Part shown: positions 1-64,000 of the stretch, in pieces | How positions within the stretch are numbered: the first letter of the stretch is position 1 | Layout of the letters: each line of letters starts with the position of its first letter | Assembly: GCA_002172485.2 (NCBI GenBank) | Contig: NHFP02000010.1 | Location: forward strand, 89,208 to 153,207 | Length of the DNA stretch: 64,000 nt | Direction of reading: 5' to 3' | Source: Crocinitomicaceae bacterium TMED114 | Lineage (GTDB): Bacteria > Bacteroidota > Bacteroidia > Flavobacteriales_D > Sanyastnellaceae | Notes under the pieces: model-generated | The model's input: only the letters and a program-made list of their open reading frames with translations | Database searches by the model: none | What the model was told of the DNA's origin: nothing | Translations under genes and position numbers: made by a program

Positions 1-141
1 GAAACTCCCGCTGAAGAAGCACCCGCTGAAGAGGCTCCCGCTGAAGAGGCTTCCGCTGAAGAGGCTTCCGCTGAAGAGGCTCCCGCTGAAGAGGCTCCCG
101 CTGAAGAGGCTCCCGCTGAAGAGGCTCCCGCTGAAGAGGCT
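1..141 (+). repeat. 15-bp tandem repeat encoding Pro-Ala-Glu-Glu-Ala
   Basis: About nine near-identical 15-bp units (CCCGCTGAAGAGGCT with C/T and A/G variants) lie in frame in the S16 tail. Two units carry TCC (Ser) instead of CCC (Pro). The nucleotide identity is high enough that copy number could change by slippage. Confidence 0.9.
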
Positions 142-168
142 GGTGAAGAAGAAAAGACTGGGGAGTAA
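1..168 (+). CDS. rpsP: Ribosomal protein S16, C-terminal tail (partial, 5' end outside window)
   Basis: An open frame runs from base 1 to the TAA at 166-168 and encodes only an acidic, low-complexity tail of repeated Pro-Ala-Glu-Glu-Ala units ending in Glu-Lys-Thr-Gly-Glu. Bacteroidota S16 proteins commonly have an Ala/Glu/Pro-rich C-terminal extension, and rpsP is very commonly followed by rimM, as here. The conserved S16 core is not in the window, so the name rests on the tail and the neighbour. The repeat unit is 15 bp at DNA level. It could be another protein with such a tail, but the rimM context makes S16 the best guess. Confidence 0.68.
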   Translation, partial: ETPAEEAPAEEAPAEEASAEEASAEEAPAEEAPAEEAPAEEAPAEEAGEEEKTGE

Positions 169-189
169 TCATTCGTTCATCCATCAGAA

Positions 190-220
190 AGAAAGGCTGC
201 CCATGGCGGCCTTTCTTTTT
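190..220 (+). terminator. Rho-independent terminator after rpsP
   Basis: A 12-bp stem (190-201 with 205-216, one T-G wobble) has a 3-nt loop and is followed directly by a T tract. It lies between rpsP and rimM and implies that rimM has its own promoter. Confidence 0.8.
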
Positions 221-237
221 GTCCCAACTTCGCCCCG

Positions 238-789
238 ATGAGCGCTTCAACCGACATGTTTGTCCTCGGCAAGACACTCAAGCCCCACGGGCTGAAAGGA
301 GATGTGGCCGTCAAGCTAGATGTGGACATCCCCCAGAATTACGTCGGACTCGACATGGTCTGGGTCAAGCGCCAAGGCACACTGGTCCCCTACGCCCTCA
401 ATTCCGTGTCCGTTCGGCCCAAGGTGACGGTGGTTCACTTTGAAGGCGTGGACGACGTCGATGCCGCCATGTCGATGTCGGGTCATGAGCTGCTGTTGCC
501 GGCAGCGGCATTGCCTGAATTGAAAGGACTTCAATTCTATTACCACGAAGTGATCGGCTTTGAATTGAAGGATGTCACCCAAGGCACGCTCGGCGAGATT
601 GTAGATGTCATAGATCTGCCTGGAAACCCCCTCTTCAAATCGGTCCGCGATGGGAAGGAAGGACTCTTTCCGATGACCGACAGCGTCCTGCGCCAAGTCA
701 AGCGCGACGAAAAAGTGGTCCTGTTGGATTTGCCCGAAGGAATGTACGATCTCTACTTCGGCGCAGGCTTTGGGCCCGATGAGGATTGA
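238..789 (+). CDS. rimM: Ribosome maturation factor RimM
   Basis: 183-residue protein matching RimM, which binds S19 and helps mature the 30S subunit head. The N-terminal beta-barrel half has the family signature LGKTLKPHGLKGD near residues 9-21. The C-terminal PRC-barrel half carries YYHEVIGFEL, then GEIVDV and NPLF, and ends with the usual LLDLPEGMYDLY. Length is normal for the family. The ATG at 238 is preceded by CAACTTCG at 225-232, a start-proximal promoter-like element, and by the terminator of the preceding gene, so it is probably transcribed on its own. No Shine-Dalgarno sequence is visible. Confidence 0.93.
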   Translation: MSASTDMFVLGKTLKPHGLKGDVAVKLDVDIPQNYVGLDMVWVKRQGTLVPYALNSVSVRPKVTVVHFEGVDDVDAAMSMSGHELLLPAAALPELKGLQFYYHEVIGFELKDVTQGTLGEIVDVIDLPGNPLFKSVRDGKEGLFPMTDSVLRQVKRDEKVVLLDLPEGMYDLYFGAGFGPDED

Positions 790-972
790 ATTTGGCTGGA
801 GTCTGACATCTCGTGCGGCGGACTGCTGCATGACGCGCCGCACTTGGCTTCAAGCCAAACCCCAGACGCAAAGTGAAGAAGTCCGCCAGACGCTTCTCCC
901 ATTCCCTCTCCCCTCGGAATAGCTTGGCGGTGTCCCAAACGTGGTGACGCACTTCAAACCCGGAGCCGCTCG

Positions 973-2466
973 GTGACACGCTCAGTCCGATGCTCCACAA
1001 CACTGCAGCTCTTGACGACCAAGGCCCCCTTCATTGATCCTGACTCCGCGGAGGTTGAATCCACGACAGCGAAGAAAAAGTCGCCCAAGAAAAAGCCGGC
1101 CCCAAAAGCCAGCGACTTGAAGCTCTCTAAGACCAAGGGCATGACAAAGGTCTTTGTGCTGGACACTTCTGTGTTGCTGCACGACCACAACAGCCTTCAG
1201 AATTTCGAAGACAACCGGGTGGCCATTCCCATCACCGTGTTGGAAGAACTGGACACCTTTAAGGTGGGCAATGACACCAAGAATTTCGAAGCCCGAGAGT
1301 GCATCCGCATTCTGGACCGGCTCAGCAAGGACCAATCGCTGCAAGACTGGTTCCCACTTGAGAATGAGTCCGATGGATTCCTCCGGATCATCATGTGCGA
1401 TGACCAACACGAAAGCGGGCTCAATGCCGCCGCCGTTTTTGACAAGAAAACCAACGACCACAAAATTTTGACAGCTGCGCTTCAGCTGCAATACGACGCG
1501 CCCGACATGAAGGTGGTCCTCGTCTCCAAAGACATCAACCTCCGGCTCAAAGCAAAGGCACTCAACCTACCGGCCGAAGACTACAAGACCGGAAAGGTCA
1601 AGGACATGAAGCACCTCTACACCGGCAAGACCCTCATTGAGGGGATGGATGGTGAGGTGGTACGCAAGATGTACGTCAGTGGCCAAACGCGGAAAATCAG
1701 CGTCTTGGGCAAGGAGCGCCGGAACAACCACTTCTACATCATTCGCAACTGCTCCTCCTCCGCGATGGGCTTCTTCAGTGAGTCCAAGAAGACCATTGAA
1801 CGGGTGGACAAGAGCTACGCTTATGGCATCAAGCCCAAGAATGCGGAGCAAGCCTTCGCCTTGCACGCCATTTTGAATCCGGACATCCACCTGCTGACCA
1901 TCAGTGGCGTTGCCGGCACAGGAAAGACACTGCTGGCCCTGGCCGGCGCGCTTGAGCAGAAAAACCGGTTTGACCAGATCATCCTGGCCCGCCCCATTGT
2001 CCCGTTGAGCAACAACGACATCGGCTATCTCCCCGGCGATGCCGAAGAGAAGGTCAACCCCTACATGCAGCCCCTCTGGGACAACCTGAACTTCATCAAG
2101 AGCCAGTTTGGTCAGAACGAACGGAAATACCGGGCCATCGAAGAGATGCGGACGCAAGGCAAAATCACGATATGCCCCTTGGCTTACATCCGTGGGCGGA
2201 GCTTGTCCAATGTCATTTTCATCGTGGATGAAGCCCAGAATTTGACCCCGCACGAAGTGAAAACCATCATCACCAGAGCGGGGGAGAATTCGAAGGTCAT
2301 TCTGACCGGAGATGTGCGGCAAATCGACACGCCCTACCTCGATGAGCAGTCCAATGGCATGAGCTATGTAATCGACCGGCTCAAGGGACGCGATTTGTAT
2401 TGTCACATCACACTTGACAAAGGCGAGCGCAGCGACCTCGCCAACCTGGCCAACGAACACCTCTAA
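973..2466 (+). CDS. phoH: PIN-domain/PhoH-type ATPase (YlaK/PhoH2 family)
   Basis: Up to 497 residues. A lysine-rich N-terminal stretch is followed from about residue 57 by a PIN nuclease-like domain (KVFVLDTSVLLHD), then an OB-like linker and a C-terminal PhoH P-loop ATPase with Walker A GVAGTGKT near residue 313 and Walker B IVDEAQN near 417. PhoH2-type proteins in other bacteria are RNA helicases/ribonucleases; the substrate here is unknown. The start is uncertain: GTG 973 is the first start codon in frame and the first in-frame ATG is at 1141, immediately before the PIN domain; the Lys-rich segment resembles the linker seen in relatives, so a non-ATG start is likely. The 183 bp upstream hold no recognised gene. 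Confidence 0.88.
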   Translation: MTRSVRCSTTLQLLTTKAPFIDPDSAEVESTTAKKKSPKKKPAPKASDLKLSKTKGMTKVFVLDTSVLLHDHNSLQNFEDNRVAIPITVLEELDTFKVGNDTKNFEARECIRILDRLSKDQSLQDWFPLENESDGFLRIIMCDDQHESGLNAAAVFDKKTNDHKILTAALQLQYDAPDMKVVLVSKDINLRLKAKALNLPAEDYKTGKVKDMKHLYTGKTLIEGMDGEVVRKMYVSGQTRKISVLGKERRNNHFYIIRNCSSSAMGFFSESKKTIERVDKSYAYGIKPKNAEQAFALHAILNPDIHLLTISGVAGTGKTLLALAGALEQKNRFDQIILARPIVPLSNNDIGYLPGDAEEKVNPYMQPLWDNLNFIKSQFGQNERKYRAIEEMRTQGKITICPLAYIRGRSLSNVIFIVDEAQNLTPHEVKTIITRAGENSKVILTGDVRQIDTPYLDEQSNGMSYVIDRLKGRDLYCHITLDKGERSDLANLANEHL

Positions 2467-2495
2467 GGAACGGCTGGCTTTTTTTCGACACCGAC

Positions 2496-2532
2496 AAACC
2501 CGGCGCGCACACCTGTGAACGCCGGGTTTTTC
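2496..2532 (+). terminator. Rho-independent terminator after phoH
   Basis: A perfect 10-bp stem (AAACCCGGCG at 2496-2505 with CGCCGGGTTT at 2520-2529) has a 14-nt loop and ends in a short T tract. Confidence 0.82.
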
Positions 2533-2578
2533 GTGGGGCACCATGGCGTTGGTTCGGGCCTATACAACCCCAACCCCC

Positions 2579-3268
2579 ATGCGCATTTCCCCCTTCCTTC
2601 CAGCCCTCGTCTTGTTCCTCTCCTCAATCGGCCCGCTGGGATTCCTGGCCCAGACCAGCAGTCCCCTCTCCTCCCCCTGTCGCAGCGACTTTGACGGGGA
2701 TGGCCATGTGGACATGGCGGACATGCTCTTGATGCTGACCGATTTTGGAGAAACCTGCGATTGGAGCGGCATCAACAACGGAGTATGGCCCCTGATTCAA
2801 TTTTCGGAACTCCATTACAACCCGGGCTCCTCCCAAGGATCGGATGCGCAGTATGAATTTCTGGAATTACACAACCCGGCATCCTCAGCCGTGGATCTGT
2901 CAGGCTGGTCCGTCTCGGAAGGGCTCGCATTTGATTTTCCCGACAGCACTTGGATCGCCCCGGGAGGCTTTTTGATCCTGACCACGGCCCCGCTGACCTA
3001 TCAGGGCTTGGGCTACCCTGTGCTCGACTGGGGCACGGGTGGCCTCAACAACAGTGGTGAACTGCTCGCTTTGCGCGCACCAGACGGTGCTGTGGTCGAG
3101 TCTGTCGAATTCAGCGACAGCGGAAATTGGGACACAGCACCTGACGGCCAAGGGCCTTCGCTGGAGCGCTTGCATCTCGACATGGACGCACATCTGCCCG
3201 AAGCGTGGTCGGCGTCCATTGGTCATGGCGGCACGCCTGGGGCCACCAACAGCTTGTGGTTGGACTGA
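2579..3268 (+). CDS. Secreted lamin-tail-domain protein with a dockerin-like Ca motif
   Basis: 229 residues from the ATG at 2579, chosen because it places a hydrophobic signal peptide (ALVLFLSSIGPLGFLAQ) at the N terminus; the frame is open further upstream to 2543. Residues 37-60 (DFDGDGHVDMADML within a Cys-bounded segment) look like a calcium-binding dockerin-type motif. Residues 72-195 match the lamin-tail (LTD) fold: FSELHYNP, YEFLELHNP, DLSGWSV and GGFLIL. LTD proteins in Bacteroidota are exported or surface proteins of mostly unknown function. No T9SS sorting tail is obvious. It is convergent with the HAD gene downstream. Confidence 0.75.
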   Translation: MRISPFLPALVLFLSSIGPLGFLAQTSSPLSSPCRSDFDGDGHVDMADMLLMLTDFGETCDWSGINNGVWPLIQFSELHYNPGSSQGSDAQYEFLELHNPASSAVDLSGWSVSEGLAFDFPDSTWIAPGGFLILTTAPLTYQGLGYPVLDWGTGGLNNSGELLALRAPDGAVVESVEFSDSGNWDTAPDGQGPSLERLHLDMDAHLPEAWSASIGHGGTPGATNSLWLD

Positions 3269-3350
3269 TCAGCCTTTGGCCGACAGCATTTGCTGGACCC
3301 CGTCGACGACCAACTGGAGTGGATCTCCAGATCACGTTCCATGGTTGTCT

Positions 3351-4010
3351 TCAGGAAAGCCGGTCGACCAAGTGGTCCACCGTGAATCCGTCAAATCCTT
3401 GCAAGGTGAAATCCGCCTTAGGCAGCGCACCTTCTGGACCGACTCCCACGACACGGAAACCCCCATTCAGAGCGGCGTCCACACCAGACAAAGCGTCTTC
3501 AAAGACCACAGTCTTGGAAGGGACAGAATTCAATTCGGAAGCCCCTTTGAGGAACACTTCGGGGTCAGGCTTGCTGAAGGTGATGCTGTTGCCATCGACC
3601 ACCGCATCAAAGCGGTCTGCGATGCCACAACGGTCGAGGATCAAAGGCGCATTCCGGCTGCTTGAACCGAGGGCCAAGCCTTTGCCTTTCGCCCGGAGCT
3701 CGTCCATGAAGGCCACCACACCCGGGAAAAGCTCATCTGGCGTCATGCCAGCCACCTGGGCGAGATACCAGTCGTTCTTGCGGTCCATGAGCCGAACCTT
3801 GGTGTCGTTGTCCAGCTCGAGGTTGCCCTTGCGTAAGATGTACTCCAATGAGTCCACACGGCTGACCCCTTTGAGCTGGTCGTTGTCCGAATGATCGAAG
3901 GACACCCCAAGCTCCTCTGCAAGGCGCTGCCATGCAGTAAAATGGTATTTGGCGGTATCCACAATGACACCGTCGAGGTCAAACAGACAGGCTTGAAGCT
4001 CGAACGCCAT
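3351..4010 (-). CDS. pgmB: HAD-family beta-phosphoglucomutase-like phosphatase/mutase
   Basis: 219 residues. HAD motif I is FDLDGVIVDTAKYH, in which the second Asp and the following His match beta-phosphoglucomutases; motif II lies at GSSSRN and motifs III/IV at KPDP and FEDALSGVDAA. Beta-PGM interconverts beta-glucose-1-phosphate and glucose-6-phosphate, typically after maltose or trehalose phosphorolysis. It lies 8 bp downstream of the BadF-type kinase in the pfkA-gapA operon, which suggests a role in feeding sugar phosphates into glycolysis. A related sugar-phosphate phosphatase specificity cannot be excluded. Confidence 0.82.
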   Translation of the reverse strand: MAFELQACLFDLDGVIVDTAKYHFTAWQRLAEELGVSFDHSDNDQLKGVSRVDSLEYILRKGNLELDNDTKVRLMDRKNDWYLAQVAGMTPDELFPGVVAFMDELRAKGKGLALGSSSRNAPLILDRCGIADRFDAVVDGNSITFSKPDPEVFLKGASELNSVPSKTVVFEDALSGVDAALNGGFRVVGVGPEGALPKADFTLQGFDGFTVDHLVDRLS

Positions 4011-4018
4011 GATCAGGG

Positions 4019-4881
4019 TTACAGGGCTGGGAGAATGTGCTTGAGGTGATAGGAGGCCAGACCGTCGATGGGCTTCTTGATGATGGCACCCACATTCACA
4101 CCGCGCTCAGCGCAAACGGCCTTGAGCTCGTCTTGGAAGTGATAAGCCACGCTGCCAATGAAATGCACAGGCTCCTCACGCCAGTTGGAAAAACACTTGA
4201 TGTGAACATCCACAAATGCCTCAAAACCTGCTTTTAACCAGGCCTGAAACAGCGGTTGCGCTTTGTGCTTCCCGATGAAGGTCATGAAGCTTGCGAGAAA
4301 GACATTCGGATCTGGCTCGAGGTAGACCTTGTTGATGATGTCATCCTTGGAGAGCCCATAGGTCTGGTCGAAATCTGCCGCGACATGCGCTGGAAGGTGG
4401 TGGTAGAGTTTGGCGGCCAGCAACTTTTTGCCATGCCAGCTTCCGCTCGCCTCATCCCCTAGGATGTAAGCCAACGCCGGCACCTCTTCATGGACCTTGT
4501 CTCCGTCGAAATGACAGCTGTTGGAACCTGTCCCAATGATGCAGGTGACGCCTGGTCGGCCGTCGTAGGTACTGTATGCTGCACCCACCAAATCGTGGTC
4601 CACTGCGACATTGGCTGCCGGGAACACCCGTTGGAGTCCTTCTTGAATGATGGCACAGAGTTCCGGAGTGCTGGAACCTGCACCATAGAAGAACACGTGG
4701 GTCACCTCATTCACGAGACGCTGGACATCGGTGTTGTTTCCCATGACCTCCTCCACGACATCCGCAGTGTGGAAGTAGGGATTGAATCCCATGGTGTGGA
4801 ATTCGGCCAACTCCCTGCCGGATTCGTCCAGCAGTTGCCAATCGCACTTGGTCGACCCGCTGTCTGCAATTAAGACACGCA

Positions 4882-4882
<1 letters not shown>
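4019..4882 (-). CDS. BadF/BadG-type ATPase, N-acetylglucosamine-kinase-like
   Basis: 287 residues of the ASKHA (sugar kinase/actin) fold. The N-terminal phosphate loop is ADSGSTKCDW (residues 6-15), the second phosphate motif is IIGTGSNS near residue 116, and a GDEASG segment follows. Members related to GlcNAc kinase phosphorylate amino sugars, but in Bacteroidota this operon-linked paralogue has no firmly assigned substrate. Its ATG overlaps the gapA stop codon (ATGA at 4879-4882 on the minus strand), indicating translational coupling. The pfkA-gapA-kinase order is common in Flavobacteriia. Confidence 0.83.
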
Positions 4883-6865
<1,983 letters not shown>

Positions 6866-6874
6866 AAGGGAGCC

Positions 6875-6882
6875 CGAAGGTA
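6875..6882 (-). promoter_or_regulatory. -7-like element TACCTTCG upstream of pfkA
   Basis: It matches the TAnnTTYG pattern and lies about 10 nt before the pfkA ATG. It probably drives the pfkA-gapA-kinase-pgmB operon. Confidence 0.55.
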
Positions 6883-6905
6883 AGTCGGACGCTGCTCAGA
6901 GTAAA

Positions 6906-6926
6906 TTGGTGTACTTTTGACACCAA
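6906..6926 (+). promoter_or_regulatory. Palindrome over a perfect -7 element, likely autoregulatory operator
   Basis: TTGGTGT (6906-6912) and ACACCAA (6920-6926) are perfect 7-bp inverted arms separated by 7 bp. The spacer and arm edge contain TACTTTTG (6912-6919), an exact TAnnTTTG element. The palindrome abuts the start of the Nudix-type regulator, and pfkA diverges about 40 bp away, so a bound protein could block this promoter and perhaps influence the glycolytic operon. Confidence 0.6.
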
Positions 6927-7661
6927 GTGATGCCTGTCGACGTCTCCTCACCCAATCATTCCCCGATGAATGCTGCGTTTGACCTCAGCGTCGACAACGT
7001 GGTCTTTGGCTTTGACGGAGAGCAACTGCAGGTCCTCTTGATCCGTCAAGGCCTTCCTGGAGTGGACATGGCCCCTGACCGATTCCACATGGCAGTCCCA
7101 GGAGACCTCGTGTTTCCGGAGGAAGGACTCGACCAAGCCGCACATCGCATCCTCTCCAACCTCACGTCCCTCGACGGCATTTACCTGAAGCAATTTCGCG
7201 CTTTTGGGGCCCCAGATCGGGTTTTTGAGGAAAAGGACCGGGAATGGTTGACCCGCATACGGCCTCACCCGGAACGCCGGGTGGTGACCATTGGATACTA
7301 CAGCCTTGTCGCCATGGCCGATTACACACCGCGCCCCAGCAGTTTCGCAAGCCGGGCAGAATGGTGCCCCTTGAGTGACCTGCCGCGCTTGGCCTTTGAC
7401 CACAACGACATTGTCAAAGCAGGGCTGCTTCAACTCCGTGAGGACGTGGCCCGAGAAAGCGTCATCTTCGAACTGCTTCCAGAGAAGTTCACCCTCGGGC
7501 AGCTCCAACGCCTCCACGAAATCATCTTGGACAAGGACCTCGACAAGCGCAACTTCAGGAAGAATGTGAAGCGCATGGAAGGCGTTGTGCCCCTCGATGA
7601 AAAACAAGAGGGCGTGCTGCACAAACCAGCCCAACTCTACACCTACGTCCGGCCCCAATAA
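6927..7661 (+). CDS. Nudix-family transcriptional regulator (NrtR/AraR-like)
   Basis: 244 residues from GTG 6927; ATG 6930 and ATG 6966 are alternatives, and the promoter position favours 6927 or 6930. The N-terminal Nudix-like domain spans roughly residues 14-150 (VVFGFDGEQLQVLLIRQG, then AVPGDLVFPEEGLDQAA). The REUxEE catalytic core of the Nudix box is absent, so it probably binds a ligand without hydrolysing it. A C-terminal winged-helix region follows (FTLGQLQRLHEIIL, DKRNFRKNV). Related Bacteroidota proteins, such as the arabinose regulator AraR, control sugar catabolism. Ligand and targets are unknown here, but the palindrome at 6906 and the divergent pfkA suggest local control of sugar metabolism. 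Confidence 0.82.
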   Translation: MMPVDVSSPNHSPMNAAFDLSVDNVVFGFDGEQLQVLLIRQGLPGVDMAPDRFHMAVPGDLVFPEEGLDQAAHRILSNLTSLDGIYLKQFRAFGAPDRVFEEKDREWLTRIRPHPERRVVTIGYYSLVAMADYTPRPSSFASRAEWCPLSDLPRLAFDHNDIVKAGLLQLREDVARESVIFELLPEKFTLGQLQRLHEIILDKDLDKRNFRKNVKRMEGVVPLDEKQEGVLHKPAQLYTYVRPQ

Positions 7662-7795
7662 GGCCGCGGGGTGTTGGTGTGTTTTCCACACTTCATTTCC
7701 AGTGACCGGGCAAGTCCATGACGGTCATCTGCCCGCTTATGGCTGTCTCACCATCAACGGTACATTTTGAGACAACCTCTACCGACCAACTGAGT

Positions 7796-7803
7796 TATTC
7801 TTG
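7796..7803 (+). promoter_or_regulatory. -7-like element TATTCTTG before the sugar dehydrogenase
   Basis: The final G lies exactly 5 nt before the ATG at 7808, consistent with a leaderless transcript. Confidence 0.5.
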
Positions 7804-7807
7804 CACT

Positions 7808-9175
7808 ATGCAACCATTGCACCTGCTCCCCCTCCTGCTCCTTGGATTCAGCCTCCAGGCCCAGGACACGTTCACCGTCGGCAATACGACCCTGTATGCG
7901 ACCGACCTTGTAGAAGACAGCCAAATCCCTTGGGAAATCTTGTGGGGAGGCGATGACATGCTGTGGTGTAGCGAGCGGAAAGGGCGCGTGATCCGGATTG
8001 ATCCAGTGACCGGTGACTACACCACCGTGCTCGACCTGAATGTGACCTTCAATGGCTCTGGCGAGCCCGGCTTGCTCGGCATGGTCCAGCACCCGGACTT
8101 CCCGGAAGACCCCCGCGTCTGGGTCGTTTACTGTGACGGACAATTCAGTGTGTCCGAGCAGCTGAGCGTATTTGAATGGAATGGAACTGAATTGGTGAAC
8201 GAGCAGGAGCTCATCACCCTTCCCGGTGCCCAGATCCACAATGGCAGCCGCTTGCTCTGGCTTCCCGACAACACCCTCCTGATGACGACAGGTGACGCAG
8301 GTGATACCGACACCAGCCAAGATCTGGAGAGCCTCAACGGAAAGATTCTCCGCTTGAATCCCGACGGTACGATTCCTGCGGACAACCCCTTCCCGGACAA
8401 CTACACCTACACTTGGGGAAACCGCAATGCGCAAGGCTTGTGCATCGGTCCGAACGGCTTGATCTACGCCTCGGAGCACGGCCAGAACCAAGACGATGAG
8501 TTCAACCTCGTCGAAGCTGGCCGCAACTACGGATGGCCCACGGTCCAAGGCGCGTGCAACACCAACAACGAGCAAGCCTTCTGCGAGGAGTGGGACGTGA
8601 TGGAACCGCTTCAAGCCTGGACGCCCTGCATCGCCCTCAATGGCCTCGAGTACTACACCCACTCCGCCATTCCCGAATTCCAAGGCAAGATCATGATGGG
8701 GGTCATGAGCGGCTTCAGCGACCCGCTTCCCGGCCGCCTCATCGTGATGGAACTCTCCGAAGACGGCACTTCCGTGGTGGACGACGAGGCCTACTTCGGC
8801 AGCTTCAACCAGCGCATCCGCGACATTGCGGTCAACCCGTATACCGGGGGATTCTACCTCGCTTTCAACGGCACCTCCTACCCGGGGTCTCCCCCCAACA
8901 TCATCAAGGAATTCAGCACATCCGACCCGTCCAGCGTGCCCAGCCCGGTGGTCGAGCCCGTGCTCATCCGGCCCATTCCAGCTTCAGGCCGTGTGGACAT
9001 TAGCGTCACCAACGGTGCCATCGGTGGACCACTCGTGGTGCGCGACATGGCCGGTCGCGTGGTGTTCGAAAGCCAAGTGGAGTCCCTTCACTTCCCCATG
9101 GACATCGAAGGATGGGCGCCAGGGCGCTACACGGTGTGGACCGCGACGGGGGCCAGCCCCATGATGGTGCGCTGA
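7808..9175 (+). CDS. Secreted PQQ-type glucose/sorbosone dehydrogenase with T9SS tail
   Basis: 455 residues from ATG 7808, which gives a clean signal peptide (LHLLPLLLLGFSLQAQ). The body is a six-bladed beta-propeller of the glucose/sorbosone dehydrogenase family, with GEPGLLGMVQHPDF near residue 85, then NGKILRLNPDG, GNRNAQGL and the ASEHGQNQDDEFN segment. These enzymes oxidise aldose sugars in the periplasm or outside the cell using PQQ. The last ~70 residues (PIPASGRVDISV to the end) resemble a type-A T9SS sorting domain. No pqq biosynthesis genes are in the window, so cofactor and substrate are inferred from the family. Confidence 0.82.
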   Translation: MQPLHLLPLLLLGFSLQAQDTFTVGNTTLYATDLVEDSQIPWEILWGGDDMLWCSERKGRVIRIDPVTGDYTTVLDLNVTFNGSGEPGLLGMVQHPDFPEDPRVWVVYCDGQFSVSEQLSVFEWNGTELVNEQELITLPGAQIHNGSRLLWLPDNTLLMTTGDAGDTDTSQDLESLNGKILRLNPDGTIPADNPFPDNYTYTWGNRNAQGLCIGPNGLIYASEHGQNQDDEFNLVEAGRNYGWPTVQGACNTNNEQAFCEEWDVMEPLQAWTPCIALNGLEYYTHSAIPEFQGKIMMGVMSGFSDPLPGRLIVMELSEDGTSVVDDEAYFGSFNQRIRDIAVNPYTGGFYLAFNGTSYPGSPPNIIKEFSTSDPSSVPSPVVEPVLIRPIPASGRVDISVTNGAIGGPLVVRDMAGRVVFESQVESLHFPMDIEGWAPGRYTVWTATGASPMMVR

Positions 9176-9176
9176 T

Positions 9177-11144
9177 TCAATCCATCCCCAACACGCGGAG
9201 AGAGGTCCGGCGATTCTGTCGTCGGGCCTCTTCCGTTTGACCGGGAACCGCCGGGCGCGACTGGCCATATCCCACCGCCGTCAGCTGGCCCTCCACTGCG
9301 CCGTGGCGCTCGAGGAAACCCAACACGGCTTCAGCCCGCTGTCGTGACAATTCTTCATTGTCTTTGGCCAGGCCCACGTCGTCGGTGTGTCCCCCCACTT
9401 CCAATCGGACACGAGGATTGGATGCGAGCCAAAGCGCCACTTCCCGGAGCTCGGGTTCAGACGCAGCGGACAATGCGGCACTGCCGGTTTCAAAGAACAC
9501 ATTGCGCAGCACGACTTCGGCATTCTCCTCCAAGGGTGACAGCTGAAAGTCGCGGCGGGACCGCCCCGTCCACTCCCCAGCTTCGACGCGCACCGACTCC
9601 AGCAGATGCCCCGGCGCTTCGGCGAGCAGGACAAAGTCCCGGTCCATGGGAATGGGGATGTGGTACTGGCCATCCGCGCCGGTCCGGCCCACTGCAAAGG
9701 CTTCGCCCGTGACGCCATCCAACAGCCGCACCACCCCCTGTGGCAGCCCTGCTCCATCCAATGCGGCGATGCGTCCCTCCAAGGCCGCCGTCGGGTCGGC
9801 CTGAGCGGATTCGGGCACTTCGAAGACATGCAAGTCCAATTGCCCGTCCACGGACCGACTGAAATAGCCGGTGCGGCCATCTGATGCGACCACCATGCCG
9901 CTCTCGTCCTCAGGTGTGTTCAGGGGGTAGCCAAGGTTGACGGGTTCACCCCACGCCCCATCGGGCCCCAATTCACACACAAACAGGTCCAGGCCGCCCA
10001 TGCCGGGGTGCCCATTCGAAGCGAAAAACAAATGGCGGCCGTCGGGATGGAGGAACGGGCGCATTTCCTGGCCTGCGGTGTTGATGCCGTCTGGCAAGGG
10101 GCGGGCTTCCGTGAACCGCCCGTCCACGCCGGTCTGTGCCATGTAGAGGTCGTGCTGCCTTTGCCCGGGGCGTCCTCGGCCACGGGTGAAGAACAGCATG
10201 CGGCCATCCGGACTCAAGCAAGGCTGGCTCTCCCAACCGCCGGTGTTCAAGGCCCCCAGATTGACCGGGCGTTGCCACCGGCCATTGGCGTCCCGCCGGC
10301 TCAGATAGAGGTCGCAACTGCCGCGGTGGTCCCCTTCGCCTGGACGGTCTGCATCGCGGCACATGGTATAACACAGGGTATTGCCATCACCGGACAGGCT
10401 CGCTGCGCCCTCGTTGTTGCCGGTGTTCAATCCGCGCAGTGGCTCGGCTTCCGACCACATGCCCCTGTTTCGGGTCGAGATGTACAAATCTTCCTGGCCG
10501 TGCCGAAGGCGAACATCCTCAACACGGCGCGTGAAGATGAGCCCTTCTCCGGCCAACCAAAGGCTGGGAAAATATTCGTCCTGAAGCGTGGAAATGGCCG
10601 GCGGCAATGGAGTTGGCACCGCATTCACAGGATGTGCCAATGCTTCGGCCATGAAGGCCGCATCCGCGAGGACGGACCCGATGCGCGCCGTATCCGGACC
10701 CTCGGGTACCCCAGGAATGGCGAGCATCGCTTTCATCGCTTGTTCCATGGCAGCGGGATCCAGAGCGTAGCGCGCTGCCCGGGCCCACGCGAAGTGGTCT
10801 CGGATCCAATCCTGACTGTCCCGGGTCAGGTAGCGCTCATAGAGAGCCAGGGCATTTTGGTAGGCACCTTGCTCAAAGCGCATCCCAGCCAACAGGCGCT
10901 CAGCCTCTGAAAACCCAGGATCCAAAGCCACGGCCTTGAGGAGTCCGTCCTCCACCTTCTGCTGCAATGCCAACTTGTCCGCGCCGGGCGCCATGGCCTC
11001 GCGGGCAGCCTCTACTGCCTTTCGATACGCTTTGACGGCCTTCTTGTTGTCGGAGTGCAGCCTTGCCCCGGGCTGGGCATGAACGGTTCCCCACCCCACA
11101 CTAAGCAGGAGCATCACGCTCCACCATGTTGTCTTGTTCGTCAT
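9177..11144 (-). CDS. PorE-like OmpA-family protein (TPR, PD40 propeller, CRD, OmpA)
   Basis: 655 residues from the ATG at 11144, which starts a signal peptide (WWSVMLLLSVGWGTVHAQ); the longer open frame upstream is not needed. Domains in order: TPR-like helices (about 30-150), WD40-like PD40 propeller repeats (about 185-440, with repeated LSPDGRMLFF and LHPDGRHLFF motifs), a carboxypeptidase-regulatory-like domain (455-530) and a C-terminal OmpA peptidoglycan-binding domain (540-655; GGHTDDVG, SRQRAEAV). This is the architecture of PorE of the type IX secretion system, which links the machinery to peptidoglycan. PorE is a lipoprotein, but no lipobox Cys is visible here, so this may be a paralogue. 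Confidence 0.8.
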   Translation of the reverse strand: MTNKTTWWSVMLLLSVGWGTVHAQPGARLHSDNKKAVKAYRKAVEAAREAMAPGADKLALQQKVEDGLLKAVALDPGFSEAERLLAGMRFEQGAYQNALALYERYLTRDSQDWIRDHFAWARAARYALDPAAMEQAMKAMLAIPGVPEGPDTARIGSVLADAAFMAEALAHPVNAVPTPLPPAISTLQDEYFPSLWLAGEGLIFTRRVEDVRLRHGQEDLYISTRNRGMWSEAEPLRGLNTGNNEGAASLSGDGNTLCYTMCRDADRPGEGDHRGSCDLYLSRRDANGRWQRPVNLGALNTGGWESQPCLSPDGRMLFFTRGRGRPGQRQHDLYMAQTGVDGRFTEARPLPDGINTAGQEMRPFLHPDGRHLFFASNGHPGMGGLDLFVCELGPDGAWGEPVNLGYPLNTPEDESGMVVASDGRTGYFSRSVDGQLDLHVFEVPESAQADPTAALEGRIAALDGAGLPQGVVRLLDGVTGEAFAVGRTGADGQYHIPIPMDRDFVLLAEAPGHLLESVRVEAGEWTGRSRRDFQLSPLEENAEVVLRNVFFETGSAALSAASEPELREVALWLASNPRVRLEVGGHTDDVGLAKDNEELSRQRAEAVLGFLERHGAVEGQLTAVGYGQSRPAVPGQTEEARRQNRRTSLRVLGMD

Positions 11145-11192
11145 GTGCCTGGATCGCAAACGCCAAGATGGGGCCGTTCGCGCGCCCATCCC

Positions 11193-11200
11193 CAACTTCG
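11193..11200 (+). promoter_or_regulatory. -7-like element CAACTTCG before the phosphodiesterase gene
   Basis: The last G lies exactly 5 nt before GTG 11205; this element decides the start choice for that gene. Confidence 0.5.
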
Positions 11201-11204
11201 CACC

Positions 11205-11699
11205 GTGCGCATCGGACTCATCAGCGACACCCATGGTCACATCGATGACCGGATCCTGCATCACTTTTCGGAGTGCGATGAAATCTGGCATGCTGGGGAC
11301 ATCGGGCATTTCCGCGTAAGCGATGCCTTGGCAGAAGTGGCACCACTCGTGGTCGTCCATGGCAACATTGACGATCAATTGTTGCGTCGGGATTTCCCCG
11401 AACACCAACATTTTGAGCGCGGCGGCTGCCGCATTTGGATGACGCACATCGGAGGACGGCCTGGCCGCTATGCAAAAGGAATTCGGCGCGGATTGGATGC
11501 GCACCGGCCGGATCTGTTCGTCTGTGGGCACTCCCACCTGCTCATGGTCAAGAAGGACGCATCCTGGGGTGGACTCTACTTGAATCCAGGCGCCGCCGGC
11601 AGGCAGGGATTCCACCAGATGCGCACCATGTTGCGCTTCCGTTTGGAAGACGGATTGGTTCTGGAGCCTGAGGTCATCGAACTTGGACCGCGGGGATGA
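11205..11699 (+). CDS. YfcE/MJ0936-type metallophosphoesterase
   Basis: 164 residues from GTG 11205, where the conserved N terminus RIGLISDTHGHID begins; the frame is open further upstream into the PorE-like gene without homology. Metal-binding motifs of the calcineurin-like fold are all present: SDTHG, HAGDIG, VHGNID, THIGG and CGHSH, with NPGA after them. Small proteins of this family hydrolyse phosphodiesters in vitro; the physiological substrate is unknown. It is divergent from the PorE-like gene by 60 bp. Confidence 0.88.
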   Translation: MRIGLISDTHGHIDDRILHHFSECDEIWHAGDIGHFRVSDALAEVAPLVVVHGNIDDQLLRRDFPEHQHFERGGCRIWMTHIGGRPGRYAKGIRRGLDAHRPDLFVCGHSHLLMVKKDASWGGLYLNPGAAGRQGFHQMRTMLRFRLEDGLVLEPEVIELGPRG

Positions 11700-11712
11700 A
11701 TTGCCCTGAAAA

Positions 11713-11742
11713 TTGAAGTCGACAAAAGATGTCGTAAACTTG
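11713..11742 (+). promoter_or_regulatory. Putative rho promoter
   Basis: TTG at 11713-11715 and TAAACTTG at 11735-11742 are 19 bp apart, which fits the Bacteroidota -33/-7 arrangement. Transcription would start near 11747, leaving a leader of about 80 nt before the rho ATG. The leader contains a GGGCC-ATC-GGCCC hairpin (from 11767) and a 15-codon open frame. Confidence 0.55.
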
Positions 11743-11798
11743 CGGTGCACCGTTTGAGGTGCTTCGGGCCATCGGCCCATTCCTTCGGGACATCTGAA

Positions 11799-11846
11799 AT
11801 GAATTTCCGCCCACCCTGTGGGCATCCCCATGTACGACATCATTGA
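11799..11846 (+). CDS. Possible 15-codon rho leader ORF
   Basis: ATG 11799 opens a 15-codon frame (Met-Asn-Phe-Arg-Pro-Pro-Cys...His-His) with its TGA at 11844-11846, so it overlaps the rho start codon at 11830 in a different frame. E. coli rho also has a leader peptide, of unrelated sequence. The overlap could couple or restrict rho translation, but such a short frame may be chance. Confidence 0.25.
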
Positions 11847-13506
11847 CCTGAACAGCCGACTGGTGGCTGAGCTCCGCGACATCGCGAAGAAGCTGAACAT
11901 CGCGCGTGTCGACAAGCTCAAGAAGCAAGAGCTCGTCTACGCCATCCTCGACGAGCAAGCCGTTTCCAAGGCGGACAAGCCGGCCGAGAAAACTGAATCC
12001 AAGGACGGCGATGCGCCAAACCGCGGTCGGGGCCGTGAACGTGCTGCCGCCAAGAAAGAGTCGGGTTCCAAGTCGGACGACGACGGTGCCTCCGAAGAGA
12101 AGGGCGACAAGAAAGAGGGTCGCCAGCGTCGCGACCAGAAGGACGGTCGGAAGGACGGCGATCGGAAGGACGGCGATCGGAAGGACCGCCAGAACAAGGA
12201 CGACCGGGGTGACCGGAACGATCGGCGCAACAAGGACGACCGCGGTGACAAAGGGGACCGTGGAGACCGCAAAGACCGCGGTGACCGCAGGGACCGTGGC
12301 GATCGCAAGGACCGCAACCGCGAACGCAACCGCGATCGCCGCGATCGGGATCGGGACCGCCTCGGTGAGCCCGAGGAGCACGGCTTCAACTTTGACGGCA
12401 TCGCCCAAGCTGAGGGCGTGCTGGAGGTGATGCCCGAAGGCTTCGGCTACCTGCGCAGTGCGGACTACAATTACCTGAACAGCCCGGATGACGTCTACGT
12501 CAGCAACCGCCAGATCAAAGCGGCTGGCCTCCAGACCGGAGACAACGTGGTCTGCTCCATCCGTCCGCCGCGCAAAGGCGACAAGTACTACCCCATGGTG
12601 GAGGTGCTCAAGGTCAATGGCCGAGACCCCTCCTGGGTGCGGGACCGCGTTCCCTTCAAATACCTGACGGCCCTGTTCCCCCAAGAGGCCTTCAACCTCG
12701 CCGGCAAGGGCAACAACCTGTCGACCCGTGTCATCGACCTCTTCTCCCCCATTGGAAAAGGGCAGCGAGGCATGATCGTGTCTCCGCCCAAGGCCGGTAA
12801 GACCACCTTGCTCAAGGATGTCGCCAACGCCATCGCGGAGAACCACCCCGAGACGTATCTCATCATCCTGCTGATCGACGAGCGTCCTGAGGAAGTGACG
12901 GACATGAAGCGCAGTGTCAATGCGGAGGTCATCGCCTCCACGTTTGACGAACCCGCCGACCGCCACGTGAAGATTGCCGAGATCGTGCTCGAGAAAGCCC
13001 GACGCATGGTCGAGTGCGGACACGACGTCTGCATCCTCCTCGACTCCATCACCCGTCTGGCCCGCGCCTACAACACCGTGGCCCCCGGCTCCGGAAAGGT
13101 GCTCTCCGGCGGTGTGGAATCCAACGCCCTGCAGAAGCCCAAGCGCTTCTTCGGTGCGGCACGGAACATCGAAAACGGCGGGTCGCTCAGCATCATCGCC
13201 ACGGCCCTCGTGGAGACCGGTTCCAAAATGGACGAGGTCATCTTCGAGGAGTTCAAGGGAACCGGCAACATGGAGCTGCAGCTCGACCGCCGAATTGCCA
13301 ACCGCGGCATCTACCCAGCCATCGACATCCTCGGCTCCAGCACGCGCCGGGACGACGAGCTCATCCACCCGCAGATGCTGCAACGCATCCGGGTCCTGCG
13401 CCGTCACTTGGCCGACATGAACCCCATCGAAGCGATGGAATTCCTCAAGGACCGGTTGAGCCGGACCGATTCCAACGAGGAGTTCTTGATCTCGATGAAC
13501 GGCTGA
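11830..13506 (+). CDS. rho: Transcription termination factor Rho with charged insert
   Basis: 558 residues from ATG 11830 ([15 protein letters not shown]); GTG 11818 is an in-frame alternative. It has an N-terminal Rho-N helical domain, then a long Arg/Asp/Lys-rich disordered insert (about residues 55-180, many [10 protein letters not shown] units), the cold-shock-like RNA-binding domain ([15 protein letters not shown]) and the hexameric ATPase with Walker [10 protein letters not shown] near residue 318, [12 protein letters not shown] and the C-terminal R-loop motifs. The insert is typical of Bacteroidota Rho. The termination helicase is essential in many bacteria. Confidence 0.97.
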
Positions 13507-13507
13507 C

Positions 13508-14056
13508 GTGGGCAACCCGCTTCAGAAGATCTGGTTTTTTCCTGTGGTCGCGTCCATCCTCTGGTGGACGATTCGACTCAGCCTGTTGGGGCGTGTTCCG
13601 TTCGAGACGGGGGTCACCATCGGCGCCCTATCCAATTTTGGACTGTTGGTCCTGGTCATCTTTCTCTCTGATTTTTGGCGAGATAAGGCAGACTCGTTCT
13701 TGCAGCAATTGAAGGCCAACCTTCAGCCCGGTGTCCTGTTCGCTTGCTTGGCCGCTGGCGGTGTGGGACTGTTTCACCACGGCATTGCCGCGGAAGCCAC
13801 AGCCCTTCGCCAAGCCGAGCGGGAGCGCTTCATCGAGGAGTCCCTCTCCGACCCTGCGGTCTATGCCGAGCTGCAAGCTGAGGATCCCCAGCTTGCCGCC
13901 TTGGACCGGGACACCGCCAAACAACGCGCCCTCGATGGCCTTCGCTTCCAGTTCAATCCGATGTGGCACGTCACGGCGAGCTTGTTGTCCTTGCTCCTGG
14001 CCGCGCTGTCCACCGGCGTTTTCGTCACCTTCCTCAGCCGATGGTTGCGGACCTGA
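13508..14056 (+). CDS. DUF4199-type four-helix membrane protein
   Basis: 182 residues beginning at GTG 13508, one base after the rho stop, so it is probably co-transcribed with rho. Four hydrophobic segments (near residues 8-28, 36-56, 76-94 and 155-178) and a soluble, charged loop between the third and fourth match the DUF4199 pattern common in Bacteroidota. Function is unknown. The Glu/Ala/Arg-rich loop (about 95-145) is predicted helical. Confidence 0.65.
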   Translation: MGNPLQKIWFFPVVASILWWTIRLSLLGRVPFETGVTIGALSNFGLLVLVIFLSDFWRDKADSFLQQLKANLQPGVLFACLAAGGVGLFHHGIAAEATALRQAERERFIEESLSDPAVYAELQAEDPQLAALDRDTAKQRALDGLRFQFNPMWHVTASLLSLLLAALSTGVFVTFLSRWLRT

Positions 14057-14079
14057 ACCCAACACTGCAATTTCGCCGC

Positions 14080-14823
14080 GTGAAGTCCGTTCTTCCCAAG
14101 CCCATGCGACGCGCTCTGCTCCAATCCGGTTGGCTGTTCGGCCTGCTCCTGATGGTGGGCTCCGTCCAAGCGCAAACAGCCAAGCAGAACTTGGCGAAGT
14201 TTGATTACCGCGCCTACCACTTTGGATTTCTGCTGAGCGGAAACACCAGCAGCTTCAATTTCAACCTGCGGCCAGATTTCACCTTCGCCGACAGCCTGCT
14301 GAGCGTGGAGAACAACAGCCTGTCCGGATTCAACCTCGCCCTGCTGGCCTCATTGAATATCAGTCCGGTCGTCCACGTCCGGTTCACGCCTGGACTCAGC
14401 TTCCAAGACCGCGGACTGCTGTTCCGGTTCCGAGAGACAGACGGCACCATCCTGCCCGTCAACGTTCGGACGGAGAGCGTCTATCTGGACTTTCCCCTGC
14501 TGCTCAAACTGCGGACGGAGCGGATCGGCAACTTTGCGCCGTATGCGCTGATCGGAGGCAAACTCAGCCGGGACATGCAGTCCCAAGCTGACGTCAACCA
14601 AAGCCTTCAGGACGGCTACATCCTCAAGTTGGCCAAGGCAAACTCCAGCCTGGACGTCGGTGCTGGAGCCGACTTCTTCCTCCCCTTCTTCAAATTCTCG
14701 GTGGAACTGAAGACCGAATTCGGGATGCGCAACGTCCTGATTCAGGACGACACCCCCTTCAGCGCCGCCTTTGATGAGCTGCGCACCCGCAGCTTCATCA
14801 TCAGCTTCACCTTCGAAGGGTAA
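14080..14823 (+). CDS. porT: PorT-family outer-membrane beta-barrel, T9SS component
   Basis: 247 residues from GTG 14080, selected because CAATTTCG (14068-14075) lies exactly 5 nt before it; ATG 14104 would start directly at the signal peptide (GWLFGLLLMVGSVQAQ). The mature protein begins FDYRAYHFGFLLSGN, which resembles the PorT N terminus, and continues as alternating hydrophobic/polar beta strands (FTPGLSFQDRGLLFRF, VYLDFPLLLKLR) to a terminal aromatic strand (SFIISFTFEG). PorT is an outer-membrane subunit required for type IX secretion in Porphyromonas and Flavobacterium. Its 3' end overlaps the convergent prmA by 17 bp. Confidence 0.83.
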   Translation: MKSVLPKPMRRALLQSGWLFGLLLMVGSVQAQTAKQNLAKFDYRAYHFGFLLSGNTSSFNFNLRPDFTFADSLLSVENNSLSGFNLALLASLNISPVVHVRFTPGLSFQDRGLLFRFRETDGTILPVNVRTESVYLDFPLLLKLRTERIGNFAPYALIGGKLSRDMQSQADVNQSLQDGYILKLAKANSSLDVGAGADFFLPFFKFSVELKTEFGMRNVLIQDDTPFSAAFDELRTRSFIISFTFEG

Positions 14824-15658
14824 GGATGCGCCACTCCGCCTCCTCGTGAAGGCGCGCGCGCTTCAACCCATGCGCCGCCGCCGCTTCTTCCAACGGCGAG
14901 ACATCCGGCTGGAGGAAACCACTCAACATCAGGGTTGAACCGGGCTTCATGGTGGCCACATAGGCGGCCATGTCCTCGAGAAGGATGTTCCGGTTGATGT
15001 TGGCGATGACCACATCAAATCGCGCCGCATCGACATCCGTCAACGTATTCGCTCCCCCCTCCCGGACTTCGAGCCCCCTTGAGGCCAGCCCATTGAGACT
15101 CAGGTTCTCCTCCGTGTTGCGCACGCTCCAAGGATCGATGTCGACGAGGACCACGTCCCGCGCACCCCGCATGGCAGCATAGATGCCCAACACCCCCGAG
15201 CCGCAGCCCATGTCCAGCACGGACAGGTCAGACCAGTCCATTTGTGCCATCTCGGCGAGCAGGCCGCGTGTGGTTTCATGGTGGCCCGTACCGAACGCCA
15301 TCCTCGGTTGGATGGTGATCTGATGGGCGAATCCATCTGAGCCTTCGCGGTTGTGGAAGGGGGCACTGACCCGCACCACATCGCCAACTTCCACCTCCGG
15401 GTAGTCGGACTCCCATTGGGCATTCCAATTCTCCTCCTCCACTTCGGAAACGGACCACTCTGCGAGTCCCAGAGACACGAGGCGTGTCCGCACATCCTCC
15501 AGGTCAACTTGGTTCACCTCGTGGTCCTGACCGAAGGCCATCATTCCATCGCCCTCGTGCTGGAACATGCTGCAGCCCGCCTCATCGAGCCAAGCTGTGG
15601 CGATGTCCCTGCCCGGTTCTGCCGGTGAACAGCGAACGTGGATGCGAATCCAGCCCAC
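14807..15658 (-). CDS. prmA: Ribosomal protein L11 methyltransferase
   Basis: 283 residues from a GTG at 15658. The SAM-binding fold shows motif I VLDMGCGSGVLGI, the acidic loop VDIDPW and the motif IV NINRN that is typical of PrmA. The substrate-recognition N-terminal region and the MAFGTGHHETT motif are also present. It trimethylates ribosomal protein L11. It starts 2 bp after tpiA, and a tpiA-prmA pair is common in Flavobacteriia. Confidence 0.93.
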   Translation of the reverse strand: MGWIRIHVRCSPAEPGRDIATAWLDEAGCSMFQHEGDGMMAFGQDHEVNQVDLEDVRTRLVSLGLAEWSVSEVEEENWNAQWESDYPEVEVGDVVRVSAPFHNREGSDGFAHQITIQPRMAFGTGHHETTRGLLAEMAQMDWSDLSVLDMGCGSGVLGIYAAMRGARDVVLVDIDPWSVRNTEENLSLNGLASRGLEVREGGANTLTDVDAARFDVVIANINRNILLEDMAAYVATMKPGSTLMLSGFLQPDVSPLEEAAAAHGLKRARLHEEAEWRILTLRR

Positions 15659-15660
15659 GG

Positions 15661-16458
15661 TCAGGCGTTGGAAGCCTCCGCCGCCACGGCACGTCCAGCG
15701 GCAGCGACGACAGCTTGGAAATTCTCTGGGTCCAAGGACGCCCCTCCAATCAGACCGCCGTCAACGTCGGCACACGCGAACAATTCGTCCGCGTTGGCCG
15801 GCTTGCAGCTTCCGCCGTAAAGCAGTGGGATGGCGCGGGCCACCTCCGCGTCGTACCCTTCGGCCAACCAGCCGCGAATGGCCGCGTGCATCTCTTGGGC
15901 TTGTTCGGCAGTGGCTGTCAGTCCGGTTCCAATCGCCCAGATGGGTTCGTAGGCGACCACCACACGATCCATGGCCGCTGCAGGCAGGTGCAGAATGCCC
16001 GATTCCAATTGGCGCAGCACCTTGTCGAAATGCACATCGGCCTGGCGGTCCTGCAGGCTTTCGCCGCAGCAGAACACCACGCGGAGTCCCGCCTCCAAGA
16101 CCCGGTTCACCTTTTCAGCCACTGTCTCGTCGTCGTCACCGTGACCGTCGCGGCGCTCACTGTGTCCCACGATGACGTCCTGAACGCCGCAACCGGCCAA
16201 CATGTCTGCCGTGAATTCTCCGGTCTGTGCACCAGGCCCAGTAGCCGACACATTTTGCGACCCGAGACGGAAGGGCAGTGAAGTCGCTCCCATGGCAGCG
16301 AGATACGGAGCCGGCGGAGCGATCATGACCTCGACACCCTCGGGTGCCGCATCCAACTTTGCGAACGCGTTCGCAAATTCCATGGATTCGTTGAATGACT
16401 TGTTGCTTTTCCAATTGCCAGCGACCAGCATGTTTCGGTGGTTTGTGGGGAAATCCAT
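15661..16458 (-). CDS. tpiA: Triosephosphate isomerase
   Basis: 265 residues from ATG 16458, or 256 from ATG 16431 (MLVAGNWKSN), both plausible for a family of about 250. Active-site residues are visible: Asn and Lys in AGNWKSNK, the electrophilic His in VIVGHSERR, and the catalytic Glu in AYEPIWAIGTG; the phosphate-gripping YGGS loop follows near the C terminus. It interconverts DHAP and glyceraldehyde-3-phosphate in glycolysis. A TACCTTTCGC element (16474-16483) lies upstream. The long frame further upstream is a shadow of recQ. Confidence 0.94.
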   Translation of the reverse strand: MDFPTNHRNMLVAGNWKSNKSFNESMEFANAFAKLDAAPEGVEVMIAPPAPYLAAMGATSLPFRLGSQNVSATGPGAQTGEFTADMLAGCGVQDVIVGHSERRDGHGDDDETVAEKVNRVLEAGLRVVFCCGESLQDRQADVHFDKVLRQLESGILHLPAAAMDRVVVAYEPIWAIGTGLTATAEQAQEMHAAIRGWLAEGYDAEVARAIPLLYGGSCKPANADELFACADVDGGLIGGASLDPENFQAVVAAAGRAVAAEASNA

Positions 16459-16473
16459 CCCGCGATTTGAGCT

Positions 16474-16483
16474 GCGAAAGGTA
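16474..16483 (-). promoter_or_regulatory. -7-like element TACCTTTCGC upstream of tpiA
   Basis: It lies 15 nt before the ATG at 16458 in the short tpiA-recQ divergent region, and supports the longer tpiA start. Confidence 0.5.
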
Positions 16484-16500
16484 GCGCGCGTCGAAGGGGG

Positions 16501-18414
16501 ATGCCACACACCTACATGGACCCTTCCACGCTTCCCCCACCCCTGTTGCCTCAGCTCGAGGCCCTGCTCCAAAAGCACTGGGGGTACGACCGGTTCCGGG
16601 AGGCCCAGATTCCCGTGGTGTGCGCTGCGGCCGAGGGGCACGATGTCCTGGCCATTCTCCCGACGGGAGGCGGCAAATCCATCTGCTACCAGATTCCTGG
16701 TGCATTCCGAGGCGGAGTGTGCCTCGTCATCAGTCCCTTGGTCGCCTTGATCGCCGATCAGGTGGAAGGACTGCGCAAGGCGGGTCTCCGAGCCGATGCC
16801 TTGACGGGGGCGGTGCCGCCCGCCGCCATGGATCGCATCCTGTCCCAGTTCGAGCACGGCCCAGGTGGATTTCTCTTCGTGGCACCGGAACGTTTGACCA
16901 ACCCTGCTTTTGAGTCCGCCTGTCGTCGAATGCCGGTGCGCACCATCGCCATCGACGAGGCCCATTGTGTCAGCCAATGGGGCCATGCCTTTCGCAAGGA
17001 CTATCTCCAGCTGGCCGTTCTCCGGGAGTGGCATCCCGAGGCGACTTGGATCGCGTTGACGGCCACGGCCACCGAGCGCGTGGCGCCCGACATCGAGGCT
17101 TTGCTCGGGTTGCGGAACCCCACCCGTTTCCGCATGCCCATGCGGCGCTCCAACCTCGCCTTTCGTGTGGTCCCCGTGCGCCATCGAATGGACGCCGTGG
17201 CGCATTGGGCCAGCGAAGCCAAAGGCAGTGCCATCCTCTACGTCCGAACCCGACGAGATGCCGAAACCCTGTCCGAGTTCCTGGTCGGATTGGGCCACCG
17301 AGCCGCTTCGTACCATGCTGGCATGACGCGAGAAGATCGCGATCGGAATCAGGCATCCTGGGTTCGAGGAGACCTGCAATTCTTGGCTTGCACCACGGCG
17401 TTTGGCATGGGCATCGACAAACCGGATGTCCGGCACATCGCCCATGCCCATGTGCCCGACTCTCCGGAGGGGTACGTCCAAGAGGCTGGTCGTGCAGGAC
17501 GCGACGGCGAACCCTCCACGGCCACCCTCTTCCTGGATGACCGGGCCCTGTCCGAGGCCGAGTCTCGGGTTCGCTCGCAATGGCCATCCTTGGAGCAGGT
17601 GCGCAGTGTTTTACAAGCCTTGGCCAATCTGTTGGATCTCGCCGTGGGGTCGACGATGGAAGACCCCTCGACCCTCCATTGGGACGACATTGCGGAGCGG
17701 GCCAAAGTCTCCCGACACGTGGCCACAAAGTGCCTTGACCTGCTGGAGCGGAATGGCAGCTTGGCCATTCACAGCGACCCTGGGGCTTCTTGGTTTCGGT
17801 GGACAGCGTCAGAGGACCAGTGCACAGCCATGGGCAACTCACCCCAACCCGATGCTCCGGTGTTGCGTCACTTGATGCGCACGGCGCCCCATGGCATTCA
17901 GCGCCGTCACCCCCTCGATGTGGCTACCGTCTCCAGCCAATTGGGAATCTCCACCCAACGCGTGAGCGCCCATTTGAACCGCTTGGAAGAAATGGACGTG
18001 ATCGTGCTGTCCACACCAGATCGCAGGGTGTCCGTGTCATTTGCCGAAGCCCGGCCCGATGCCAAGACACTCCGGTTGCCACGTACCTTGCTGGACGACC
18101 GCATTCAAGATGCACAGGATCGGTGGACAGCCATGGTCGAGTACCTCGAAGGGAATCTTTGTCGGGCCATGTCCCTCGAGGGTTGGTTCGGGGAATCGGA
18201 CGGCCTCCCTTGCGGGGTTTGTGACGTGTGCCTTCCCCCCGCTCCTTGGACGGAAGACCAACTGGTCAAGGCCATAGGCTCGGGGGTGTCCGCAGCAGAG
18301 CTCAGGCGGCTTGTGCCACCGGCACATCACGACGCGACGCATCACATGCTTGAATCGCTGCGCGCGGCGGGAAAGCTGGAATGGAAGTCAGGCTGGGTCC
18401 AGCCGACTGGTTGA
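16501..18414 (+). CDS. recQ: RecQ-family ATP-dependent DNA helicase
   Basis: 637 residues from ATG 16501; ATG 16516 is an alternative. SF2 helicase motifs are clear: Walker A LPTGGGKSICYQ (near residue 55), DEAH box IDEAHCVSQWGH (near 153), TALTATAT, and motif VI QEAGRAGRDG. The RecQ zinc-binding segment ends with four cysteines (C...CGVCDVC), and a winged-helix and wHTH-like tail follow. There is no clear HRDC domain. RecQ unwinds DNA 3'-5' in recombination and repair. It is divergent from tpiA. Confidence 0.93.
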   Translation: MPHTYMDPSTLPPPLLPQLEALLQKHWGYDRFREAQIPVVCAAAEGHDVLAILPTGGGKSICYQIPGAFRGGVCLVISPLVALIADQVEGLRKAGLRADALTGAVPPAAMDRILSQFEHGPGGFLFVAPERLTNPAFESACRRMPVRTIAIDEAHCVSQWGHAFRKDYLQLAVLREWHPEATWIALTATATERVAPDIEALLGLRNPTRFRMPMRRSNLAFRVVPVRHRMDAVAHWASEAKGSAILYVRTRRDAETLSEFLVGLGHRAASYHAGMTREDRDRNQASWVRGDLQFLACTTAFGMGIDKPDVRHIAHAHVPDSPEGYVQEAGRAGRDGEPSTATLFLDDRALSEAESRVRSQWPSLEQVRSVLQALANLLDLAVGSTMEDPSTLHWDDIAERAKVSRHVATKCLDLLERNGSLAIHSDPGASWFRWTASEDQCTAMGNSPQPDAPVLRHLMRTAPHGIQRRHPLDVATVSSQLGISTQRVSAHLNRLEEMDVIVLSTPDRRVSVSFAEARPDAKTLRLPRTLLDDRIQDAQDRWTAMVEYLEGNLCRAMSLEGWFGESDGLPCGVCDVCLPPAPWTEDQLVKAIGSGVSAAELRRLVPPAHHDATHHMLESLRAAGKLEWKSGWVQPTG

Positions 18415-18446
18415 AGATCGACCGTCCGAAGCCCCTGCCTCACCAG

Positions 18447-18454
18447 TACCTTCG
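18447..18454 (+). promoter_or_regulatory. -7-like element TACCTTCG before the rRNA methyltransferase gene
   Basis: The final G is exactly 5 nt before ATG 18459; the element fixes the start at 18459 rather than the longer open frame. Confidence 0.55.
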
Positions 18455-18458
18455 CGGC

Positions 18459-19685
18459 ATGTCCAACCTCTCCGCACATCCGGACGTCCACCTTCATCCT
18501 GGCAAGGAAAAGCCCATCAAACAGGGCCACCCCTGGGTGTTTTCTGGCGCCATATCGCGCATCGAAGTGGACGACGCGGCGCCCGCAGCTGGAGATTGGG
18601 TTCGGGTCCGCGATAGCAAAGGCAGCTTTCTTGGCTGGGGGCATTGGGGGGATGGGAGCATCGCCGTGCGCATCCTCGAGCGCCGGCAGGAAACCGCGCC
18701 GCCTATCAAGGAATGGTGGGCCAATCACCTGTCGCGTTGTCTGGATGTCCGAATCGCAACGGGGTTGTGGAATGGCGGTTCAGACGAGCGCGGGTTCCGA
18801 GCCGTTCACGGTGAGGGCGACGGGTTGTCGGGCTTGGTCATTGACATCTACGCAGGGCTTGCGGTCATCCAAACCCACAGCCTTGGCATGCACCGGGCAT
18901 TGGACGACATCGCGGATGGATTGCGCGCTGCCATGGGGAACGCTTTGCTTGGCATGGTCAACAAGAGCGGCAACTTGCTGCAGAAGCTCGAAGGACACAA
19001 CGGTAAAGACCGGGATGGCTGGCTGTGGTCCACAAAAGAAGTGGACCTGCCCCACCCTTTCCAGGAGCACGGCATCGCATATGAAGTCGATCCCGTTCGC
19101 GGACAGAAGACGGGATTCTTCTTAGATCAACGCGACAACCGGGCCCTGCTCATGGACATGGCGCAGGGCAAAGCCGTGCTCAACGCATTCAGTTACACCG
19201 GAGGATTCAGCATGGCAGCGCTCCGAGGCGGCAGCCCTCGTGTCATCAGCCTCGATGCCTCACAACCTGCCGTTGATGCAGCCCAGCGACACGCGGAACT
19301 CAATGGCTTTGGCGACCGACACGAGGGAGTGTGTGGCGATGTGATGGCGTACCTGAGGCAAACCGATGCCCTTCCGCCCTTCGTGATCCTCGACCCACCC
19401 GCGTATGCCAAGAGCCGCAAGGCCCGTCACAAGGCGGTTCAAGGCTACAAGCGTCTCAATGAGACTGCACTCCGAAAAATGCCGGAGAACAGCGTGCTGT
19501 GGACGTTCAGTTGCTCTCAAGTGGTGGATGCCCGGCTCTTCGAAGACACCGTGGTGGCCGCAGCCTTGGCATCAGGACGCCAGGTGCGCATCCTGCGGCG
19601 CTTGGGACAACCCGCTGACCACCCCACCCAAGCCGGGCACGGAGAAGCGCGTTACCTAAAAGGACTCATTCTCCACATAACCTGA
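18459..19685 (+). CDS. RlmI-type 23S rRNA (cytosine-C5) methyltransferase
   Basis: 408 residues from ATG 18459. The N-terminal PUA-like RNA-binding domain contains HPWVFSGAI, a family hallmark. The EEHGI-type linker and the SAM-binding domain follow (GQKTGFFLDQRDNR, VLNAFSYTGGF), with the catalytic DPPAYAKSRK near residue 311 and FSCSQ with the second Cys. E. coli RlmI modifies C1962 of 23S rRNA; this assignment follows the family. It starts 45 bp after recQ but carries its own promoter-like element. Confidence 0.87.
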   Translation: MSNLSAHPDVHLHPGKEKPIKQGHPWVFSGAISRIEVDDAAPAAGDWVRVRDSKGSFLGWGHWGDGSIAVRILERRQETAPPIKEWWANHLSRCLDVRIATGLWNGGSDERGFRAVHGEGDGLSGLVIDIYAGLAVIQTHSLGMHRALDDIADGLRAAMGNALLGMVNKSGNLLQKLEGHNGKDRDGWLWSTKEVDLPHPFQEHGIAYEVDPVRGQKTGFFLDQRDNRALLMDMAQGKAVLNAFSYTGGFSMAALRGGSPRVISLDASQPAVDAAQRHAELNGFGDRHEGVCGDVMAYLRQTDALPPFVILDPPAYAKSRKARHKAVQGYKRLNETALRKMPENSVLWTFSCSQVVDARLFEDTVVAAALASGRQVRILRRLGQPADHPTQAGHGEARYLKGLILHIT

Positions 19686-19691
19686 CCCGCA

Positions 19692-20330
19692 TCAAGGCTG
19701 CAATCGGGCCACTTTCCAATCCCCAGCTTCGCGGGTGAACCGAAAACGGTCGTGCAAACGGCCAGGACGTCCCTGCCAGAATTCAACCTCGCTGGCGATG
19801 AGGCGGTATCCGCCCCAGTGCGGTGGACGGGGAACGTCTCCCGGAAACCGGGCCTCCATGTTCTGCCGCGCCTGCTCCAACGCAGCGCGGTCCTCAACAG
19901 CTGTGCTCTGCTCCGACGCCCATGCACCGATGCGGCTGGCGCGGGGGCGGGACTCGAAGTAGCGGTCGGACTCGGCGGGCGACAACGGTTCCACCTGACC
20001 ACGGACCCGGAGCTGCCGCTCCAGTTCTCGCCAGAAAAATGTGACGGCCGCATGCGGATGGGCCGTCAATTGACGTCCCTTTTCACTGCGATAATTCGTG
20101 TAAAAGGACAAAGAGGGCACCCCGTCGTCCCAAGTCAGGTCGCGCAACAACACGATTCGGGCATCCGGATGTCCATCCTCACCGATGGACGACAAGGTCA
20201 TGGCATTGTAATCCTCTGGATCGGCCTGACGCGCCGCTTCCAGCCAGTTTTGAAGCCACGCTTCTGGGTGCGCCGGAGCTTGGTCCAACATCCCTTTCGC
20301 ATAATCCTTGCGGTCTTCGTAATCGCCCAT
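19692..20330 (-). CDS. pdxH: Pyridoxamine 5'-phosphate oxidase
   Basis: 212 residues, the usual length. FMN- and PLP-site motifs are present: the N-terminal DPEDYNAMTLSSIG, RIVLLRD, FYTNYRSEKGRQL, FFWRELERQ(L)R and the C-terminal EFWQGRPGRLHDR. It oxidises pyridoxine and pyridoxamine phosphates to PLP. It lies 17 bp downstream of the dioxygenase-methyltransferase fusion on the same strand, so the two are probably co-transcribed. Convergent with the rRNA methyltransferase. Confidence 0.95.
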   Translation of the reverse strand: MGDYEDRKDYAKGMLDQAPAHPEAWLQNWLEAARQADPEDYNAMTLSSIGEDGHPDARIVLLRDLTWDDGVPSLSFYTNYRSEKGRQLTAHPHAAVTFFWRELERQLRVRGQVEPLSPAESDRYFESRPRASRIGAWASEQSTAVEDRAALEQARQNMEARFPGDVPRPPHWGGYRLIASEVEFWQGRPGRLHDRFRFTREAGDWKVARLQP

Positions 20331-20347
20331 GGTGGCACAACCGGGTT

Positions 20348-21757
20348 TTACCGGCTCAGGTTCCCCACTTCTTCAGGCTTTTCGCACACCAGGAGCAGAT
20401 TGCCCTGCGTCGCGCCCTCTTCCAGCAGCTCACCTGAGTTCTCGACATAACCAATCCGGTGCACTTGGACCACCTTCAATCCGCACGACTCGACCAAGGC
20501 CGTCATGCGCTCCTCGGTGCAATAATGGAGGAACGTCACCGTCTCACCGCCATGGCGCTTGTAAAACAAGTCCCCGCGCTCGTACCCCTCCGATTCCAGG
20601 CCCAGGTGGTCAAACACACGCGTGGCCTCAGGCCCCCACTCGTAGGGATTCTCGAGATTGAAGACATCGAAATAGAATCGGCCGCCGGGCTTCAGAATGC
20701 GACACATCTTTTCCAAGCTTTTCCTGCGGTCTGCCTCACTCGGAATGTGGCCAAACGCATAGAGGAATGTCGCAGCGTCGTACGCGCCCGATTCCATGTG
20801 GATGTCGTTCCAATGGCCGATGCGGCCGACGATCCCACGCTCTTTCGCCTTCGTCAACATGGACGCACTGATGTCCACGCCTTCCATGGCGTAGTCCAAT
20901 CCACTGGCATCGCGAATGTCCACGGCACGGCGTCCAGTACCGCAGGCCACATGCACCACCTGCTCAACCCCCTGTTTCGCGAGGTCTTCGGCGATCACAG
21001 CATTGATGGCTCCGGTGTAGGCCCTTCGCTTGTCGTTCCCATCATCGAGGTGGTCGTAGATGTCGGCCTGCTCTGAGTAATACGCAGAAATGCTGCGCAG
21101 GATGTCGTCCGGCGAGGGCTTGGGAATCAATGGATAAATACGGTGGGTCCGGTGCCCGGCCACCTCTGAAATCGGGATGAAGGTGAAGGCGTCTTTTTCC
21201 AGCCGACGGAAACCGAATTCATCTTGGTTGAACGAGGCCGTGGTGGCGTGTTCGTTCAGTTCTCCGAGCCATTCTTTCTCCGCATCAAACAACACCATGC
21301 CATCCAAGGTGTCCAGCGCAGGGGCGTAGAAATGGACCGTTACGAGCGGTTTGTCCGGGCTTGGATTGACAATCTTGTGAATGGTGCCATCCGGTTCCGG
21401 AAGCACACCGCCGGCACTGACCCGCAAAGCCAGACCCTCCCGAAGTTCCCTCCGCTCCGCATCATAGGTGTACTCGACATTTTCAACCTCGCCCTCGAGG
21501 CACAGAACGTAACCCCAGAACCCCTCGTGATGGTGGATGGCACTCTCCACGCCGGGTGGCCAGTGCAACACCACCACTTCGAAAGGATCGAGCAACAAGA
21601 TGTTGCGCGCATAATTGTCCGTCATGCCCTCGATGGAGGGAATGCACACCCTGAGGTCCAATTCACCGGGATCAATGCTGCGGACCAAATTCCCCATCCA
21701 TTCAAAGTCAAAGCCTTCTGGCGTTGTCTTTCGGATGGTCTCAATCAGCGCTTGCAT
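20348..21757 (-). CDS. Cysteine-dioxygenase-like cupin fused to a SAM-dependent methyltransferase
   Basis: 469 residues from ATG 21757, chosen because a TATCTTCG element lies just upstream. Residues ~1-180 form a thiol-dioxygenase cupin: an iron-site IHHHEGFWGYVLCLEG near residue 72 and a distal His in GTIHKI near 128. Five residues after the second ligand His is Gly, as in bacterial cysteine dioxygenases that lack the Cys-Tyr crosslink. Residues ~235-460 form a class I methyltransferase (AYYSEQADIYD, motif I VVHVACGTGRRAVD, post-I EGVDIS, FYFDVFNLENPYEW). One chain could oxidise a thiol to a sulfinate and methylate the same or a related product. Substrate unknown; pdxH follows directly. Confidence 0.8.
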   Translation of the reverse strand: MQALIETIRKTTPEGFDFEWMGNLVRSIDPGELDLRVCIPSIEGMTDNYARNILLLDPFEVVVLHWPPGVESAIHHHEGFWGYVLCLEGEVENVEYTYDAERRELREGLALRVSAGGVLPEPDGTIHKIVNPSPDKPLVTVHFYAPALDTLDGMVLFDAEKEWLGELNEHATTASFNQDEFGFRRLEKDAFTFIPISEVAGHRTHRIYPLIPKPSPDDILRSISAYYSEQADIYDHLDDGNDKRRAYTGAINAVIAEDLAKQGVEQVVHVACGTGRRAVDIRDASGLDYAMEGVDISASMLTKAKERGIVGRIGHWNDIHMESGAYDAATFLYAFGHIPSEADRRKSLEKMCRILKPGGRFYFDVFNLENPYEWGPEATRVFDHLGLESEGYERGDLFYKRHGGETVTFLHYCTEERMTALVESCGLKVVQVHRIGYVENSGELLEEGATQGNLLLVCEKPEEVGNLSR

Positions 21758-21778
21758 GACGGCGAATTCGATGTTGCC

Positions 21779-21786
21779 CGAAGATA
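21779..21786 (-). promoter_or_regulatory. -7-like element TATCTTCG upstream of the fusion gene
   Basis: It lies 22 nt before the ATG at 21757, so the mRNA would have a short leader. Confidence 0.45.
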
Positions 21787-21893
21787 ACGCGGGATGAGCG
21801 GCACAGCCAATGGCATGGGGATTCTGGTTTGGAGAATGAAACCTTTTCGTAGCCACTCTGGTACAGGGGGGCGATTCCAACTTGTTTTTGCCC

Positions 21894-22112
21894 ATGTCCA
21901 CCCGACGCATTGTGAGCTATGAAAAGCTCGACCAGTCCATTCGCAAATTGATCAAGTCCGATTACCCGGACGGATTTGAAGGACGCACCTTCAATCTTCG
22001 CCTGCCCACGAGCAAGGACGTCTTCAAGATGATCCGATTCGAAGCTGAAGGCATTCAATACATGATCAAACTCGGTCCCGCCATTGAAGGTGTGGATTAC
22101 GCGGTCGATTGA
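21894..22112 (+). CDS. Small conserved-looking protein of unknown function
   Basis: 72 residues from ATG 21894 (MSTRRIVSYEKLDQSIRKL). The sequence is a plausible small alpha/beta protein with charged helices and an aromatic C-terminal half (MIRFEAEGIQYMIKLG); there is no signal peptide or membrane segment. It is a compact gene between divergent and co-directional neighbours and is followed by a terminator, both supporting a real gene. I do not recognise the family. Confidence 0.6.
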   Translation: MSTRRIVSYEKLDQSIRKLIKSDYPDGFEGRTFNLRLPTSKDVFKMIRFEAEGIQYMIKLGPAIEGVDYAVD

Positions 22113-22130
22113 TTTCGACATTCTATCTGC

Positions 22131-22178
22131 CATGAAACAGGGGGCATGCCGAACTTCGGCTGTCTCCTGTTTTCATTT
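22131..22178 (+). terminator. Probable terminator after the small gene
   Basis: ATGAAACAGG pairs with CCTGTTTTCAT across an inner GCCGAA-C-TTCGGC hairpin, and the 3' arm is T-rich. The T tract is short, so strength is uncertain. Confidence 0.5.
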
Positions 22179-22179
22179 G
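22172..22179 (+). promoter_or_regulatory. -7-like element TTCATTTG before phoD
   Basis: One mismatch to TAnnTTTG; the final G is exactly 5 nt before ATG 22184. It overlaps the 3' arm of the preceding terminator. Confidence 0.4.
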
Positions 22180-22183
22180 CCCC

Positions 22184-23515
22184 ATGCGCCTCCTTTCCGC
22201 CCTTCTGCTCCTCTGCCACCCCTGCGTTCTGCTCGGCCAAGCAGCCTGTCAACCCATGGTCGGACATGTGGGGCTGCGCGATGCCCGGATTTGGATGCAA
22301 GCCACCCAGGAAGGACACGTGCTCCTCGAATGCTGGGCAGACAGCTTGGACGCCCCATCCGCAGCCGATCTTCATTCCGCGAGCGGAGAGGTCTTGGCCC
22401 TCAACGCTTGGACCCACACCTTCGTTGTGGGCGGACTCGAGCCCGGCACAGACTATCGGTTCCGCATCACGCTCAATGGGGAGGAAGTCTCGGAAGGTCT
22501 GACCCCCGACCGCATGGCTTTCCGCACCCAACCCTTGTGGGATTACAGATTTGACCCGCCGGACTTCACCGTGGCTTTGGGCTCTTGCTCTTTCATCAAT
22601 GAGCCGGCATACGACCGGCCCGGCAAGGGCTATGGAGGTGGCTATTCCATTTTCGAAACCATCGCCGAATCCAATCCAGACCTCATGCTCTGGCTGGGGG
22701 ACAACGTGTATTTCCGTGAGGTCGACTGGGGCAGCGAAAGCGGCATGCAGCATCGGTACAGCCATTTGCGCCGCCTGCCGGAGCTTCAACCGCTCCTCGG
22801 CGCATGTCCCCACTACGCCATCTGGGATGACCACGACTTCGGGCCCAACAATGCGGACGGAAGTTGGATACACAAGGACTGGGCCAAGTCCACATTCGAG
22901 TCCTTCTGGCCCAACCCCTCCTGCGGCCTCCCCGACCGCGATGGCCAAGGCATCACGAGTGCATTTCGGTTCCACGATGTCGACTTCTTCCTCATGGACA
23001 ACCGGACCTTCCGACTGAATCCCGACAATCTGACCCGGACGCCCCGCATGTTGGGTGAGGCTCAAATCGATTGGCTCATCGCCGCACTCCAATACAGCAA
23101 AGCTCCATTCAAAGTGGTCGCCACCGGTGGACAGGTGGTGAGCGACTATGCGGCCTATGAAAACTTCGCCATGTTCGAAGCGGAACGGGAGATGCTACTT
23201 GCAAGGATTCGAGACGAGGACATCCACGGGGTGGTGTTTCTGACTGGGGATCGGCACAGCTCCGAATTGAGTGCCCTCGAATTGAAGTCCGGGCAAACCG
23301 TCCTCGACTTCACCTGCAGCGCACTCACGAGCAGCACCTACGACCACAGTCAAGAACCCAACCACAACCGCTTGGAAGGCACGAGTGTAGGCGTTCGGAA
23401 CTACGGAACAATGACGCTGACCGGCCCTCGCAAAGAGCGCGTAATGACCTTCCGCACATTCGATGCAGAAGGCGAACTTCTCTGGGAACGCAGTTTTGCT
23501 GCCGCCGACCTCTGA
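22184..23515 (+). CDS. phoD: PhoD-like alkaline phosphatase/phosphodiesterase, secreted
   Basis: 443 residues with an N-terminal signal peptide (LLSALLLLCHPCVLLGQ). A fibronectin-like N-terminal domain (about 25-115, ending in GLEPGTDYRFRI) precedes the PhoD metallophosphatase domain. Metal-site motifs include ALGSCSF, LMLWLGDNVY, YAIWDDHDFGPNNAD, the MDNRTFR segment and the late VFLTGDRHSSEL. PhoD enzymes release phosphate from mono- and diesters outside the cell. No Pho-box or phosphate transporter is visible nearby. It is convergent with the T9SS gene with no gap (stop to stop). Confidence 0.88.
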   Translation: MRLLSALLLLCHPCVLLGQAACQPMVGHVGLRDARIWMQATQEGHVLLECWADSLDAPSAADLHSASGEVLALNAWTHTFVVGGLEPGTDYRFRITLNGEEVSEGLTPDRMAFRTQPLWDYRFDPPDFTVALGSCSFINEPAYDRPGKGYGGGYSIFETIAESNPDLMLWLGDNVYFREVDWGSESGMQHRYSHLRRLPELQPLLGACPHYAIWDDHDFGPNNADGSWIHKDWAKSTFESFWPNPSCGLPDRDGQGITSAFRFHDVDFFLMDNRTFRLNPDNLTRTPRMLGEAQIDWLIAALQYSKAPFKVVATGGQVVSDYAAYENFAMFEAEREMLLARIRDEDIHGVVFLTGDRHSSELSALELKSGQTVLDFTCSALTSSTYDHSQEPNHNRLEGTSVGVRNYGTMTLTGPRKERVMTFRTFDAEGELLWERSFAAADL

Positions 23516-25699
23516 TCAGTCCTGCAACACCAACCGCAAGCTGCTGCTTGCGCCCGTGTTCGAAGCTACCCGCACCGTGTAGATTCCCGCGGGGTGCTGG
23601 GACAGGCTCCAAGTGATGCGGGTGCCCTCCATGGGCGTGGCATCGACGATTCGGCCCATGGGATCCTGCAAGAACAGCATACCACTGAAAGGAAGGTCAA
23701 ACTGCAAGGTCACCTGATCTTGTGCCGGGTTGGGCATGATCTTGAATGGGGAGGTCAATCGCTCCTCAATGCCCACAGGGATGGACACCACAACTGTGGT
23801 GCTGCATCCATCGTCTCCCGTGACCATCAAGGTCCATTCCCCTGAAGCCAGGTCGTCCGGATCCTCTGAACTCGTGCTGCCCGAAGGACCGTTCCATTCG
23901 ATGTCATAAGGTTCCACCCCTCCAGTGATGGTCACCTCTGCCCCACCATTCTCCTCCCCTGAATTCGACCCTTCAATGCTGTCCAAAGTGACCACAATGC
24001 CCTCAGGGTCCACGATGGACACGCTCGTGGTGTCGGAGCAGAGCGCACCGCTGGGCATCAACACCATGGCTTCTACAAAGTAATCGCCTGCGGGCAGGCC
24101 CAAGACATTCCCACTCACGTCACCGAGGTTGACGCCGTTGAGGATGTACTCGGTGGGCTCGACGTTATCCGCCACAAACACCGAAACATTGCCGTCCGAG
24201 CCTCCTGCGCAATCGGGCGAGGACGCGACAGCAAACAAGGCCACCTCAGGAGCCGGCTCCACCACAAAGGACTGGACTGCGCTGCACGCCGTGTCGCCAT
24301 CAAGTACCTCGAGCAGGTAGACGCCAGGATGCAGGGCACTGTAAGAAGCGCCTGTCCATGATCCCGTCACCGTGTCCACCGGTCCAAACAGCGTGTAAGT
24401 GACGGAATCGGTCAGGGCCGAATCCACGGTGAACATGGCTTCGCCATCGCCAACCAGAGGGCAGGATTCCATGACGAGCGAATCCAGTGTGAGAACGAGG
24501 TCGCAATACGTGCAGCTTCCGTCTTCTTGCGTCGCTTGGGGATTGAAGTTGGATGCATTGGCATCGGTGCACCCCAAGCAAGACGTGTACTCGCAATTGT
24601 TGGCGTCCAACACCGCCGTCGCATCATAATTGCACGCCTCGGGCTCCAGACAGCCGGCACAAGAAGTGTATTCGCAAAGGCCACTTTCGATTGTGGCTTC
24701 AGGATTGAAATTGCAGGCTCCGACATCGGTACATCCGTAGCAGGTGAAGTCGCAAAAAGTCAGGTCGTTGATCACGGCGGTGCTGTCGTAGTTGCAGGCC
24801 GAAACCAATCCACATCCTGCGCAGGTCAAGTACTCACAGGAGCCGTCATCGAAGGTTCCAAAGGGGTTGTAATTGCAAGCCCCGACATCCAGACAGGCCC
24901 CGACCTCCACACCGTCGCAGATGAGCACGAAGTCAAACCCGCCGACAGCCGGCGTCACGGCGTTGGAGCCGCTGACGTGCAGAAAGTACTCCACTCCTTC
25001 CTCACTGTCCCATTCTATAGCAGATGCCAGAAAATTCTCGTTGCAGGGTTCGGCAAAGAAGTCCACTTCATCCTGATCGTCATTTCCTGCCACGCAATCC
25101 AAATTGTCGCAGTCGCCCTCATACACGCTGAGATAGGTGTCGTACTCCGTCTCCTCGAAACACATGGTCGCTCGAAGTGTATCTCCAGTCCCCATGATGG
25201 TGTACCACAGGCCGCCATGGAAATAACCTCCAACGTTGTATTGGTCGCAAAAGGCAGACTCCGTGGTGTCTGCGCACTCTGTGGTGGCGGTCACCAATTG
25301 TCCGCAACCAATGGGTTCTGCCAAGCCGCATTCATCATTGTCGACAGGAAGGCAAAACCCGTTGCAATCGTAGCCATCCTGCGCGTAGTAGCAACTGCCA
25401 TCCTCTTCTGTGTAGACAGGAGCCCAATTGCAGGCCTCAGGATCTGTGCATCCCGGAAATTCAAACGGGTCACATACGCCGTCCATGTCTTCGTCGCAGA
25501 GACAATTTCCGTCGCAGTCGAAGCAAAACATGGGGTATTCACAAGTGCCGTCGTCTTCCGTCGCTTGGGGATCATAGTTGCACGCCTCGGAATCGGTGCA
25601 CCCCGGCACCAGACCATGGGGAGTCATTGAAACTGCACCCCAAGAGATGGCGGGGAGGGTCGTACTGGCCAAAAAGGAAAGCAGCAGAATGGCGCGCAT
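23516..25699 (-). CDS. T9SS cargo protein with seven CNY-type Cys-rich repeats
   Basis: 727 residues from ATG 25699 (signal peptide ILLLSFLASTTLPAIS). It contains seven copies of a ~35-residue Cys-rich unit of the form GCTDxxACNYxPxATxDDGSCxY, two before and five after a PPC-like beta-sandwich region (about 110-270; LRATMCFEETEYDTYLSVYEG). Ig/PKD-like beta domains and a SprB-type repeat (GGVEPYDIEWNGP) follow, and a type-A sorting tail begins FKIMPNPAQDQV. It should be exported by T9SS and anchored to the cell surface. The role may be adhesion or structural; no enzyme domain is seen. A TATCTTTTAG element lies 16 nt upstream. Confidence 0.82.
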   Translation of the reverse strand: MRAILLLSFLASTTLPAISWGAVSMTPHGLVPGCTDSEACNYDPQATEDDGTCEYPMFCFDCDGNCLCDEDMDGVCDPFEFPGCTDPEACNWAPVYTEEDGSCYYAQDGYDCNGFCLPVDNDECGLAEPIGCGQLVTATTECADTTESAFCDQYNVGGYFHGGLWYTIMGTGDTLRATMCFEETEYDTYLSVYEGDCDNLDCVAGNDDQDEVDFFAEPCNENFLASAIEWDSEEGVEYFLHVSGSNAVTPAVGGFDFVLICDGVEVGACLDVGACNYNPFGTFDDGSCEYLTCAGCGLVSACNYDSTAVINDLTFCDFTCYGCTDVGACNFNPEATIESGLCEYTSCAGCLEPEACNYDATAVLDANNCEYTSCLGCTDANASNFNPQATQEDGSCTYCDLVLTLDSLVMESCPLVGDGEAMFTVDSALTDSVTYTLFGPVDTVTGSWTGASYSALHPGVYLLEVLDGDTACSAVQSFVVEPAPEVALFAVASSPDCAGGSDGNVSVFVADNVEPTEYILNGVNLGDVSGNVLGLPAGDYFVEAMVLMPSGALCSDTTSVSIVDPEGIVVTLDSIEGSNSGEENGGAEVTITGGVEPYDIEWNGPSGSTSSEDPDDLASGEWTLMVTGDDGCSTTVVVSIPVGIEERLTSPFKIMPNPAQDQVTLQFDLPFSGMLFLQDPMGRIVDATPMEGTRITWSLSQHPAGIYTVRVASNTGASSSLRLVLQD

Positions 25700-25715
25700 G
25701 GTTGTCGATTTCTCC

Positions 25716-25725
25716 CTAAAAGATA
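25716..25725 (-). promoter_or_regulatory. -7-like element TATCTTTTAG upstream of the 727-residue T9SS gene
   Basis: It lies between the terminator of the upstream T9SS gene and the ATG at 25699, suggesting separate transcription. Confidence 0.4.
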
Positions 25726-25744
25726 CCTCGAAAACGCTGGGCTT

Positions 25745-25781
25745 GAAAGAAGAAACGCCACCCCTTTCGGGATGGCGTTTC
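25745..25781 (-). terminator. Terminator after the 1369-residue T9SS gene
   Basis: On the minus strand, GAAACGCCA (read from 25781) and TGGCGTTTC (to 25752) form a perfect 9-bp stem with an inner C/G-rich extension, followed by TTCTTTC. Confidence 0.75.
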
Positions 25782-25805
25782 CAAATCGCTTGCTGTTTCG
25801 GAGGA

Positions 25806-28800
25806 TCAGTGGCGCACAACCAGACGCTGGGTGGCGTGGCTGTTGCCAGCTGTCAGACGGACTTGGTACACGCCGTCGGACAGGCTGCCGAAGTCCATTT
25901 GGAGCTGGCCTGCGATCGTCATGCCTTCCTGTCGGAAGACGCGGCGACCTGCACCATCAAATACCTCGAGAATGGCGCCCTCCACAAACTGGTTGAGTTC
26001 CAAGGTCAGCTGACCGCTCGTGGGGTTCGGCATGAATGCAATGCCGAGGTCTCCCACCACTTCGGTCAGTCCGACCGTGGTCAAGGTCACCACTTCGTCT
26101 TCTTCACAGCCGTTGTCGTCGGTCACCGTCAAAGTATAAGTACCGTCGGTCAGGCCATCGATGTCCTCGGTGTCATACGGGCCACCAGGACCTTCCCAGT
26201 TATAGCTGTAGTCTCCAGTACCTCCGGAGACGCTGACGGAAATTTCTCCGTTCGGAGCATCGTTCGGATCCACTTGGGAATCCACTGTGATGACGATGGC
26301 GTCCGGCTCTTCCACTTCAGCGGAAATGTTCGCTACGCAGCCATTCGCGTCGGTCGCGAACACCGTGTACGGGCCGGCGTCGAGACCGGTGAAGTTTCCG
26401 TCGATGTTGCTCTCCTCACCCAATTCGAAGGTAATGACGCCCGTGCCACCTTCGCTCGTGACGAGAATGGAGCCCGTGTCATCGCCGTTGCAATCCACAT
26501 CCGAAGCGAATGCAAACAACTGGAGGGCCGCAGCCTCATCCACGTAGACCTCCAGGGTGTCCGTACACATCAGGGAGTCCATGGCCACCACCATGTAGGA
26601 GCCTCCTCCCAACTGATCAAAGACCGAGCTGCTCTGGAAAGGTTCATCCTCGAAGGCGTAGTTCACCGTTCCGAAGCCTCCAGTCGTGCCTTCGATGGTG
26701 ATGCTGCCATTCATGTCACCAGCACAGGTCACATCCACCACCGCCACCGCAGTATCGATGGCCAGCATGCAGTACTCGCAGGTCGCATCGTCAATGGTCG
26801 CTGTGGGGTCATAATTTGCTGCAGCCTCATCTGTACAGCCCAAGCAGCTGTAGTCACAGAGCTCCAGGTTGTTGTCGGTGGCCGACTCGTCGTAGTTGCA
26901 GGCATTGAGGTCGAGACACCCTTCGATTTCATTTTCGTCACACACACCGTCGCCGTCCGCGTCGTTCAGGCAGTTGCCGTCGCAATCCACATAGGGGTCA
27001 CCGTAGATGTCCACAGGGTACATGCACGTGCCATCGTCGATGGTGGCGTCCATATCGAAGTTGCAGGCCTCCATTTCGGTACAGCCGGCGCAGCTGTCGT
27101 ATTCACAGCTTCCGTCATCCTCAGTGGCATCCGGGTTGTAGTTGCAGGCATTGTCGTAGGTGCAACCATCCACCTCAGCTTCGTCACAGATGCCGTCGCC
27201 ATCGGTGTCGTTCAAGCAATTGCCCAGGCAATCGACGTAGTCGACGCCGTAGATGTCTTCGACGAATTGGCAACTGAGCGGGTCATTGATGGTCACTTCT
27301 GGATCGTAGTTGCAGGCCAACTCATTGAGGCAACCGGCACAGCTCTCAGATTCGCAGGACCCATCATCCAAGGTAGCCAGCGGATTGTAGTTGCAACTCA
27401 CAAGCGACGTGCAACCTTCGATGACCGGCACAATGACTGCGTCGATCACGTGCACCACACCGTTCTCCGCGAGGAGGTCGGCAATGATGATTTCCGCATC
27501 GTTGATGAAAATGCTGTTGCCAGAGAAGGAAATGGTCGCTGTCTCGCCATTGATCATCGGAATGGTCATGCCGTTGGTCAGCATGTCGCTGGTCACACTG
27601 TCTGCCACGACGTGGTAGCTCAGCACGTCAGTGAGCAACAGCGGATCATTGAGCAGGTAGGCCAATTCGGCATCGGACAAAGCGTCCACTGCAGCGTCAG
27701 TCGGAGCAAACACCGTCCAAGCGCCGCCGAAGGTCAATGCACTGTCCAGTTCTGCGGCCTCAATCAGGTCTTCCAACACCGTGTGGACTTCGCTGTCCGC
27801 GATGATGTCGAACACGCTGGCGGCTGGGTACTCACAGCTGCCGTCGTCGTCGGTGGCGGCTCCATCGAAGTTGATGGCCGTCATGTCCGTACATCCGGGG
27901 ACCTCTCCCTCATCACACACCCCGTCGTTGTCCATGTCATTGATGCAGTTTCCGTCGCAATCCACGTAATCCACACTGTATACATCCTCGGGGTAGAGAC
28001 AGTCCTCATCTGGGGCCACACACGCCTCTCCAATGTTAAAGTTCAAGTAGATGTCATTGGCGCCAATGCCGTTCTCGAACACCTGTACGTAGAAATTGCC
28101 TTCGACCTCTCCGTCCGTGGTGAGCTGCGCAATGAGGACCTGGTTGTCAGGGTGATTGGCTGCGATGCCGTTGGCATCACCGTTGAGGGCGAACCAAGTG
28201 CCACCGACGTTGTCGTCGATGACGATGTCACCACCCGCCGCTCCGAAGCCAGGGTCGAAGTTGGTGTACCAGGAGTTGTCGGAGCTCTGTAGAATGCTGA
28301 CTTCCCCTTCTCCAAGCGTGGACTGGGGAGCAGAGGACAGTCCAATCGTGACCCAGCTGTCGTATTCGAGGTTCGGGAACGTTTCAAACAGGGGGGTCTG
28401 AATGCCATTCGACGTCACACCACCCAAAGCATCATGAAAGAAACTCGTACTGGTGGTCACCGCCATGGGGTTGTTCATGTCACCCGATACCGAGCTCACA
28501 AAGTCATCCGGGTTGGCGCACTTCACGTAGTAGCGATACGTGGTCATGCCAGCCAAATCGCCTTCCGTGTGCACCATAACGGTGTCCACAATCAGGCAGT
28601 AGTCAGCCTCGGTCGCCACAGCAATCGGGTCGTAATTACAGGCCACAGGGTCTGAGCAGCCTTCCTCTTCATCGCAGAGGCCATCGTTGTCCTGATCGTT
28701 CAAGCAATTGCCGTCGCAATCGACGTAATCCGCAGCAGGGTAAGTGCATGAACCATCGTCTGCATCCGCCATGTCATTGTAGTTGCACGCCGTGGCATCC

Positions 28801-29915
28801 GTGCAGCCAAATGTCTCTTCCTCGTCACAAATCCCGTTCCCGTTGACATCATTGATGCAGTTGCCGTCGCAGTCCACACCCACTTCAGGGTAAAAACAGG
28901 AGGCATTGTCTTCGATGGTGGCCGTCATGTCGTAGTTGCACGCCGTATCGTCCGTGCACCCCGCGCAGGAAGCGAATTCACAGCTACCATCGTCATCCGT
29001 GGCATTCTCGTTGTAATTGCAGGCACCGCTGTCGGTACAACCTGCGGTTTCCAACTCGTCGCACAGGCCGTCCATGTCGGCGTCATTGATGCAGCTGCCA
29101 TCGCAGTTGAGGTAGGTCTCATCCGGGTAGGTACAAGAACCATCGTCTGCATCGGCCATATCATCGTAGTTGCACGCGGCAATGTCGGTACAGCCTTCTG
29201 TCAATTCAGCAGGCCATGTGAACGTGGGGAAGATGTCGTTGTACTCTTCCAGTTCGGGATTGTAAACGCTGTCCACCACCACGGAGTTGGTGCCGACGCC
29301 GTTGATGAAGATCTGGGTGTACAAAGACACTTCGAGGTCGCCGTCCGTTGTGAACTGTCCTGCGAGCACCTTCAAATCAGGTCCCGCAATGCCATTCTCA
29401 TCTCCGTTCAAGGCGTACCAAGCACCACCCACAGCATCGTCAATCACGATGCTGCCACCAGGCAGTCCAATACCGGAATCGAAGTTGGTGGTCCAGGGGT
29501 TGATGCCCGATTGCACAGTGGACACAGCCGCCTCACCGGCGCCGGCATTCGGCGCCTGGGACAATCCAATGGTGACCCAGCTGTCAAACTCCAAGTCAGG
29601 ATATACACCGAACAACAAGGATTGGATGCCATTCGGCGTAGACCCTCCCAGCAAGGAATGGTGGAATGACGTGGTCGTCGTCACCGAGGTTGGGTTGTTT
29701 TCGTCACCCGCAATGGCGCTGAGGAAATCGTCCTCATTTTCCATCGTGATGAACACCTGGTAACAGGAATAGCCAGACAGATCCGTCTCGGTTCCGTCCA
29801 AAGCAACGAGGGTTCCAATGTCTTCAGAGACAACTTCTACCTCCACCCCGTATGATTGGGCGAAAAGCAGAGTGGGCATTAGGCACATGGCCAGGAGTAG
29901 CTGGTACAGCTTCAT
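25806..29915 (-). CDS. Giant T9SS cargo protein: two novel modules, 12 CNY repeats, fasciclin domain, SprB repeats
   Basis: 1369 residues with a signal peptide (LLLAMCLMPTLLFAQ). Order: an undescribed ~210-residue module (about 22-235; core DLEFDSWVTIGL and GGAWYALNGDENG), five CNY repeats alternating with Ca-binding-type CDGNCINDxDxDGxCDE units, a second copy of the same module (about 435-628), another CNY repeat, a fasciclin domain (about 695-832; TVFAPTDAAVDAL, NGVVHVIDAV), six more CNY repeats, SprB-type Ig-like repeats (GGTGDYSYNWEGPGG) and a type-A sorting tail (FMPNPTSGQL). Probably a cell-surface adhesin. There is a terminator downstream and a similar gene upstream. Confidence 0.85.
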   Translation of the reverse strand: MKLYQLLLAMCLMPTLLFAQSYGVEVEVVSEDIGTLVALDGTETDLSGYSCYQVFITMENEDDFLSAIAGDENNPTSVTTTTSFHHSLLGGSTPNGIQSLLFGVYPDLEFDSWVTIGLSQAPNAGAGEAAVSTVQSGINPWTTNFDSGIGLPGGSIVIDDAVGGAWYALNGDENGIAGPDLKVLAGQFTTDGDLEVSLYTQIFINGVGTNSVVVDSVYNPELEEYNDIFPTFTWPAELTEGCTDIAACNYDDMADADDGSCTYPDETYLNCDGSCINDADMDGLCDELETAGCTDSGACNYNENATDDDGSCEFASCAGCTDDTACNYDMTATIEDNASCFYPEVGVDCDGNCINDVNGNGICDEEETFGCTDATACNYNDMADADDGSCTYPAADYVDCDGNCLNDQDNDGLCDEEEGCSDPVACNYDPIAVATEADYCLIVDTVMVHTEGDLAGMTTYRYYVKCANPDDFVSSVSGDMNNPMAVTTSTSFFHDALGGVTSNGIQTPLFETFPNLEYDSWVTIGLSSAPQSTLGEGEVSILQSSDNSWYTNFDPGFGAAGGDIVIDDNVGGTWFALNGDANGIAANHPDNQVLIAQLTTDGEVEGNFYVQVFENGIGANDIYLNFNIGEACVAPDEDCLYPEDVYSVDYVDCDGNCINDMDNDGVCDEGEVPGCTDMTAINFDGAATDDDGSCEYPAASVFDIIADSEVHTVLEDLIEAAELDSALTFGGAWTVFAPTDAAVDALSDAELAYLLNDPLLLTDVLSYHVVADSVTSDMLTNGMTIPMINGETATISFSGNSIFINDAEIIIADLLAENGVVHVIDAVIVPVIEGCTSLVSCNYNPLATLDDGSCESESCAGCLNELACNYDPEVTINDPLSCQFVEDIYGVDYVDCLGNCLNDTDGDGICDEAEVDGCTYDNACNYNPDATEDDGSCEYDSCAGCTEMEACNFDMDATIDDGTCMYPVDIYGDPYVDCDGNCLNDADGDGVCDENEIEGCLDLNACNYDESATDNNLELCDYSCLGCTDEAAANYDPTATIDDATCEYCMLAIDTAVAVVDVTCAGDMNGSITIEGTTGGFGTVNYAFEDEPFQSSSVFDQLGGGSYMVVAMDSLMCTDTLEVYVDEAAALQLFAFASDVDCNGDDTGSILVTSEGGTGVITFELGEESNIDGNFTGLDAGPYTVFATDANGCVANISAEVEEPDAIVITVDSQVDPNDAPNGEISVSVSGGTGDYSYNWEGPGGPYDTEDIDGLTDGTYTLTVTDDNGCEEDEVVTLTTVGLTEVVGDLGIAFMPNPTSGQLTLELNQFVEGAILEVFDGAGRRVFRQEGMTIAGQLQMDFGSLSDGVYQVRLTAGNSHATQRLVVRH
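26750..29200 (-). repeat. Array of 12 CNY-type Cys-rich repeats
   Basis: Twelve protein repeats of the type GC(T/L)DxxACNYDxxATxDDGSC are distributed over this span of the 1369-residue gene. The fasciclin domain and one copy of the novel module interrupt the series. DNA identity between units is moderate, so they are old duplications. Confidence 0.8.
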
Positions 29916-30057
29916 GATTTAGGAGTTGGTTCAATTCGCCTCTAAAATGACCTGATTCTTCGGGCGTTGAACCGCGCCAATGGACCGTCTATCAACATTG
30001 GATGTTGAACGGCGCCTTTTACCGAGACAGAGCTTGCCCAAAACCCCATCACCGAGA

Positions 30058-30090
30058 ACGAAAAAGGGCGACCTGACGGCCGCCCTTTCT
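30058..30090 (-). terminator. Terminator after the 818-residue T9SS gene
   Basis: AAAGGGCG (30062-30069) pairs with CGCCCTTT (30080-30087). On the minus strand the stem is followed by a TTTTTC run. Confidence 0.78.
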
Positions 30091-30109
30091 CAATGATATC
30101 GCAGAGAAA

Positions 30110-32566
30110 TTACTGCTTGACGACGCGGAGCACTTCCACGGAATCGGCCACTTCCAAACGCAGGAAGTAAACACCAGATTCAAATTCAGCCAAGTCCATG
30201 CGCTGGACAAACTGACCGGAGAGGTTTCCGAGGTCTTCACGGCTCACCTCGCGGCCGAGACCGTCGAGCATCACTGTCATGACGGATTCACCTGCGAGTC
30301 CCGTCATGCTCACCTCCACTAGGCCGTTGGTCGGGTTTGGGAAAAGCGTGACATCGACTGCATTGACGATCTCGTCGAGTCCACTCACCACCACAATGGT
30401 CGTGCTCGTGAAGACACAGCCATTGGCATCCGTGATCGTCACGGTGTAATCACCTGCAGCAACACCCGTTGCGTCCTCGTCCTCACTGGTGAAGCCTGGA
30501 CCATCCCAGCTGTAGTTGTAAGGCTCCGTACCTCCAGTCACAGTGATGTCAATGACCCCGTCGGATTCAGCGCCGGAGGCACCCGCGTTGGCGTCCACGT
30601 TGACCGCAATGGCATCTGGGCCACCCACAGTCACATCCACCGTACCGGTACACTCGGAATCGTCTTGAACGGTCACCGTGTAATCGCCGGCCTCGAGTCC
30701 GGCGAACTCGCCGTTCGGTCCGAATCCTGCGCCATCCAAGTTGTAGGTGTAGCCCATGCCCGTTCCACCGGTGGCGGTCACGACCAAAGCACCATTGTCA
30801 TCACCGTTGCACAGCACGTCAGTGACAGCGCCCGTAGGCACGATTTGTGTCGGCTCCGTCAGGGTCACACTTGCGTCGTAGGAACAACCGTTGGAGTCCA
30901 CCACCTCGATGGCGTAGTCGCCTGCTCCGACCATGCTGAGCATGACCGTGTTCAGCGTATCGCCGTCCACAACATAGTCCAGCGGGACCGTACCTCCCTG
31001 GACCTCCACCGCAATGGAGCCATCCATGTCTCCGAAACAGCTGGGGCTCACGAGTTCAGCCAGGGATTCAAAAGCGGGAGGCGTCGTGACCGTCACATCG
31101 GTCAGTGTATCCGGGCAGCCGTTGACGTCTTGGGCATAGAAAGTGTATGTGCCAGGGGCTAAGGTGTACGTGCTCTCCTCGGAGTACATCATGCCATCCG
31201 CACTGAACGTTGTGCTGTTGCCGCTGCCACCGAAGAAGTTCAGCACCACCGTACCGTCTTCCGAGTCCGGGCAGGTCGTGGACGCCACAGCTTGGGCATA
31301 CAGATTGAAAGGCGGCGGGGCAGTGACTTGGATGCCCGGGGTCTGGTCCGTGCATCCGTTCTCGTCAATGCCATAGACCGTATACAAACCGCTTCCAATG
31401 CCTTCGAACAGCAGGGTCTCGGATCCCATTTCAAAATAGGGCATGCCCGTGCTGTCGGTCAACGGCGCCATCATGCTGTACTCGACCGCTCCAGTGCCGC
31501 CCGTGCTGGTTCCGCTCAGGACAGCGTCTGCTTCGCCTGCGCAGCTGATGGGGTCGGTCAAGCTGGCCGTCACCATCAACGGGTCCGGAGTATCCACCAT
31601 TACCGTGGTGTCCACAGAACAATTTTGGGCATCCGTCACGGTGATCATCACCTCGCCTGCGGATTGGTTGGCAAAAATGCCCGTGGCGTTGGTGGTCATG
31701 CCATTGTCATAGAGCAAACCGCCTTGGCCGCCAGAAACCATGACCGTGGCTTGGCCGTCTGCGTAGCCGGAACAGCTTACACCCATGCTCATGGTGGCGG
31801 TGATCATCAATTGGGTTGCAGGGTAGTCGCAAGCATAGACGCAGGAGCCATCGTCATCCGTCGCGTCCATGTTGAAGTTGGTGGCGTCCATATCGGTGCA
31901 ACCGAACACAGCGCCCAGGGTGCTGCTAAAAGGGAGCGTCACCGTGGATACATCAGATTGCACACCGCCGGCGAAGGTGGAGATGCTCACCACGCCATAG
32001 AGCACGTTGTTGGTCGTAAACTGACCAATCATGATCAAGCTATCAGGGCCTGCGTAAGCGTTGGAGTCTGGGAACAGTGGGAACCAGCTTCCACCCGTCT
32101 GGGTGTCGATGATGATGTCACTTCCAGCGGCACCAAGGCCGGGCTCAAAAGCCACGGACCAGTCGCTCATCGGGTCACCCACCGTGTTGATCGGAGCCTC
32201 ACCAGCAGACGTATTCGCGGGCGCTTCCATGCCCACCGTCACGAAACTGTCATATTCGAGGTCGGGGAAGCCATTAAAAATGATGGCGTTGTAGCTCGCA
32301 TTGGTCAAGCCACCCAAAGGGCTGTTGTAAAAATTGTTGTCCGCTTGAACCTTGGTCGGGAAGTCAGCGTCACCGTATACGGCAGCCAAGAAATCCTCGG
32401 AAGAGGAGAATTTGGCGTAGAGACGGTAGGTGTTGTAGCCAGTGAGGTCGGCCGCTCCCTGCATGCCGATGTTTTCGGCGTAGGTCTCGACCACGATTTC
32501 AGTCGCTTGGGAATAAGCAAGGGTGCTGCAGAACATTGCAAACACACCGAGTAGCAATCGCTTCAT
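30110..32566 (-). CDS. T9SS cargo protein with novel N-terminal module and SprB-type repeats
   Basis: 818 residues from ATG 32566, which begins a signal peptide (KRLLLGVFAMFCSTLAYSQ); the upstream open frame lacks signal features. Residues ~20-230 are a third copy of the module found twice in the next gene (core DLEYDSFVTVGM, GGSWFPLFPDSNAYAG). One CNY-like repeat follows (GCTDMDATNFNMDATDDDGSC), then at least six SprB-type Ig-like repeats (GGTGAVEYSM, GGSGNSTTF, GGTGMGYTYNL, GGTEPYNYSWDGPG) and a type-A sorting tail (FPNPTNGLVEVSM). SprB-type repeats occur in gliding adhesins. Likely surface-exposed and co-functional with the neighbouring T9SS proteins. Confidence 0.82.
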   Translation of the reverse strand: MKRLLLGVFAMFCSTLAYSQATEIVVETYAENIGMQGAADLTGYNTYRLYAKFSSSEDFLAAVYGDADFPTKVQADNNFYNSPLGGLTNASYNAIIFNGFPDLEYDSFVTVGMEAPANTSAGEAPINTVGDPMSDWSVAFEPGLGAAGSDIIIDTQTGGSWFPLFPDSNAYAGPDSLIMIGQFTTNNVLYGVVSISTFAGGVQSDVSTVTLPFSSTLGAVFGCTDMDATNFNMDATDDDGSCVYACDYPATQLMITATMSMGVSCSGYADGQATVMVSGGQGGLLYDNGMTTNATGIFANQSAGEVMITVTDAQNCSVDTTVMVDTPDPLMVTASLTDPISCAGEADAVLSGTSTGGTGAVEYSMMAPLTDSTGMPYFEMGSETLLFEGIGSGLYTVYGIDENGCTDQTPGIQVTAPPPFNLYAQAVASTTCPDSEDGTVVLNFFGGSGNSTTFSADGMMYSEESTYTLAPGTYTFYAQDVNGCPDTLTDVTVTTPPAFESLAELVSPSCFGDMDGSIAVEVQGGTVPLDYVVDGDTLNTVMLSMVGAGDYAIEVVDSNGCSYDASVTLTEPTQIVPTGAVTDVLCNGDDNGALVVTATGGTGMGYTYNLDGAGFGPNGEFAGLEAGDYTVTVQDDSECTGTVDVTVGGPDAIAVNVDANAGASGAESDGVIDITVTGGTEPYNYSWDGPGFTSEDEDATGVAAGDYTVTITDANGCVFTSTTIVVVSGLDEIVNAVDVTLFPNPTNGLVEVSMTGLAGESVMTVMLDGLGREVSREDLGNLSGQFVQRMDLAEFESGVYFLRLEVADSVEVLRVVKQ

Positions 32567-32660
32567 GCGTTCGTTTGGTGTTTGTTGTGAATCAGGTGGC
32601 AATATAACCGCATCAGCTCGGGTAAACAGGTCAATTCCTCCGAGAGGATTGACGGAATTT

Positions 32661-33085
32661 TCACATCCTGCGTAGGAATGCAAGAAAGGGTGACGCAGCC
32701 TCCCTACCGGGATGGGCTGTTTGACGGTCCAATTGCTTGACTGTCAGACGCCATGTGCCGCGCTGAAGGCCGTTTCGATCTTCAAGAATGTAGACTCCTG
32801 GGCGACATGTCTCATTGCCACAGGTGGTCACCATGCCTAGAACAATGCGCGTGCGATCGGACAGAATCACCTTTTCAATCGCATCAAAGGCCCAGATGTC
32901 CGCCAAACCATCGAATTCGTCAACGAATTCGTCAAAGAGAACATGATGTCTTCTGCAGGGTTCGGGAAGGCTTCCAGATCTATGAAGTCCTCGATCTCCT
33001 CGACGCCTTGAATCATGCCGACCATGTCGCCGTTGCAGTCAAAGCAGCTGGCGCAACGCAGTGGACCTGTCGTGCAGAAGATGGA
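32661..33085 (-). pseudogene. Decayed 3' end of a T9SS-sorted protein
   Basis: Read on the minus strand, one frame ends the sequence DLEAFPNPAEDIMFSL, the start of a T9SS type-A sorting domain. The expected continuation (LADIWAFDAIEKVILSDRT, then GVYILEDRNG and TWRLTVKQ) lies in the next frame, so a 1-nt shift has occurred near 32940. A 12-bp tandem duplication (CGAATTCGTCAA twice, 32912-32936) sits at the break. No stop follows the usual VKQ end and the frame runs on to 32661. The N-terminal bulk of the protein is missing. Confidence 0.75.
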
Positions 33086-33092
33086 GCTACCC

Positions 33093-33546
33093 CATTGGTG
33101 GAATGGTCCTGAATTCACGTGGACGAACTACAACTGCAACGTGATGACGGAGCCCCACGCGCTGCAGGAAGAGGTGGGTCTATTCAATTTAGGCTGGTTC
33201 GTCCGCCAAAAGCCCGACCTCGCACCGGATGAGGACCCTCTTCGCGCCGACCTGCTAGCTCAGAATGAACTTTGGTGAATGACAGAGGCCAGGGTGGATG
33301 GGTTCCGAGACGACACCTGCCCTACCAGCGATCCAGCCTTCATGGCCGAATTCGCGGAGCGTACCCTTGCCCAGCACACCTTAATATATGTTTGGTGCAT
33401 GCTGGGGCTCGAGTCCTGCAGCGCACAGTCCTTGCCTCTCCGGTAGCCAATTGTCCGCCTCGGACAGCCACCTGGAAAGCGTCAAGGACTGCCAGCTTCA
33501 CTTCGCCTTGCGCGATGACATCGGAGAAGACCCTTTGGGGATGGAC
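33093..33546 (+). pseudogene. Broken fragment of a GH13 alpha-amylase (neopullulanase/SusA-like)
   Basis: The frame from about 33093 reads WWNGPEFTWTNYN, MTEPHA, GWFVRQKPDL and LLAQNELW, the mid-part of a GH13 catalytic domain. A TGA at 33276-33278 replaces the expected second Trp, after which the same frame continues with ARVDGFRDDT and DPAFMAEFAER, which match the conserved GH13 region around the nucleophile Asp. A further piece, DSHLESVKDCQLHFALRDD, is in the +1 frame from 33460. Both ends of the enzyme are absent, so this is a pseudogene. It faces away from the adjacent T9SS remnant. Confidence 0.75.
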
Positions 33547-33614
33547 CGGAACAGTTGTCTTGGGTAGGGGCCTTGACCCTCCACCCTTGTTACTTTCAAT
33601 TGTACCTGAGGGGA

Positions 33615-34082
33615 TCAGAGTGACCCCTCCCCAGTGATGGCATGGCGCCAATCCTCGTGCACCCGACAGACCTTGCCGGCTGCAGTGTCCCAACTGACCA
33701 GCGTGGTCGTTGCCCGCAACGCCAGCATCGCGCCCTCTTCCTTTCCCCCGGGCAGAACGATGCCCTCATATCGGATGTGGATGCTCGAATTGCCCATCCC
33801 GGACGCGCCCAGCCGGATGATGAGCCGGTCACCTGGGTGGACAGGCTTGAGGTAGTCCATTTCATTGCGGGCCACCAAAACCCCATGCGTGCGGAAATCC
33901 CACCGCTTGGGGACGCACGCCTCGAACCATGCGATGCGGGCCTCCTCGAGAAAAGAGAAGTAGCGCGCGTTATTGACGTGTCCGAAGGTGTCGAGGTCGC
34001 TGTAGCGCAGACCGACTTCGAAATCGACGATGGGGCCCATCGCCTCAAAGGGGGCCTTGAGGGGGTTGGTGGAGGTGTTCAT
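33615..34082 (-). CDS. Acyl-CoA thioesterase, 4-hydroxybenzoyl-CoA thioesterase (hotdog) family
   Basis: 155 residues from ATG 34082; a TTG at 34121 in frame is a weaker option. The hotdog-fold signature RYSDLDTFGHVNNARYFSF contains the catalytic-type Asp and the GHVNN motif, and the WFEACVPKRWDFRTHGVLVARNEMDY region is typical of the YbgC/FcbC-like group. It hydrolyses acyl-CoA thioesters; the chain length is unknown. It lies next to the pseudogene scar and 181 bp from the divergent HU gene. Confidence 0.82.
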   Translation of the reverse strand: MNTSTNPLKAPFEAMGPIVDFEVGLRYSDLDTFGHVNNARYFSFLEEARIAWFEACVPKRWDFRTHGVLVARNEMDYLKPVHPGDRLIIRLGASGMGNSSIHIRYEGIVLPGGKEEGAMLALRATTTLVSWDTAAGKVCRVHEDWRHAITGEGSL

Positions 34083-34263
34083 GACGTGAATCCGCACCAA
34101 AGGTCGACCATCGCTTGACAACCCCCGCCATTGCTGGATTCCCGGGTTTATCCATAATTGACCCTGCTTTTTTCACAAAATGCAGAAAAACGTTCGGAAA
34201 GCCGCGTGCACCGGGGGGTGAAGCCCATACATTGCGGACGTTCACAACCCAATACAAGAACAC

Positions 34264-34536
34264 ATGAACAAATCAGAACTCCGTGATGCCATGGCCGAAG
34301 GTGCTGGCATCAGCAAGGCCGACGCCGGCCGCGCCCTCGACGCTTTCATCGACGCCACCAGCGGTGCCCTCAAGACAGGTGACCGTGTTGCCCTCGTTGG
34401 CTTTGGCTCTTTCTCCGTGACACACCGCGAAGCCCGCAAGGGTCGCAACCCGCAGACCGGCAAGGAGATCACCATTGCAGCGAAGAACGTGGTGAAGTTC
34501 AAGCCAGGTGCTGAGCTGAACGCGAAGGTCAAGTAA
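34264..34536 (+). CDS. hup: HU-family DNA-binding protein
   Basis: 90 residues, the standard HU length. It starts [12 protein letters not shown], has the conserved GFGSF turn and the DNA-intercalating arm [10 protein letters not shown] with its Pro, and ends [12 protein letters not shown]. It bends and compacts DNA in the nucleoid. The upstream 181 bp between HU and the thioesterase contain TACATTGCGG (from about 34228), a possible -7 region about 30 nt before the ATG, giving this gene a real leader, unlike most neighbours. A strong terminator follows. Confidence 0.95.
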
Positions 34537-34556
34537 TCCTTCAGTTCTTTAGAACG

Positions 34557-34592
34557 AATCCCCGGGCGGCCATTGGCGGTCCGGGGATTTTC
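34557..34592 (+). terminator. Terminator after the HU gene
   Basis: AATCCCCGG (34557-34565) pairs perfectly with CCGGGGATT (34581-34589), followed by TTTC. Confidence 0.82.
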
Positions 34593-34596
34593 TTTG
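34589..34596 (+). promoter_or_regulatory. -7-like element TTTCTTTG before trmH
   Basis: One mismatch to TAnnTTTG; the final G is exactly 5 nt before GTG 34601. It overlaps the T tract of the HU terminator. Confidence 0.42.
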
Positions 34597-34600
34597 CACT

Positions 34601-35275
34601 GTGTCGGACGACCGCCATTCCCTTCTCTCCCCGTTTCTGACGGATGCGCGCAAAGCGCGTTTTGCCGAGGTGCTGGCACAGCGCACCCATTGGGTCACCG
34701 CCGTGACGGAAGACTTGTTCGACCCCCACAACATCTCCGCCGTCCTCCGCAGTTGTGACGGCTTTGGCATTCAAAGTGCCCACATCATCGAGGTCAACAA
34801 CCCCTACCGCTTGTCCCCCGGTGTGTCCAAAGGGGCGGCCAAGTGGCTGGACATCGAGCGCCACACGTGCACCACCCATGCCCTCCGCGATTTGAAATCC
34901 CGGGGATATGCCATTTGCTGCACCACCCCCCATACCAACGATACCACACCCGAAGCACTGCCTTTGGATCAACCTGTCGCCTTGGTTTTCGGCTCTGAGG
35001 GCCCGGGCATCACGGAAGCTGCGCGGGCCGAAGCAGACCATTTTGTACGCATTCCCATGTACGGGTTCACCGAGAGCTTCAACATTTCCGTGGCCGCGGC
35101 GTTGACCTTGCAGACGGTCACGCGACGTGTGCGGCAAAGTGCGGACCTCGACTGGCGCATTCCAGAATCGGAGCACCCCCGCATTCTAGGCGATTGGGCG
35201 GCACGCACTGTGAAAGACGCACCGGGACTTCTGGACCGATTGCGCCGGGGCGAACGCCCTGACTCCATCCGATGA
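34601..35275 (+). CDS. trmH: tRNA 2'-O-methyltransferase, TrmH/SpoU family
   Basis: 224 residues from GTG 34601. The three SPOUT motifs are present: NISAVLRSCDGFGIQ (motif 1, with the catalytic-type Arg), ALVFGSEGPGI (motif 2) and IPMYGFTESFNISVAAAL (motif 3, forming the trefoil knot). TrmH methylates G18 of tRNA; that specificity is inferred from sequence similarity and length. Its stop overlaps the MATE gene start by 4 bp (ATGA). Confidence 0.9.
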   Translation: MSDDRHSLLSPFLTDARKARFAEVLAQRTHWVTAVTEDLFDPHNISAVLRSCDGFGIQSAHIIEVNNPYRLSPGVSKGAAKWLDIERHTCTTHALRDLKSRGYAICCTTPHTNDTTPEALPLDQPVALVFGSEGPGITEAARAEADHFVRIPMYGFTESFNISVAAALTLQTVTRRVRQSADLDWRIPESEHPRILGDWAARTVKDAPGLLDRLRRGERPDSIR

Positions 35276-36600
35276 ACCAGGACATCGGCACGGACTACCG
35301 GTCCATCCTCCAACTCGCCTTGCCCATCTCGGCAGGCACCTTCGTGCAATTTCTGGTCGTCCTGACCGACAACCTATTTCTAAGCCGCACCTCCGATGTG
35401 GCGCTGAATGGCGCAGGAAATGCGGGCATCTTCTACATCACACTCGGCATGGTCGGCGCAGGCTTCGCCAACACAGGCCAAATCCTCATCGCACGGCGTA
35501 TGGGGGAATCCAACCCCTCTGAGACCCTGCGCATTCTTCGATCCGGCTTGCTGACAGCTGCAATTGCCGGCCTCGTCCTCATCGCCATCCTCTCCGGGGT
35601 CCTGTCTGCCGGATTCTCTTCCATCTTCCGCGATGACGCCACAGGCGCAGCATTCGACGACTTTCTCAGCATTCGAAAGTGGGGCCTGCTGCCCTCCTTC
35701 ATGCTGCTCATGTGCAACGCCTTCTTTATGGGCACGGCACGATCCAAAGTGCTGATGTGGGCCATGATCACCACCGGGTCGGTCAACATCATCGGAGACT
35801 TCGTCCTGATGAACACTGCCCCTGGGTGGCCTGCACTCGGAGCCCGGGGCGCTGCCTATGCCAGCCTCACGGCGGAATGCGCCGGACTGTTGATTCTCAT
35901 CGGGCATGTCATTCGGCAGCATGGCCGTGAACTCCACTCCGCCTTGTTTCTGACCCTTTCAGAATGGGGGCATTGGGTGCGATTGGCACTGCCCATGATC
36001 TTCCAGCTTACCCTGACGATGGGAACGTGGAGCATGTTCTTCTTTTTCGTTGAACAGGTGGGCGTGCTGGAGCTCAAAGTGAGTCACATCGCACGGAACT
36101 TCTTCATGCTGGCCTTTGTCGTGTCCCAAGGCATTCAACAAACCACCCGGACCTACATCAGCACTTTGCTTGGGGCGGGACGTCAGCGTGAACTCGGCAC
36201 CGTGATGTTCCGCCTTTGGGTGGTCAATTTTTGCGGCGTGACTTTGCTCGCGCACGGCGGACTGCTCTACCCTTCCTGGCTTGCTGCCCCCTTTTTCGAC
36301 GACCCTGTCGGTTTGGATGCCGCCGCCAAGACCCTGCCCATCATCTTCATCGCCATGTGGCTGTACAGCGGCAGTTCGGTGCTCCTGAGTACTGTGCAAG
36401 GGAGCGGGCACACCCGCCCCGCACTGGTCATCGAGCTGATTGCCCTGGTCGCCTACACCGCCGTGACTGTACAACTTACCCTGATCGACCCCCAGCCGGT
36501 CTGGCGAATCTGGCTTGTGGAGCTCGTGTATTTCGGTCTGATGGGATTGGGCGCCTCGTTGTTCCTGTCCCGTTGGGATTGGCAATCCAAAGCCCTCTGA
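35272..36600 (+). CDS. MATE-family efflux transporter
   Basis: 442 residues with about twelve hydrophobic segments in two bundles. The N-terminal part (ILQLALPISAGTFVQFLVVLTDNLFLSR) and the later LALPMIFQLTL repeat match MATE/NorM-type exporters, which extrude cationic drugs or metabolites with Na+ or H+. Translation is coupled to trmH through an ATGA overlap. The substrate is unknown. Confidence 0.86.
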   Translation: MNQDIGTDYRSILQLALPISAGTFVQFLVVLTDNLFLSRTSDVALNGAGNAGIFYITLGMVGAGFANTGQILIARRMGESNPSETLRILRSGLLTAAIAGLVLIAILSGVLSAGFSSIFRDDATGAAFDDFLSIRKWGLLPSFMLLMCNAFFMGTARSKVLMWAMITTGSVNIIGDFVLMNTAPGWPALGARGAAYASLTAECAGLLILIGHVIRQHGRELHSALFLTLSEWGHWVRLALPMIFQLTLTMGTWSMFFFFVEQVGVLELKVSHIARNFFMLAFVVSQGIQQTTRTYISTLLGAGRQRELGTVMFRLWVVNFCGVTLLAHGGLLYPSWLAAPFFDDPVGLDAAAKTLPIIFIAMWLYSGSSVLLSTVQGSGHTRPALVIELIALVAYTAVTVQLTLIDPQPVWRIWLVELVYFGLMGLGASLFLSRWDWQSKAL

Positions 36601-36615
36601 CCTGCCTCAGAACGC

Positions 36616-36624
36616 TACCTTCGC
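36616..36624 (+). promoter_or_regulatory. -7-like element TACCTTCGC before fmt
   Basis: It lies 7 nt (from its G) before GTG 36630 and supports this start over the long open frame that runs through the MATE gene. Confidence 0.5.
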
Positions 36625-36629
36625 GGCGC

Positions 36630-37601
36630 GTGAGCACCCACCCTCCCCTTCGCATCGTCTTTTTCGGCACGCCCGATTTCGCAGAGGCCAGCTTGCGCGC
36701 CTTGGCAGCGTCGGAGCACGAAGTCGTGGGCGTGGTGACCGCACCGGATCGTCCCGCCGGACGGGGCCAAAGGCTTCAGCCCTCCCGGGTCAAAGTGGCC
36801 GCCGTGGAATTGGGCCTTCCTTTGGCCCAACCCGAGAAACTCCGTACTACCGACTTTCTGGCCACGCTCGACCGGTGGGAAGCCGACCTCTATGCCGTGG
36901 TGGCCTTTCGGATGCTCCCGGAAATGGTCTGGTCGCGTCCGCGCATTGGCACGGTGAACGTTCACGGCAGCCTGCTCCCTGACTTCCGCGGGGCTGCACC
37001 CATTCAGCATGCTGTCAAAGCCGGGGTATCCAAGACAGGCGTGACGTCCTTCTTCATCACAGCTGACATCGACACCGGCGCCATTCTCCTGCAACGGGCC
37101 ATTCCCGTGGGCCCTGAGGCCACTGCAGGCGACGTCTATCAGCAGCTGATGGTGGAAGGAGCCGGCTTGATGGTCGACACCGCCGATGCGCTGTCCGACA
37201 CACCTTTGGACGGCGTTCCGCAAAGCGCCCTGCTGACGGGAAGTGAGCGGCCTGCGCCGAAACTGTTCCGTCAGGATGGCCGTGTGGACTGGAGACAATC
37301 CGCCCGAGAGGTGGCCGACTTCATTCGCGGCATGACCCCCTTCCCCGGGGCTTGGACCACCCTGAATGGCGCCACCCTCAAACTCGATGGCGCTCTGGTT
37401 TCAGAATCCGGGGAATCCGCTCCCGGAGGACTGGCTCCTGGAGACTGTCACATCGAAGGAGAAACATGGTGGGTCGGCACCCAAGGACAGCCCGTCCGAC
37501 TGCGTCGGGTGCAGTTGGCAGGCAAACCCTTCATGGATGTGCCTGACGTCTTGCGGGGGTATCGCTACCCCATCGCGTCCCTTGGAACGGACGGGCACTG
37601 A
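36630..37601 (+). CDS. fmt: Methionyl-tRNA formyltransferase
   Basis: 323 residues from GTG 36630, close to the 315 of E. coli Fmt. The N-terminal Rossmann domain begins RIVFFGTPDFAEASL. Catalytic Asn-His and Asp lie in VNVHGSLLPDFRGAAPI and TADIDTGAIL. The C-terminal tRNA-binding OB domain includes RGMTPFPGAWT. It formylates initiator Met-tRNA. The gene is convergent with the mutase gene 10 bp away. Confidence 0.95.
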   Translation: MSTHPPLRIVFFGTPDFAEASLRALAASEHEVVGVVTAPDRPAGRGQRLQPSRVKVAAVELGLPLAQPEKLRTTDFLATLDRWEADLYAVVAFRMLPEMVWSRPRIGTVNVHGSLLPDFRGAAPIQHAVKAGVSKTGVTSFFITADIDTGAILLQRAIPVGPEATAGDVYQQLMVEGAGLMVDTADALSDTPLDGVPQSALLTGSERPAPKLFRQDGRVDWRQSAREVADFIRGMTPFPGAWTTLNGATLKLDGALVSESGESAPGGLAPGDCHIEGETWWVGTQGQPVRLRRVQLAGKPFMDVPDVLRGYRYPIASLGTDGH

Positions 37602-37611
37602 GTCCGCAGCG

Positions 37612-40600
37612 TCACCCTGCTCCGTAGGCCTCCAAGAGGAGGTCCAGGACCTCATCTGCAGACTGCACCACGGGCGAACCCGGTCCAAAAATGGCCGTGG
37701 CTCCTGCCGCATACAGGGCATCGTAATCCTCGCGGGGAATCACCCCACCCACGACCACCAGCATGTCCTCCCGACCCAGCTTGGTCAGGGCATCCACCAA
37801 GGCCGGAATCAAAACGAGATGGCCCGCAGCCAGCGTGCTGACCCCCACCACGTGGACGTCATTTTCCACGGCCTGTCTCGCCACCTCCTCCGGGGTTTGG
37901 AACAGGCTTCCGAGGTCCACGTCGAATCCGAGATCGGCAAACGCGCTGGCAATCACCTTGGCTCCCCGGTCGTGTCCATCCTGGCCCATCTTGGCCACGA
38001 GAATCCGCGGCTGACGGCCTTGTGATTGGGCAAAGGTTCTGGCTTTCTCCACGGCACTTTTGAATTCCTCCCGGTCACCCAGGTTCTTCTGAAAAATACC
38101 ACGGACCGGCCGGACGACCGGCTGGTGACGTCCGAATGCGCGCTCCATGGCGTCGGAAATTTCGCCCAAGGTGCACCGCACCCGCGCAGCGCTGACTGCG
38201 GCTTCCAGCAGGTTGCCTCCATTTTTGGCTGCCTGTTCCAAGCCTTCCAGGGCCATGGACACCTGGGTGGCGTCCCGGCGCCGTTTCAACAACTCCAGCC
38301 GTTCGATTTGCCCCTTCAGCACCTCCTCGTGCTCCACTTTCAACACCTCGAGGTTGTCCGGAGCCGACCCGGGAAACAGATTCAAACCCACGATGCGGTC
38401 CTGTCCGCCATCAATGCGACTCTGCTTTTCGGCAGCAGCCGTCTCGATTCCCTGCATGGGCAAACCTTGTTCGATGGCCTTTGGCATCCCCCCTGCGGCC
38501 TCCATCTCCTGGAGAATGGCCTCCGCGCGTTGAATGAGGGACGCCGTCTTGGCTGCGACCGTTGGATCGCCACCCAATGGATCCACCCACCGCGTGGTCC
38601 CCGCCTCCTTCTGCAGAATGAGCTGGGTGTTCCGGGCAATGCGCGCCGTGTCTTCCGTCGGGAGGGCGATGGCCTCGTCCAAGGAATTGGTGTGTAAGCT
38701 CTGGGTCCCGCCCCACACGGCCGCCAACGCCTCGATGGTGGTGCGTGCGACGTTGTTGATGGGATCTTGTTCCGTCAGGGTCCAACCACTGGTTTGACAG
38801 TGTGTCCGCAGCATCAGGGACTTGGAATTCTGCGGCTTGAATTGCGACATGTACTTGGCCCAGAGCACCCGCCCTGCGCGCAGCTTGGCCACCTCCTCCA
38901 GCAGGTCCATGCCAATGCCCCAGAAGAAGCTCAGGCGCGGCGCGAAACGGTCGACATCCAATCCCGCAGCGATGCCAGCTCGAACGTAGGCGAGGCCATT
39001 GGCCATGGTGTAGGCCAATTCCAGCTCGGCTGTGGCCCCTGCTTCCTGCATGTGGTAGCCGGAAATGCTGATGGAGTTGAATCGCGGCATTTGCGCCGCC
39101 GTGTAAGCGAAGATGTCGCTGATGATCCGCATGCTCGGCGCAGGCGGATAAATGAAGGTGTTGCGCACCATGAACTCCTTCAGGATGTCGTTCTGGATGG
39201 TGCCGGTCAGGGCTTCGGCAGGAACGCCTTGCTCCTCTGCCGCCACGATGTAAAACGCCATAACGGGCAAAACCGCGCCGTTCATGGTCATGGACACCGA
39301 CATGCGATCCAATGGGATGCCATCAAAGAGGAGCTTCATGTCCTCTGCGCTGTCGATGGCCACACCGGCCTTGCCGACATCTCCTGAAACACGGGGGTGG
39401 TCGCTGTCATACCCTCGGTGGGTGGCCAGGTCGAAGGCCACGCTCAGTCCCTTCTGCCCCGCCGCGAGGTTGGCCCTGTAGAAGGCATTGGACTTCTCCG
39501 CAGTGCTGAATCCCGCGTATTGCCGGATGGTCCAAGGGCGCTGCACATACATGCTGGCATACGGCCCGCGAAGGAATGGGGCGACCCCTGCTCCGTGCGC
39601 CTCCAATCCTTCTCCTGAACCCGATTCAGGAGTGGTTCGCACCACAGGATCGATGGACCACTCTTCCGGCCCCTCCTGAATCAACTGCGCTGTCGGCGTA
39701 TCGCCAAAAGCCGCATCGAACCGGTGCGCTGCCTCGCAAAGGGCATCTGCCAGCGCATCGATGAGCGGCGAGACCAGGGCGTCCGGGTGGCGCATGCCAC
39801 TCTCTTCCCGGAGCAAATGCAGCACATTTCGGGCCCATTTCTCGCCATGCTGGATGTCGGGGGTCGCACCTCCACGGGTGGGGTCTTCCACAGCGACGGC
39901 ATCGAAGCCGCTCAAGACGCCCGCCGCCGCTCGGGTGGACAATCGAATCAGGTGGTCCCGGCCAGACTCGGTCCCTTCGGGCACTGCGCAGCGCGCCTCC
40001 AGGCGGGGCCATGAAGCTCCGTCCACGACATCACCCAACAGGCGCTTCCACGCTTCAGCCATGGCCAAGCCCACCACCGGGTCATCGTCCATGGTGAGCG
40101 AGACCACGAGACGGTCTGCATGTCCTTCCAATACCGGCAACACGCCGCGAACACCCCGCAACAACAATCCCAACCGGGCGCCCCGGCTCCACGACTGCAA
40201 CCCGATATCGGACAGCCTCACCGCACGCAACCGCGCCGCGCCGCCTGCCGCCATCTGCGCCAAATGCGCATCCAAATGCTCAGCACGCCACCCTGAGCGG
40301 GTGACCCCACCATGTGCCGGTAAATCCATGGAATCGGGACAGGTTCGGTCGGCCATTTCGATGTCCACGTACTCTCGAATGACATCCTTCCACCACGCAT
40401 CGGGATGGGCACAGCCCCACCACTGCATGGCCTCTGCCCCGCCCTCCAAGGCAGGCATCACCTCAGACGCATCATGCAGAATGGCCGTCAGCTGCCATGG
40501 CTTCGGGGACTTGGGGCGCACCGAACGCACCACCCGGTAAGGATGGTAGGCTGGGATGCGAATCTCTCCCCCGTCCAATTCCGTGTGGGTCTGACCTTGT

Positions 40601-40674
40601 CCGCCCTTGGCGGCATCCGCGACCAGCTGGGTCCATTGTTGCCAGTGTCCCTGTGGCGAAAAGCCGGTGTTCAT
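37612..40674 (-). CDS. Single-chain methylmalonyl-CoA mutase (MutA-like plus MutB-like)
   Basis: 1020 residues. Residues ~1-340 resemble the non-catalytic small subunit MutA (an [15 protein letters not shown] N terminus, then a degenerate barrel) without its own B12 domain. Residues ~370-880 are the catalytic large-subunit barrel ([55 protein letters not shown]). Residues ~890-1020 are the cobalamin-binding domain with the GQDGHDRG signature, the His ligand, near residue 900. The enzyme isomerises methylmalonyl-CoA and succinyl-CoA in propionate or branched-chain catabolism. Separate mutA and mutB genes are usual, so the fusion is notable. TAACTTTCG lies 4 nt before the ATG. Confidence 0.9.
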
Positions 40675-40677
40675 GCC

Positions 40678-40686
40678 CGAAAGTTA
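40678..40686 (-). promoter_or_regulatory. -7-like element TAACTTTCG before the mutase gene
   Basis: It is 4 nt from the ATG at 40674 on the minus strand, in the 39-bp space divergent from csaA. Confidence 0.5.
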
Positions 40687-40701
40687 ACCGCTTCGCCACG
40701 C

Positions 40702-40709
40702 TAATTTCG
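40702..40709 (+). promoter_or_regulatory. -7-like element TAATTTCG before csaA
   Basis: The final G is exactly 5 nt before ATG 40714. It is one of a pair of back-to-back elements in the mutase-csaA divergent region. Confidence 0.55.
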
Positions 40710-40713
40710 CGAC

Positions 40714-41067
40714 ATGGACCCCTCGGAGCCTCTCCAACCCCGCATTGAATTCAGCACGTTTGCTGCATGTGATCTGCGGGTGGGGCGCATCCTCTCAGCC
40801 TCCCTGCTCGAGGGTGCCCGGCGCCCGGCTTATGTCCTGGACATTGATTTCGGCCCCTTGGGACGGCTCAAATCCACGGCCCAACTGGTGGAAGACCACA
40901 ATCCTGAGGACCTGGTGGACCGGAAGGTGGTCGCCGTGGTCAACCTCCCACCCAAGCAGGTCGGCCACCACCAGAGCCGCTGTCTTGTGCTCGGGGCCTT
41001 GCACGCCCAGCATGTCGGCCTCTTGTCGGTTCCTGACGCCACTCCCCTTGGTACCCGCATTCACTGA
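40714..41067 (+). CDS. csaA: CsaA-like tRNA-binding-domain protein
   Basis: 117 residues. The sequence DLRVGRILSASLLEGARRPAYVLDIDFG and the later VNLPPKQVG, LGALHA motifs are those of the CsaA/EMAP-II-type OB fold that binds tRNA elbows and is described as an export-related chaperone in Bacillus. Length is close to the family norm (~110). It is the first of three closely spaced plus-strand genes. Confidence 0.85.
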   Translation: MDPSEPLQPRIEFSTFAACDLRVGRILSASLLEGARRPAYVLDIDFGPLGRLKSTAQLVEDHNPEDLVDRKVVAVVNLPPKQVGHHQSRCLVLGALHAQHVGLLSVPDATPLGTRIH

Positions 41068-41070
41068 GCC

Positions 41071-41589
41071 ATGACCCCTGCCCAATCCACGCGTTCCGGC
41101 GCCATTCTCCTCGATCGCGATGGCGTCATCAATCACGACCCGGGCGATTACACCACGCGCCTCGCCGAATTCACCATCCTGCCCACGGTCCTGGACACCT
41201 TGGCCACCTGGAAAAAGGCGGGATTCAAGTTGATTTTGATCACCAATCAAGGCGGCATCGCCAAAGGACGCTATGGTCATGAAGCCGTGGCTGAGATTCA
41301 CGGTTTCTTGAGAACAACCTGTGCCGAGGTGGGGGCAGAATTGGATGACATCTTCTACAGTCCGCACCATCCCGACTACGGCCAAAGCTTGAGCCGAAAA
41401 CCCGGTTCCTTGATGGTGGAGCGCGCCATCGCAAAGCACCAGCTCGACCCGGACCGCTGTTGGATGTTCGGCGACAAGTCAAGGGACATTGACTGCGCCC
41501 TCGGCGCAGGTGTGCAGCATGGCATCCTCATCGAGCCCAATGCACCCCTTGGCGATTACGTCAGCATCCCGCTGACGGAGAGGGCCTAA
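41071..41589 (+). CDS. GmhB-like HAD phosphatase lacking the zinc-site cysteines
   Basis: 172 residues, 3 bp downstream of csaA. HAD motif I ILLDRDGVIN, motif II ITNQGGIAKG, the SRKP segment and motif IV GDKSRDIDCA match D-glycero-D-manno-heptose-1,7-bisphosphate 7-phosphatase or the histidinol-phosphatase relative. The metal loop that normally reads CPHHP..CxCRKP here reads SPHHPDYGQSLSRKP, with Cys replaced. The family includes variants with this loss. LPS heptose synthesis is the most likely role, but no other hep gene is nearby. Confidence 0.72.
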   Translation: MTPAQSTRSGAILLDRDGVINHDPGDYTTRLAEFTILPTVLDTLATWKKAGFKLILITNQGGIAKGRYGHEAVAEIHGFLRTTCAEVGAELDDIFYSPHHPDYGQSLSRKPGSLMVERAIAKHQLDPDRCWMFGDKSRDIDCALGAGVQHGILIEPNAPLGDYVSIPLTERA

Positions 41590-41594
41590 CTTCG
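41587..41594 (+). promoter_or_regulatory. -7-like element TAACTTCG before the aminotransferase gene
   Basis: It overlaps the preceding stop codon (TAA at 41587-41589), and its G is exactly 5 nt before GTG 41599. Confidence 0.5.
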
Positions 41595-41598
41595 CGCT

Positions 41599-42462
41599 GT
41601 GCCCCACTTTCTTCACAACGGACAGCTCATCGCCGCTTCAGAAGGGGCCGCATTGAGCGTGCCGGTCACCAACCGGGGCTTCCTGTATGCCGACGGCATT
41701 TTTGAAACGCTGCGCGCCGTGCGCGGTCAGCTGTTGTTTCTGGACGATCATTTCCAGCGCATCCGCGAAGGACTGAAGGCCCACCGCATTCACCCTCCCT
41801 TGGGTTTCACACCGGCCTCCATCCAGGCTGACATTGCACGGTTGCTGCAAGCTGAAGACCTTCAAGAGGCCGCCCGAATTCGCATGAACCTGACCCGAAG
41901 TGGAGACGGGTATTACACGCCTTCAGACAGCGGACTGGACGTGCTGGTCACGGCATCGCCTCTGGAGACTGTGGAGTACACGCTGAACGACAAGGGGTTG
42001 TCGACGGACATCTATCCGGAGATGAAGTGTACCCCGAACCAACTGTCGCGGTACAAAAACATCGCGTCCAACCTCTACGTGCAGAGCGGGCTTTGGGCCA
42101 AGGCCAACCAATTGGACACCGCCCTCATCCAAAACGACCGGATGGGCATCATCGAGAGCACTGCTTCCAACCTGTTCCTCGTCTCCAATGGCGTGCTGTA
42201 CACCCCTGGGCTCGATTCCGGCGCCACCGCAGGGGTCATGCGGACCCAGATCATCAACCTCGCCCTTGATTCGGGCATGAAGGTTTACGAGTGCAACTTG
42301 ACACCACAGAATTTACTGGTGGCCGACGAAGTTTTCTTGACGAATGCGGTGCGGGGCATCCAATGGGTGGGCAGCTACCGCACCAAACGCTATTTCAACG
42401 CGGCGACGACAGAGCTCGTGCACAAGTTGAATGACCGGGTCAGAAGCGAGCTCGCCGCCTGA
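41599..42462 (+). CDS. Class IV PLP-dependent aminotransferase
   Basis: 287 residues from GTG 41599. It has the fold-type IV features: RGFLYADGIFETLR, the PLP Lys in LSRYKNIASN, the Glu in IIESTASNLFLV, and the GATAGVMR and DEVFLTN segments. The family includes branched-chain aminotransferase, D-alanine aminotransferase and 4-amino-4-deoxychorismate lyase (PabC); the sequence alone does not settle which. A folate role is possible because folP is 4 kb away, but this is weak. Confidence 0.82.
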   Translation: MPHFLHNGQLIAASEGAALSVPVTNRGFLYADGIFETLRAVRGQLLFLDDHFQRIREGLKAHRIHPPLGFTPASIQADIARLLQAEDLQEAARIRMNLTRSGDGYYTPSDSGLDVLVTASPLETVEYTLNDKGLSTDIYPEMKCTPNQLSRYKNIASNLYVQSGLWAKANQLDTALIQNDRMGIIESTASNLFLVSNGVLYTPGLDSGATAGVMRTQIINLALDSGMKVYECNLTPQNLLVADEVFLTNAVRGIQWVGSYRTKRYFNAATTELVHKLNDRVRSELAA

Positions 42463-42471
42463 CCTCCCCAT

Positions 42472-43485
42472 TCAGACCTCTGCAGCCCTGGGGTCCAGCC
42501 ATCGGTAAGCTCGGTCTGTCAACCCATTGACCAGCACGAAAACCAGGCTGACCAACATGACTCCGCCCATAACCACGGGCAAATCCTGTTGCTCCAGCGC
42601 ATCGAACAGCAGGAAACCCAATCCGCGCCATCCGAAAACGAACTCGACGAAGACGGCACCAGCCAGCAACTGGGCCAGCCAGCCGCTCGCGGAGGTGAGC
42701 ACGGGATTCATGGCGTTTCGAAAGACGTGCCGCCAAATGACCTCGGAGGATCCCGCCCCGAAGGCCCGAGCCGTTCGAACGTGGGGGGATTCCAGGACCT
42801 CCAGGGCTGCGCCTCGGGTCAATTGAGCCAACACCGCCAATGGCCGCATGCCCAAAGTCAGGGTCGGCAAGAGCAAATTCCGCCAGGCCAGCACCCGTTC
42901 GCCGTTGGCGCCCAAATCCCACAAGCTTCCCGTCAGTGGAAGCCCCGTCCAGTGCCCCCAGCGAACTGCGAAGAGATAGCCGATGAGGACCGCCATGAAG
43001 AAACTGGGGGTACTCATGCCGAGGACACTCCCCCCTACCAAAACGCGGTCCCACGCAGAGCCCGGCTTTCTAGCGGCCATCAATCCGAGGGGGATTCCGA
43101 GAAGCAGGGCCATCAGCATGGCCGTTCCAGCCAGCAGCAGCGTGGCGGGAAAGGCGTCCAATAGCAACTCTCCAACACCTTCCGGCCGCACATAACTCCG
43201 CCCCAGGGAGGGCCACCGCCACCCCCATCCGGCTCCGGTCGGGCCCAATGGAGACAGGCCGGACAACAGGTTGAGGTAGCGCTCATGAACCGGCAAATCC
43301 AACCCGAATTGGGCGCGCAAATCTGCAATGACGGAAGGGTCTGCCTGCTGACCGGCCAATTGCCTCGCCGGATCCGGGACAGCCGTGAACATCAGAAAAA
43401 CGAGGGTGAAGCTGCCCCACACGACAGCCAAGCCACGCCCGAAGCGGGACATCCGACGTCGCCAAGGCTTCTGATCGATCATCAA
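42472..43485 (-). CDS. Orphan ABC permease of the DppB/OppB type
   Basis: 337 residues with six predicted membrane segments and the binding-protein-dependent transport permease motif (GAGSSEVIWRHVFRNAMNPVLT, matching the EAA loop). Homologues form the B half of dipeptide/oligopeptide importers with DppC, DppD, DppF and a binding protein, none of which is in the window. Its ATG overlaps the stop of the upstream BT_3928-type gene (ATGA), so the two are translated together. Confidence 0.8.
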   Translation of the reverse strand: MMIDQKPWRRRMSRFGRGLAVVWGSFTLVFLMFTAVPDPARQLAGQQADPSVIADLRAQFGLDLPVHERYLNLLSGLSPLGPTGAGWGWRWPSLGRSYVRPEGVGELLLDAFPATLLLAGTAMLMALLLGIPLGLMAARKPGSAWDRVLVGGSVLGMSTPSFFMAVLIGYLFAVRWGHWTGLPLTGSLWDLGANGERVLAWRNLLLPTLTLGMRPLAVLAQLTRGAALEVLESPHVRTARAFGAGSSEVIWRHVFRNAMNPVLTSASGWLAQLLAGAVFVEFVFGWRGLGFLLFDALEQQDLPVVMGGVMLVSLVFVLVNGLTDRAYRWLDPRAAEV

Positions 43486-44861
43486 CGGGTGCCGAGTGCC
43501 TCGTCCGCGCTGGTCGGAACGTCACGCCAGGCCCATTTGTCGAGGACCACTCCATCCCGAATGAGCACCATGCCCGGATTGCTGCGAACAATGATCTTGA
43601 GCTCCGTGGGGTCCGTCGTGTAGAAGGGATATTCCGCGTTGTGCTCGGCCTGGAATGCAGCAGCATCCTCCGCCGTTGCGGGCGTCAAGGCCCCAACCCG
43701 CCATCCTTTGCTGGCTGCATCCGCCATCAGCGAGTTGATCTCTTGCTGGGCACGGCCCTCGGACTTGTCCAAATCCTTGGACACATGCCACAGGGTGTAC
43801 CCTTCGGAAAGCATCTCTTCCAGCAAGCTTTTTCCGTTGGCATCCGTCACATCCAAGTCAAAAATGAGCGGCTCGTAGCCATCGGAGACTTTGATCTCGA
43901 CAGCATTGTCCCAGTCGGCCTCGGGATAATCCGCTTTGAACGCTTCGTCCTGCCACAGCTTGGCCGACATGTATTCAGACTGCTTGACGATGGTGTCCCG
44001 GCCCGTTTCCGGCGAAAAGAACCGCACCTCCTTGTCGTAAACCGGAGGGTCCAACCCAAGCTCATCGGCCGAAGCCATGTTGCGGTTCAAATCCTCCCCA
44101 ACAGCATAGGGACGGTAGTCTTTGACAGGCAGGTGTTGCAGTGTGTAGACTTGGAATCCCAAGGCCACCACAAGGACCCCCACGGCCATCGCCCATTCCT
44201 GTCCAGCACCCGTCCAGCGCCTCCGGACCCCTTCCGCTGCCGCGAGTCCGAAGGCGAGGAACAAGGTGGGAAAGCCCCATTCCAACATGACCTCCCCAAA
44301 GACCCAAGTGATGGCCAGCGCCATCGCGTACATCCAAATGGACCGCTGCCGCTCATTGAGTCCAAACCCACCCGTCCACGCGCTGAGCAGGATGGGCAAC
44401 AGCAAGATCAACAGGACAATGTCCTTGAGGAAGCTTTCGTGGGGAGTCAATGGAATGGCGTTGCCAAAACAGCCACAGCTCAAAACACATTGGTTGGGAA
44501 TCTCCACTTCCACGCCCTGCTGAACGATGGTCTTGCTGCCAAAGGGGTCGCAGTGGTCCGTGTACCAGGTCAGCCAAGTGAAGAACAGCATCAACACCAG
44601 GGTCAACGCCGTGGTCAAGCGGGGCAATGCGCCAACAAGGAGGGCTACCCCCAAGAGGACTTCGCCAATCGAAGCGAGCATGCCGAGCTCCAAAGCCCAG
44701 GGCGTCCAGGCCTCAAGGTTCAGCGCACCCGGTTCGAAGTACTCCTCAAGCTTGTACATGAAGCCGAGTGCATCATTGATCTTGATGAGACCAGAGACGA
44801 CGAACAGGGCGCCCACAAGAACGCGGCACAGGTTGGCGAGGGAAAGCAGGATCTTGCGCAT
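43482..44861 (-). CDS. BT_3928-family DoxX-like membrane protein with a C-terminal thioredoxin-like region
   Basis: 459 residues. The N-terminal ~200 residues carry DoxX/MauE-type helices (NLCRVLVGALFVVSGLIKIND) and a Cys pair in CVLSCGCFGN; further hydrophobic segments follow to about residue 240. The C-terminal half is soluble (KVSDGYEPLIFDLDV, ALTPATAEDAAAFQ, VLIRDGVV) and resembles a thioredoxin-like domain. MauE/DoxX proteins are linked to disulfide or quinone redox chemistry; the role here is unknown. In many Bacteroidota this gene lies next to DUF1599 and folP, as here. Confidence 0.82.
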   Translation of the reverse strand: MRKILLSLANLCRVLVGALFVVSGLIKINDALGFMYKLEEYFEPGALNLEAWTPWALELGMLASIGEVLLGVALLVGALPRLTTALTLVLMLFFTWLTWYTDHCDPFGSKTIVQQGVEVEIPNQCVLSCGCFGNAIPLTPHESFLKDIVLLILLLPILLSAWTGGFGLNERQRSIWMYAMALAITWVFGEVMLEWGFPTLFLAFGLAAAEGVRRRWTGAGQEWAMAVGVLVVALGFQVYTLQHLPVKDYRPYAVGEDLNRNMASADELGLDPPVYDKEVRFFSPETGRDTIVKQSEYMSAKLWQDEAFKADYPEADWDNAVEIKVSDGYEPLIFDLDVTDANGKSLLEEMLSEGYTLWHVSKDLDKSEGRAQQEINSLMADAASKGWRVGALTPATAEDAAAFQAEHNAEYPFYTTDPTELKIIVRSNPGMVLIRDGVVLDKWAWRDVPTSADEALGTR

Positions 44862-44953
44862 GATGAAGGATTCCGTGTGGTGAATGTCGCCCGGAATCCC
44901 AGCTGTGCGAGCGCCTTTAACAGGCGATTCACACGTCAGGCCGTGGATGGCGC

Positions 44954-45523
44954 TCAGGCGAGATGAATCAGGGCGAACAAGGCGTAATTGGCCATGTCCA
45001 TGTACCCCGCATCCACACCCTCGCTCACTTTGGCACCACCTTCCAGGTCCTCGAGCTGCTTGATGCGGAGCAACTTCATCAGAATCAAATCGGTCAGACT
45101 GGACACCCGCATGTCTCGCCAGGCCTCCCCGTAGTCGTGGTTTTTCCGCTCCATCAATGAACGGGTCTGTGACACAGCATGGTCATATAGCCGGGTCGCT
45201 TCAGCTGGTTCCAACTCCATGGGGTCTTCGCTGTTCAACTCGAGCTGAACCAAGGCCATCATGCAGTAATTGACAATGCCGACGAATTCAGGGTGAATGC
45301 CCTCTTCCACTTTTTGAACTCCGCCTTCCTGCAAGGTGCGAATGCGTTGGGCCTTGATGAAAATCTGATCGGTCAATGAGCTCGGGCGAAGAATGCGCCA
45401 CGCCGTCCCGTAATCGTGCATCTTGTCGAGGAACAGCGACCGGCAACCGGCCACCTGTGCGTCGTATTGCTTCAACGTCAACACCAAGTCAGCGGTCCGG
45501 TTTGGGGGCAGTGCTTCGCTCAT
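44954..45523 (-). CDS. DUF1599 protein with an internal duplication
   Basis: 189 residues from ATG 45523; the longer open frame upstream is a shadow of folP. The protein contains two related halves: DKMHDYGTAWRILRPSSLTD and KNHDYGEAWRDMRVSSLTD, each followed by an I/L-rich RI(R/K)xL(Q/E) segment and a GI/MANYxxxALIxL segment. The family is also called nucleotide-modification-associated domain 1 and may bind or modify nucleotides. Function in Bacteroidota is unknown. It is divergent from folP by 91 bp, a conserved neighbourhood. Confidence 0.82.
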   Translation of the reverse strand: MSEALPPNRTADLVLTLKQYDAQVAGCRSLFLDKMHDYGTAWRILRPSSLTDQIFIKAQRIRTLQEGGVQKVEEGIHPEFVGIVNYCMMALVQLELNSEDPMELEPAEATRLYDHAVSQTRSLMERKNHDYGEAWRDMRVSSLTDLILMKLLRIKQLEDLEGGAKVSEGVDAGYMDMANYALFALIHLA

Positions 45524-45602
45524 CGTGTGCAATTTCGCCGGGGAAGACCGACCGGGGAAATGCGACAGCACAGAAGTCGCTGCATCTTTCCCACAGCCGC
45601 CC

Positions 45603-45610
45603 CAACTTCG
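45603..45610 (+). promoter_or_regulatory. -7-like element CAACTTCG before folP
   Basis: The final G is exactly 5 nt before ATG 45615, defining the folP start within a longer open frame. Confidence 0.5.
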
Positions 45611-45614
45611 CGCC

Positions 45615-46451
45615 ATGGCCTCCCCGTTCCCCTTCCCCTCGGACCGTCCGACCGTGATGGGCATCCTCAATGCCACACCGGACTCCTTTCATGCGGACAG
45701 TCGGGTGCAAGGAGCGGCAGCCGTTCAAGCGGGTGTGGACATGGTGGAGGCCGGTGCTGATGTGCTGGACCTCGGCGGACAGAGCTCACGACCCGGGGCA
45801 CACAGAATCGGGGCAGATGCCGAATGGGACCGGATTGCCCCGGTGATCGAAGGCCTTCTGGTGCAGGTGCCGCACACGCCCATCAGCATTGACACCTTTC
45901 ACGCTTCCGTGGCACGGCGAGCCATTGAAGCCGGTGCCCACTGGATCAATGACATTTCGGCCGGGACGCTGGACCCCAACATGGTGGGGACTGTCGCGGA
46001 GGTCGGTGTGCCCTACATCGCCATGCACATGCAAGGCACACCGGACACCATGCAAGTCCGCCCTCAATACTCCGATGTCGTGGCTGAAGTCCGCGATCAC
46101 TTGTCCGCGCGTTTGGGTGAACTGCGCGCTGCTGGCATTCAACACATCGCCCTCGACCCGGGATTCGGATTCGGCAAGACCCTCGCTCACAACTACGCTA
46201 TGCTGTCCGGCTTGCCCGAATTGAAGGCCCTCGGGTGCCCCCTGCTGGTCGGGGTGAGCCGAAAATCCATGATTCATAAAGCGCTGGACATCACCCCTTC
46301 CGACGCCCTCAACGGCACCACTGCACTGCATGCTTGGGCCTTGGATCGGGGCGCCGACATCCTGCGCGTGCACGATGTGCGGGAAGCACTAGAATGCGTG
46401 CGCCTTCACCAATACCTTCACGGTCGGAAATCCGACGGCAGAGATGATTGA
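45615..46451 (+). CDS. folP: Dihydropteroate synthase
   Basis: 278 residues from ATG 45615. The (alpha/beta)8 barrel shows the diagnostic GILNATPDSFH, DLGGQSSRPG, SIDTFHASVA, INDISAG, MHMQGTP and DPGFGFGKT motifs and the GVSRKS phosphate loop. It joins p-aminobenzoate to dihydropterin pyrophosphate in folate synthesis and is the sulfonamide target. It overlaps the start of cdaA by 8 bp, so they form an operon. Confidence 0.96.
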   Translation: MASPFPFPSDRPTVMGILNATPDSFHADSRVQGAAAVQAGVDMVEAGADVLDLGGQSSRPGAHRIGADAEWDRIAPVIEGLLVQVPHTPISIDTFHASVARRAIEAGAHWINDISAGTLDPNMVGTVAEVGVPYIAMHMQGTPDTMQVRPQYSDVVAEVRDHLSARLGELRAAGIQHIALDPGFGFGKTLAHNYAMLSGLPELKALGCPLLVGVSRKSMIHKALDITPSDALNGTTALHAWALDRGADILRVHDVREALECVRLHQYLHGRKSDGRDD

Positions 46452-47271
46452 ACAACCCGCCCTCCCCCTTGGCGTCTGGCAATTGCTGGACATCCTGGCG
46501 GTGGCGTTCATTCTTTACCAGCTGTATCGCTTGACCCGTGGGACAGCGGCCATCCGGATTTTCCTCGGGGTCCTCGCCATTTATTTGGTTTACCAGATTG
46601 TGGATGCCCTGCAAATGCGCATGCTCGCAGAGATCCTTGGGCAATTCATTGGCGTCGGTGTCATCGCGTTGCTCATCGTATTCCAACAGGAACTGCGCCA
46701 GTTCCTGCTCTTGATCGGCAATCGGCAATGGGTCCAACACGCTCCGCGCTGGCTCCAAAAGTGGATGGGGCGCGATGCCCAAGGCACGCCAACGGAGGCA
46801 GCCTGGTCCGAGCTTCAATCAGGGTTGGAAGAGTGTCGTCGCCGAAAGCTGGGCGCGTTGGTGGTAATCCCCAAGGATGCCGACCCCGGTACCGTAGCCA
46901 CCGGGTGGAAACAGGTCGACGCCGTGACCTCCGCAGCCCTCGTTGTCGCCCTGTTCGAGAAGTCCAGTCCACTGCACGATGGCGCGATGTGCCTGGATGC
47001 CCAACGCATTCGATGGGCCGGTGGCATCCTGCCGGTCTCCGGCCGTTTGGACCTGCCCGCACAATGCGGAACGCGGCACCGGGCCGCCGTGGGCATTTCG
47101 GAACAAACCGACGCGGTTGTGGTGGTCATCAGTGAGGAAACCGGCGGACTCTCCATCGCCCACGAAGGACGGTTGGAAACCGGACAGTCTTTGCAGCGGC
47201 TGCCCGTGCTCATCGAATCCGCGCTGAGGACGGTGCCGACACCGGCAGAGGCCGCTGCCGAGAGCGACTGA
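46444..47271 (+). CDS. cdaA: Diadenylate cyclase CdaA (c-di-AMP synthase)
   Basis: 275 residues. Three N-terminal membrane helices (LLDILAVAFILYQLYRL; IFLGVLAIYLVYQIV; GVGVIALLIVFQQELRQFL) precede the DAC domain with the catalytic LHDGAMC near residue 178 and the GTRHRAAVGISE motif near 212. It makes c-di-AMP from two ATP at the membrane, controlling osmotic and wall homeostasis. The folP-cdaA order is a known Bacteroidota arrangement. Confidence 0.94.
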   Translation: MIEQPALPLGVWQLLDILAVAFILYQLYRLTRGTAAIRIFLGVLAIYLVYQIVDALQMRMLAEILGQFIGVGVIALLIVFQQELRQFLLLIGNRQWVQHAPRWLQKWMGRDAQGTPTEAAWSELQSGLEECRRRKLGALVVIPKDADPGTVATGWKQVDAVTSAALVVALFEKSSPLHDGAMCLDAQRIRWAGGILPVSGRLDLPAQCGTRHRAAVGISEQTDAVVVVISEETGGLSIAHEGRLETGQSLQRLPVLIESALRTVPTPAEAAAESD

Positions 47272-47278
47272 AGGACGG

Positions 47279-48742
47279 TTAGGGTTGAATAAACCGGGCC
47301 GTCCTGCCCGATCCAGTGCGCACCACGTAGGTGCCCGAAGGCCACCCCTCCGTCCTGAAGGTGGACCAGCCCGAGGCCGCCAAGGGCCATTCCGCCATGC
47401 AGCGCCCAGACACGTCGAATACGCTGGCTGTTTCCACCAAACCCGATCGAATCGACAGCTGTCCAGCCCGAGCATGGATGGCCAACATGGGCACCTCCTC
47501 CTCCATCACGGAATGGCTCTCAGAAGACGGGCGCACCATGAAGAAGTGGCTTTGTGTGCTGATCGCGATGTTGCCACTGTCGAAGTAGGGATACACACTC
47601 CAAGCTCCGCCCGAGGTCCCGACCTGGTCCGAGAATGGGTTGGTGTCAAAGAAAGCCGTCATCTCCAGGGTCGCCGTGGCCGGGTCCACGATGTCGAGCA
47701 CCTGAAGTCCAGCGTAGTAATTGGCCGCATAGACTTTGTTGTTCAGCGTATACAGATTGTGGTCCGTCACGCCGAGACTGCCCTCATGAAACCCGACAAT
47801 GAAGGGGTTGTCGAGGTCTTGCACGTCCATCACCCAGGTACGGGTAACCTCCGCCACGCTTGTGGTCTCATCCTTCTCATCGTTCATGAAGACGAAGCGC
47901 TGGTCCTCCGAAAGCCAACCCTGATGGACGTATACCCAACAAGAGTCTTGAAGGGATGAAAGGGTTTGACAGTCTTCCTTGTCTTCCACATCGATGATGC
48001 GGAATCCGCCATACCCGCAGAAAGCGAAGACGATTTCCCGCCCCGCATGGTCCATGTCCGGGCCGTTGTACACCACCGCCTGCGCGTCGTGGATGTCACT
48101 CTCGTCCCATGACCCGACCGCGGTTGGATTCAAGGGGTCATTGACATCCACAATGTGCAGTCCTCCCGAAAAGGTGTCGGTCCCCACGCCATAGACGAAA
48201 CCCGTCTCCGGGTTGGCCACGACGTTGTGCGCATCGCCAAAACCCGTGTAGTAGGCGGTATTGGCCAAGGCGCCCCCAGGTACGAGATCGGGCACGATGG
48301 ACAAATCAATGATTTGAAGACCATGTCCGCCCGCCTCACTCACGATATAGGCCATGTCATCGATGACCTTGATGTCGCGCCATAGGCTGGGCACTGTGGC
48401 CGTCGGCACGTCGGCCACCACCACCGGATTGACCGGATCTGTCACCTCAATGATGGACATGCCGTCGCTCCGTCCGAACAGGGCGAATTCCCGCCCTTCT
48501 GAAGACCACCCCCAACAGTCGTTGCCATTGCCCGGAGCATTGCCCCCGGTCTCCTCGAAGGACAGGACGCACATGAGGTCCAAGCCCATGCACGAGTACT
48601 GACCGGCCAAGCCATCCTCACAGGGCACTTGGGCACGCACAGTGGTCAGGGCCAGTATGCAACCGAGCCAGGCGGTCAGCTTGCGGTGCTTACCAGTCTG
48701 AAGCGCGTTGCTCGAAAGCGTGCAGGGTGGTGTACTCATCAT
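47279..48742 (-). CDS. LVIVD-repeat (choice-of-anchor B) secreted protein with T9SS tail
   Basis: 487 residues from ATG 48742; the hydrophobic segment LTAWLGCILALTTVRAQ near residues 20-37 is preceded by KHRK and looks like a signal peptide with a longer n-region. The body is a beta-propeller of LVIVD-type blades (LHIVDVNDPLNP, GFRIIDVEDKEDC, LQVLDIVDP), typical of choice-of-anchor B proteins. The C terminus (VFDVSGRCMAEWPL, GTYVVRTGSGRTARFIQP) is a T9SS sorting domain. Its 5' end overlaps the antitoxin-like gene by 53 bp. Function unknown, likely on the cell surface. Confidence 0.78.
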   Translation of the reverse strand: MMSTPPCTLSSNALQTGKHRKLTAWLGCILALTTVRAQVPCEDGLAGQYSCMGLDLMCVLSFEETGGNAPGNGNDCWGWSSEGREFALFGRSDGMSIIEVTDPVNPVVVADVPTATVPSLWRDIKVIDDMAYIVSEAGGHGLQIIDLSIVPDLVPGGALANTAYYTGFGDAHNVVANPETGFVYGVGTDTFSGGLHIVDVNDPLNPTAVGSWDESDIHDAQAVVYNGPDMDHAGREIVFAFCGYGGFRIIDVEDKEDCQTLSSLQDSCWVYVHQGWLSEDQRFVFMNDEKDETTSVAEVTRTWVMDVQDLDNPFIVGFHEGSLGVTDHNLYTLNNKVYAANYYAGLQVLDIVDPATATLEMTAFFDTNPFSDQVGTSGGAWSVYPYFDSGNIAISTQSHFFMVRPSSESHSVMEEEVPMLAIHARAGQLSIRSGLVETASVFDVSGRCMAEWPLAASGWSTFRTEGWPSGTYVVRTGSGRTARFIQP

Positions 48743-48977
48743 GCTGGATGTCGTGTAAGGTGTGACGCAAGCGATCGAGAAACCGTTGCTTGAGCACCGG
48801 TGTGCCCGAAGGCCGATAGCCGATGACCAGCTGGCGGGCCCGCACCGCTTCTTCCACATCATGGACTGCAGACTCCAGCGCCTGCACATCCCCGACATAC
48901 TCCAGTCCCAGAATGGATTGGATCAAGGCCAGCTTGCGCGACCGCAGATCCCCGTCCGAATGATTTTGCTCTGCCAT
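48690..48977 (-). CDS. Small antitoxin-like protein
   Basis: 95 residues. The C-terminal half (VIGYRPSGTPVLKQRFLDRL, then DEYTTLHAFEQRASDW) has the form of the small helical antitoxin-like proteins of Bacteroidota, whose partner is usually a ParE/RelE toxin. No toxin gene is next to it: upstream is the peptidase, whose stop it overlaps (ATGA), and downstream is the LVIVD gene. It may be an orphan or have another role. Confidence 0.55.
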   Translation of the reverse strand: MAEQNHSDGDLRSRKLALIQSILGLEYVGDVQALESAVHDVEEAVRARQLVIGYRPSGTPVLKQRFLDRLRHTLHDIQHDEYTTLHAFEQRASDW

Positions 48978-51058
48978 CAGTTGACCCGTGGCAAGAAGCC
49001 GTAATCCTGGCCGTAGCCCAGCATCTGAGAGGTGAAATCGTCAGGGTAGCTCAGCGCCACGGAGACCACCTCACCCGCTTCGTTCATCTCCGCCACCAAC
49101 TTCGGGTTGATGAACCCGCCATATGGCGCAATGCCGAGCGCTTCGGCCCGCGCCAGAACTTGTTTGTGAATGTCTTGGTCCACTTTGATACCGTAGCCTT
49201 CCACGAGGGCCTTGGCGGCCTCATAGTCTCCTTGGGACTTGATGCGCTGCACTTCGCGGAGCAACTCACCGAACAGCGCGCGGACGCGGTCGTAATCCTC
49301 GATGTTGTAAAAGGTCTTACCGTCTTGGTTGATCTCACGGATGCTGCCGTCTTCTGCAGCCCGCTCCACCACCCAGTGGCTCACCCATGCACGGTTGCGC
49401 ATGTGGGCTTCCTCGATGTCATCTCCCAACTTGAGGCGGCGCAATTGCATCATCATGCCGTTGCGGATGTAGCTGTCGTACTCGCAGCGCCCCGTCTCCA
49501 GCGTCTTGACCAAGCCCAGTTCAATGAGCTTCTCGTCCAGCATGAAGTACAAGGCCACCAGATCTGCGCGGCCCTCTTCTAGGGTGCTCGCAAATTCCTT
49601 GATGGTGCTGGCAGGCTCCAGAACTCCCGGCTCCAACTGACCGCTGGCATGGCCGATCACCTCGTGGAAGGCGGTGTGGATCTTGCCGGCCAACGTACCG
49701 TGTGCTTTGGCGCGGGCCTTCTCCTGGTCGTCAAACGCAAACTCATCCGTGAGGCCGCCGCCGCCAGCATTGTCATACGCATCAATGATGTTGCCCAAGC
49801 TCACGCTTTTCGAGCCGTGCAAGGTGCGGATCCAGTTGGCGTTGGGCAGGTTGACACCGATGGGGGTGCTCGGGGACGCATCGCCAGCCTCGCCCACCAC
49901 GTTGACCACGTTGTAGGTGATGCCGACGACTTCCTTCTTTTTGTGCTCCTCCATGAACGGCATGTGGTCCTCGAACCACTGGGCATTGTCCATCATGACC
50001 GCCATGCGCTCGGACGCCTCAAAGTCTTTGATCTGCACCACGGTTTCGTAGCTGCCGGTGTAGCCCAGCGGGTCGTTGTAGACCTCCACGAATCCATTGA
50101 TGTAGTCGATGTCGCCCTCGGTATCCTTGACCCAGTTGATGTTGTACAGGCTCCACTTCTCGAGGTCGCCCGTCCGGTAGTAGTCCACCAAATGGCGCAA
50201 GGCAGCCGCCTGCTTGTCGTTCTCTGCGTAATCCTGGGCCATCTCCAACCAGAAACACACTTGTTCCAAGGCCTCGCCGTACAGGCCACCCACTTTGTAA
50301 GTCTGCTCCTCGATGGACCCGTCTTTCGCCTTGACCAGGCGGCTGTTGAGGCCCTTTTCCACCGGCTTGCTCCGGTCGAGCTCGTACGCGTCGAAGTACG
50401 CCTGGGCTTCGACCGTGGTCACATTCGGACCATAGAAGTTGACCGCACTGGCTTCCACCAGTCCCTTTGTGGCGTCGAGCTCGACCTTCTTCATTTCACG
50501 AGTTGGGTCGTAGAGCGCATCCAGCGCCTTCATGAGGTCCGTTTCCAAGGCCATGCCGCTTTCCGTCACGACATGCTCAAAGTAGGCGCGGCTGCACTCC
50601 GGGATGATCTTGGCATTGGAGTAGTGGTGGTGGATGCCATTGGAAAACCACACCCGCTTGGCGAAGGTGTGGAAGCGCTGCCACCCCACGGTGCTGCGGT
50701 CGCCCGCGAAATTCTCGTGAGCGGTGTCGATCATGTCCCGGATGCGGAGGTTGTACCGGTTGTTCTGGTCGTACATGATGTCACGGCCGCTCAGTCCAGC
50801 CTGCGTCAAGCAATACGCCAATTTCTTCTGATTGTCGGACAGCTTCTCCCAACCCGGGACCTGATAACGGATCATCTTGAGGTCAGCGAATTGCTCCGTC
50901 TTCCAGACGAACCCATTGGCATCGGCCTCCCCGGCCGTGGACGCCATGGCCGGAGCGGATTGTCCGTCTTCGCCCAAGTTGGCGGTCGGTGCAGCACATC
51001 CAGCGAGGATGACGACGGGAATGAACAGGAGCAGGAATCGGAAATGCTTGCGTTGCAT
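48977..51058 (-). CDS. Dipeptidyl-peptidase III-family (M49) zinc metallopeptidase, lipoprotein
   Basis: 693 residues from ATG 51058 with a lipoprotein signal (LLLFIPVVILAGCAAP). The M49 zinc site is HEVIGH near residue 463 with the second-ligand motif EEGRAD near 495. The HExxGH spacing differs from the HExxxGH of eukaryotic DPP III but is known in Bacteroides enzymes. It removes dipeptides from peptides, here probably in the periplasm or on the outer membrane. A TATTTTTCGC element (51096-51105) lies 38 nt upstream. Confidence 0.88.
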   Translation of the reverse strand: MQRKHFRFLLLFIPVVILAGCAAPTANLGEDGQSAPAMASTAGEADANGFVWKTEQFADLKMIRYQVPGWEKLSDNQKKLAYCLTQAGLSGRDIMYDQNNRYNLRIRDMIDTAHENFAGDRSTVGWQRFHTFAKRVWFSNGIHHHYSNAKIIPECSRAYFEHVVTESGMALETDLMKALDALYDPTREMKKVELDATKGLVEASAVNFYGPNVTTVEAQAYFDAYELDRSKPVEKGLNSRLVKAKDGSIEEQTYKVGGLYGEALEQVCFWLEMAQDYAENDKQAAALRHLVDYYRTGDLEKWSLYNINWVKDTEGDIDYINGFVEVYNDPLGYTGSYETVVQIKDFEASERMAVMMDNAQWFEDHMPFMEEHKKKEVVGITYNVVNVVGEAGDASPSTPIGVNLPNANWIRTLHGSKSVSLGNIIDAYDNAGGGGLTDEFAFDDQEKARAKAHGTLAGKIHTAFHEVIGHASGQLEPGVLEPASTIKEFASTLEEGRADLVALYFMLDEKLIELGLVKTLETGRCEYDSYIRNGMMMQLRRLKLGDDIEEAHMRNRAWVSHWVVERAAEDGSIREINQDGKTFYNIEDYDRVRALFGELLREVQRIKSQGDYEAAKALVEGYGIKVDQDIHKQVLARAEALGIAPYGGFINPKLVAEMNEAGEVVSVALSYPDDFTSQMLGYGQDYGFLPRVN

Positions 51059-51095
51059 GGTGTTGGAATCGTTGTGCCTCGTGCGGCGTTCGAGC

Positions 51096-51105
51096 GCGAA
51101 AAATA
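51096..51105 (-). promoter_or_regulatory. -7-like element TATTTTTCGC upstream of the M49 gene
   Basis: It lies 37 nt before the ATG at 51058 within the 107-bp divergent region, so this mRNA would have a leader of about 30 nt. Confidence 0.45.
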
Positions 51106-51165
51106 GGCAATCTTGCACCGCGAGAGCCGTTTGCCCCGGGGCGCTGCTCCATCAATTGCCGCACA

Positions 51166-52569
51166 TTGAACCGCACCACGCGATTGTTGCTCCGGTCCTT
51201 CATCGGACCCTTCGTCATCACCTTCCTGGTGGCCCTGTTCTTCTTGGACATGCAATTCCTGTGGGTGTATGCGGACGAGCTCATGGGCAAAGGGCTGGCT
51301 GTGCACGTGGTCTTGGAGCTCTTGGTTTACGCGTCGGCCCGGCTGGTCAACCTCGCCTTGCCCCTCGCCATCCTCATGAGCAGCATCATGACCCTTGGCA
51401 GTCTGGCCGAGCATGAAGAGCTCACCGCGTTGAAGTCTTCGGGGATGTCCCTTCGGCGCATCTTCACCCCGTTGCTGGTCACCATGGTGATCGTGGCATT
51501 CGGGGCCTTGACGTTTGCGAACTACGCCTGGCCCGTGGCCAACCTCAAGTTCCGGACCCTCCTCTACAGCGTCACCCGAAAGAAGCCCACGCTCAATCTG
51601 GAGGATGGGGTGTTCTACAACGGCATCGATGGCTATGCTATCCGGGCGGCCGAGGTCGACCAGGAGACGGGAAGCCTTCAGGATGTGCTCATCCACCACC
51701 ACGGCGGGGGGCGCGAAGGAGCGGGCCTGGTGATCCGGGCCGAGGAAGGGACCATGAAGACGTCCCGAACCGGCCGGTTTCTCCACCTCAACCTGTCCAA
51801 TGGCATCAGTTATGAGGACCGACAAGAGCCTGGCGTGCGGCAACGGGACCGGACCTTTCCCCATTTGCAAACCCAATTTGAGCGCCAACGCATCCGCATC
51901 GACCTGAGCAGCCTCGATTTCGCCAAGGCGGACGAGGCCCTATTCAAGCGGGCGTATGAAATGATGAGCCTGGGACAATTGACCTTGGCCATGGACTCCC
52001 TCGAAGGCCAGCGCAACCAGGCCGCTGTCGCCATGCAGGATTTCGGAGCGCGCAGTTTGAACCGCATCACCCTCGACCGCGGCGATGTCTTCTCCACCGA
52101 CACCACCACAGCCCACGCCGACTGGCTTGCCCGACTGGGGCCTTCTGCCGAGCGCCGGGTCTTCAATGCCGCACGGGACATGCTTCGAAACACCGCCCAG
52201 ACCGCGCGAAACCAAATTGACGAACGCCAATCCAAACGGACCTTGTCCGATCGACATGCGATCGAATGGCATCGGAAGCTCTTTCTGAGCGTGGCCTGCG
52301 TCCTGTTGTTCCTCATCGGCGCCCCGCTGGGTGCCATCATTCGCAAAGGCGGACTTGGTCTTCCGACGGTGCTGGCCATCCTGCTGTTCGTCGCGTACTA
52401 TGTGATCACCATCATGGGAGAGCGCATGGTGCGGAGCGGCGCCCTCTCTCCGGCCTGGGGCATGTGGATGGGTACCCTCGTCATGGTTCCTGCCGCCGCA
52501 CTTCTTCATTGGAGAGCCGCTCGAGAGCGCACATGGCGCCCCTTTTCCAAGACAAAGGCCAGCCGGTAA
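51166..52569 (+). CDS. LptF/LptG-family permease
   Basis: 467 residues from a TTG at 51166. The N terminus TTRLLLRSFIGPFVITFLVALF and the helices that follow, a large beta-jellyroll periplasmic region (about 125-340) and the C-terminal helices (LFLSVACVLLFLIGAPLGAIIRKGG) are those of YjgP/YjgQ proteins. LptF and LptG form the LPS-extracting ABC transporter with LptB in the inner membrane. Bacteroidota often have fused or separate LptF/G genes; which subunit this is cannot be told. Confidence 0.86.
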   Translation: MNRTTRLLLRSFIGPFVITFLVALFFLDMQFLWVYADELMGKGLAVHVVLELLVYASARLVNLALPLAILMSSIMTLGSLAEHEELTALKSSGMSLRRIFTPLLVTMVIVAFGALTFANYAWPVANLKFRTLLYSVTRKKPTLNLEDGVFYNGIDGYAIRAAEVDQETGSLQDVLIHHHGGGREGAGLVIRAEEGTMKTSRTGRFLHLNLSNGISYEDRQEPGVRQRDRTFPHLQTQFERQRIRIDLSSLDFAKADEALFKRAYEMMSLGQLTLAMDSLEGQRNQAAVAMQDFGARSLNRITLDRGDVFSTDTTTAHADWLARLGPSAERRVFNAARDMLRNTAQTARNQIDERQSKRTLSDRHAIEWHRKLFLSVACVLLFLIGAPLGAIIRKGGLGLPTVLAILLFVAYYVITIMGERMVRSGALSPAWGMWMGTLVMVPAAALLHWRAARERTWRPFSKTKASR

Positions 52570-52576
52570 CTTTCGC
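52567..52576 (+). promoter_or_regulatory. -7-like element TAACTTTCGC before the first glycosyltransferase
   Basis: It overlaps the stop of the LptF/G gene (TAA at 52567-52569) and lies 8-9 nt before ATG 52585. Confidence 0.48.
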
Positions 52577-52584
52577 CCTGAGGA

Positions 52585-53790
52585 ATGCGCGTTCTCCAAC
52601 TCTGCCACAAGCCCCCCCTCCCTGCCATGGATGGCGGATGCCTGGCCATGGATGCCATCACCCAAGGGCTGTTGGAGAATGGGGTTGAGGTGAAAGTGTT
52701 GACCGCCTCCACCCGGAAGCACCCCATTCGCCTCGACGACCTCTCCGATGCCTACCTCGATGCCACGCACCTCGAAGCGGTCGACATTGAGACCGGATTT
52801 GACCTCCGTGATGCGTACATCTCCTTTCTGAATCGGGATTCGTACAACATCTCCCGGTTCTATGCGCACCACTATGCGATGGTGCTGAAACGGGCGCTGT
52901 CCAGAAGGCGATACGACGTGGTCCACCTCGAGAGCCTGTACACCACGCCTTACATCGAGACCATCCGCCGATACGCGCCGAATGCCCTCATCTCCCTTCG
53001 CAGCCACAACCACGAGTACCAGATCTGGGAACAACGTTGGAAATCCAGCCGCAACCCATTGGCGAGGTTGGCCCTTCGCCACTTGAGCAAAACGTTGGAG
53101 CGTTACGAGAAGGACATTCTCAAGGACATCGACGTCATCGTCTCCATCTCCGAAAAGGAAGCCCAGGGCTATCGCGAATGGGGATTTGACGGGGACATCC
53201 ACGTGGCGGGCTTTGGCATCGACCTGTCCACCCGACCCGCTCCCCCCATCGTGCCCCAGCCAACCGCACTCAAGTTGTTCCACCTCGGCGCCATGGACTG
53301 GGGCCCGAACCGCGAAGGCATTCAGTGGTTCATCCGAGAGGTCTGGCCACAGCTTCACAAGGCCCACCCCAAGGCAGAATTTCACATCGCTGGAAAAGGG
53401 CTGAATCCAAAAGATCACGCTGAAGTAGCCGGTTTGTTCAACCATGGAGAAGTGCCCGACGCCCAAGCGTTTTCACATGAAATGGACCTGTTGGTGGTGC
53501 CATTGCTGCGCGGTGCAGGGATCCGGGTCAAGATTGTGGACGCCATGGCACAAGGCATTCCCGTGGCCACGACCAACAAAGGCGTTCATGGCCTCGACAT
53601 GGAAGGCAAAGGGTGTCTCGTGCATGCCGAACCCGCCGCATTCACTGCAGCCCTGTCCGAATTGCTGGATCACCCGGAGCGACTGACTGAGATGGCCCAG
53701 TGTGGACGCGAGGAAGTCGAGGCCCGATTTGACCGAGAGGGCATCGCCGAGCGGCTCATTCAGTTCTACGCACAGCATGTCCAGCGTTGA
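52585..53790 (+). CDS. GT4-family glycosyltransferase
   Basis: 401 residues. A GT-B fold: the N-terminal donor-independent domain (VLQLCHKPPLPAMDGGCLAM), the hinge, and the C-terminal nucleotide-sugar domain with LGAMDWGPNREGIQWF, HIAGKGL and the GAGIRVKIVDAMAQGIPVAT loop that binds the sugar nucleotide. It probably acts on a cell-surface polysaccharide or glycolipid. It overlaps the next glycosyltransferase by 14 bp, so the two are co-expressed, downstream of the LPS-export gene. Confidence 0.86.
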   Translation: MRVLQLCHKPPLPAMDGGCLAMDAITQGLLENGVEVKVLTASTRKHPIRLDDLSDAYLDATHLEAVDIETGFDLRDAYISFLNRDSYNISRFYAHHYAMVLKRALSRRRYDVVHLESLYTTPYIETIRRYAPNALISLRSHNHEYQIWEQRWKSSRNPLARLALRHLSKTLERYEKDILKDIDVIVSISEKEAQGYREWGFDGDIHVAGFGIDLSTRPAPPIVPQPTALKLFHLGAMDWGPNREGIQWFIREVWPQLHKAHPKAEFHIAGKGLNPKDHAEVAGLFNHGEVPDAQAFSHEMDLLVVPLLRGAGIRVKIVDAMAQGIPVATTNKGVHGLDMEGKGCLVHAEPAAFTAALSELLDHPERLTEMAQCGREEVEARFDREGIAERLIQFYAQHVQR

Positions 53791-55003
53791 TCCGCAGCGT
53801 GCAAGGCTGGCGGTGGTGACACCGCGGTTTCCATACCCTCTGAACAAAGGGGACCGATTGCGGATCTACCACCAGCTCGACGTCCTGCATCGCCACTTCG
53901 ACATCGACCTTCACTGCCTCACTTTCGGAAAGGTGGGGGCCTCTGAACTTGACCAACTCGAGGGCCGCTGTGACACCATCCACCTGTACAAGCTGAACCC
54001 CATCAAGGCCCTGTTCAGAATGGGTTGGGCATTCTTTTCGCGACGTCCCTTTCAGGTCTTGCTGTTCACTGAGCGCCGGCATGTCCGCGGCATGCGGGCC
54101 AACATCCTCGCTCAAGCCCCGGATGTCATGCTCGCCCAGATGGTGCGAACGGCGGAATACGTCAAGGATTTTGATGCCCTTCCCCACGTTCTCGACATCA
54201 TGGACACCTTGCATGCAGGTGCAGAACGGGAGGCGGAGCGCGCCCCATGGTGGAAGCGCCCTTTGCTCCTCGAGGAAGGCCGACGCCTGCTCCGCTACGA
54301 GCACCGTGTCCACCACTATTTCGATGCCTGTACCATCATCAGTGGCCAAGACCGCGATTTGCTTCCCCACCCAGATCGACAGGACGTGCACATCGTCCCC
54401 AACGGCGTGGATACGGCATACTTCGATCCCGAAGCGAACATCCCTGCTTTGCCTGGAGTTCCAGTCGCCCACGACGTCGCATTCTGCGGCAACCTAGGAT
54501 ATGCCCCCAACATCGTTGCTGCCCGGCACCTCGTGCAAGAGATCGGACCCGCATTTCACAAGCTGACAGGCCGGCCACTTCAGGTCCTGATTTGTGGCGC
54601 ACAGCCCAACGCGTCGGTGCTTGCGCTCGCATCGGACAGCGTGACGGTCGTCCGCGACGTCCCCGACATCCGCTCCGCCTACATGGCGGCCCCCATTTTC
54701 GTGGCCCCCATGCTGGTCAATACTGGATTGCAAAACAAACTGCTCGAAGCCCTGGCACTCGAGCGCGCCTGCATCACCACGCCCCGCGCGTTGTCCGCCA
54801 TCGATGTGGACATGGGCGACACCATCGTCCCTGCGGACACCCCTTCGGAATTCGCCCACCACATCCACGCCCTCCTGTCCGATTCGACACACAGAACGAC
54901 CATGGGACGACAAGGCCGGCTGAACGTGCTGGAACACTTCGGATGGGAAGCGGCCACTGCGACCTTGGTGACCGTACTGAAAGACTTGGCGGGAACCCGT
55001 TGA
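53777..55003 (+). CDS. GT4-type glycosyltransferase, TIGR03087-like
   Basis: 408 residues from ATG 53777. The start VVTPRFPYPLNKGDRLRIYH is typical of a GT4 subgroup seen in polysaccharide and PEP-CTERM-associated clusters. The donor-binding part has FCGNLGYAPNI, ICGAQPN and the LQNKLLEALALERACITT motif with the sugar-binding Glu. It overlaps the preceding glycosyltransferase and probably adds a sugar to the same glycan. Substrates are unknown. Confidence 0.85.
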   Translation: MSSVDPQRARLAVVTPRFPYPLNKGDRLRIYHQLDVLHRHFDIDLHCLTFGKVGASELDQLEGRCDTIHLYKLNPIKALFRMGWAFFSRRPFQVLLFTERRHVRGMRANILAQAPDVMLAQMVRTAEYVKDFDALPHVLDIMDTLHAGAEREAERAPWWKRPLLLEEGRRLLRYEHRVHHYFDACTIISGQDRDLLPHPDRQDVHIVPNGVDTAYFDPEANIPALPGVPVAHDVAFCGNLGYAPNIVAARHLVQEIGPAFHKLTGRPLQVLICGAQPNASVLALASDSVTVVRDVPDIRSAYMAAPIFVAPMLVNTGLQNKLLEALALERACITTPRALSAIDVDMGDTIVPADTPSEFAHHIHALLSDSTHRTTMGRQGRLNVLEHFGWEAATATLVTVLKDLAGTR

Positions 55004-55022
55004 ATCGGTGCAAGCTGGCCCG

Positions 55023-55030
55023 TATTTTCG
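55023..55030 (+). promoter_or_regulatory. -7-like element TATTTTCG before the 2OG oxygenase gene
   Basis: It is 6 nt (from its G) before ATG 55036. Confidence 0.5.
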
Positions 55031-55035
55031 CCCTC

Positions 55036-55938
55036 ATGCCCAAGGCCATTCCCCTTTTGGATGCAGGCCGTTTCCTCCAAGGAGATGATGCCGCGCGAAC
55101 CGCCTTCGCCCAAGACTTGCGCGACGCGTTCTCTCGGTACGGTTTCGTCACACTGGAAGGCCATGGCTTGGATGCCGACCTGATCCAGCAGACGTACCAA
55201 TCGGCAGCGTCTTTCTTCGGCCTGCCCGTTGAACAAAAGATGGCCAGCCAGATCCCGGGCGTCGGCGGCAACTTCGGCTATACCCCCTTTGGACAGGAGC
55301 ACGCCAAGGACGAGGCGCGCGCCGATTTGAAGGAGTTTTACCACTTCGCCCAGACGCATTACACCCAACCCGACTGTGCGGCGGTTCCGGAATTCACGAA
55401 GGGTGGCCAGAAGCTGTACGCCGATCTCGAAGCGTTGGCCATTGAATTGCTCAAGGCCGTGGCCATGGGACTGGACCTTCCCGAAGACCATTTCACGGAA
55501 CAAGTCAAGGGCGGAAACAGCATCCTCAGGGTCCTCCATTATCCCCCGGCTCCAGACGCACCTGCGGATGCACCTCGGGCAGGAAGCCATGAGGACATCA
55601 ATTTGATCACCCTCCTGGTGGGCAGCTCTGCGGATGGCTTGGAGGTGTTGGACATGGACGGCGACTGGATTCCGGTCCGGGCCCACAGCCAACACCTGAC
55701 TGTCAACGTCGGTGACATGCTTCAGAACTTCACCGGCGGTGTGCTTCGTTCCACCACACACCGCGTCGTTCTGCCAGAAGGCGAAGGACGCTCCAAGTCG
55801 CGGTTCAGCCTCCCCTTCTTCCTGCATCCGCAGGGCTCCATGCCGCTCGATCCAGTCATGGGCGACCGGGAAGCCCACCCGTGCTGGACGGCTGAGGCCT
55901 TCCTCAACCACCGTCTCAAAGAAATCGGTCTCTCCTGA
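55036..55938 (+). CDS. Fe(II)/2-oxoglutarate oxygenase, isopenicillin-N-synthase-like
   Basis: 300 residues from ATG 55036. The N-terminal DIOX_N region (FSRYGFVTLEGHGLDADL) and the C-terminal double-stranded beta-helix are both present. Iron ligands are the HxD pair in AGSHEDIN and the distal His in STTHRVV; the 2OG-binding Arg-x-Ser is in KSRFSLPFF. Length fits the family. The substrate is unknown. A longer open frame upstream is a shadow of the glycosyltransferase gene. Confidence 0.85.
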   Translation: MPKAIPLLDAGRFLQGDDAARTAFAQDLRDAFSRYGFVTLEGHGLDADLIQQTYQSAASFFGLPVEQKMASQIPGVGGNFGYTPFGQEHAKDEARADLKEFYHFAQTHYTQPDCAAVPEFTKGGQKLYADLEALAIELLKAVAMGLDLPEDHFTEQVKGGNSILRVLHYPPAPDAPADAPRAGSHEDINLITLLVGSSADGLEVLDMDGDWIPVRAHSQHLTVNVGDMLQNFTGGVLRSTTHRVVLPEGEGRSKSRFSLPFFLHPQGSMPLDPVMGDREAHPCWTAEAFLNHRLKEIGLS

Positions 55939-55946
55939 CCTTGTCC

Positions 55947-56510
55947 ATGTTTGATCTTCAACCTTGGCCCTGGTACATCACCGGGCCCATGATCACCCTC
56001 ACGATGGCCGCGTTGCTCCTCATCGGAAGGCGCTTCGGTATCAGCTCCAACCTGCGGACCATATGCGCCATTGGCGGCGCCGACAAACTGTCGGACTACT
56101 TCCAATTTGACTGGAAGAGCCAACGTTGGAACTTGGTCTTCGTCCTCGGCACTCTCATTGGCGGCTTTGTGGCCAAGGAATTCCTGCTCCAGGATGCCCC
56201 CGTGGACATCCACCCTTCCACCGCTGAAGCCTTGCAGGGATTCGGCATCCAGGATGCCGGTAGCGCGTTTGCACCCGGTGCCTTGTTTGGTGCGGAAGCA
56301 TGGTCCAACCCGGTGGCCATGCTGGCCTTGTTGGTGGGCGGACTGTTCGTCGGATTCGGCACCCGTTGGGCCAATGGGTGCACCAGCGGTCACGCCATCA
56401 GCGGACTGAGCTCCCTCCAGTGGACGAGCCTCATTGCCGTGATCGGCTTCTTCATCGGCGGATTGTCGGCCACCCACTTCCTGCTTCCCACCCTTCTTCC
56501 CTTGCTCTGA
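55947..56510 (+). CDS. YeeE/YedE-family sulfur transporter subunit (first)
   Basis: 187 residues with about five hydrophobic segments. The conserved Cys lies in ANGCTSGHAISG, the core YeeE/YedE (TsuA-like) motif thought to relay thiosulfate or sulfide through the membrane. The gene is 8 bp after the oxygenase and directly before a second subunit, the two-gene arrangement common in many bacteria. The ATG at 55947 is preferred to a TTG at 55941. Confidence 0.85.
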   Translation: MFDLQPWPWYITGPMITLTMAALLLIGRRFGISSNLRTICAIGGADKLSDYFQFDWKSQRWNLVFVLGTLIGGFVAKEFLLQDAPVDIHPSTAEALQGFGIQDAGSAFAPGALFGAEAWSNPVAMLALLVGGLFVGFGTRWANGCTSGHAISGLSSLQWTSLIAVIGFFIGGLSATHFLLPTLLPLL

Positions 56511-56511
56511 C

Positions 56512-56922
56512 ATGCTGCGCATTTTCCTCCTCGGACTTTTGTTCGGCATCACCTTGACCATGGGTGAGGTGATCAGCTGGTTCCGCATCTATGAGATGTT
56601 CCGCTTCGAATCGTTCCACATGTACGGCGTCATCGGAAGCGCTGTGATGCTCGGAGCCGCGTTTCACCTTCTGGCCCGGGGCCGCGGCTGGAAAGCTGAA
56701 GGTGGGCGGGCTTTGGATGTCTTCCGGTATGACGGTAAGCTCTGGAAATCCTACCTCCTCGGAGGCACCGTGTTCGGCATGGGATGGGCCGTGACCGGTG
56801 CTTGCCCCGGGCCGTTGTTCATCACGCTGGGCGCGGGCTACCTCCCCGTCATCGTGGCCATCATCGGCGCACTCCTCGGCACCCTGCTCTACGGCATCGT
56901 ACGCCGACACCTCCCCCACTGA
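56512..56922 (+). CDS. YeeE/YedE-family sulfur transporter subunit (second, DUF6691-type)
   Basis: 136 residues, one base after the first subunit. Four hydrophobic segments and the conserved Cys in AVTGACPGPLF are shared with the partner, so the two probably form one transporter. Related pairs move thiosulfate or other reduced sulfur. It is the last gene before a 90-bp gap. Confidence 0.84.
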   Translation: MLRIFLLGLLFGITLTMGEVISWFRIYEMFRFESFHMYGVIGSAVMLGAAFHLLARGRGWKAEGGRALDVFRYDGKLWKSYLLGGTVFGMGWAVTGACPGPLFITLGAGYLPVIVAIIGALLGTLLYGIVRRHLPH

Positions 56923-57012
56923 GCTTGGCGACCCATCTCCGCCCCCGGTAGGGTTTGTTAAGAGGCTCGCGCGTACGTTCCATGGGAAGTCCTTGTTAAT
57001 TCAGCACGGACA

Positions 57013-58497
57013 ATGCTCATGAAAACAAGCACCCTTTTCATCCCCGCCCTGTCGGCCGCCTTCGGCGCGGCCCTCACCTTCTTCGCGCTGCCTCTCCGAC
57101 AAGAGGCGGGGGCAGGCCCGGCGCCCGTCCAGGCGGCGCGGTTCATTCCTTCACCGGGCCCAGCGCCGATTCAGGCCCCGCCTGCCCCACCCAGTGCCCC
57201 CTCCTCCCCGGCTCCCGCTGGCACCCCTGTGGACTTCCGCGAGGCCGCCAATGTGGCGCTGGATGCCGTGGTCCACATCCGCACCGCCCAACGCGTGCAA
57301 AGCGGCAATAGCTGGTCCCCATTTTGGGGTCAACCCCCACAAGCTGGCATCCAACGAGGGTCCGGCAGTGGTGTCATCCTGGACGCAGCGGGCTACATCG
57401 TCACCAACCACCACGTCATCGACGGCGCGGACGACATTGAAGTGGGCCTGAATGACAACCGCTCGATGAAAGCCGAACTCATCGGAAGCGATCCGGCCAC
57501 CGACATCGCAGTGCTCCGCATCGATGCGGGAAACCTGACCGCTCTCGAATGGGGCAACAGCGACGACGTCCAAGTCGGGGATTGGGTGCTGGCCGTGGGC
57601 AACCCCTTCGACCTCACGAGCACCGTCACCGCCGGCATCGTCTCCGCCAAGGCCCGCGACATTCAGCTGCTCCGGCCGGATTATGAGCGGGACGTCTTCC
57701 CTGTAGAAAGCTTCATCCAAACCGATGCCGCCGTAAATCCCGGCAACAGCGGTGGCGCCCTCGTGGATACCCGGGGTCGGCTGATGGGCATCAATACGGC
57801 CATCGCATCGCGGACCGGGAGCTATGCCGGATATGCCTTCGCTGTCCCATCCAACCTCGCCCGCAAAGTGGCCGCAGACCTGATTGAATTTGGCCGAGTG
57901 CAGCGCGCCTACCTCGGCGTCACCATCCGCCCGGTGGAAGAAGCCCTCGCCTCCTCCCTGGGCCTTCCGGAAGTGGAAGGGGTCCTGGTGGTCGGCACCA
58001 CGCCGGGAAGTGGTGCAGAGGAAGCCGGACTCAAGGAAGGCGATGTGATACTCAGTGTGGGTGGCAGCAACACCTCTTCGTTGCCCGCCTTGATGGAGCG
58101 GGTCAATCAATTCCGTCCAGGACAGTCCACCACCGTCGACATCTGGCGGGACGGACAGCTGCAGCGATTTGAAGTCGAACTGCGCGACCGCGATGGCAAC
58201 ACGGAGATGGTGTCGGCCTCGGCCACAGAGGCGGCCGACATCTCCATGGTGCTGGGTGCCCAATTGCAAGATGCTGACGATGGCGTGCTGGTCGTGGAAC
58301 CTGGTGAAGGGGCACTCGGTCTTGCCGACATCCCTGCCAACACTAGAATTTTGGCCATCGATGGGCAACGGGTCACGCGCACGAGCGATCTGGTCGAAGG
58401 ACTGGAAACAGCCATGGCGCAGGAGCGAAAAGCCGTCCTCCTCGAGGCCACCCTTCCAAATGGACGTTCCACTTGGTTTGGCGTGGGCCTTCGGTGA
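57013..58497 (+). CDS. degP: Do/HtrA-type periplasmic serine protease
   Basis: 494 residues from ATG 57013 (ATG 57019 also possible). An N-terminal membrane anchor or signal (LFIPALSAAFGAALTFFAL) and a Pro/Ala-rich linker precede the trypsin-like domain with His in TNHHVIDG (near residue 133), Asp in TDIAVLRI (near 164) and Ser in NPGNSGGA (near 245). Two PDZ domains follow (YLGVTIRPVEEALA; VLVVEPGEGALG). It degrades misfolded envelope proteins. Upstream TTTG (56954) and TACGTTC (56974) could be a promoter with 16-bp spacing. Confidence 0.93.
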   Translation: MLMKTSTLFIPALSAAFGAALTFFALPLRQEAGAGPAPVQAARFIPSPGPAPIQAPPAPPSAPSSPAPAGTPVDFREAANVALDAVVHIRTAQRVQSGNSWSPFWGQPPQAGIQRGSGSGVILDAAGYIVTNHHVIDGADDIEVGLNDNRSMKAELIGSDPATDIAVLRIDAGNLTALEWGNSDDVQVGDWVLAVGNPFDLTSTVTAGIVSAKARDIQLLRPDYERDVFPVESFIQTDAAVNPGNSGGALVDTRGRLMGINTAIASRTGSYAGYAFAVPSNLARKVAADLIEFGRVQRAYLGVTIRPVEEALASSLGLPEVEGVLVVGTTPGSGAEEAGLKEGDVILSVGGSNTSSLPALMERVNQFRPGQSTTVDIWRDGQLQRFEVELRDRDGNTEMVSASATEAADISMVLGAQLQDADDGVLVVEPGEGALGLADIPANTRILAIDGQRVTRTSDLVEGLETAMAQERKAVLLEATLPNGRSTWFGVGLR

Positions 58498-58519
58498 GTT
58501 CTGTTCCCTATCTTAAAGC

Positions 58520-59143
58520 ATGGGTCAGTCCGCCTTTCATCTCCCCCTCTTCCCACTTGGGGTCTTCCTGTTTCCAGGAGAGAAAACGGGCTTGCACATT
58601 TTCGAGCCGCGCTACCGCCAGTTGGTGGTTGAATTGGAGGACGCCATGGCAGGCGGACGAACAAAAGACAACCTTTTTGGAATCCCCTTCCATTTTGAGG
58701 ACGTCACCGCTTCCACGGGCACTTTGGTGAAGTTGGTTGACGTAAAAAAGGTCCACCCCGGAGGCCGCAAGGACATTCTGATTGAATGCGTGGGCCACTT
58801 CGAGACCCGCAGCTTCACCTCGGTGTCGTCTCCCAAATTGTATCCCTCCGGTCAAGTGTTAAAACGGGACATCGGGCTCGAAGCCGAACTCTCCCCCCAG
58901 CACTTCGCCAAAGTGCTCAAAATCAAAGAGATTCTCAGCCAACGAGACGTCGAGGTATCCGAACTGCCCGCAGACACCATCCGGGACCTTACCACGTGGT
59001 TGGGCATGCCCCCGGCGCACAAGCACAACCTGCTGACCAAACAAGGCCCGGATCGCTCGCGCTTTCTCGACAGCGTGCTGCGCTGGACACTGTTGATTCT
59101 TCAACAGGAATCCAAGGTGGAACGGGGATTCTTTCCCAATTGA
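58520..59143 (+). CDS. Lon N-terminal-domain (substrate-binding) protein
   Basis: 207 residues. It opens with the Lon-N signature FHLPLFPLGVFLFPGEKTGLHIFEPRYRQL split into LPLFPLGVFLFPGE and HIFEPRYR, and ends with a helical region (LSQRDVEVSELPADTIRDL). Stand-alone Lon-N proteins (LonB/YhfC-like) lack ATPase and protease domains; their role is unknown. A CTATCTTAAAG element lies directly before the ATG. It follows htrA by 22 bp, suggesting an envelope or protein-quality context. Confidence 0.8.
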   Translation: MGQSAFHLPLFPLGVFLFPGEKTGLHIFEPRYRQLVVELEDAMAGGRTKDNLFGIPFHFEDVTASTGTLVKLVDVKKVHPGGRKDILIECVGHFETRSFTSVSSPKLYPSGQVLKRDIGLEAELSPQHFAKVLKIKEILSQRDVEVSELPADTIRDLTTWLGMPPAHKHNLLTKQGPDRSRFLDSVLRWTLLILQQESKVERGFFPN

Positions 59144-59171
59144 TTCCGTCCTGACCCGCTCATGCCCCGGC

Positions 59172-59179
59172 TATCTTTG
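59172..59179 (+). promoter_or_regulatory. Exact -7 element TATCTTTG before the lipoprotein gene
   Basis: A perfect TAnnTTTG match; the final G is exactly 5 nt before ATG 59184. Confidence 0.6.
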
Positions 59180-59183
59180 TGGC

Positions 59184-60095
59184 ATGTCGTACAGCGCAAT
59201 TGGAACACAGCACACCCTGGCTGCCCTTGCCCGTCCCTTCTTCATTCTCGCTGCGGCCGCCGCATTGCACGGCTGTGGACTCCCCTCGACAGCGGAGAGT
59301 GGTGCAGCATTCCCCGCGGACTCCGTGGATGCGGCATCCAACACACCCCAGGCCATGGCCCCCCAATGGGAGGGCCGTCCCACCATTGAAGAGGATCCTT
59401 ATCTCGATCCGACCCACCCAGAATACATGGCGGGCCCTTCAGTGGTCCATTTCCCCCACGACAGCCTGGTTCACCTAGAATCGGGGGATTATGCCGAATT
59501 CAAGCAGCAGCTCCAGCGCTTTGTCGAAAGCAACAACGATGGGCAATACCGTACCCACTTCGAAGAGCACTACATCCCGGAGACCTTTCCAACCGACTCC
59601 GTGTTCGAGCTCTACGTCCGCATGTGGGGGCAATGGGACAGCATCGGGGTGCGCAATCGGTTCGACCACTGGGCAGTGCGCTACATCTCCCCATTCGAAA
59701 TCGGCGAGGTCTACGACGTGGCCTTGGCGGAAGTGGACATTCGACACCACATGGTCTTCGAAAAGCGGTGGACTGGCAACTATCGCAATTTCGGCCGCAC
59801 CCTAGGCCAGCGTTATCCCGGGGCCGACATCACGTACCGGGATACCACTTGGGTCAAAGCCAACGGGGACACCATGCTGCGCCGCCACATCACAGCGGAA
59901 GCGGAACGGTTCTTGTGGGCTGTCCGCGACCATGGCGACAATGGACGTGGCGATAAACTCTGCTGGATGAACGACGGGTGGCAACTCGTCCCCGATGTGG
60001 TGGCCATCATGGACAGTGCAGCTGTGATGCAAGTGCAGGACCACCAAGCCGAATTCGGTACCCTCCTCACCCGGCCGCAGGTTTCTGGACGATGA
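59184..60095 (+). CDS. Putative lipoprotein of unknown function
   Basis: 303 residues. A lipoprotein-type signal (FFILAAAAALHGC) is followed by an acidic, Pro-containing linker and a mixed alpha/beta body rich in aromatic residues (FELYVRMWGQWDSIGVRNRFDHWAVRY, RRHITAEAERFLWAVRDHG). No recognisable enzyme motif. It has its own start-proximal promoter-like element and the next gene begins 157 bp later, so it is probably a single-gene unit. I do not recognise the family. Confidence 0.65.
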   Translation: MSYSAIGTQHTLAALARPFFILAAAAALHGCGLPSTAESGAAFPADSVDAASNTPQAMAPQWEGRPTIEEDPYLDPTHPEYMAGPSVVHFPHDSLVHLESGDYAEFKQQLQRFVESNNDGQYRTHFEEHYIPETFPTDSVFELYVRMWGQWDSIGVRNRFDHWAVRYISPFEIGEVYDVALAEVDIRHHMVFEKRWTGNYRNFGRTLGQRYPGADITYRDTTWVKANGDTMLRRHITAEAERFLWAVRDHGDNGRGDKLCWMNDGWQLVPDVVAIMDSAAVMQVQDHQAEFGTLLTRPQVSGR

Positions 60096-60252
60096 TGCAG
60101 CCTGAGTTCCCCATGGCCATCGGGACCATGCCCGCCATGTCAGACATGGCAGTGGATTCGTCCGTTCAGGCCGGCATCTTCACTTTGGACAGCCGACGCT
60201 GGTGGGGACCTTCCTCTCTGGATGTCTCTGCTGCAGCGCCCTCTCTTGCCAC

Positions 60253-61149
60253 ATGAGCTTCCGAGTGGACAACGAATGGGGTGAACTCAAACAGGTCATA
60301 GTCGGTCACGGCCGAAATATGCATGCCCCAACATCGGCTGAGGATGCCTTCGACCCCACGTCTTTTTTGCACTTAGATTCAGGGACATATCCGGTCATGG
60401 ATGAAGTGGTGCTTCAACTTGATGGCCTCGCAGAAGTTCTCGCGAATTTCGGGGTGGAAGTGCTTCGGCCACACGATGTCCCCGACCTCGAACAAGTCTT
60501 TGCCCGAGATGTGGGGTTTGTGGTGGAGGACCAATTCTTCCGGTCTGCCATGATCGAGAACCGGGAAGCCGAGTGGCTAGGTGTATCCCCCTTGATTCCC
60601 GAGGCATCGGTGCGCAGCATGCCCCAGCACATTCGTGCCGAAGGGGGAGATGTGCTGTTGCTCGACGACGCGATTGCCGTCGGCGTCACAGTGCAGGCCG
60701 ATCAACTTCACCTGCAGACTGCGCGGACCCACGCCGACGCTGTGGATTTCCTGCAAAGCGTCTTTCCACATCGAGAAGTCATGGGCCTGGAACTGCACAA
60801 GCACGACCGCGACCCCATGCGCTGCGCCCTTCACCTCGATTGCGCCTTCATGCCGCTCGGCCACGGGGAAGCCATTGTCTGTCGGGAAGCTTTTCTGAAC
60901 GGACGACAACGGGACGACCTGCTCTCGCGCTTCAAGGGCACGGTGGACATCACACTCCAAGAAGCGGCTCTGCTGCAAAGCAATTTGCTCCACCTGACCC
61001 CGGACACCCTCCTCATCGACCCGCGTTACCAACGCCTGAGCCAGGTCCTACGCGAGATGGGTTACGAACTGGTTGAAGTGCCAATGCACCACGTCGGCAA
61101 AATGGGCGGACTGTTTCGCTGTGCAACCCTGCCCCTTCTGCGCCATTGA
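60253..61149 (+). CDS. Amidinotransferase/arginine-deiminase-superfamily enzyme
   Basis: 298 residues from ATG 60253 (MSFRVDNEWGELKQVIVGHG). It shows the guanidine-modifying fold: an ARDVGFV acidic motif near residue 80, AEGGDVL, HLDCAFMPL with the catalytic-type His, and the C-terminal Cys in GGLFRCATLPL. Relatives hydrolyse or transfer amidino groups from arginine-like substrates. It lies 2 bp before ctlX and likely acts in the same pathway. The 157 bp upstream hold no recognised gene. Confidence 0.8.
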   Translation: MSFRVDNEWGELKQVIVGHGRNMHAPTSAEDAFDPTSFLHLDSGTYPVMDEVVLQLDGLAEVLANFGVEVLRPHDVPDLEQVFARDVGFVVEDQFFRSAMIENREAEWLGVSPLIPEASVRSMPQHIRAEGGDVLLLDDAIAVGVTVQADQLHLQTARTHADAVDFLQSVFPHREVMGLELHKHDRDPMRCALHLDCAFMPLGHGEAIVCREAFLNGRQRDDLLSRFKGTVDITLQEAALLQSNLLHLTPDTLLIDPRYQRLSQVLREMGYELVEVPMHHVGKMGGLFRCATLPLLRH

Positions 61150-61151
61150 CC

Positions 61152-62114
61152 ATGAATGCTCCTGACCCAACCCGCCAGCAAAGCGCTGACCTGCTCCTGA
61201 TGATTCGGCCTGCTTCGTTTCGCATGAACGAGCAGACCGCGGTCAACAATGCCTACCAACAGCCTGCAGACGCCGAAGTGGACACCGTGGCTGTGGCACA
61301 GGCTGAATTCGACGGCTTGGTCAATCGACTGCGCGACCATGGCATCACGGTGTGCGTTCAGGACGACGACGCCGACCGCGATACCCCAGACGCCCTCTTC
61401 CCCAACAATTGGGTCAGCTTCCACGCAGATGGTCGGGTGGGACTTTACCCCATGTTCGCTGTGAATCGCCGCCGCGAGCGGCGAGAAGACCTCTTGCTGA
61501 GGCTGGCCACAGACCACGTCCGCCACATCGAGGAATTCGTCGACTTCACGGAGTTCGAGAAGCACAATGTCTTCCTGGAAGGGACAGGAAGCCTCATTTT
61601 GGACCGCGTCAACATGGTGGCCTACGCCTCTCTCGGCCCCCGCACGGACGAGCAGGCCACCCGACAATTCTGCGACACTTTCGGCTACGACCTCGTCTCC
61701 TTCAAGGCTTGCCAGACTTCGGGTGACACCTCGGCTCCCATCTACCACACGAATGTCATGCTGGCCATCGGAACCCAGTGGGCGGTGGTCTGCGACAGCA
61801 TCATTCCAGATGCGGCCGAAAGACAACATGTGCTGGACGCCCTCACCCGTTCCGGGCGCACCGTCATCCGCATCACGGCCAATCAAGTCAATGGCTTCGC
61901 CGGCAATGTGCTCGAAGTCCGGAATTCCTCCGGCGAGCGGTTCATCACCATGTCCAGCGCCGCGCGCAATGCGTTCACACCAGAACAACGCGATCGTCTG
62001 TCGGACTTTGCCACCCTCGTTCACGCCCCCATTCCCACCATTGAACATCTCGGTGGCGGCTCGGTCCGCTGCATGCTCGCCGAAGTGTTCCTCCCCCCTG
62101 CTGACGCCCTCTGA
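61152..62114 (+). CDS. ctlX: Citrulline-utilization hydrolase CtlX
   Basis: 320 residues. CtlX-type motifs are clear: MIRPASFRMNEQTAVNN, the substrate loop FPNNWVSFHADGRV with YPM, FLEGTGSLI, YHTNVMLAIG and a C-terminal catalytic-type Cys in GGGSVRCML. In Francisella, CtlX hydrolyses citrulline to ornithine, CO2 and ammonia. Together with the preceding amidinotransferase-like enzyme this could form an arginine-citrulline-ornithine route. It is 2 bp before argS. Confidence 0.85.
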   Translation: MNAPDPTRQQSADLLLMIRPASFRMNEQTAVNNAYQQPADAEVDTVAVAQAEFDGLVNRLRDHGITVCVQDDDADRDTPDALFPNNWVSFHADGRVGLYPMFAVNRRRERREDLLLRLATDHVRHIEEFVDFTEFEKHNVFLEGTGSLILDRVNMVAYASLGPRTDEQATRQFCDTFGYDLVSFKACQTSGDTSAPIYHTNVMLAIGTQWAVVCDSIIPDAAERQHVLDALTRSGRTVIRITANQVNGFAGNVLEVRNSSGERFITMSSAARNAFTPEQRDRLSDFATLVHAPIPTIEHLGGGSVRCMLAEVFLPPADAL

Positions 62115-62116
62115 AC

Positions 62117-63904
62117 ATGCGCCTCGACCAACAGCTGCAAGCCCTGGCTGCACAAGCCTTCCAATCGTGCTTTGATGCGGCCTTGCCCGCCTCGGACTTC
62201 TCCATTCAGAAAACCCGAAAGGAATTCGCCGGGGACCGTACGCTCGTCTGCTTCCCATTGGCGCGACACAGCCGGATGAAACCGGACGCCACGGCGGAGG
62301 CCCTTGGCCAAGCCTTGGTGGCAGCCGATGGCCCCGTCCTTGCATTCAATGTGGTCAAAGGGTTCCTCAACCTCGAGCTGGACCCGACCTTGTGGCGCGA
62401 CTGGCTGCTTCAGGAGGCGGCCCAAGGAAACTATGGGCGCCGGCCTGCGGGAAGCGCTCCCCACGTCATGGTGGAATACAGCTCCCCCAACACCAACAAG
62501 CCGCTGCACCTGGGCCACTTGCGAAACAACTTCCTCGGCCACTCCATCAGCCGCATCCTCGAGGCCCATGGCCACACGGTAACCAAGGTGCAAATCATCA
62601 ACGACCGGGGCATCCACATCTGCAAATCCATGGTGGCCTGGCGCAAATTTGGGGAAGGCGAAACTCCGAAGTCCAGTGGGCTCAAAGGAGACAAGCTCGT
62701 GGGCAAATACTACGTGGCCTTTAACCAAGCCTACAAGGCAGAGGTCCAGGGACTCATCGATGGCGGCATGGACAAGGCGGCGGCCGAGAAGCAAGCCCCC
62801 ATTCTCCTCGAAGCACAAGAAACGCTTCGGCTGTGGGAAGATGGAGACGCTGCCACTGTGGACCTCTGGAAGACCATGAATGGCTGGGTGTATGCGGGAT
62901 TTGATACCACCTATGCCACCATGGGGGTCGAATTCGACAAGCTCTATTACGAAAGCGACACCTACCTCATCGGCAAGGACCGGGTCATGGAAGGCTTAGA
63001 GCGCGGCGCATTCGAGCAGCGTGAAGACGGTTCAGTGTGGGTCGATTTGTCGGAAGACGGGCTCGATGAGAAACTTCTCCTGCGTCAAGACGGCACCGCC
63101 GTCTACATGACCCAGGACATTGGCACTGCCCTGCTCCGATTCCAGGACGTCCCGGATCTCGACCGGCAGGTCTATACCGTGGGCAACGAACAGGAATACC
63201 ACTTCAAGGTGCTCTTCCTGGTGTTGGGCAAACTCGGATTCGAACAAGCCCAGCGCTGCCACCACCTGAGTTACGGCATGGTCGAATTGCCAGAAGGCAA
63301 GATGAAATCCCGCGAAGGCACTGTGGTGGACGCAGACGACCTCATGGACGAGATGTTCGGCATTGCCCGGGACATCGCTGCAGAGGCTGGCAAACTCGAT
63401 GATGTGAGTGAAGCAGAGCAACAAGAGGTTTTCCAACGGGTTGGACTCAGCGCCCTCAAATACTACCTGCTCAAGGTGGATCCGAAAAAGAACATGATGT
63501 TCGATCCCAAGGCCTCCATCGACTTCTATGGAAATACCGGGCCGTTCATCCTCTTCAATTACGTTCGCGGGCGCAGTGTGTTGCGCAAGGCAGAAGCTGA
63601 AGGCCTGACCCTTCCAACAGGTGGCATCGCCACCCCTGGCGCAGACGAAATGGACATGGTGGGCCTGCTCCACGACCTCCCCGATGTGGTGGCCGAAGCC
63701 GCAGAGACCTACAACCCTGCCCTCATTGCAAACTGGTGCTACGACCTCACCAAGTCGTACAGCAGCTATTACCAGGACCACAGCATCCTCGGCGCAGAAG
63801 ATGAGGCTGTCCGAAACTTGCGAATGGCGCTGACAGAGCGGTTTACGCGCACCTTGAATCTGGGCATGTCCCTGTTGGGCATCGCCTTGCCGGAGCGCAT
63901 GTGA
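62117..63904 (+). CDS. argS: Arginyl-tRNA synthetase
   Basis: 595 residues. Class Ia motifs: HIGH-like HLGHLRN near residue 131, the KMSKS-equivalent EGKMKSREGT near 394 and the C-terminal anticodon-binding DALR domain. It starts 2 bp after ctlX, so arginine charging and arginine/citrulline metabolism share an operon here. Confidence 0.96.
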   Translation: MRLDQQLQALAAQAFQSCFDAALPASDFSIQKTRKEFAGDRTLVCFPLARHSRMKPDATAEALGQALVAADGPVLAFNVVKGFLNLELDPTLWRDWLLQEAAQGNYGRRPAGSAPHVMVEYSSPNTNKPLHLGHLRNNFLGHSISRILEAHGHTVTKVQIINDRGIHICKSMVAWRKFGEGETPKSSGLKGDKLVGKYYVAFNQAYKAEVQGLIDGGMDKAAAEKQAPILLEAQETLRLWEDGDAATVDLWKTMNGWVYAGFDTTYATMGVEFDKLYYESDTYLIGKDRVMEGLERGAFEQREDGSVWVDLSEDGLDEKLLLRQDGTAVYMTQDIGTALLRFQDVPDLDRQVYTVGNEQEYHFKVLFLVLGKLGFEQAQRCHHLSYGMVELPEGKMKSREGTVVDADDLMDEMFGIARDIAAEAGKLDDVSEAEQQEVFQRVGLSALKYYLLKVDPKKNMMFDPKASIDFYGNTGPFILFNYVRGRSVLRKAEAEGLTLPTGGIATPGADEMDMVGLLHDLPDVVAEAAETYNPALIANWCYDLTKSYSSYYQDHSILGAEDEAVRNLRMALTERFTRTLNLGMSLLGIALPERM

Positions 63905-64000
63905 TCAACCCGCCACGCGGCGGCGGATGACTTGATTGCCGAAATCCAATCGGACTTCTTCCGGAACATCCAGTCCCGTATCAATGACATGCTGACTGAC
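63905..64000 (-). CDS. 3' end of an unknown minus-strand gene (partial)
   Basis: On the minus strand the frame is open from the window edge to TGA (63907-63905), giving 31 residues that end in RLDFGNQVIRRRVAG. It is stop-to-stop convergent with argS with no gap. The tail is too short to assign a family. Confidence 0.45.
   Translation of the reverse strand, partial: VSQHVIDTGLDVPEEVRLDFGNQVIRRRVAG

Follow-up and report, generated by a model that had tools for sequence, protein, structure and literature searches.

Why should one polypeptide carry both a cysteine dioxygenase (CDO)-like cupin and an S-adenosylmethionine (SAM)-dependent methyltransferase (MT), and could the two halves serve a single pathway? 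This question was raised by a locus in a 64,000-nucleotide stretch of DNA ("the window") from Crocinitomicaceae bacterium TMED114. The gene lies on the minus strand at 20348..21757, stop codon included, as an open frame of 469 amino acids counted from the conserved ATG; an ATG further upstream in the same frame, at 21910, would add a 51-amino-acid extension that is absent from relatives. The N-terminal part, residues 1-204 approximately (21146..21757, minus strand), is an Arg-type CDO cupin that matches Pfam model CDO_I (PF05995; residues 58-151, E=6e-10, 39.3 bits against a cut-off of 23) and, by profile and fold, Bacillus subtilis CDO (3eqe/4qm9). The C-terminal part, residues 205-469 (approximately 205-465; 20351..21145, minus strand), is a class I SAM MT that matches Methyltransf_25 (PF13649; residues 267-359, E=1e-12, above the gathering cut-off), and an AlphaFold2 (AF2) model of this half agrees. 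The original prediction of a dioxygenase cupin joined to a class I MT in one 469-residue chain thus holds, with both Pfam domains above their cut-offs and, as described below, both sites intact.

A frameshift or assembly error at this gene was among the refuting conditions named in the original prediction, which also proposed that the fused architecture be sought across genomes. That search recovered 44 distinct fused orthologues with 38-76% identity in six families of the class (that of the window and five others), and the window gene itself is a single open frame; an assembly join or frameshift as the origin of the fusion is ruled out by these 44 loci. Both halves are under purifying selection, with Ka between 0.02 and 0.37 and Ks much higher and often saturated. 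Because the fusion recurs at 44 distinct loci and its two halves both show Ka values far lower than Ks, its conservation goes beyond chance.

Within the window's family, a strong match to the fusion was present in 39 of 114 genomes, spread over 6 genera; among the 39, one (G070) has the cupin and MT halves on separate contigs. Each fusion genome in this family had a single hit to the CDO Pfam model, and the fusion is therefore the only CDO detected there. A profile of the cupin half, searched against 395 genomes of the class, found the fused orthologues of the five further families as well as stand-alone orthologous cupins in three genomes of family f76 and one of family f60. A set of 395 genomes drawn from across the phylum yielded no further scoring member of the window's fusion family. 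Viral contigs held no relative and plasmids only one generic MT match, which argues against phage or plasmid cargo.

Is the cupin equipped for catalysis? Alignment to rat and B. subtilis CDO gave, in rat numbering, the equivalences Y49=Y58, R51=R60, H75=H86, H77=H88, G82=C93, H127=H140 and T140-H142-Y144=S153-H155-Y157, so that Tyr58, Arg60, His86, His88, His140, His155 and Tyr157 are all kept. The departures from rat CDO are Thr for Ser153 and Gly at the position of the Cys93 crosslink. Conservation was counted over 48 distinct loci, 44 fused and 4 stand-alone. The HHH motif (21527..21535, minus strand), which supplies the first two iron ligands as H75 and H77, is invariant in 48/48 at both ligands, as are the third ligand H127 (21377..21379, minus strand), the crosslink-position Gly (G82) and the Tyr pair (Y49 and Y144). 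In the segment T140-H142-Y144 (21326..21340, minus strand), which corresponds to the Ser-His-Tyr network of CDO with Thr for Ser, the first position is Thr in 44 loci and Ser in 4, the distal His is kept in 47/48 (Asn in the other) and the Tyr in 48/48. The iron site (HHHEGFW), the distal His and the Gly in place of the crosslink Cys had all been read correctly from the single sequence, as both the alignment and the 48-locus conservation confirm; to that list we add the diagnostic R51 (21605..21607, minus strand), aligned with rat Arg60, which binds the carboxylate of the substrate, and predicted to do the same here, which is Arg in 47 of the 48 loci and Lys in one.

R51 bears directly on the substrate. 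Arg-type thiol dioxygenases favor cysteine-like substrates, while the Gln-type enzymes are mercaptopropionate dioxygenases (PMC8050391). The Gln that marks the latter type at the Arg60 position was found in none of the 48 loci, and although the superfamily and iron site are shared with 3-mercaptopropionate dioxygenase (3uss/4tlf), the profile match to that enzyme was E=1e-4 versus 1e-15 for CDO. PF05995 above its cut-off, the three His ligands and the equivalents of Arg60, His155 and Tyr157 together place the cupin among the Arg-type CDOs. An Arg-type site, under the substrate rule above, points to a substrate with an alpha-carboxylate, most simply cysteine. The full chain was modeled by AF2 from 35 homologues with a pLDDT of 92.9 and a pTM of 0.88, and the predicted cupin superimposes on B. 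subtilis CDO 3eqe/4qm9 with TM scores of 0.81-0.85 and rmsd of 2.3-2.4 Å (0.85 and 2.4 Å for the Cys-bound 4qm9). This protein, the Arg-type YubC, has the same cupin fold, three His ligands, substrate Arg and active-site His and Tyr; it differs from the fusion in sharing only ~23% identity and in having no C-terminal MT. The fusion differs also from the rat CDO network in its Thr for Ser. From what is known of the family, the cupin would bind iron, recognize the carboxylate through R51 and yield a sulfinate.

The MT half has the marks of a class I SAM MT: a Rossmann-like fold in the prediction (pLDDT 92.3 and pTM 0.90 for this half alone), the glycines of motif I and an acidic residue, D295, after strand 2. 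Nineteen residues, taken from columns without variation in alignments A1 and A3 (so that their invariance is partly by selection and does not count as an independent statistical test), were all invariant in the 44 fused MTs, which range down to 38% identity. Five belong to the SAM site, namely G273, G275, R276 and R277 in motif I (residues 266-277, ending CGTGRR; 20927..20962, minus strand) and D295, and family knowledge suggests that this half binds SAM. The other fourteen are candidate pocket residues (Y226, Y234, D235, D238, R244, Y247, H337, R344, E373, W374, D396, Y399, H411 and Y412); E373 and W374 open the EWGP motif (residues 373-376; 20630..20641, minus strand), a putative part of the substrate pocket.

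No MT family model was matched above its curated cut-off, so that the MT substrate and acceptor atom can be proposed only tentatively. The glycine/sarcosine N-methyltransferase model NF051855 scored 36 bits against a cut-off of 350, similarity to NmbA (9ri2) was confined to residues 233-386 (phmmer E=7e-4) with no clear full-length likeness, and the ovoA_Cterm model gave weak matches in 3 of 15 MTs and was absent from the match list of the window protein. The nearest structures in a fold search of the PDB, with which the profile search was concordant, include many N-methyltransferases (TylM1, glycine-sarcosine MT, phosphoethanolamine MT, NmbA, CcbJ, MitM and CypM), and the C-methyltransferases PsmD and SeMT are likewise close. 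The SAM-binding core and overall fold are shared with TylM1, glycine-sarcosine N-methyltransferase and NmbA; the fusion MT is distinguished from these by an identity of 14-21% and by its own invariant pocket residues. Since the structural neighbors include many N-methyltransferases, nitrogen may be the methyl acceptor.

Our best guess, to which we give a probability of about 0.4, is a bifunctional enzyme. The cupin would use non-haem iron to oxidize the thiol of cysteine, or of a close alpha-amino-acid thiol, to a sulfinate, and the fused MT would methylate this product, most likely at the amino nitrogen, to give N-methylated cysteine sulfinate or a similar compound. Three points of this scheme are guesses on our part: the sharing of a single metabolite by the two halves, nitrogen as the acceptor, and what becomes of the product. 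As for the chemistry first proposed, thiol oxidation plus methylation to an S- or N-methylated sulfinate or sulfonate, its dioxygenase and MT both stand with intact sites and the Arg-type cupin favors a cysteine-like thiol; its further link to decarboxylation was not supported (see below), and methylation of the dioxygenase product is something we infer.

The placement of the MT in the same pathway as the cupin draws on the fusion itself and on a second, separate one. This second CDO-MT fusion, of 534-551 residues, has the same domain order with a middle region of ~110 residues and was found at two loci (L065:3212-4816, plus strand; L066:7555-9210, plus strand). In the cupin tree it is separate from the window's family and groups with two cupins that stand alone (L108 and L113), and the CDO-MT pairing thus appears to have arisen twice. 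By eye, the copy at L066 has YeeE-like sulfur-transport genes nearby. It is conceivable, though we hold this as a tentative and rather doubtful proposition, that the window's fusion is dedicated to turning cysteine in two steps into an N- or S-methylated sulfinate undescribed from these Bacteroidota, with a domain pairing that evolved twice.

The two halves might instead have independent activities, with the CDO removing cysteine, the MT acting on an unrelated substrate and the fusion only fixing their co-expression. The four orthologous cupins without an MT, from which it seems that the cupin can do without one, speak for this and against a coupling of the MT to the cupin product, as does the tighter constraint on the cupin half than on the MT half in a Ka/Ks comparison within the window's genus. 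In the four stand-alone-cupin genomes (three of them 60-83% complete) no MT orthologue was found, the best match being 6e-14 versus <=1e-111 in true fusions. The stand-alone cupins are interspersed among the fused ones in a cupin tree with only partly resolved branches, and the simplest reading of this pattern, which is not proven, would be that the MT was lost twice. Against it stand the existence of two distinct CDO-MT fusions within a single phylum and the retention of the fusion at 44 loci, which suggest that the halves share a pathway, and we consider independent activities unlikely.

Under a different order of events, the MT would first N-methylate a thiol, either cysteine itself or one that contains cysteine (for instance bacillithiol), and oxidation of the methylated thiol by the cupin would follow. 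Of the 114 genomes in the window's family, 99 have BshC; the fold neighbors of the MT half include NmbA, which N-methylates bacillithiol, and NmbA is widespread in Bacteroidota (PMC12719100). However, BshC is near-universal with or without the fusion and so is uninformative on a bacillithiol link, the similarity to NmbA is weak (E=7e-4), and R51 favors a substrate with its carboxylate free, which is not the case for the cysteine in bacillithiol; we regard methylation before oxidation as improbable.

What of the neighboring gene? The original prediction had placed the fusion upstream of an adjacent pdxH, and pdxH (pyridoxamine 5'-phosphate oxidase; TIGR00558, 241 bits against a cut-off of 180) indeed lies at 19692..20330 on the same minus strand, 17 nt downstream. 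Among the 48 loci, 22 from three families have pdxH behind the cupin gene in the same orientation; they comprise 13/13 of the window's genus, loci from three further genera of its family, and some from f60 and f77. No pdxH was found at loci of the large genus g18 (where <700 bases of downstream sequence are available in a few cases), of g19, or of members of f57, f76, f86 and f101. One pdxH-linked locus has a stand-alone cupin without the MT, which, with the spread of the linkage, indicates that the link is old and that it goes with the cupin and not with the MT. pdxH has a housekeeping role, and its linkage implies no mechanism.

It had been suggested that pdxH supplies PLP to a sulfinate decarboxylase; such a scheme would yield an N-methyltaurine-type product, and a PF00282 decarboxylase is indeed encoded elsewhere in the window's genome. 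Yet 8 of the 39 fusion genomes (some incomplete) gave no PF00282 match, 25 genomes that lack the fusion do have this family, and no such gene was seen beside the fusion at the loci inspected, so that co-occurrence follows no consistent pattern. Classical CDO genes directly beside a PF00282 decarboxylase and a solute-symporter-like gene, likely a hypotaurine route, occur in relatives without the fusion that belong to other genera (L159:5446-7417, plus strand; L160:4600-6545, minus strand). The decarboxylation scheme, for all its pdxH linkage, is the least probable of those considered.

Both domains belong to known families, and their conserved fusion is real and is undescribed in the literature searched, in which (open-licence papers only) no paper describing a CDO-MT fusion was found. 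The ovothiol synthase OvoA likewise pairs a sulfur-oxidizing iron domain with an MT on one chain, although its oxidative domain is from a different family than the CDO cupin. If the bifunctional reading is true, these Bacteroidota have an extra branch of cysteine or organosulfur metabolism; the fusion predicts a methylated sulfinate, and its genes could guide metabolomic searches in largely uncultured lineages.

Apart from pdxH, the neighbors of the fusion are housekeeping-like and differ between genera, with no biosynthetic genes at the fusion loci. The three stand-alone cupins of family f76 (L119, L120 and L121) adjoin a queE-like gene and a 236-amino-acid TPR-like gene rather than pdxH. Two loci (L122 and L124) share a conserved block, read by eye, of rhomboid-like, HAD phosphatase, class IV aminotransferase, YqgE-like, MiaE-like, cupin or fusion, pdxH and glycosyltransferase-like genes. 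In the window, the minus-strand genes at 23516-25819 and 25806-29915 encode very long proteins of secreted type, in which a Cys-rich GCTD...ACNYD unit is repeated and a sorting-like domain forms the C terminus; a PhoD-like phosphatase gene at 22184-23515 adjoins this pair.
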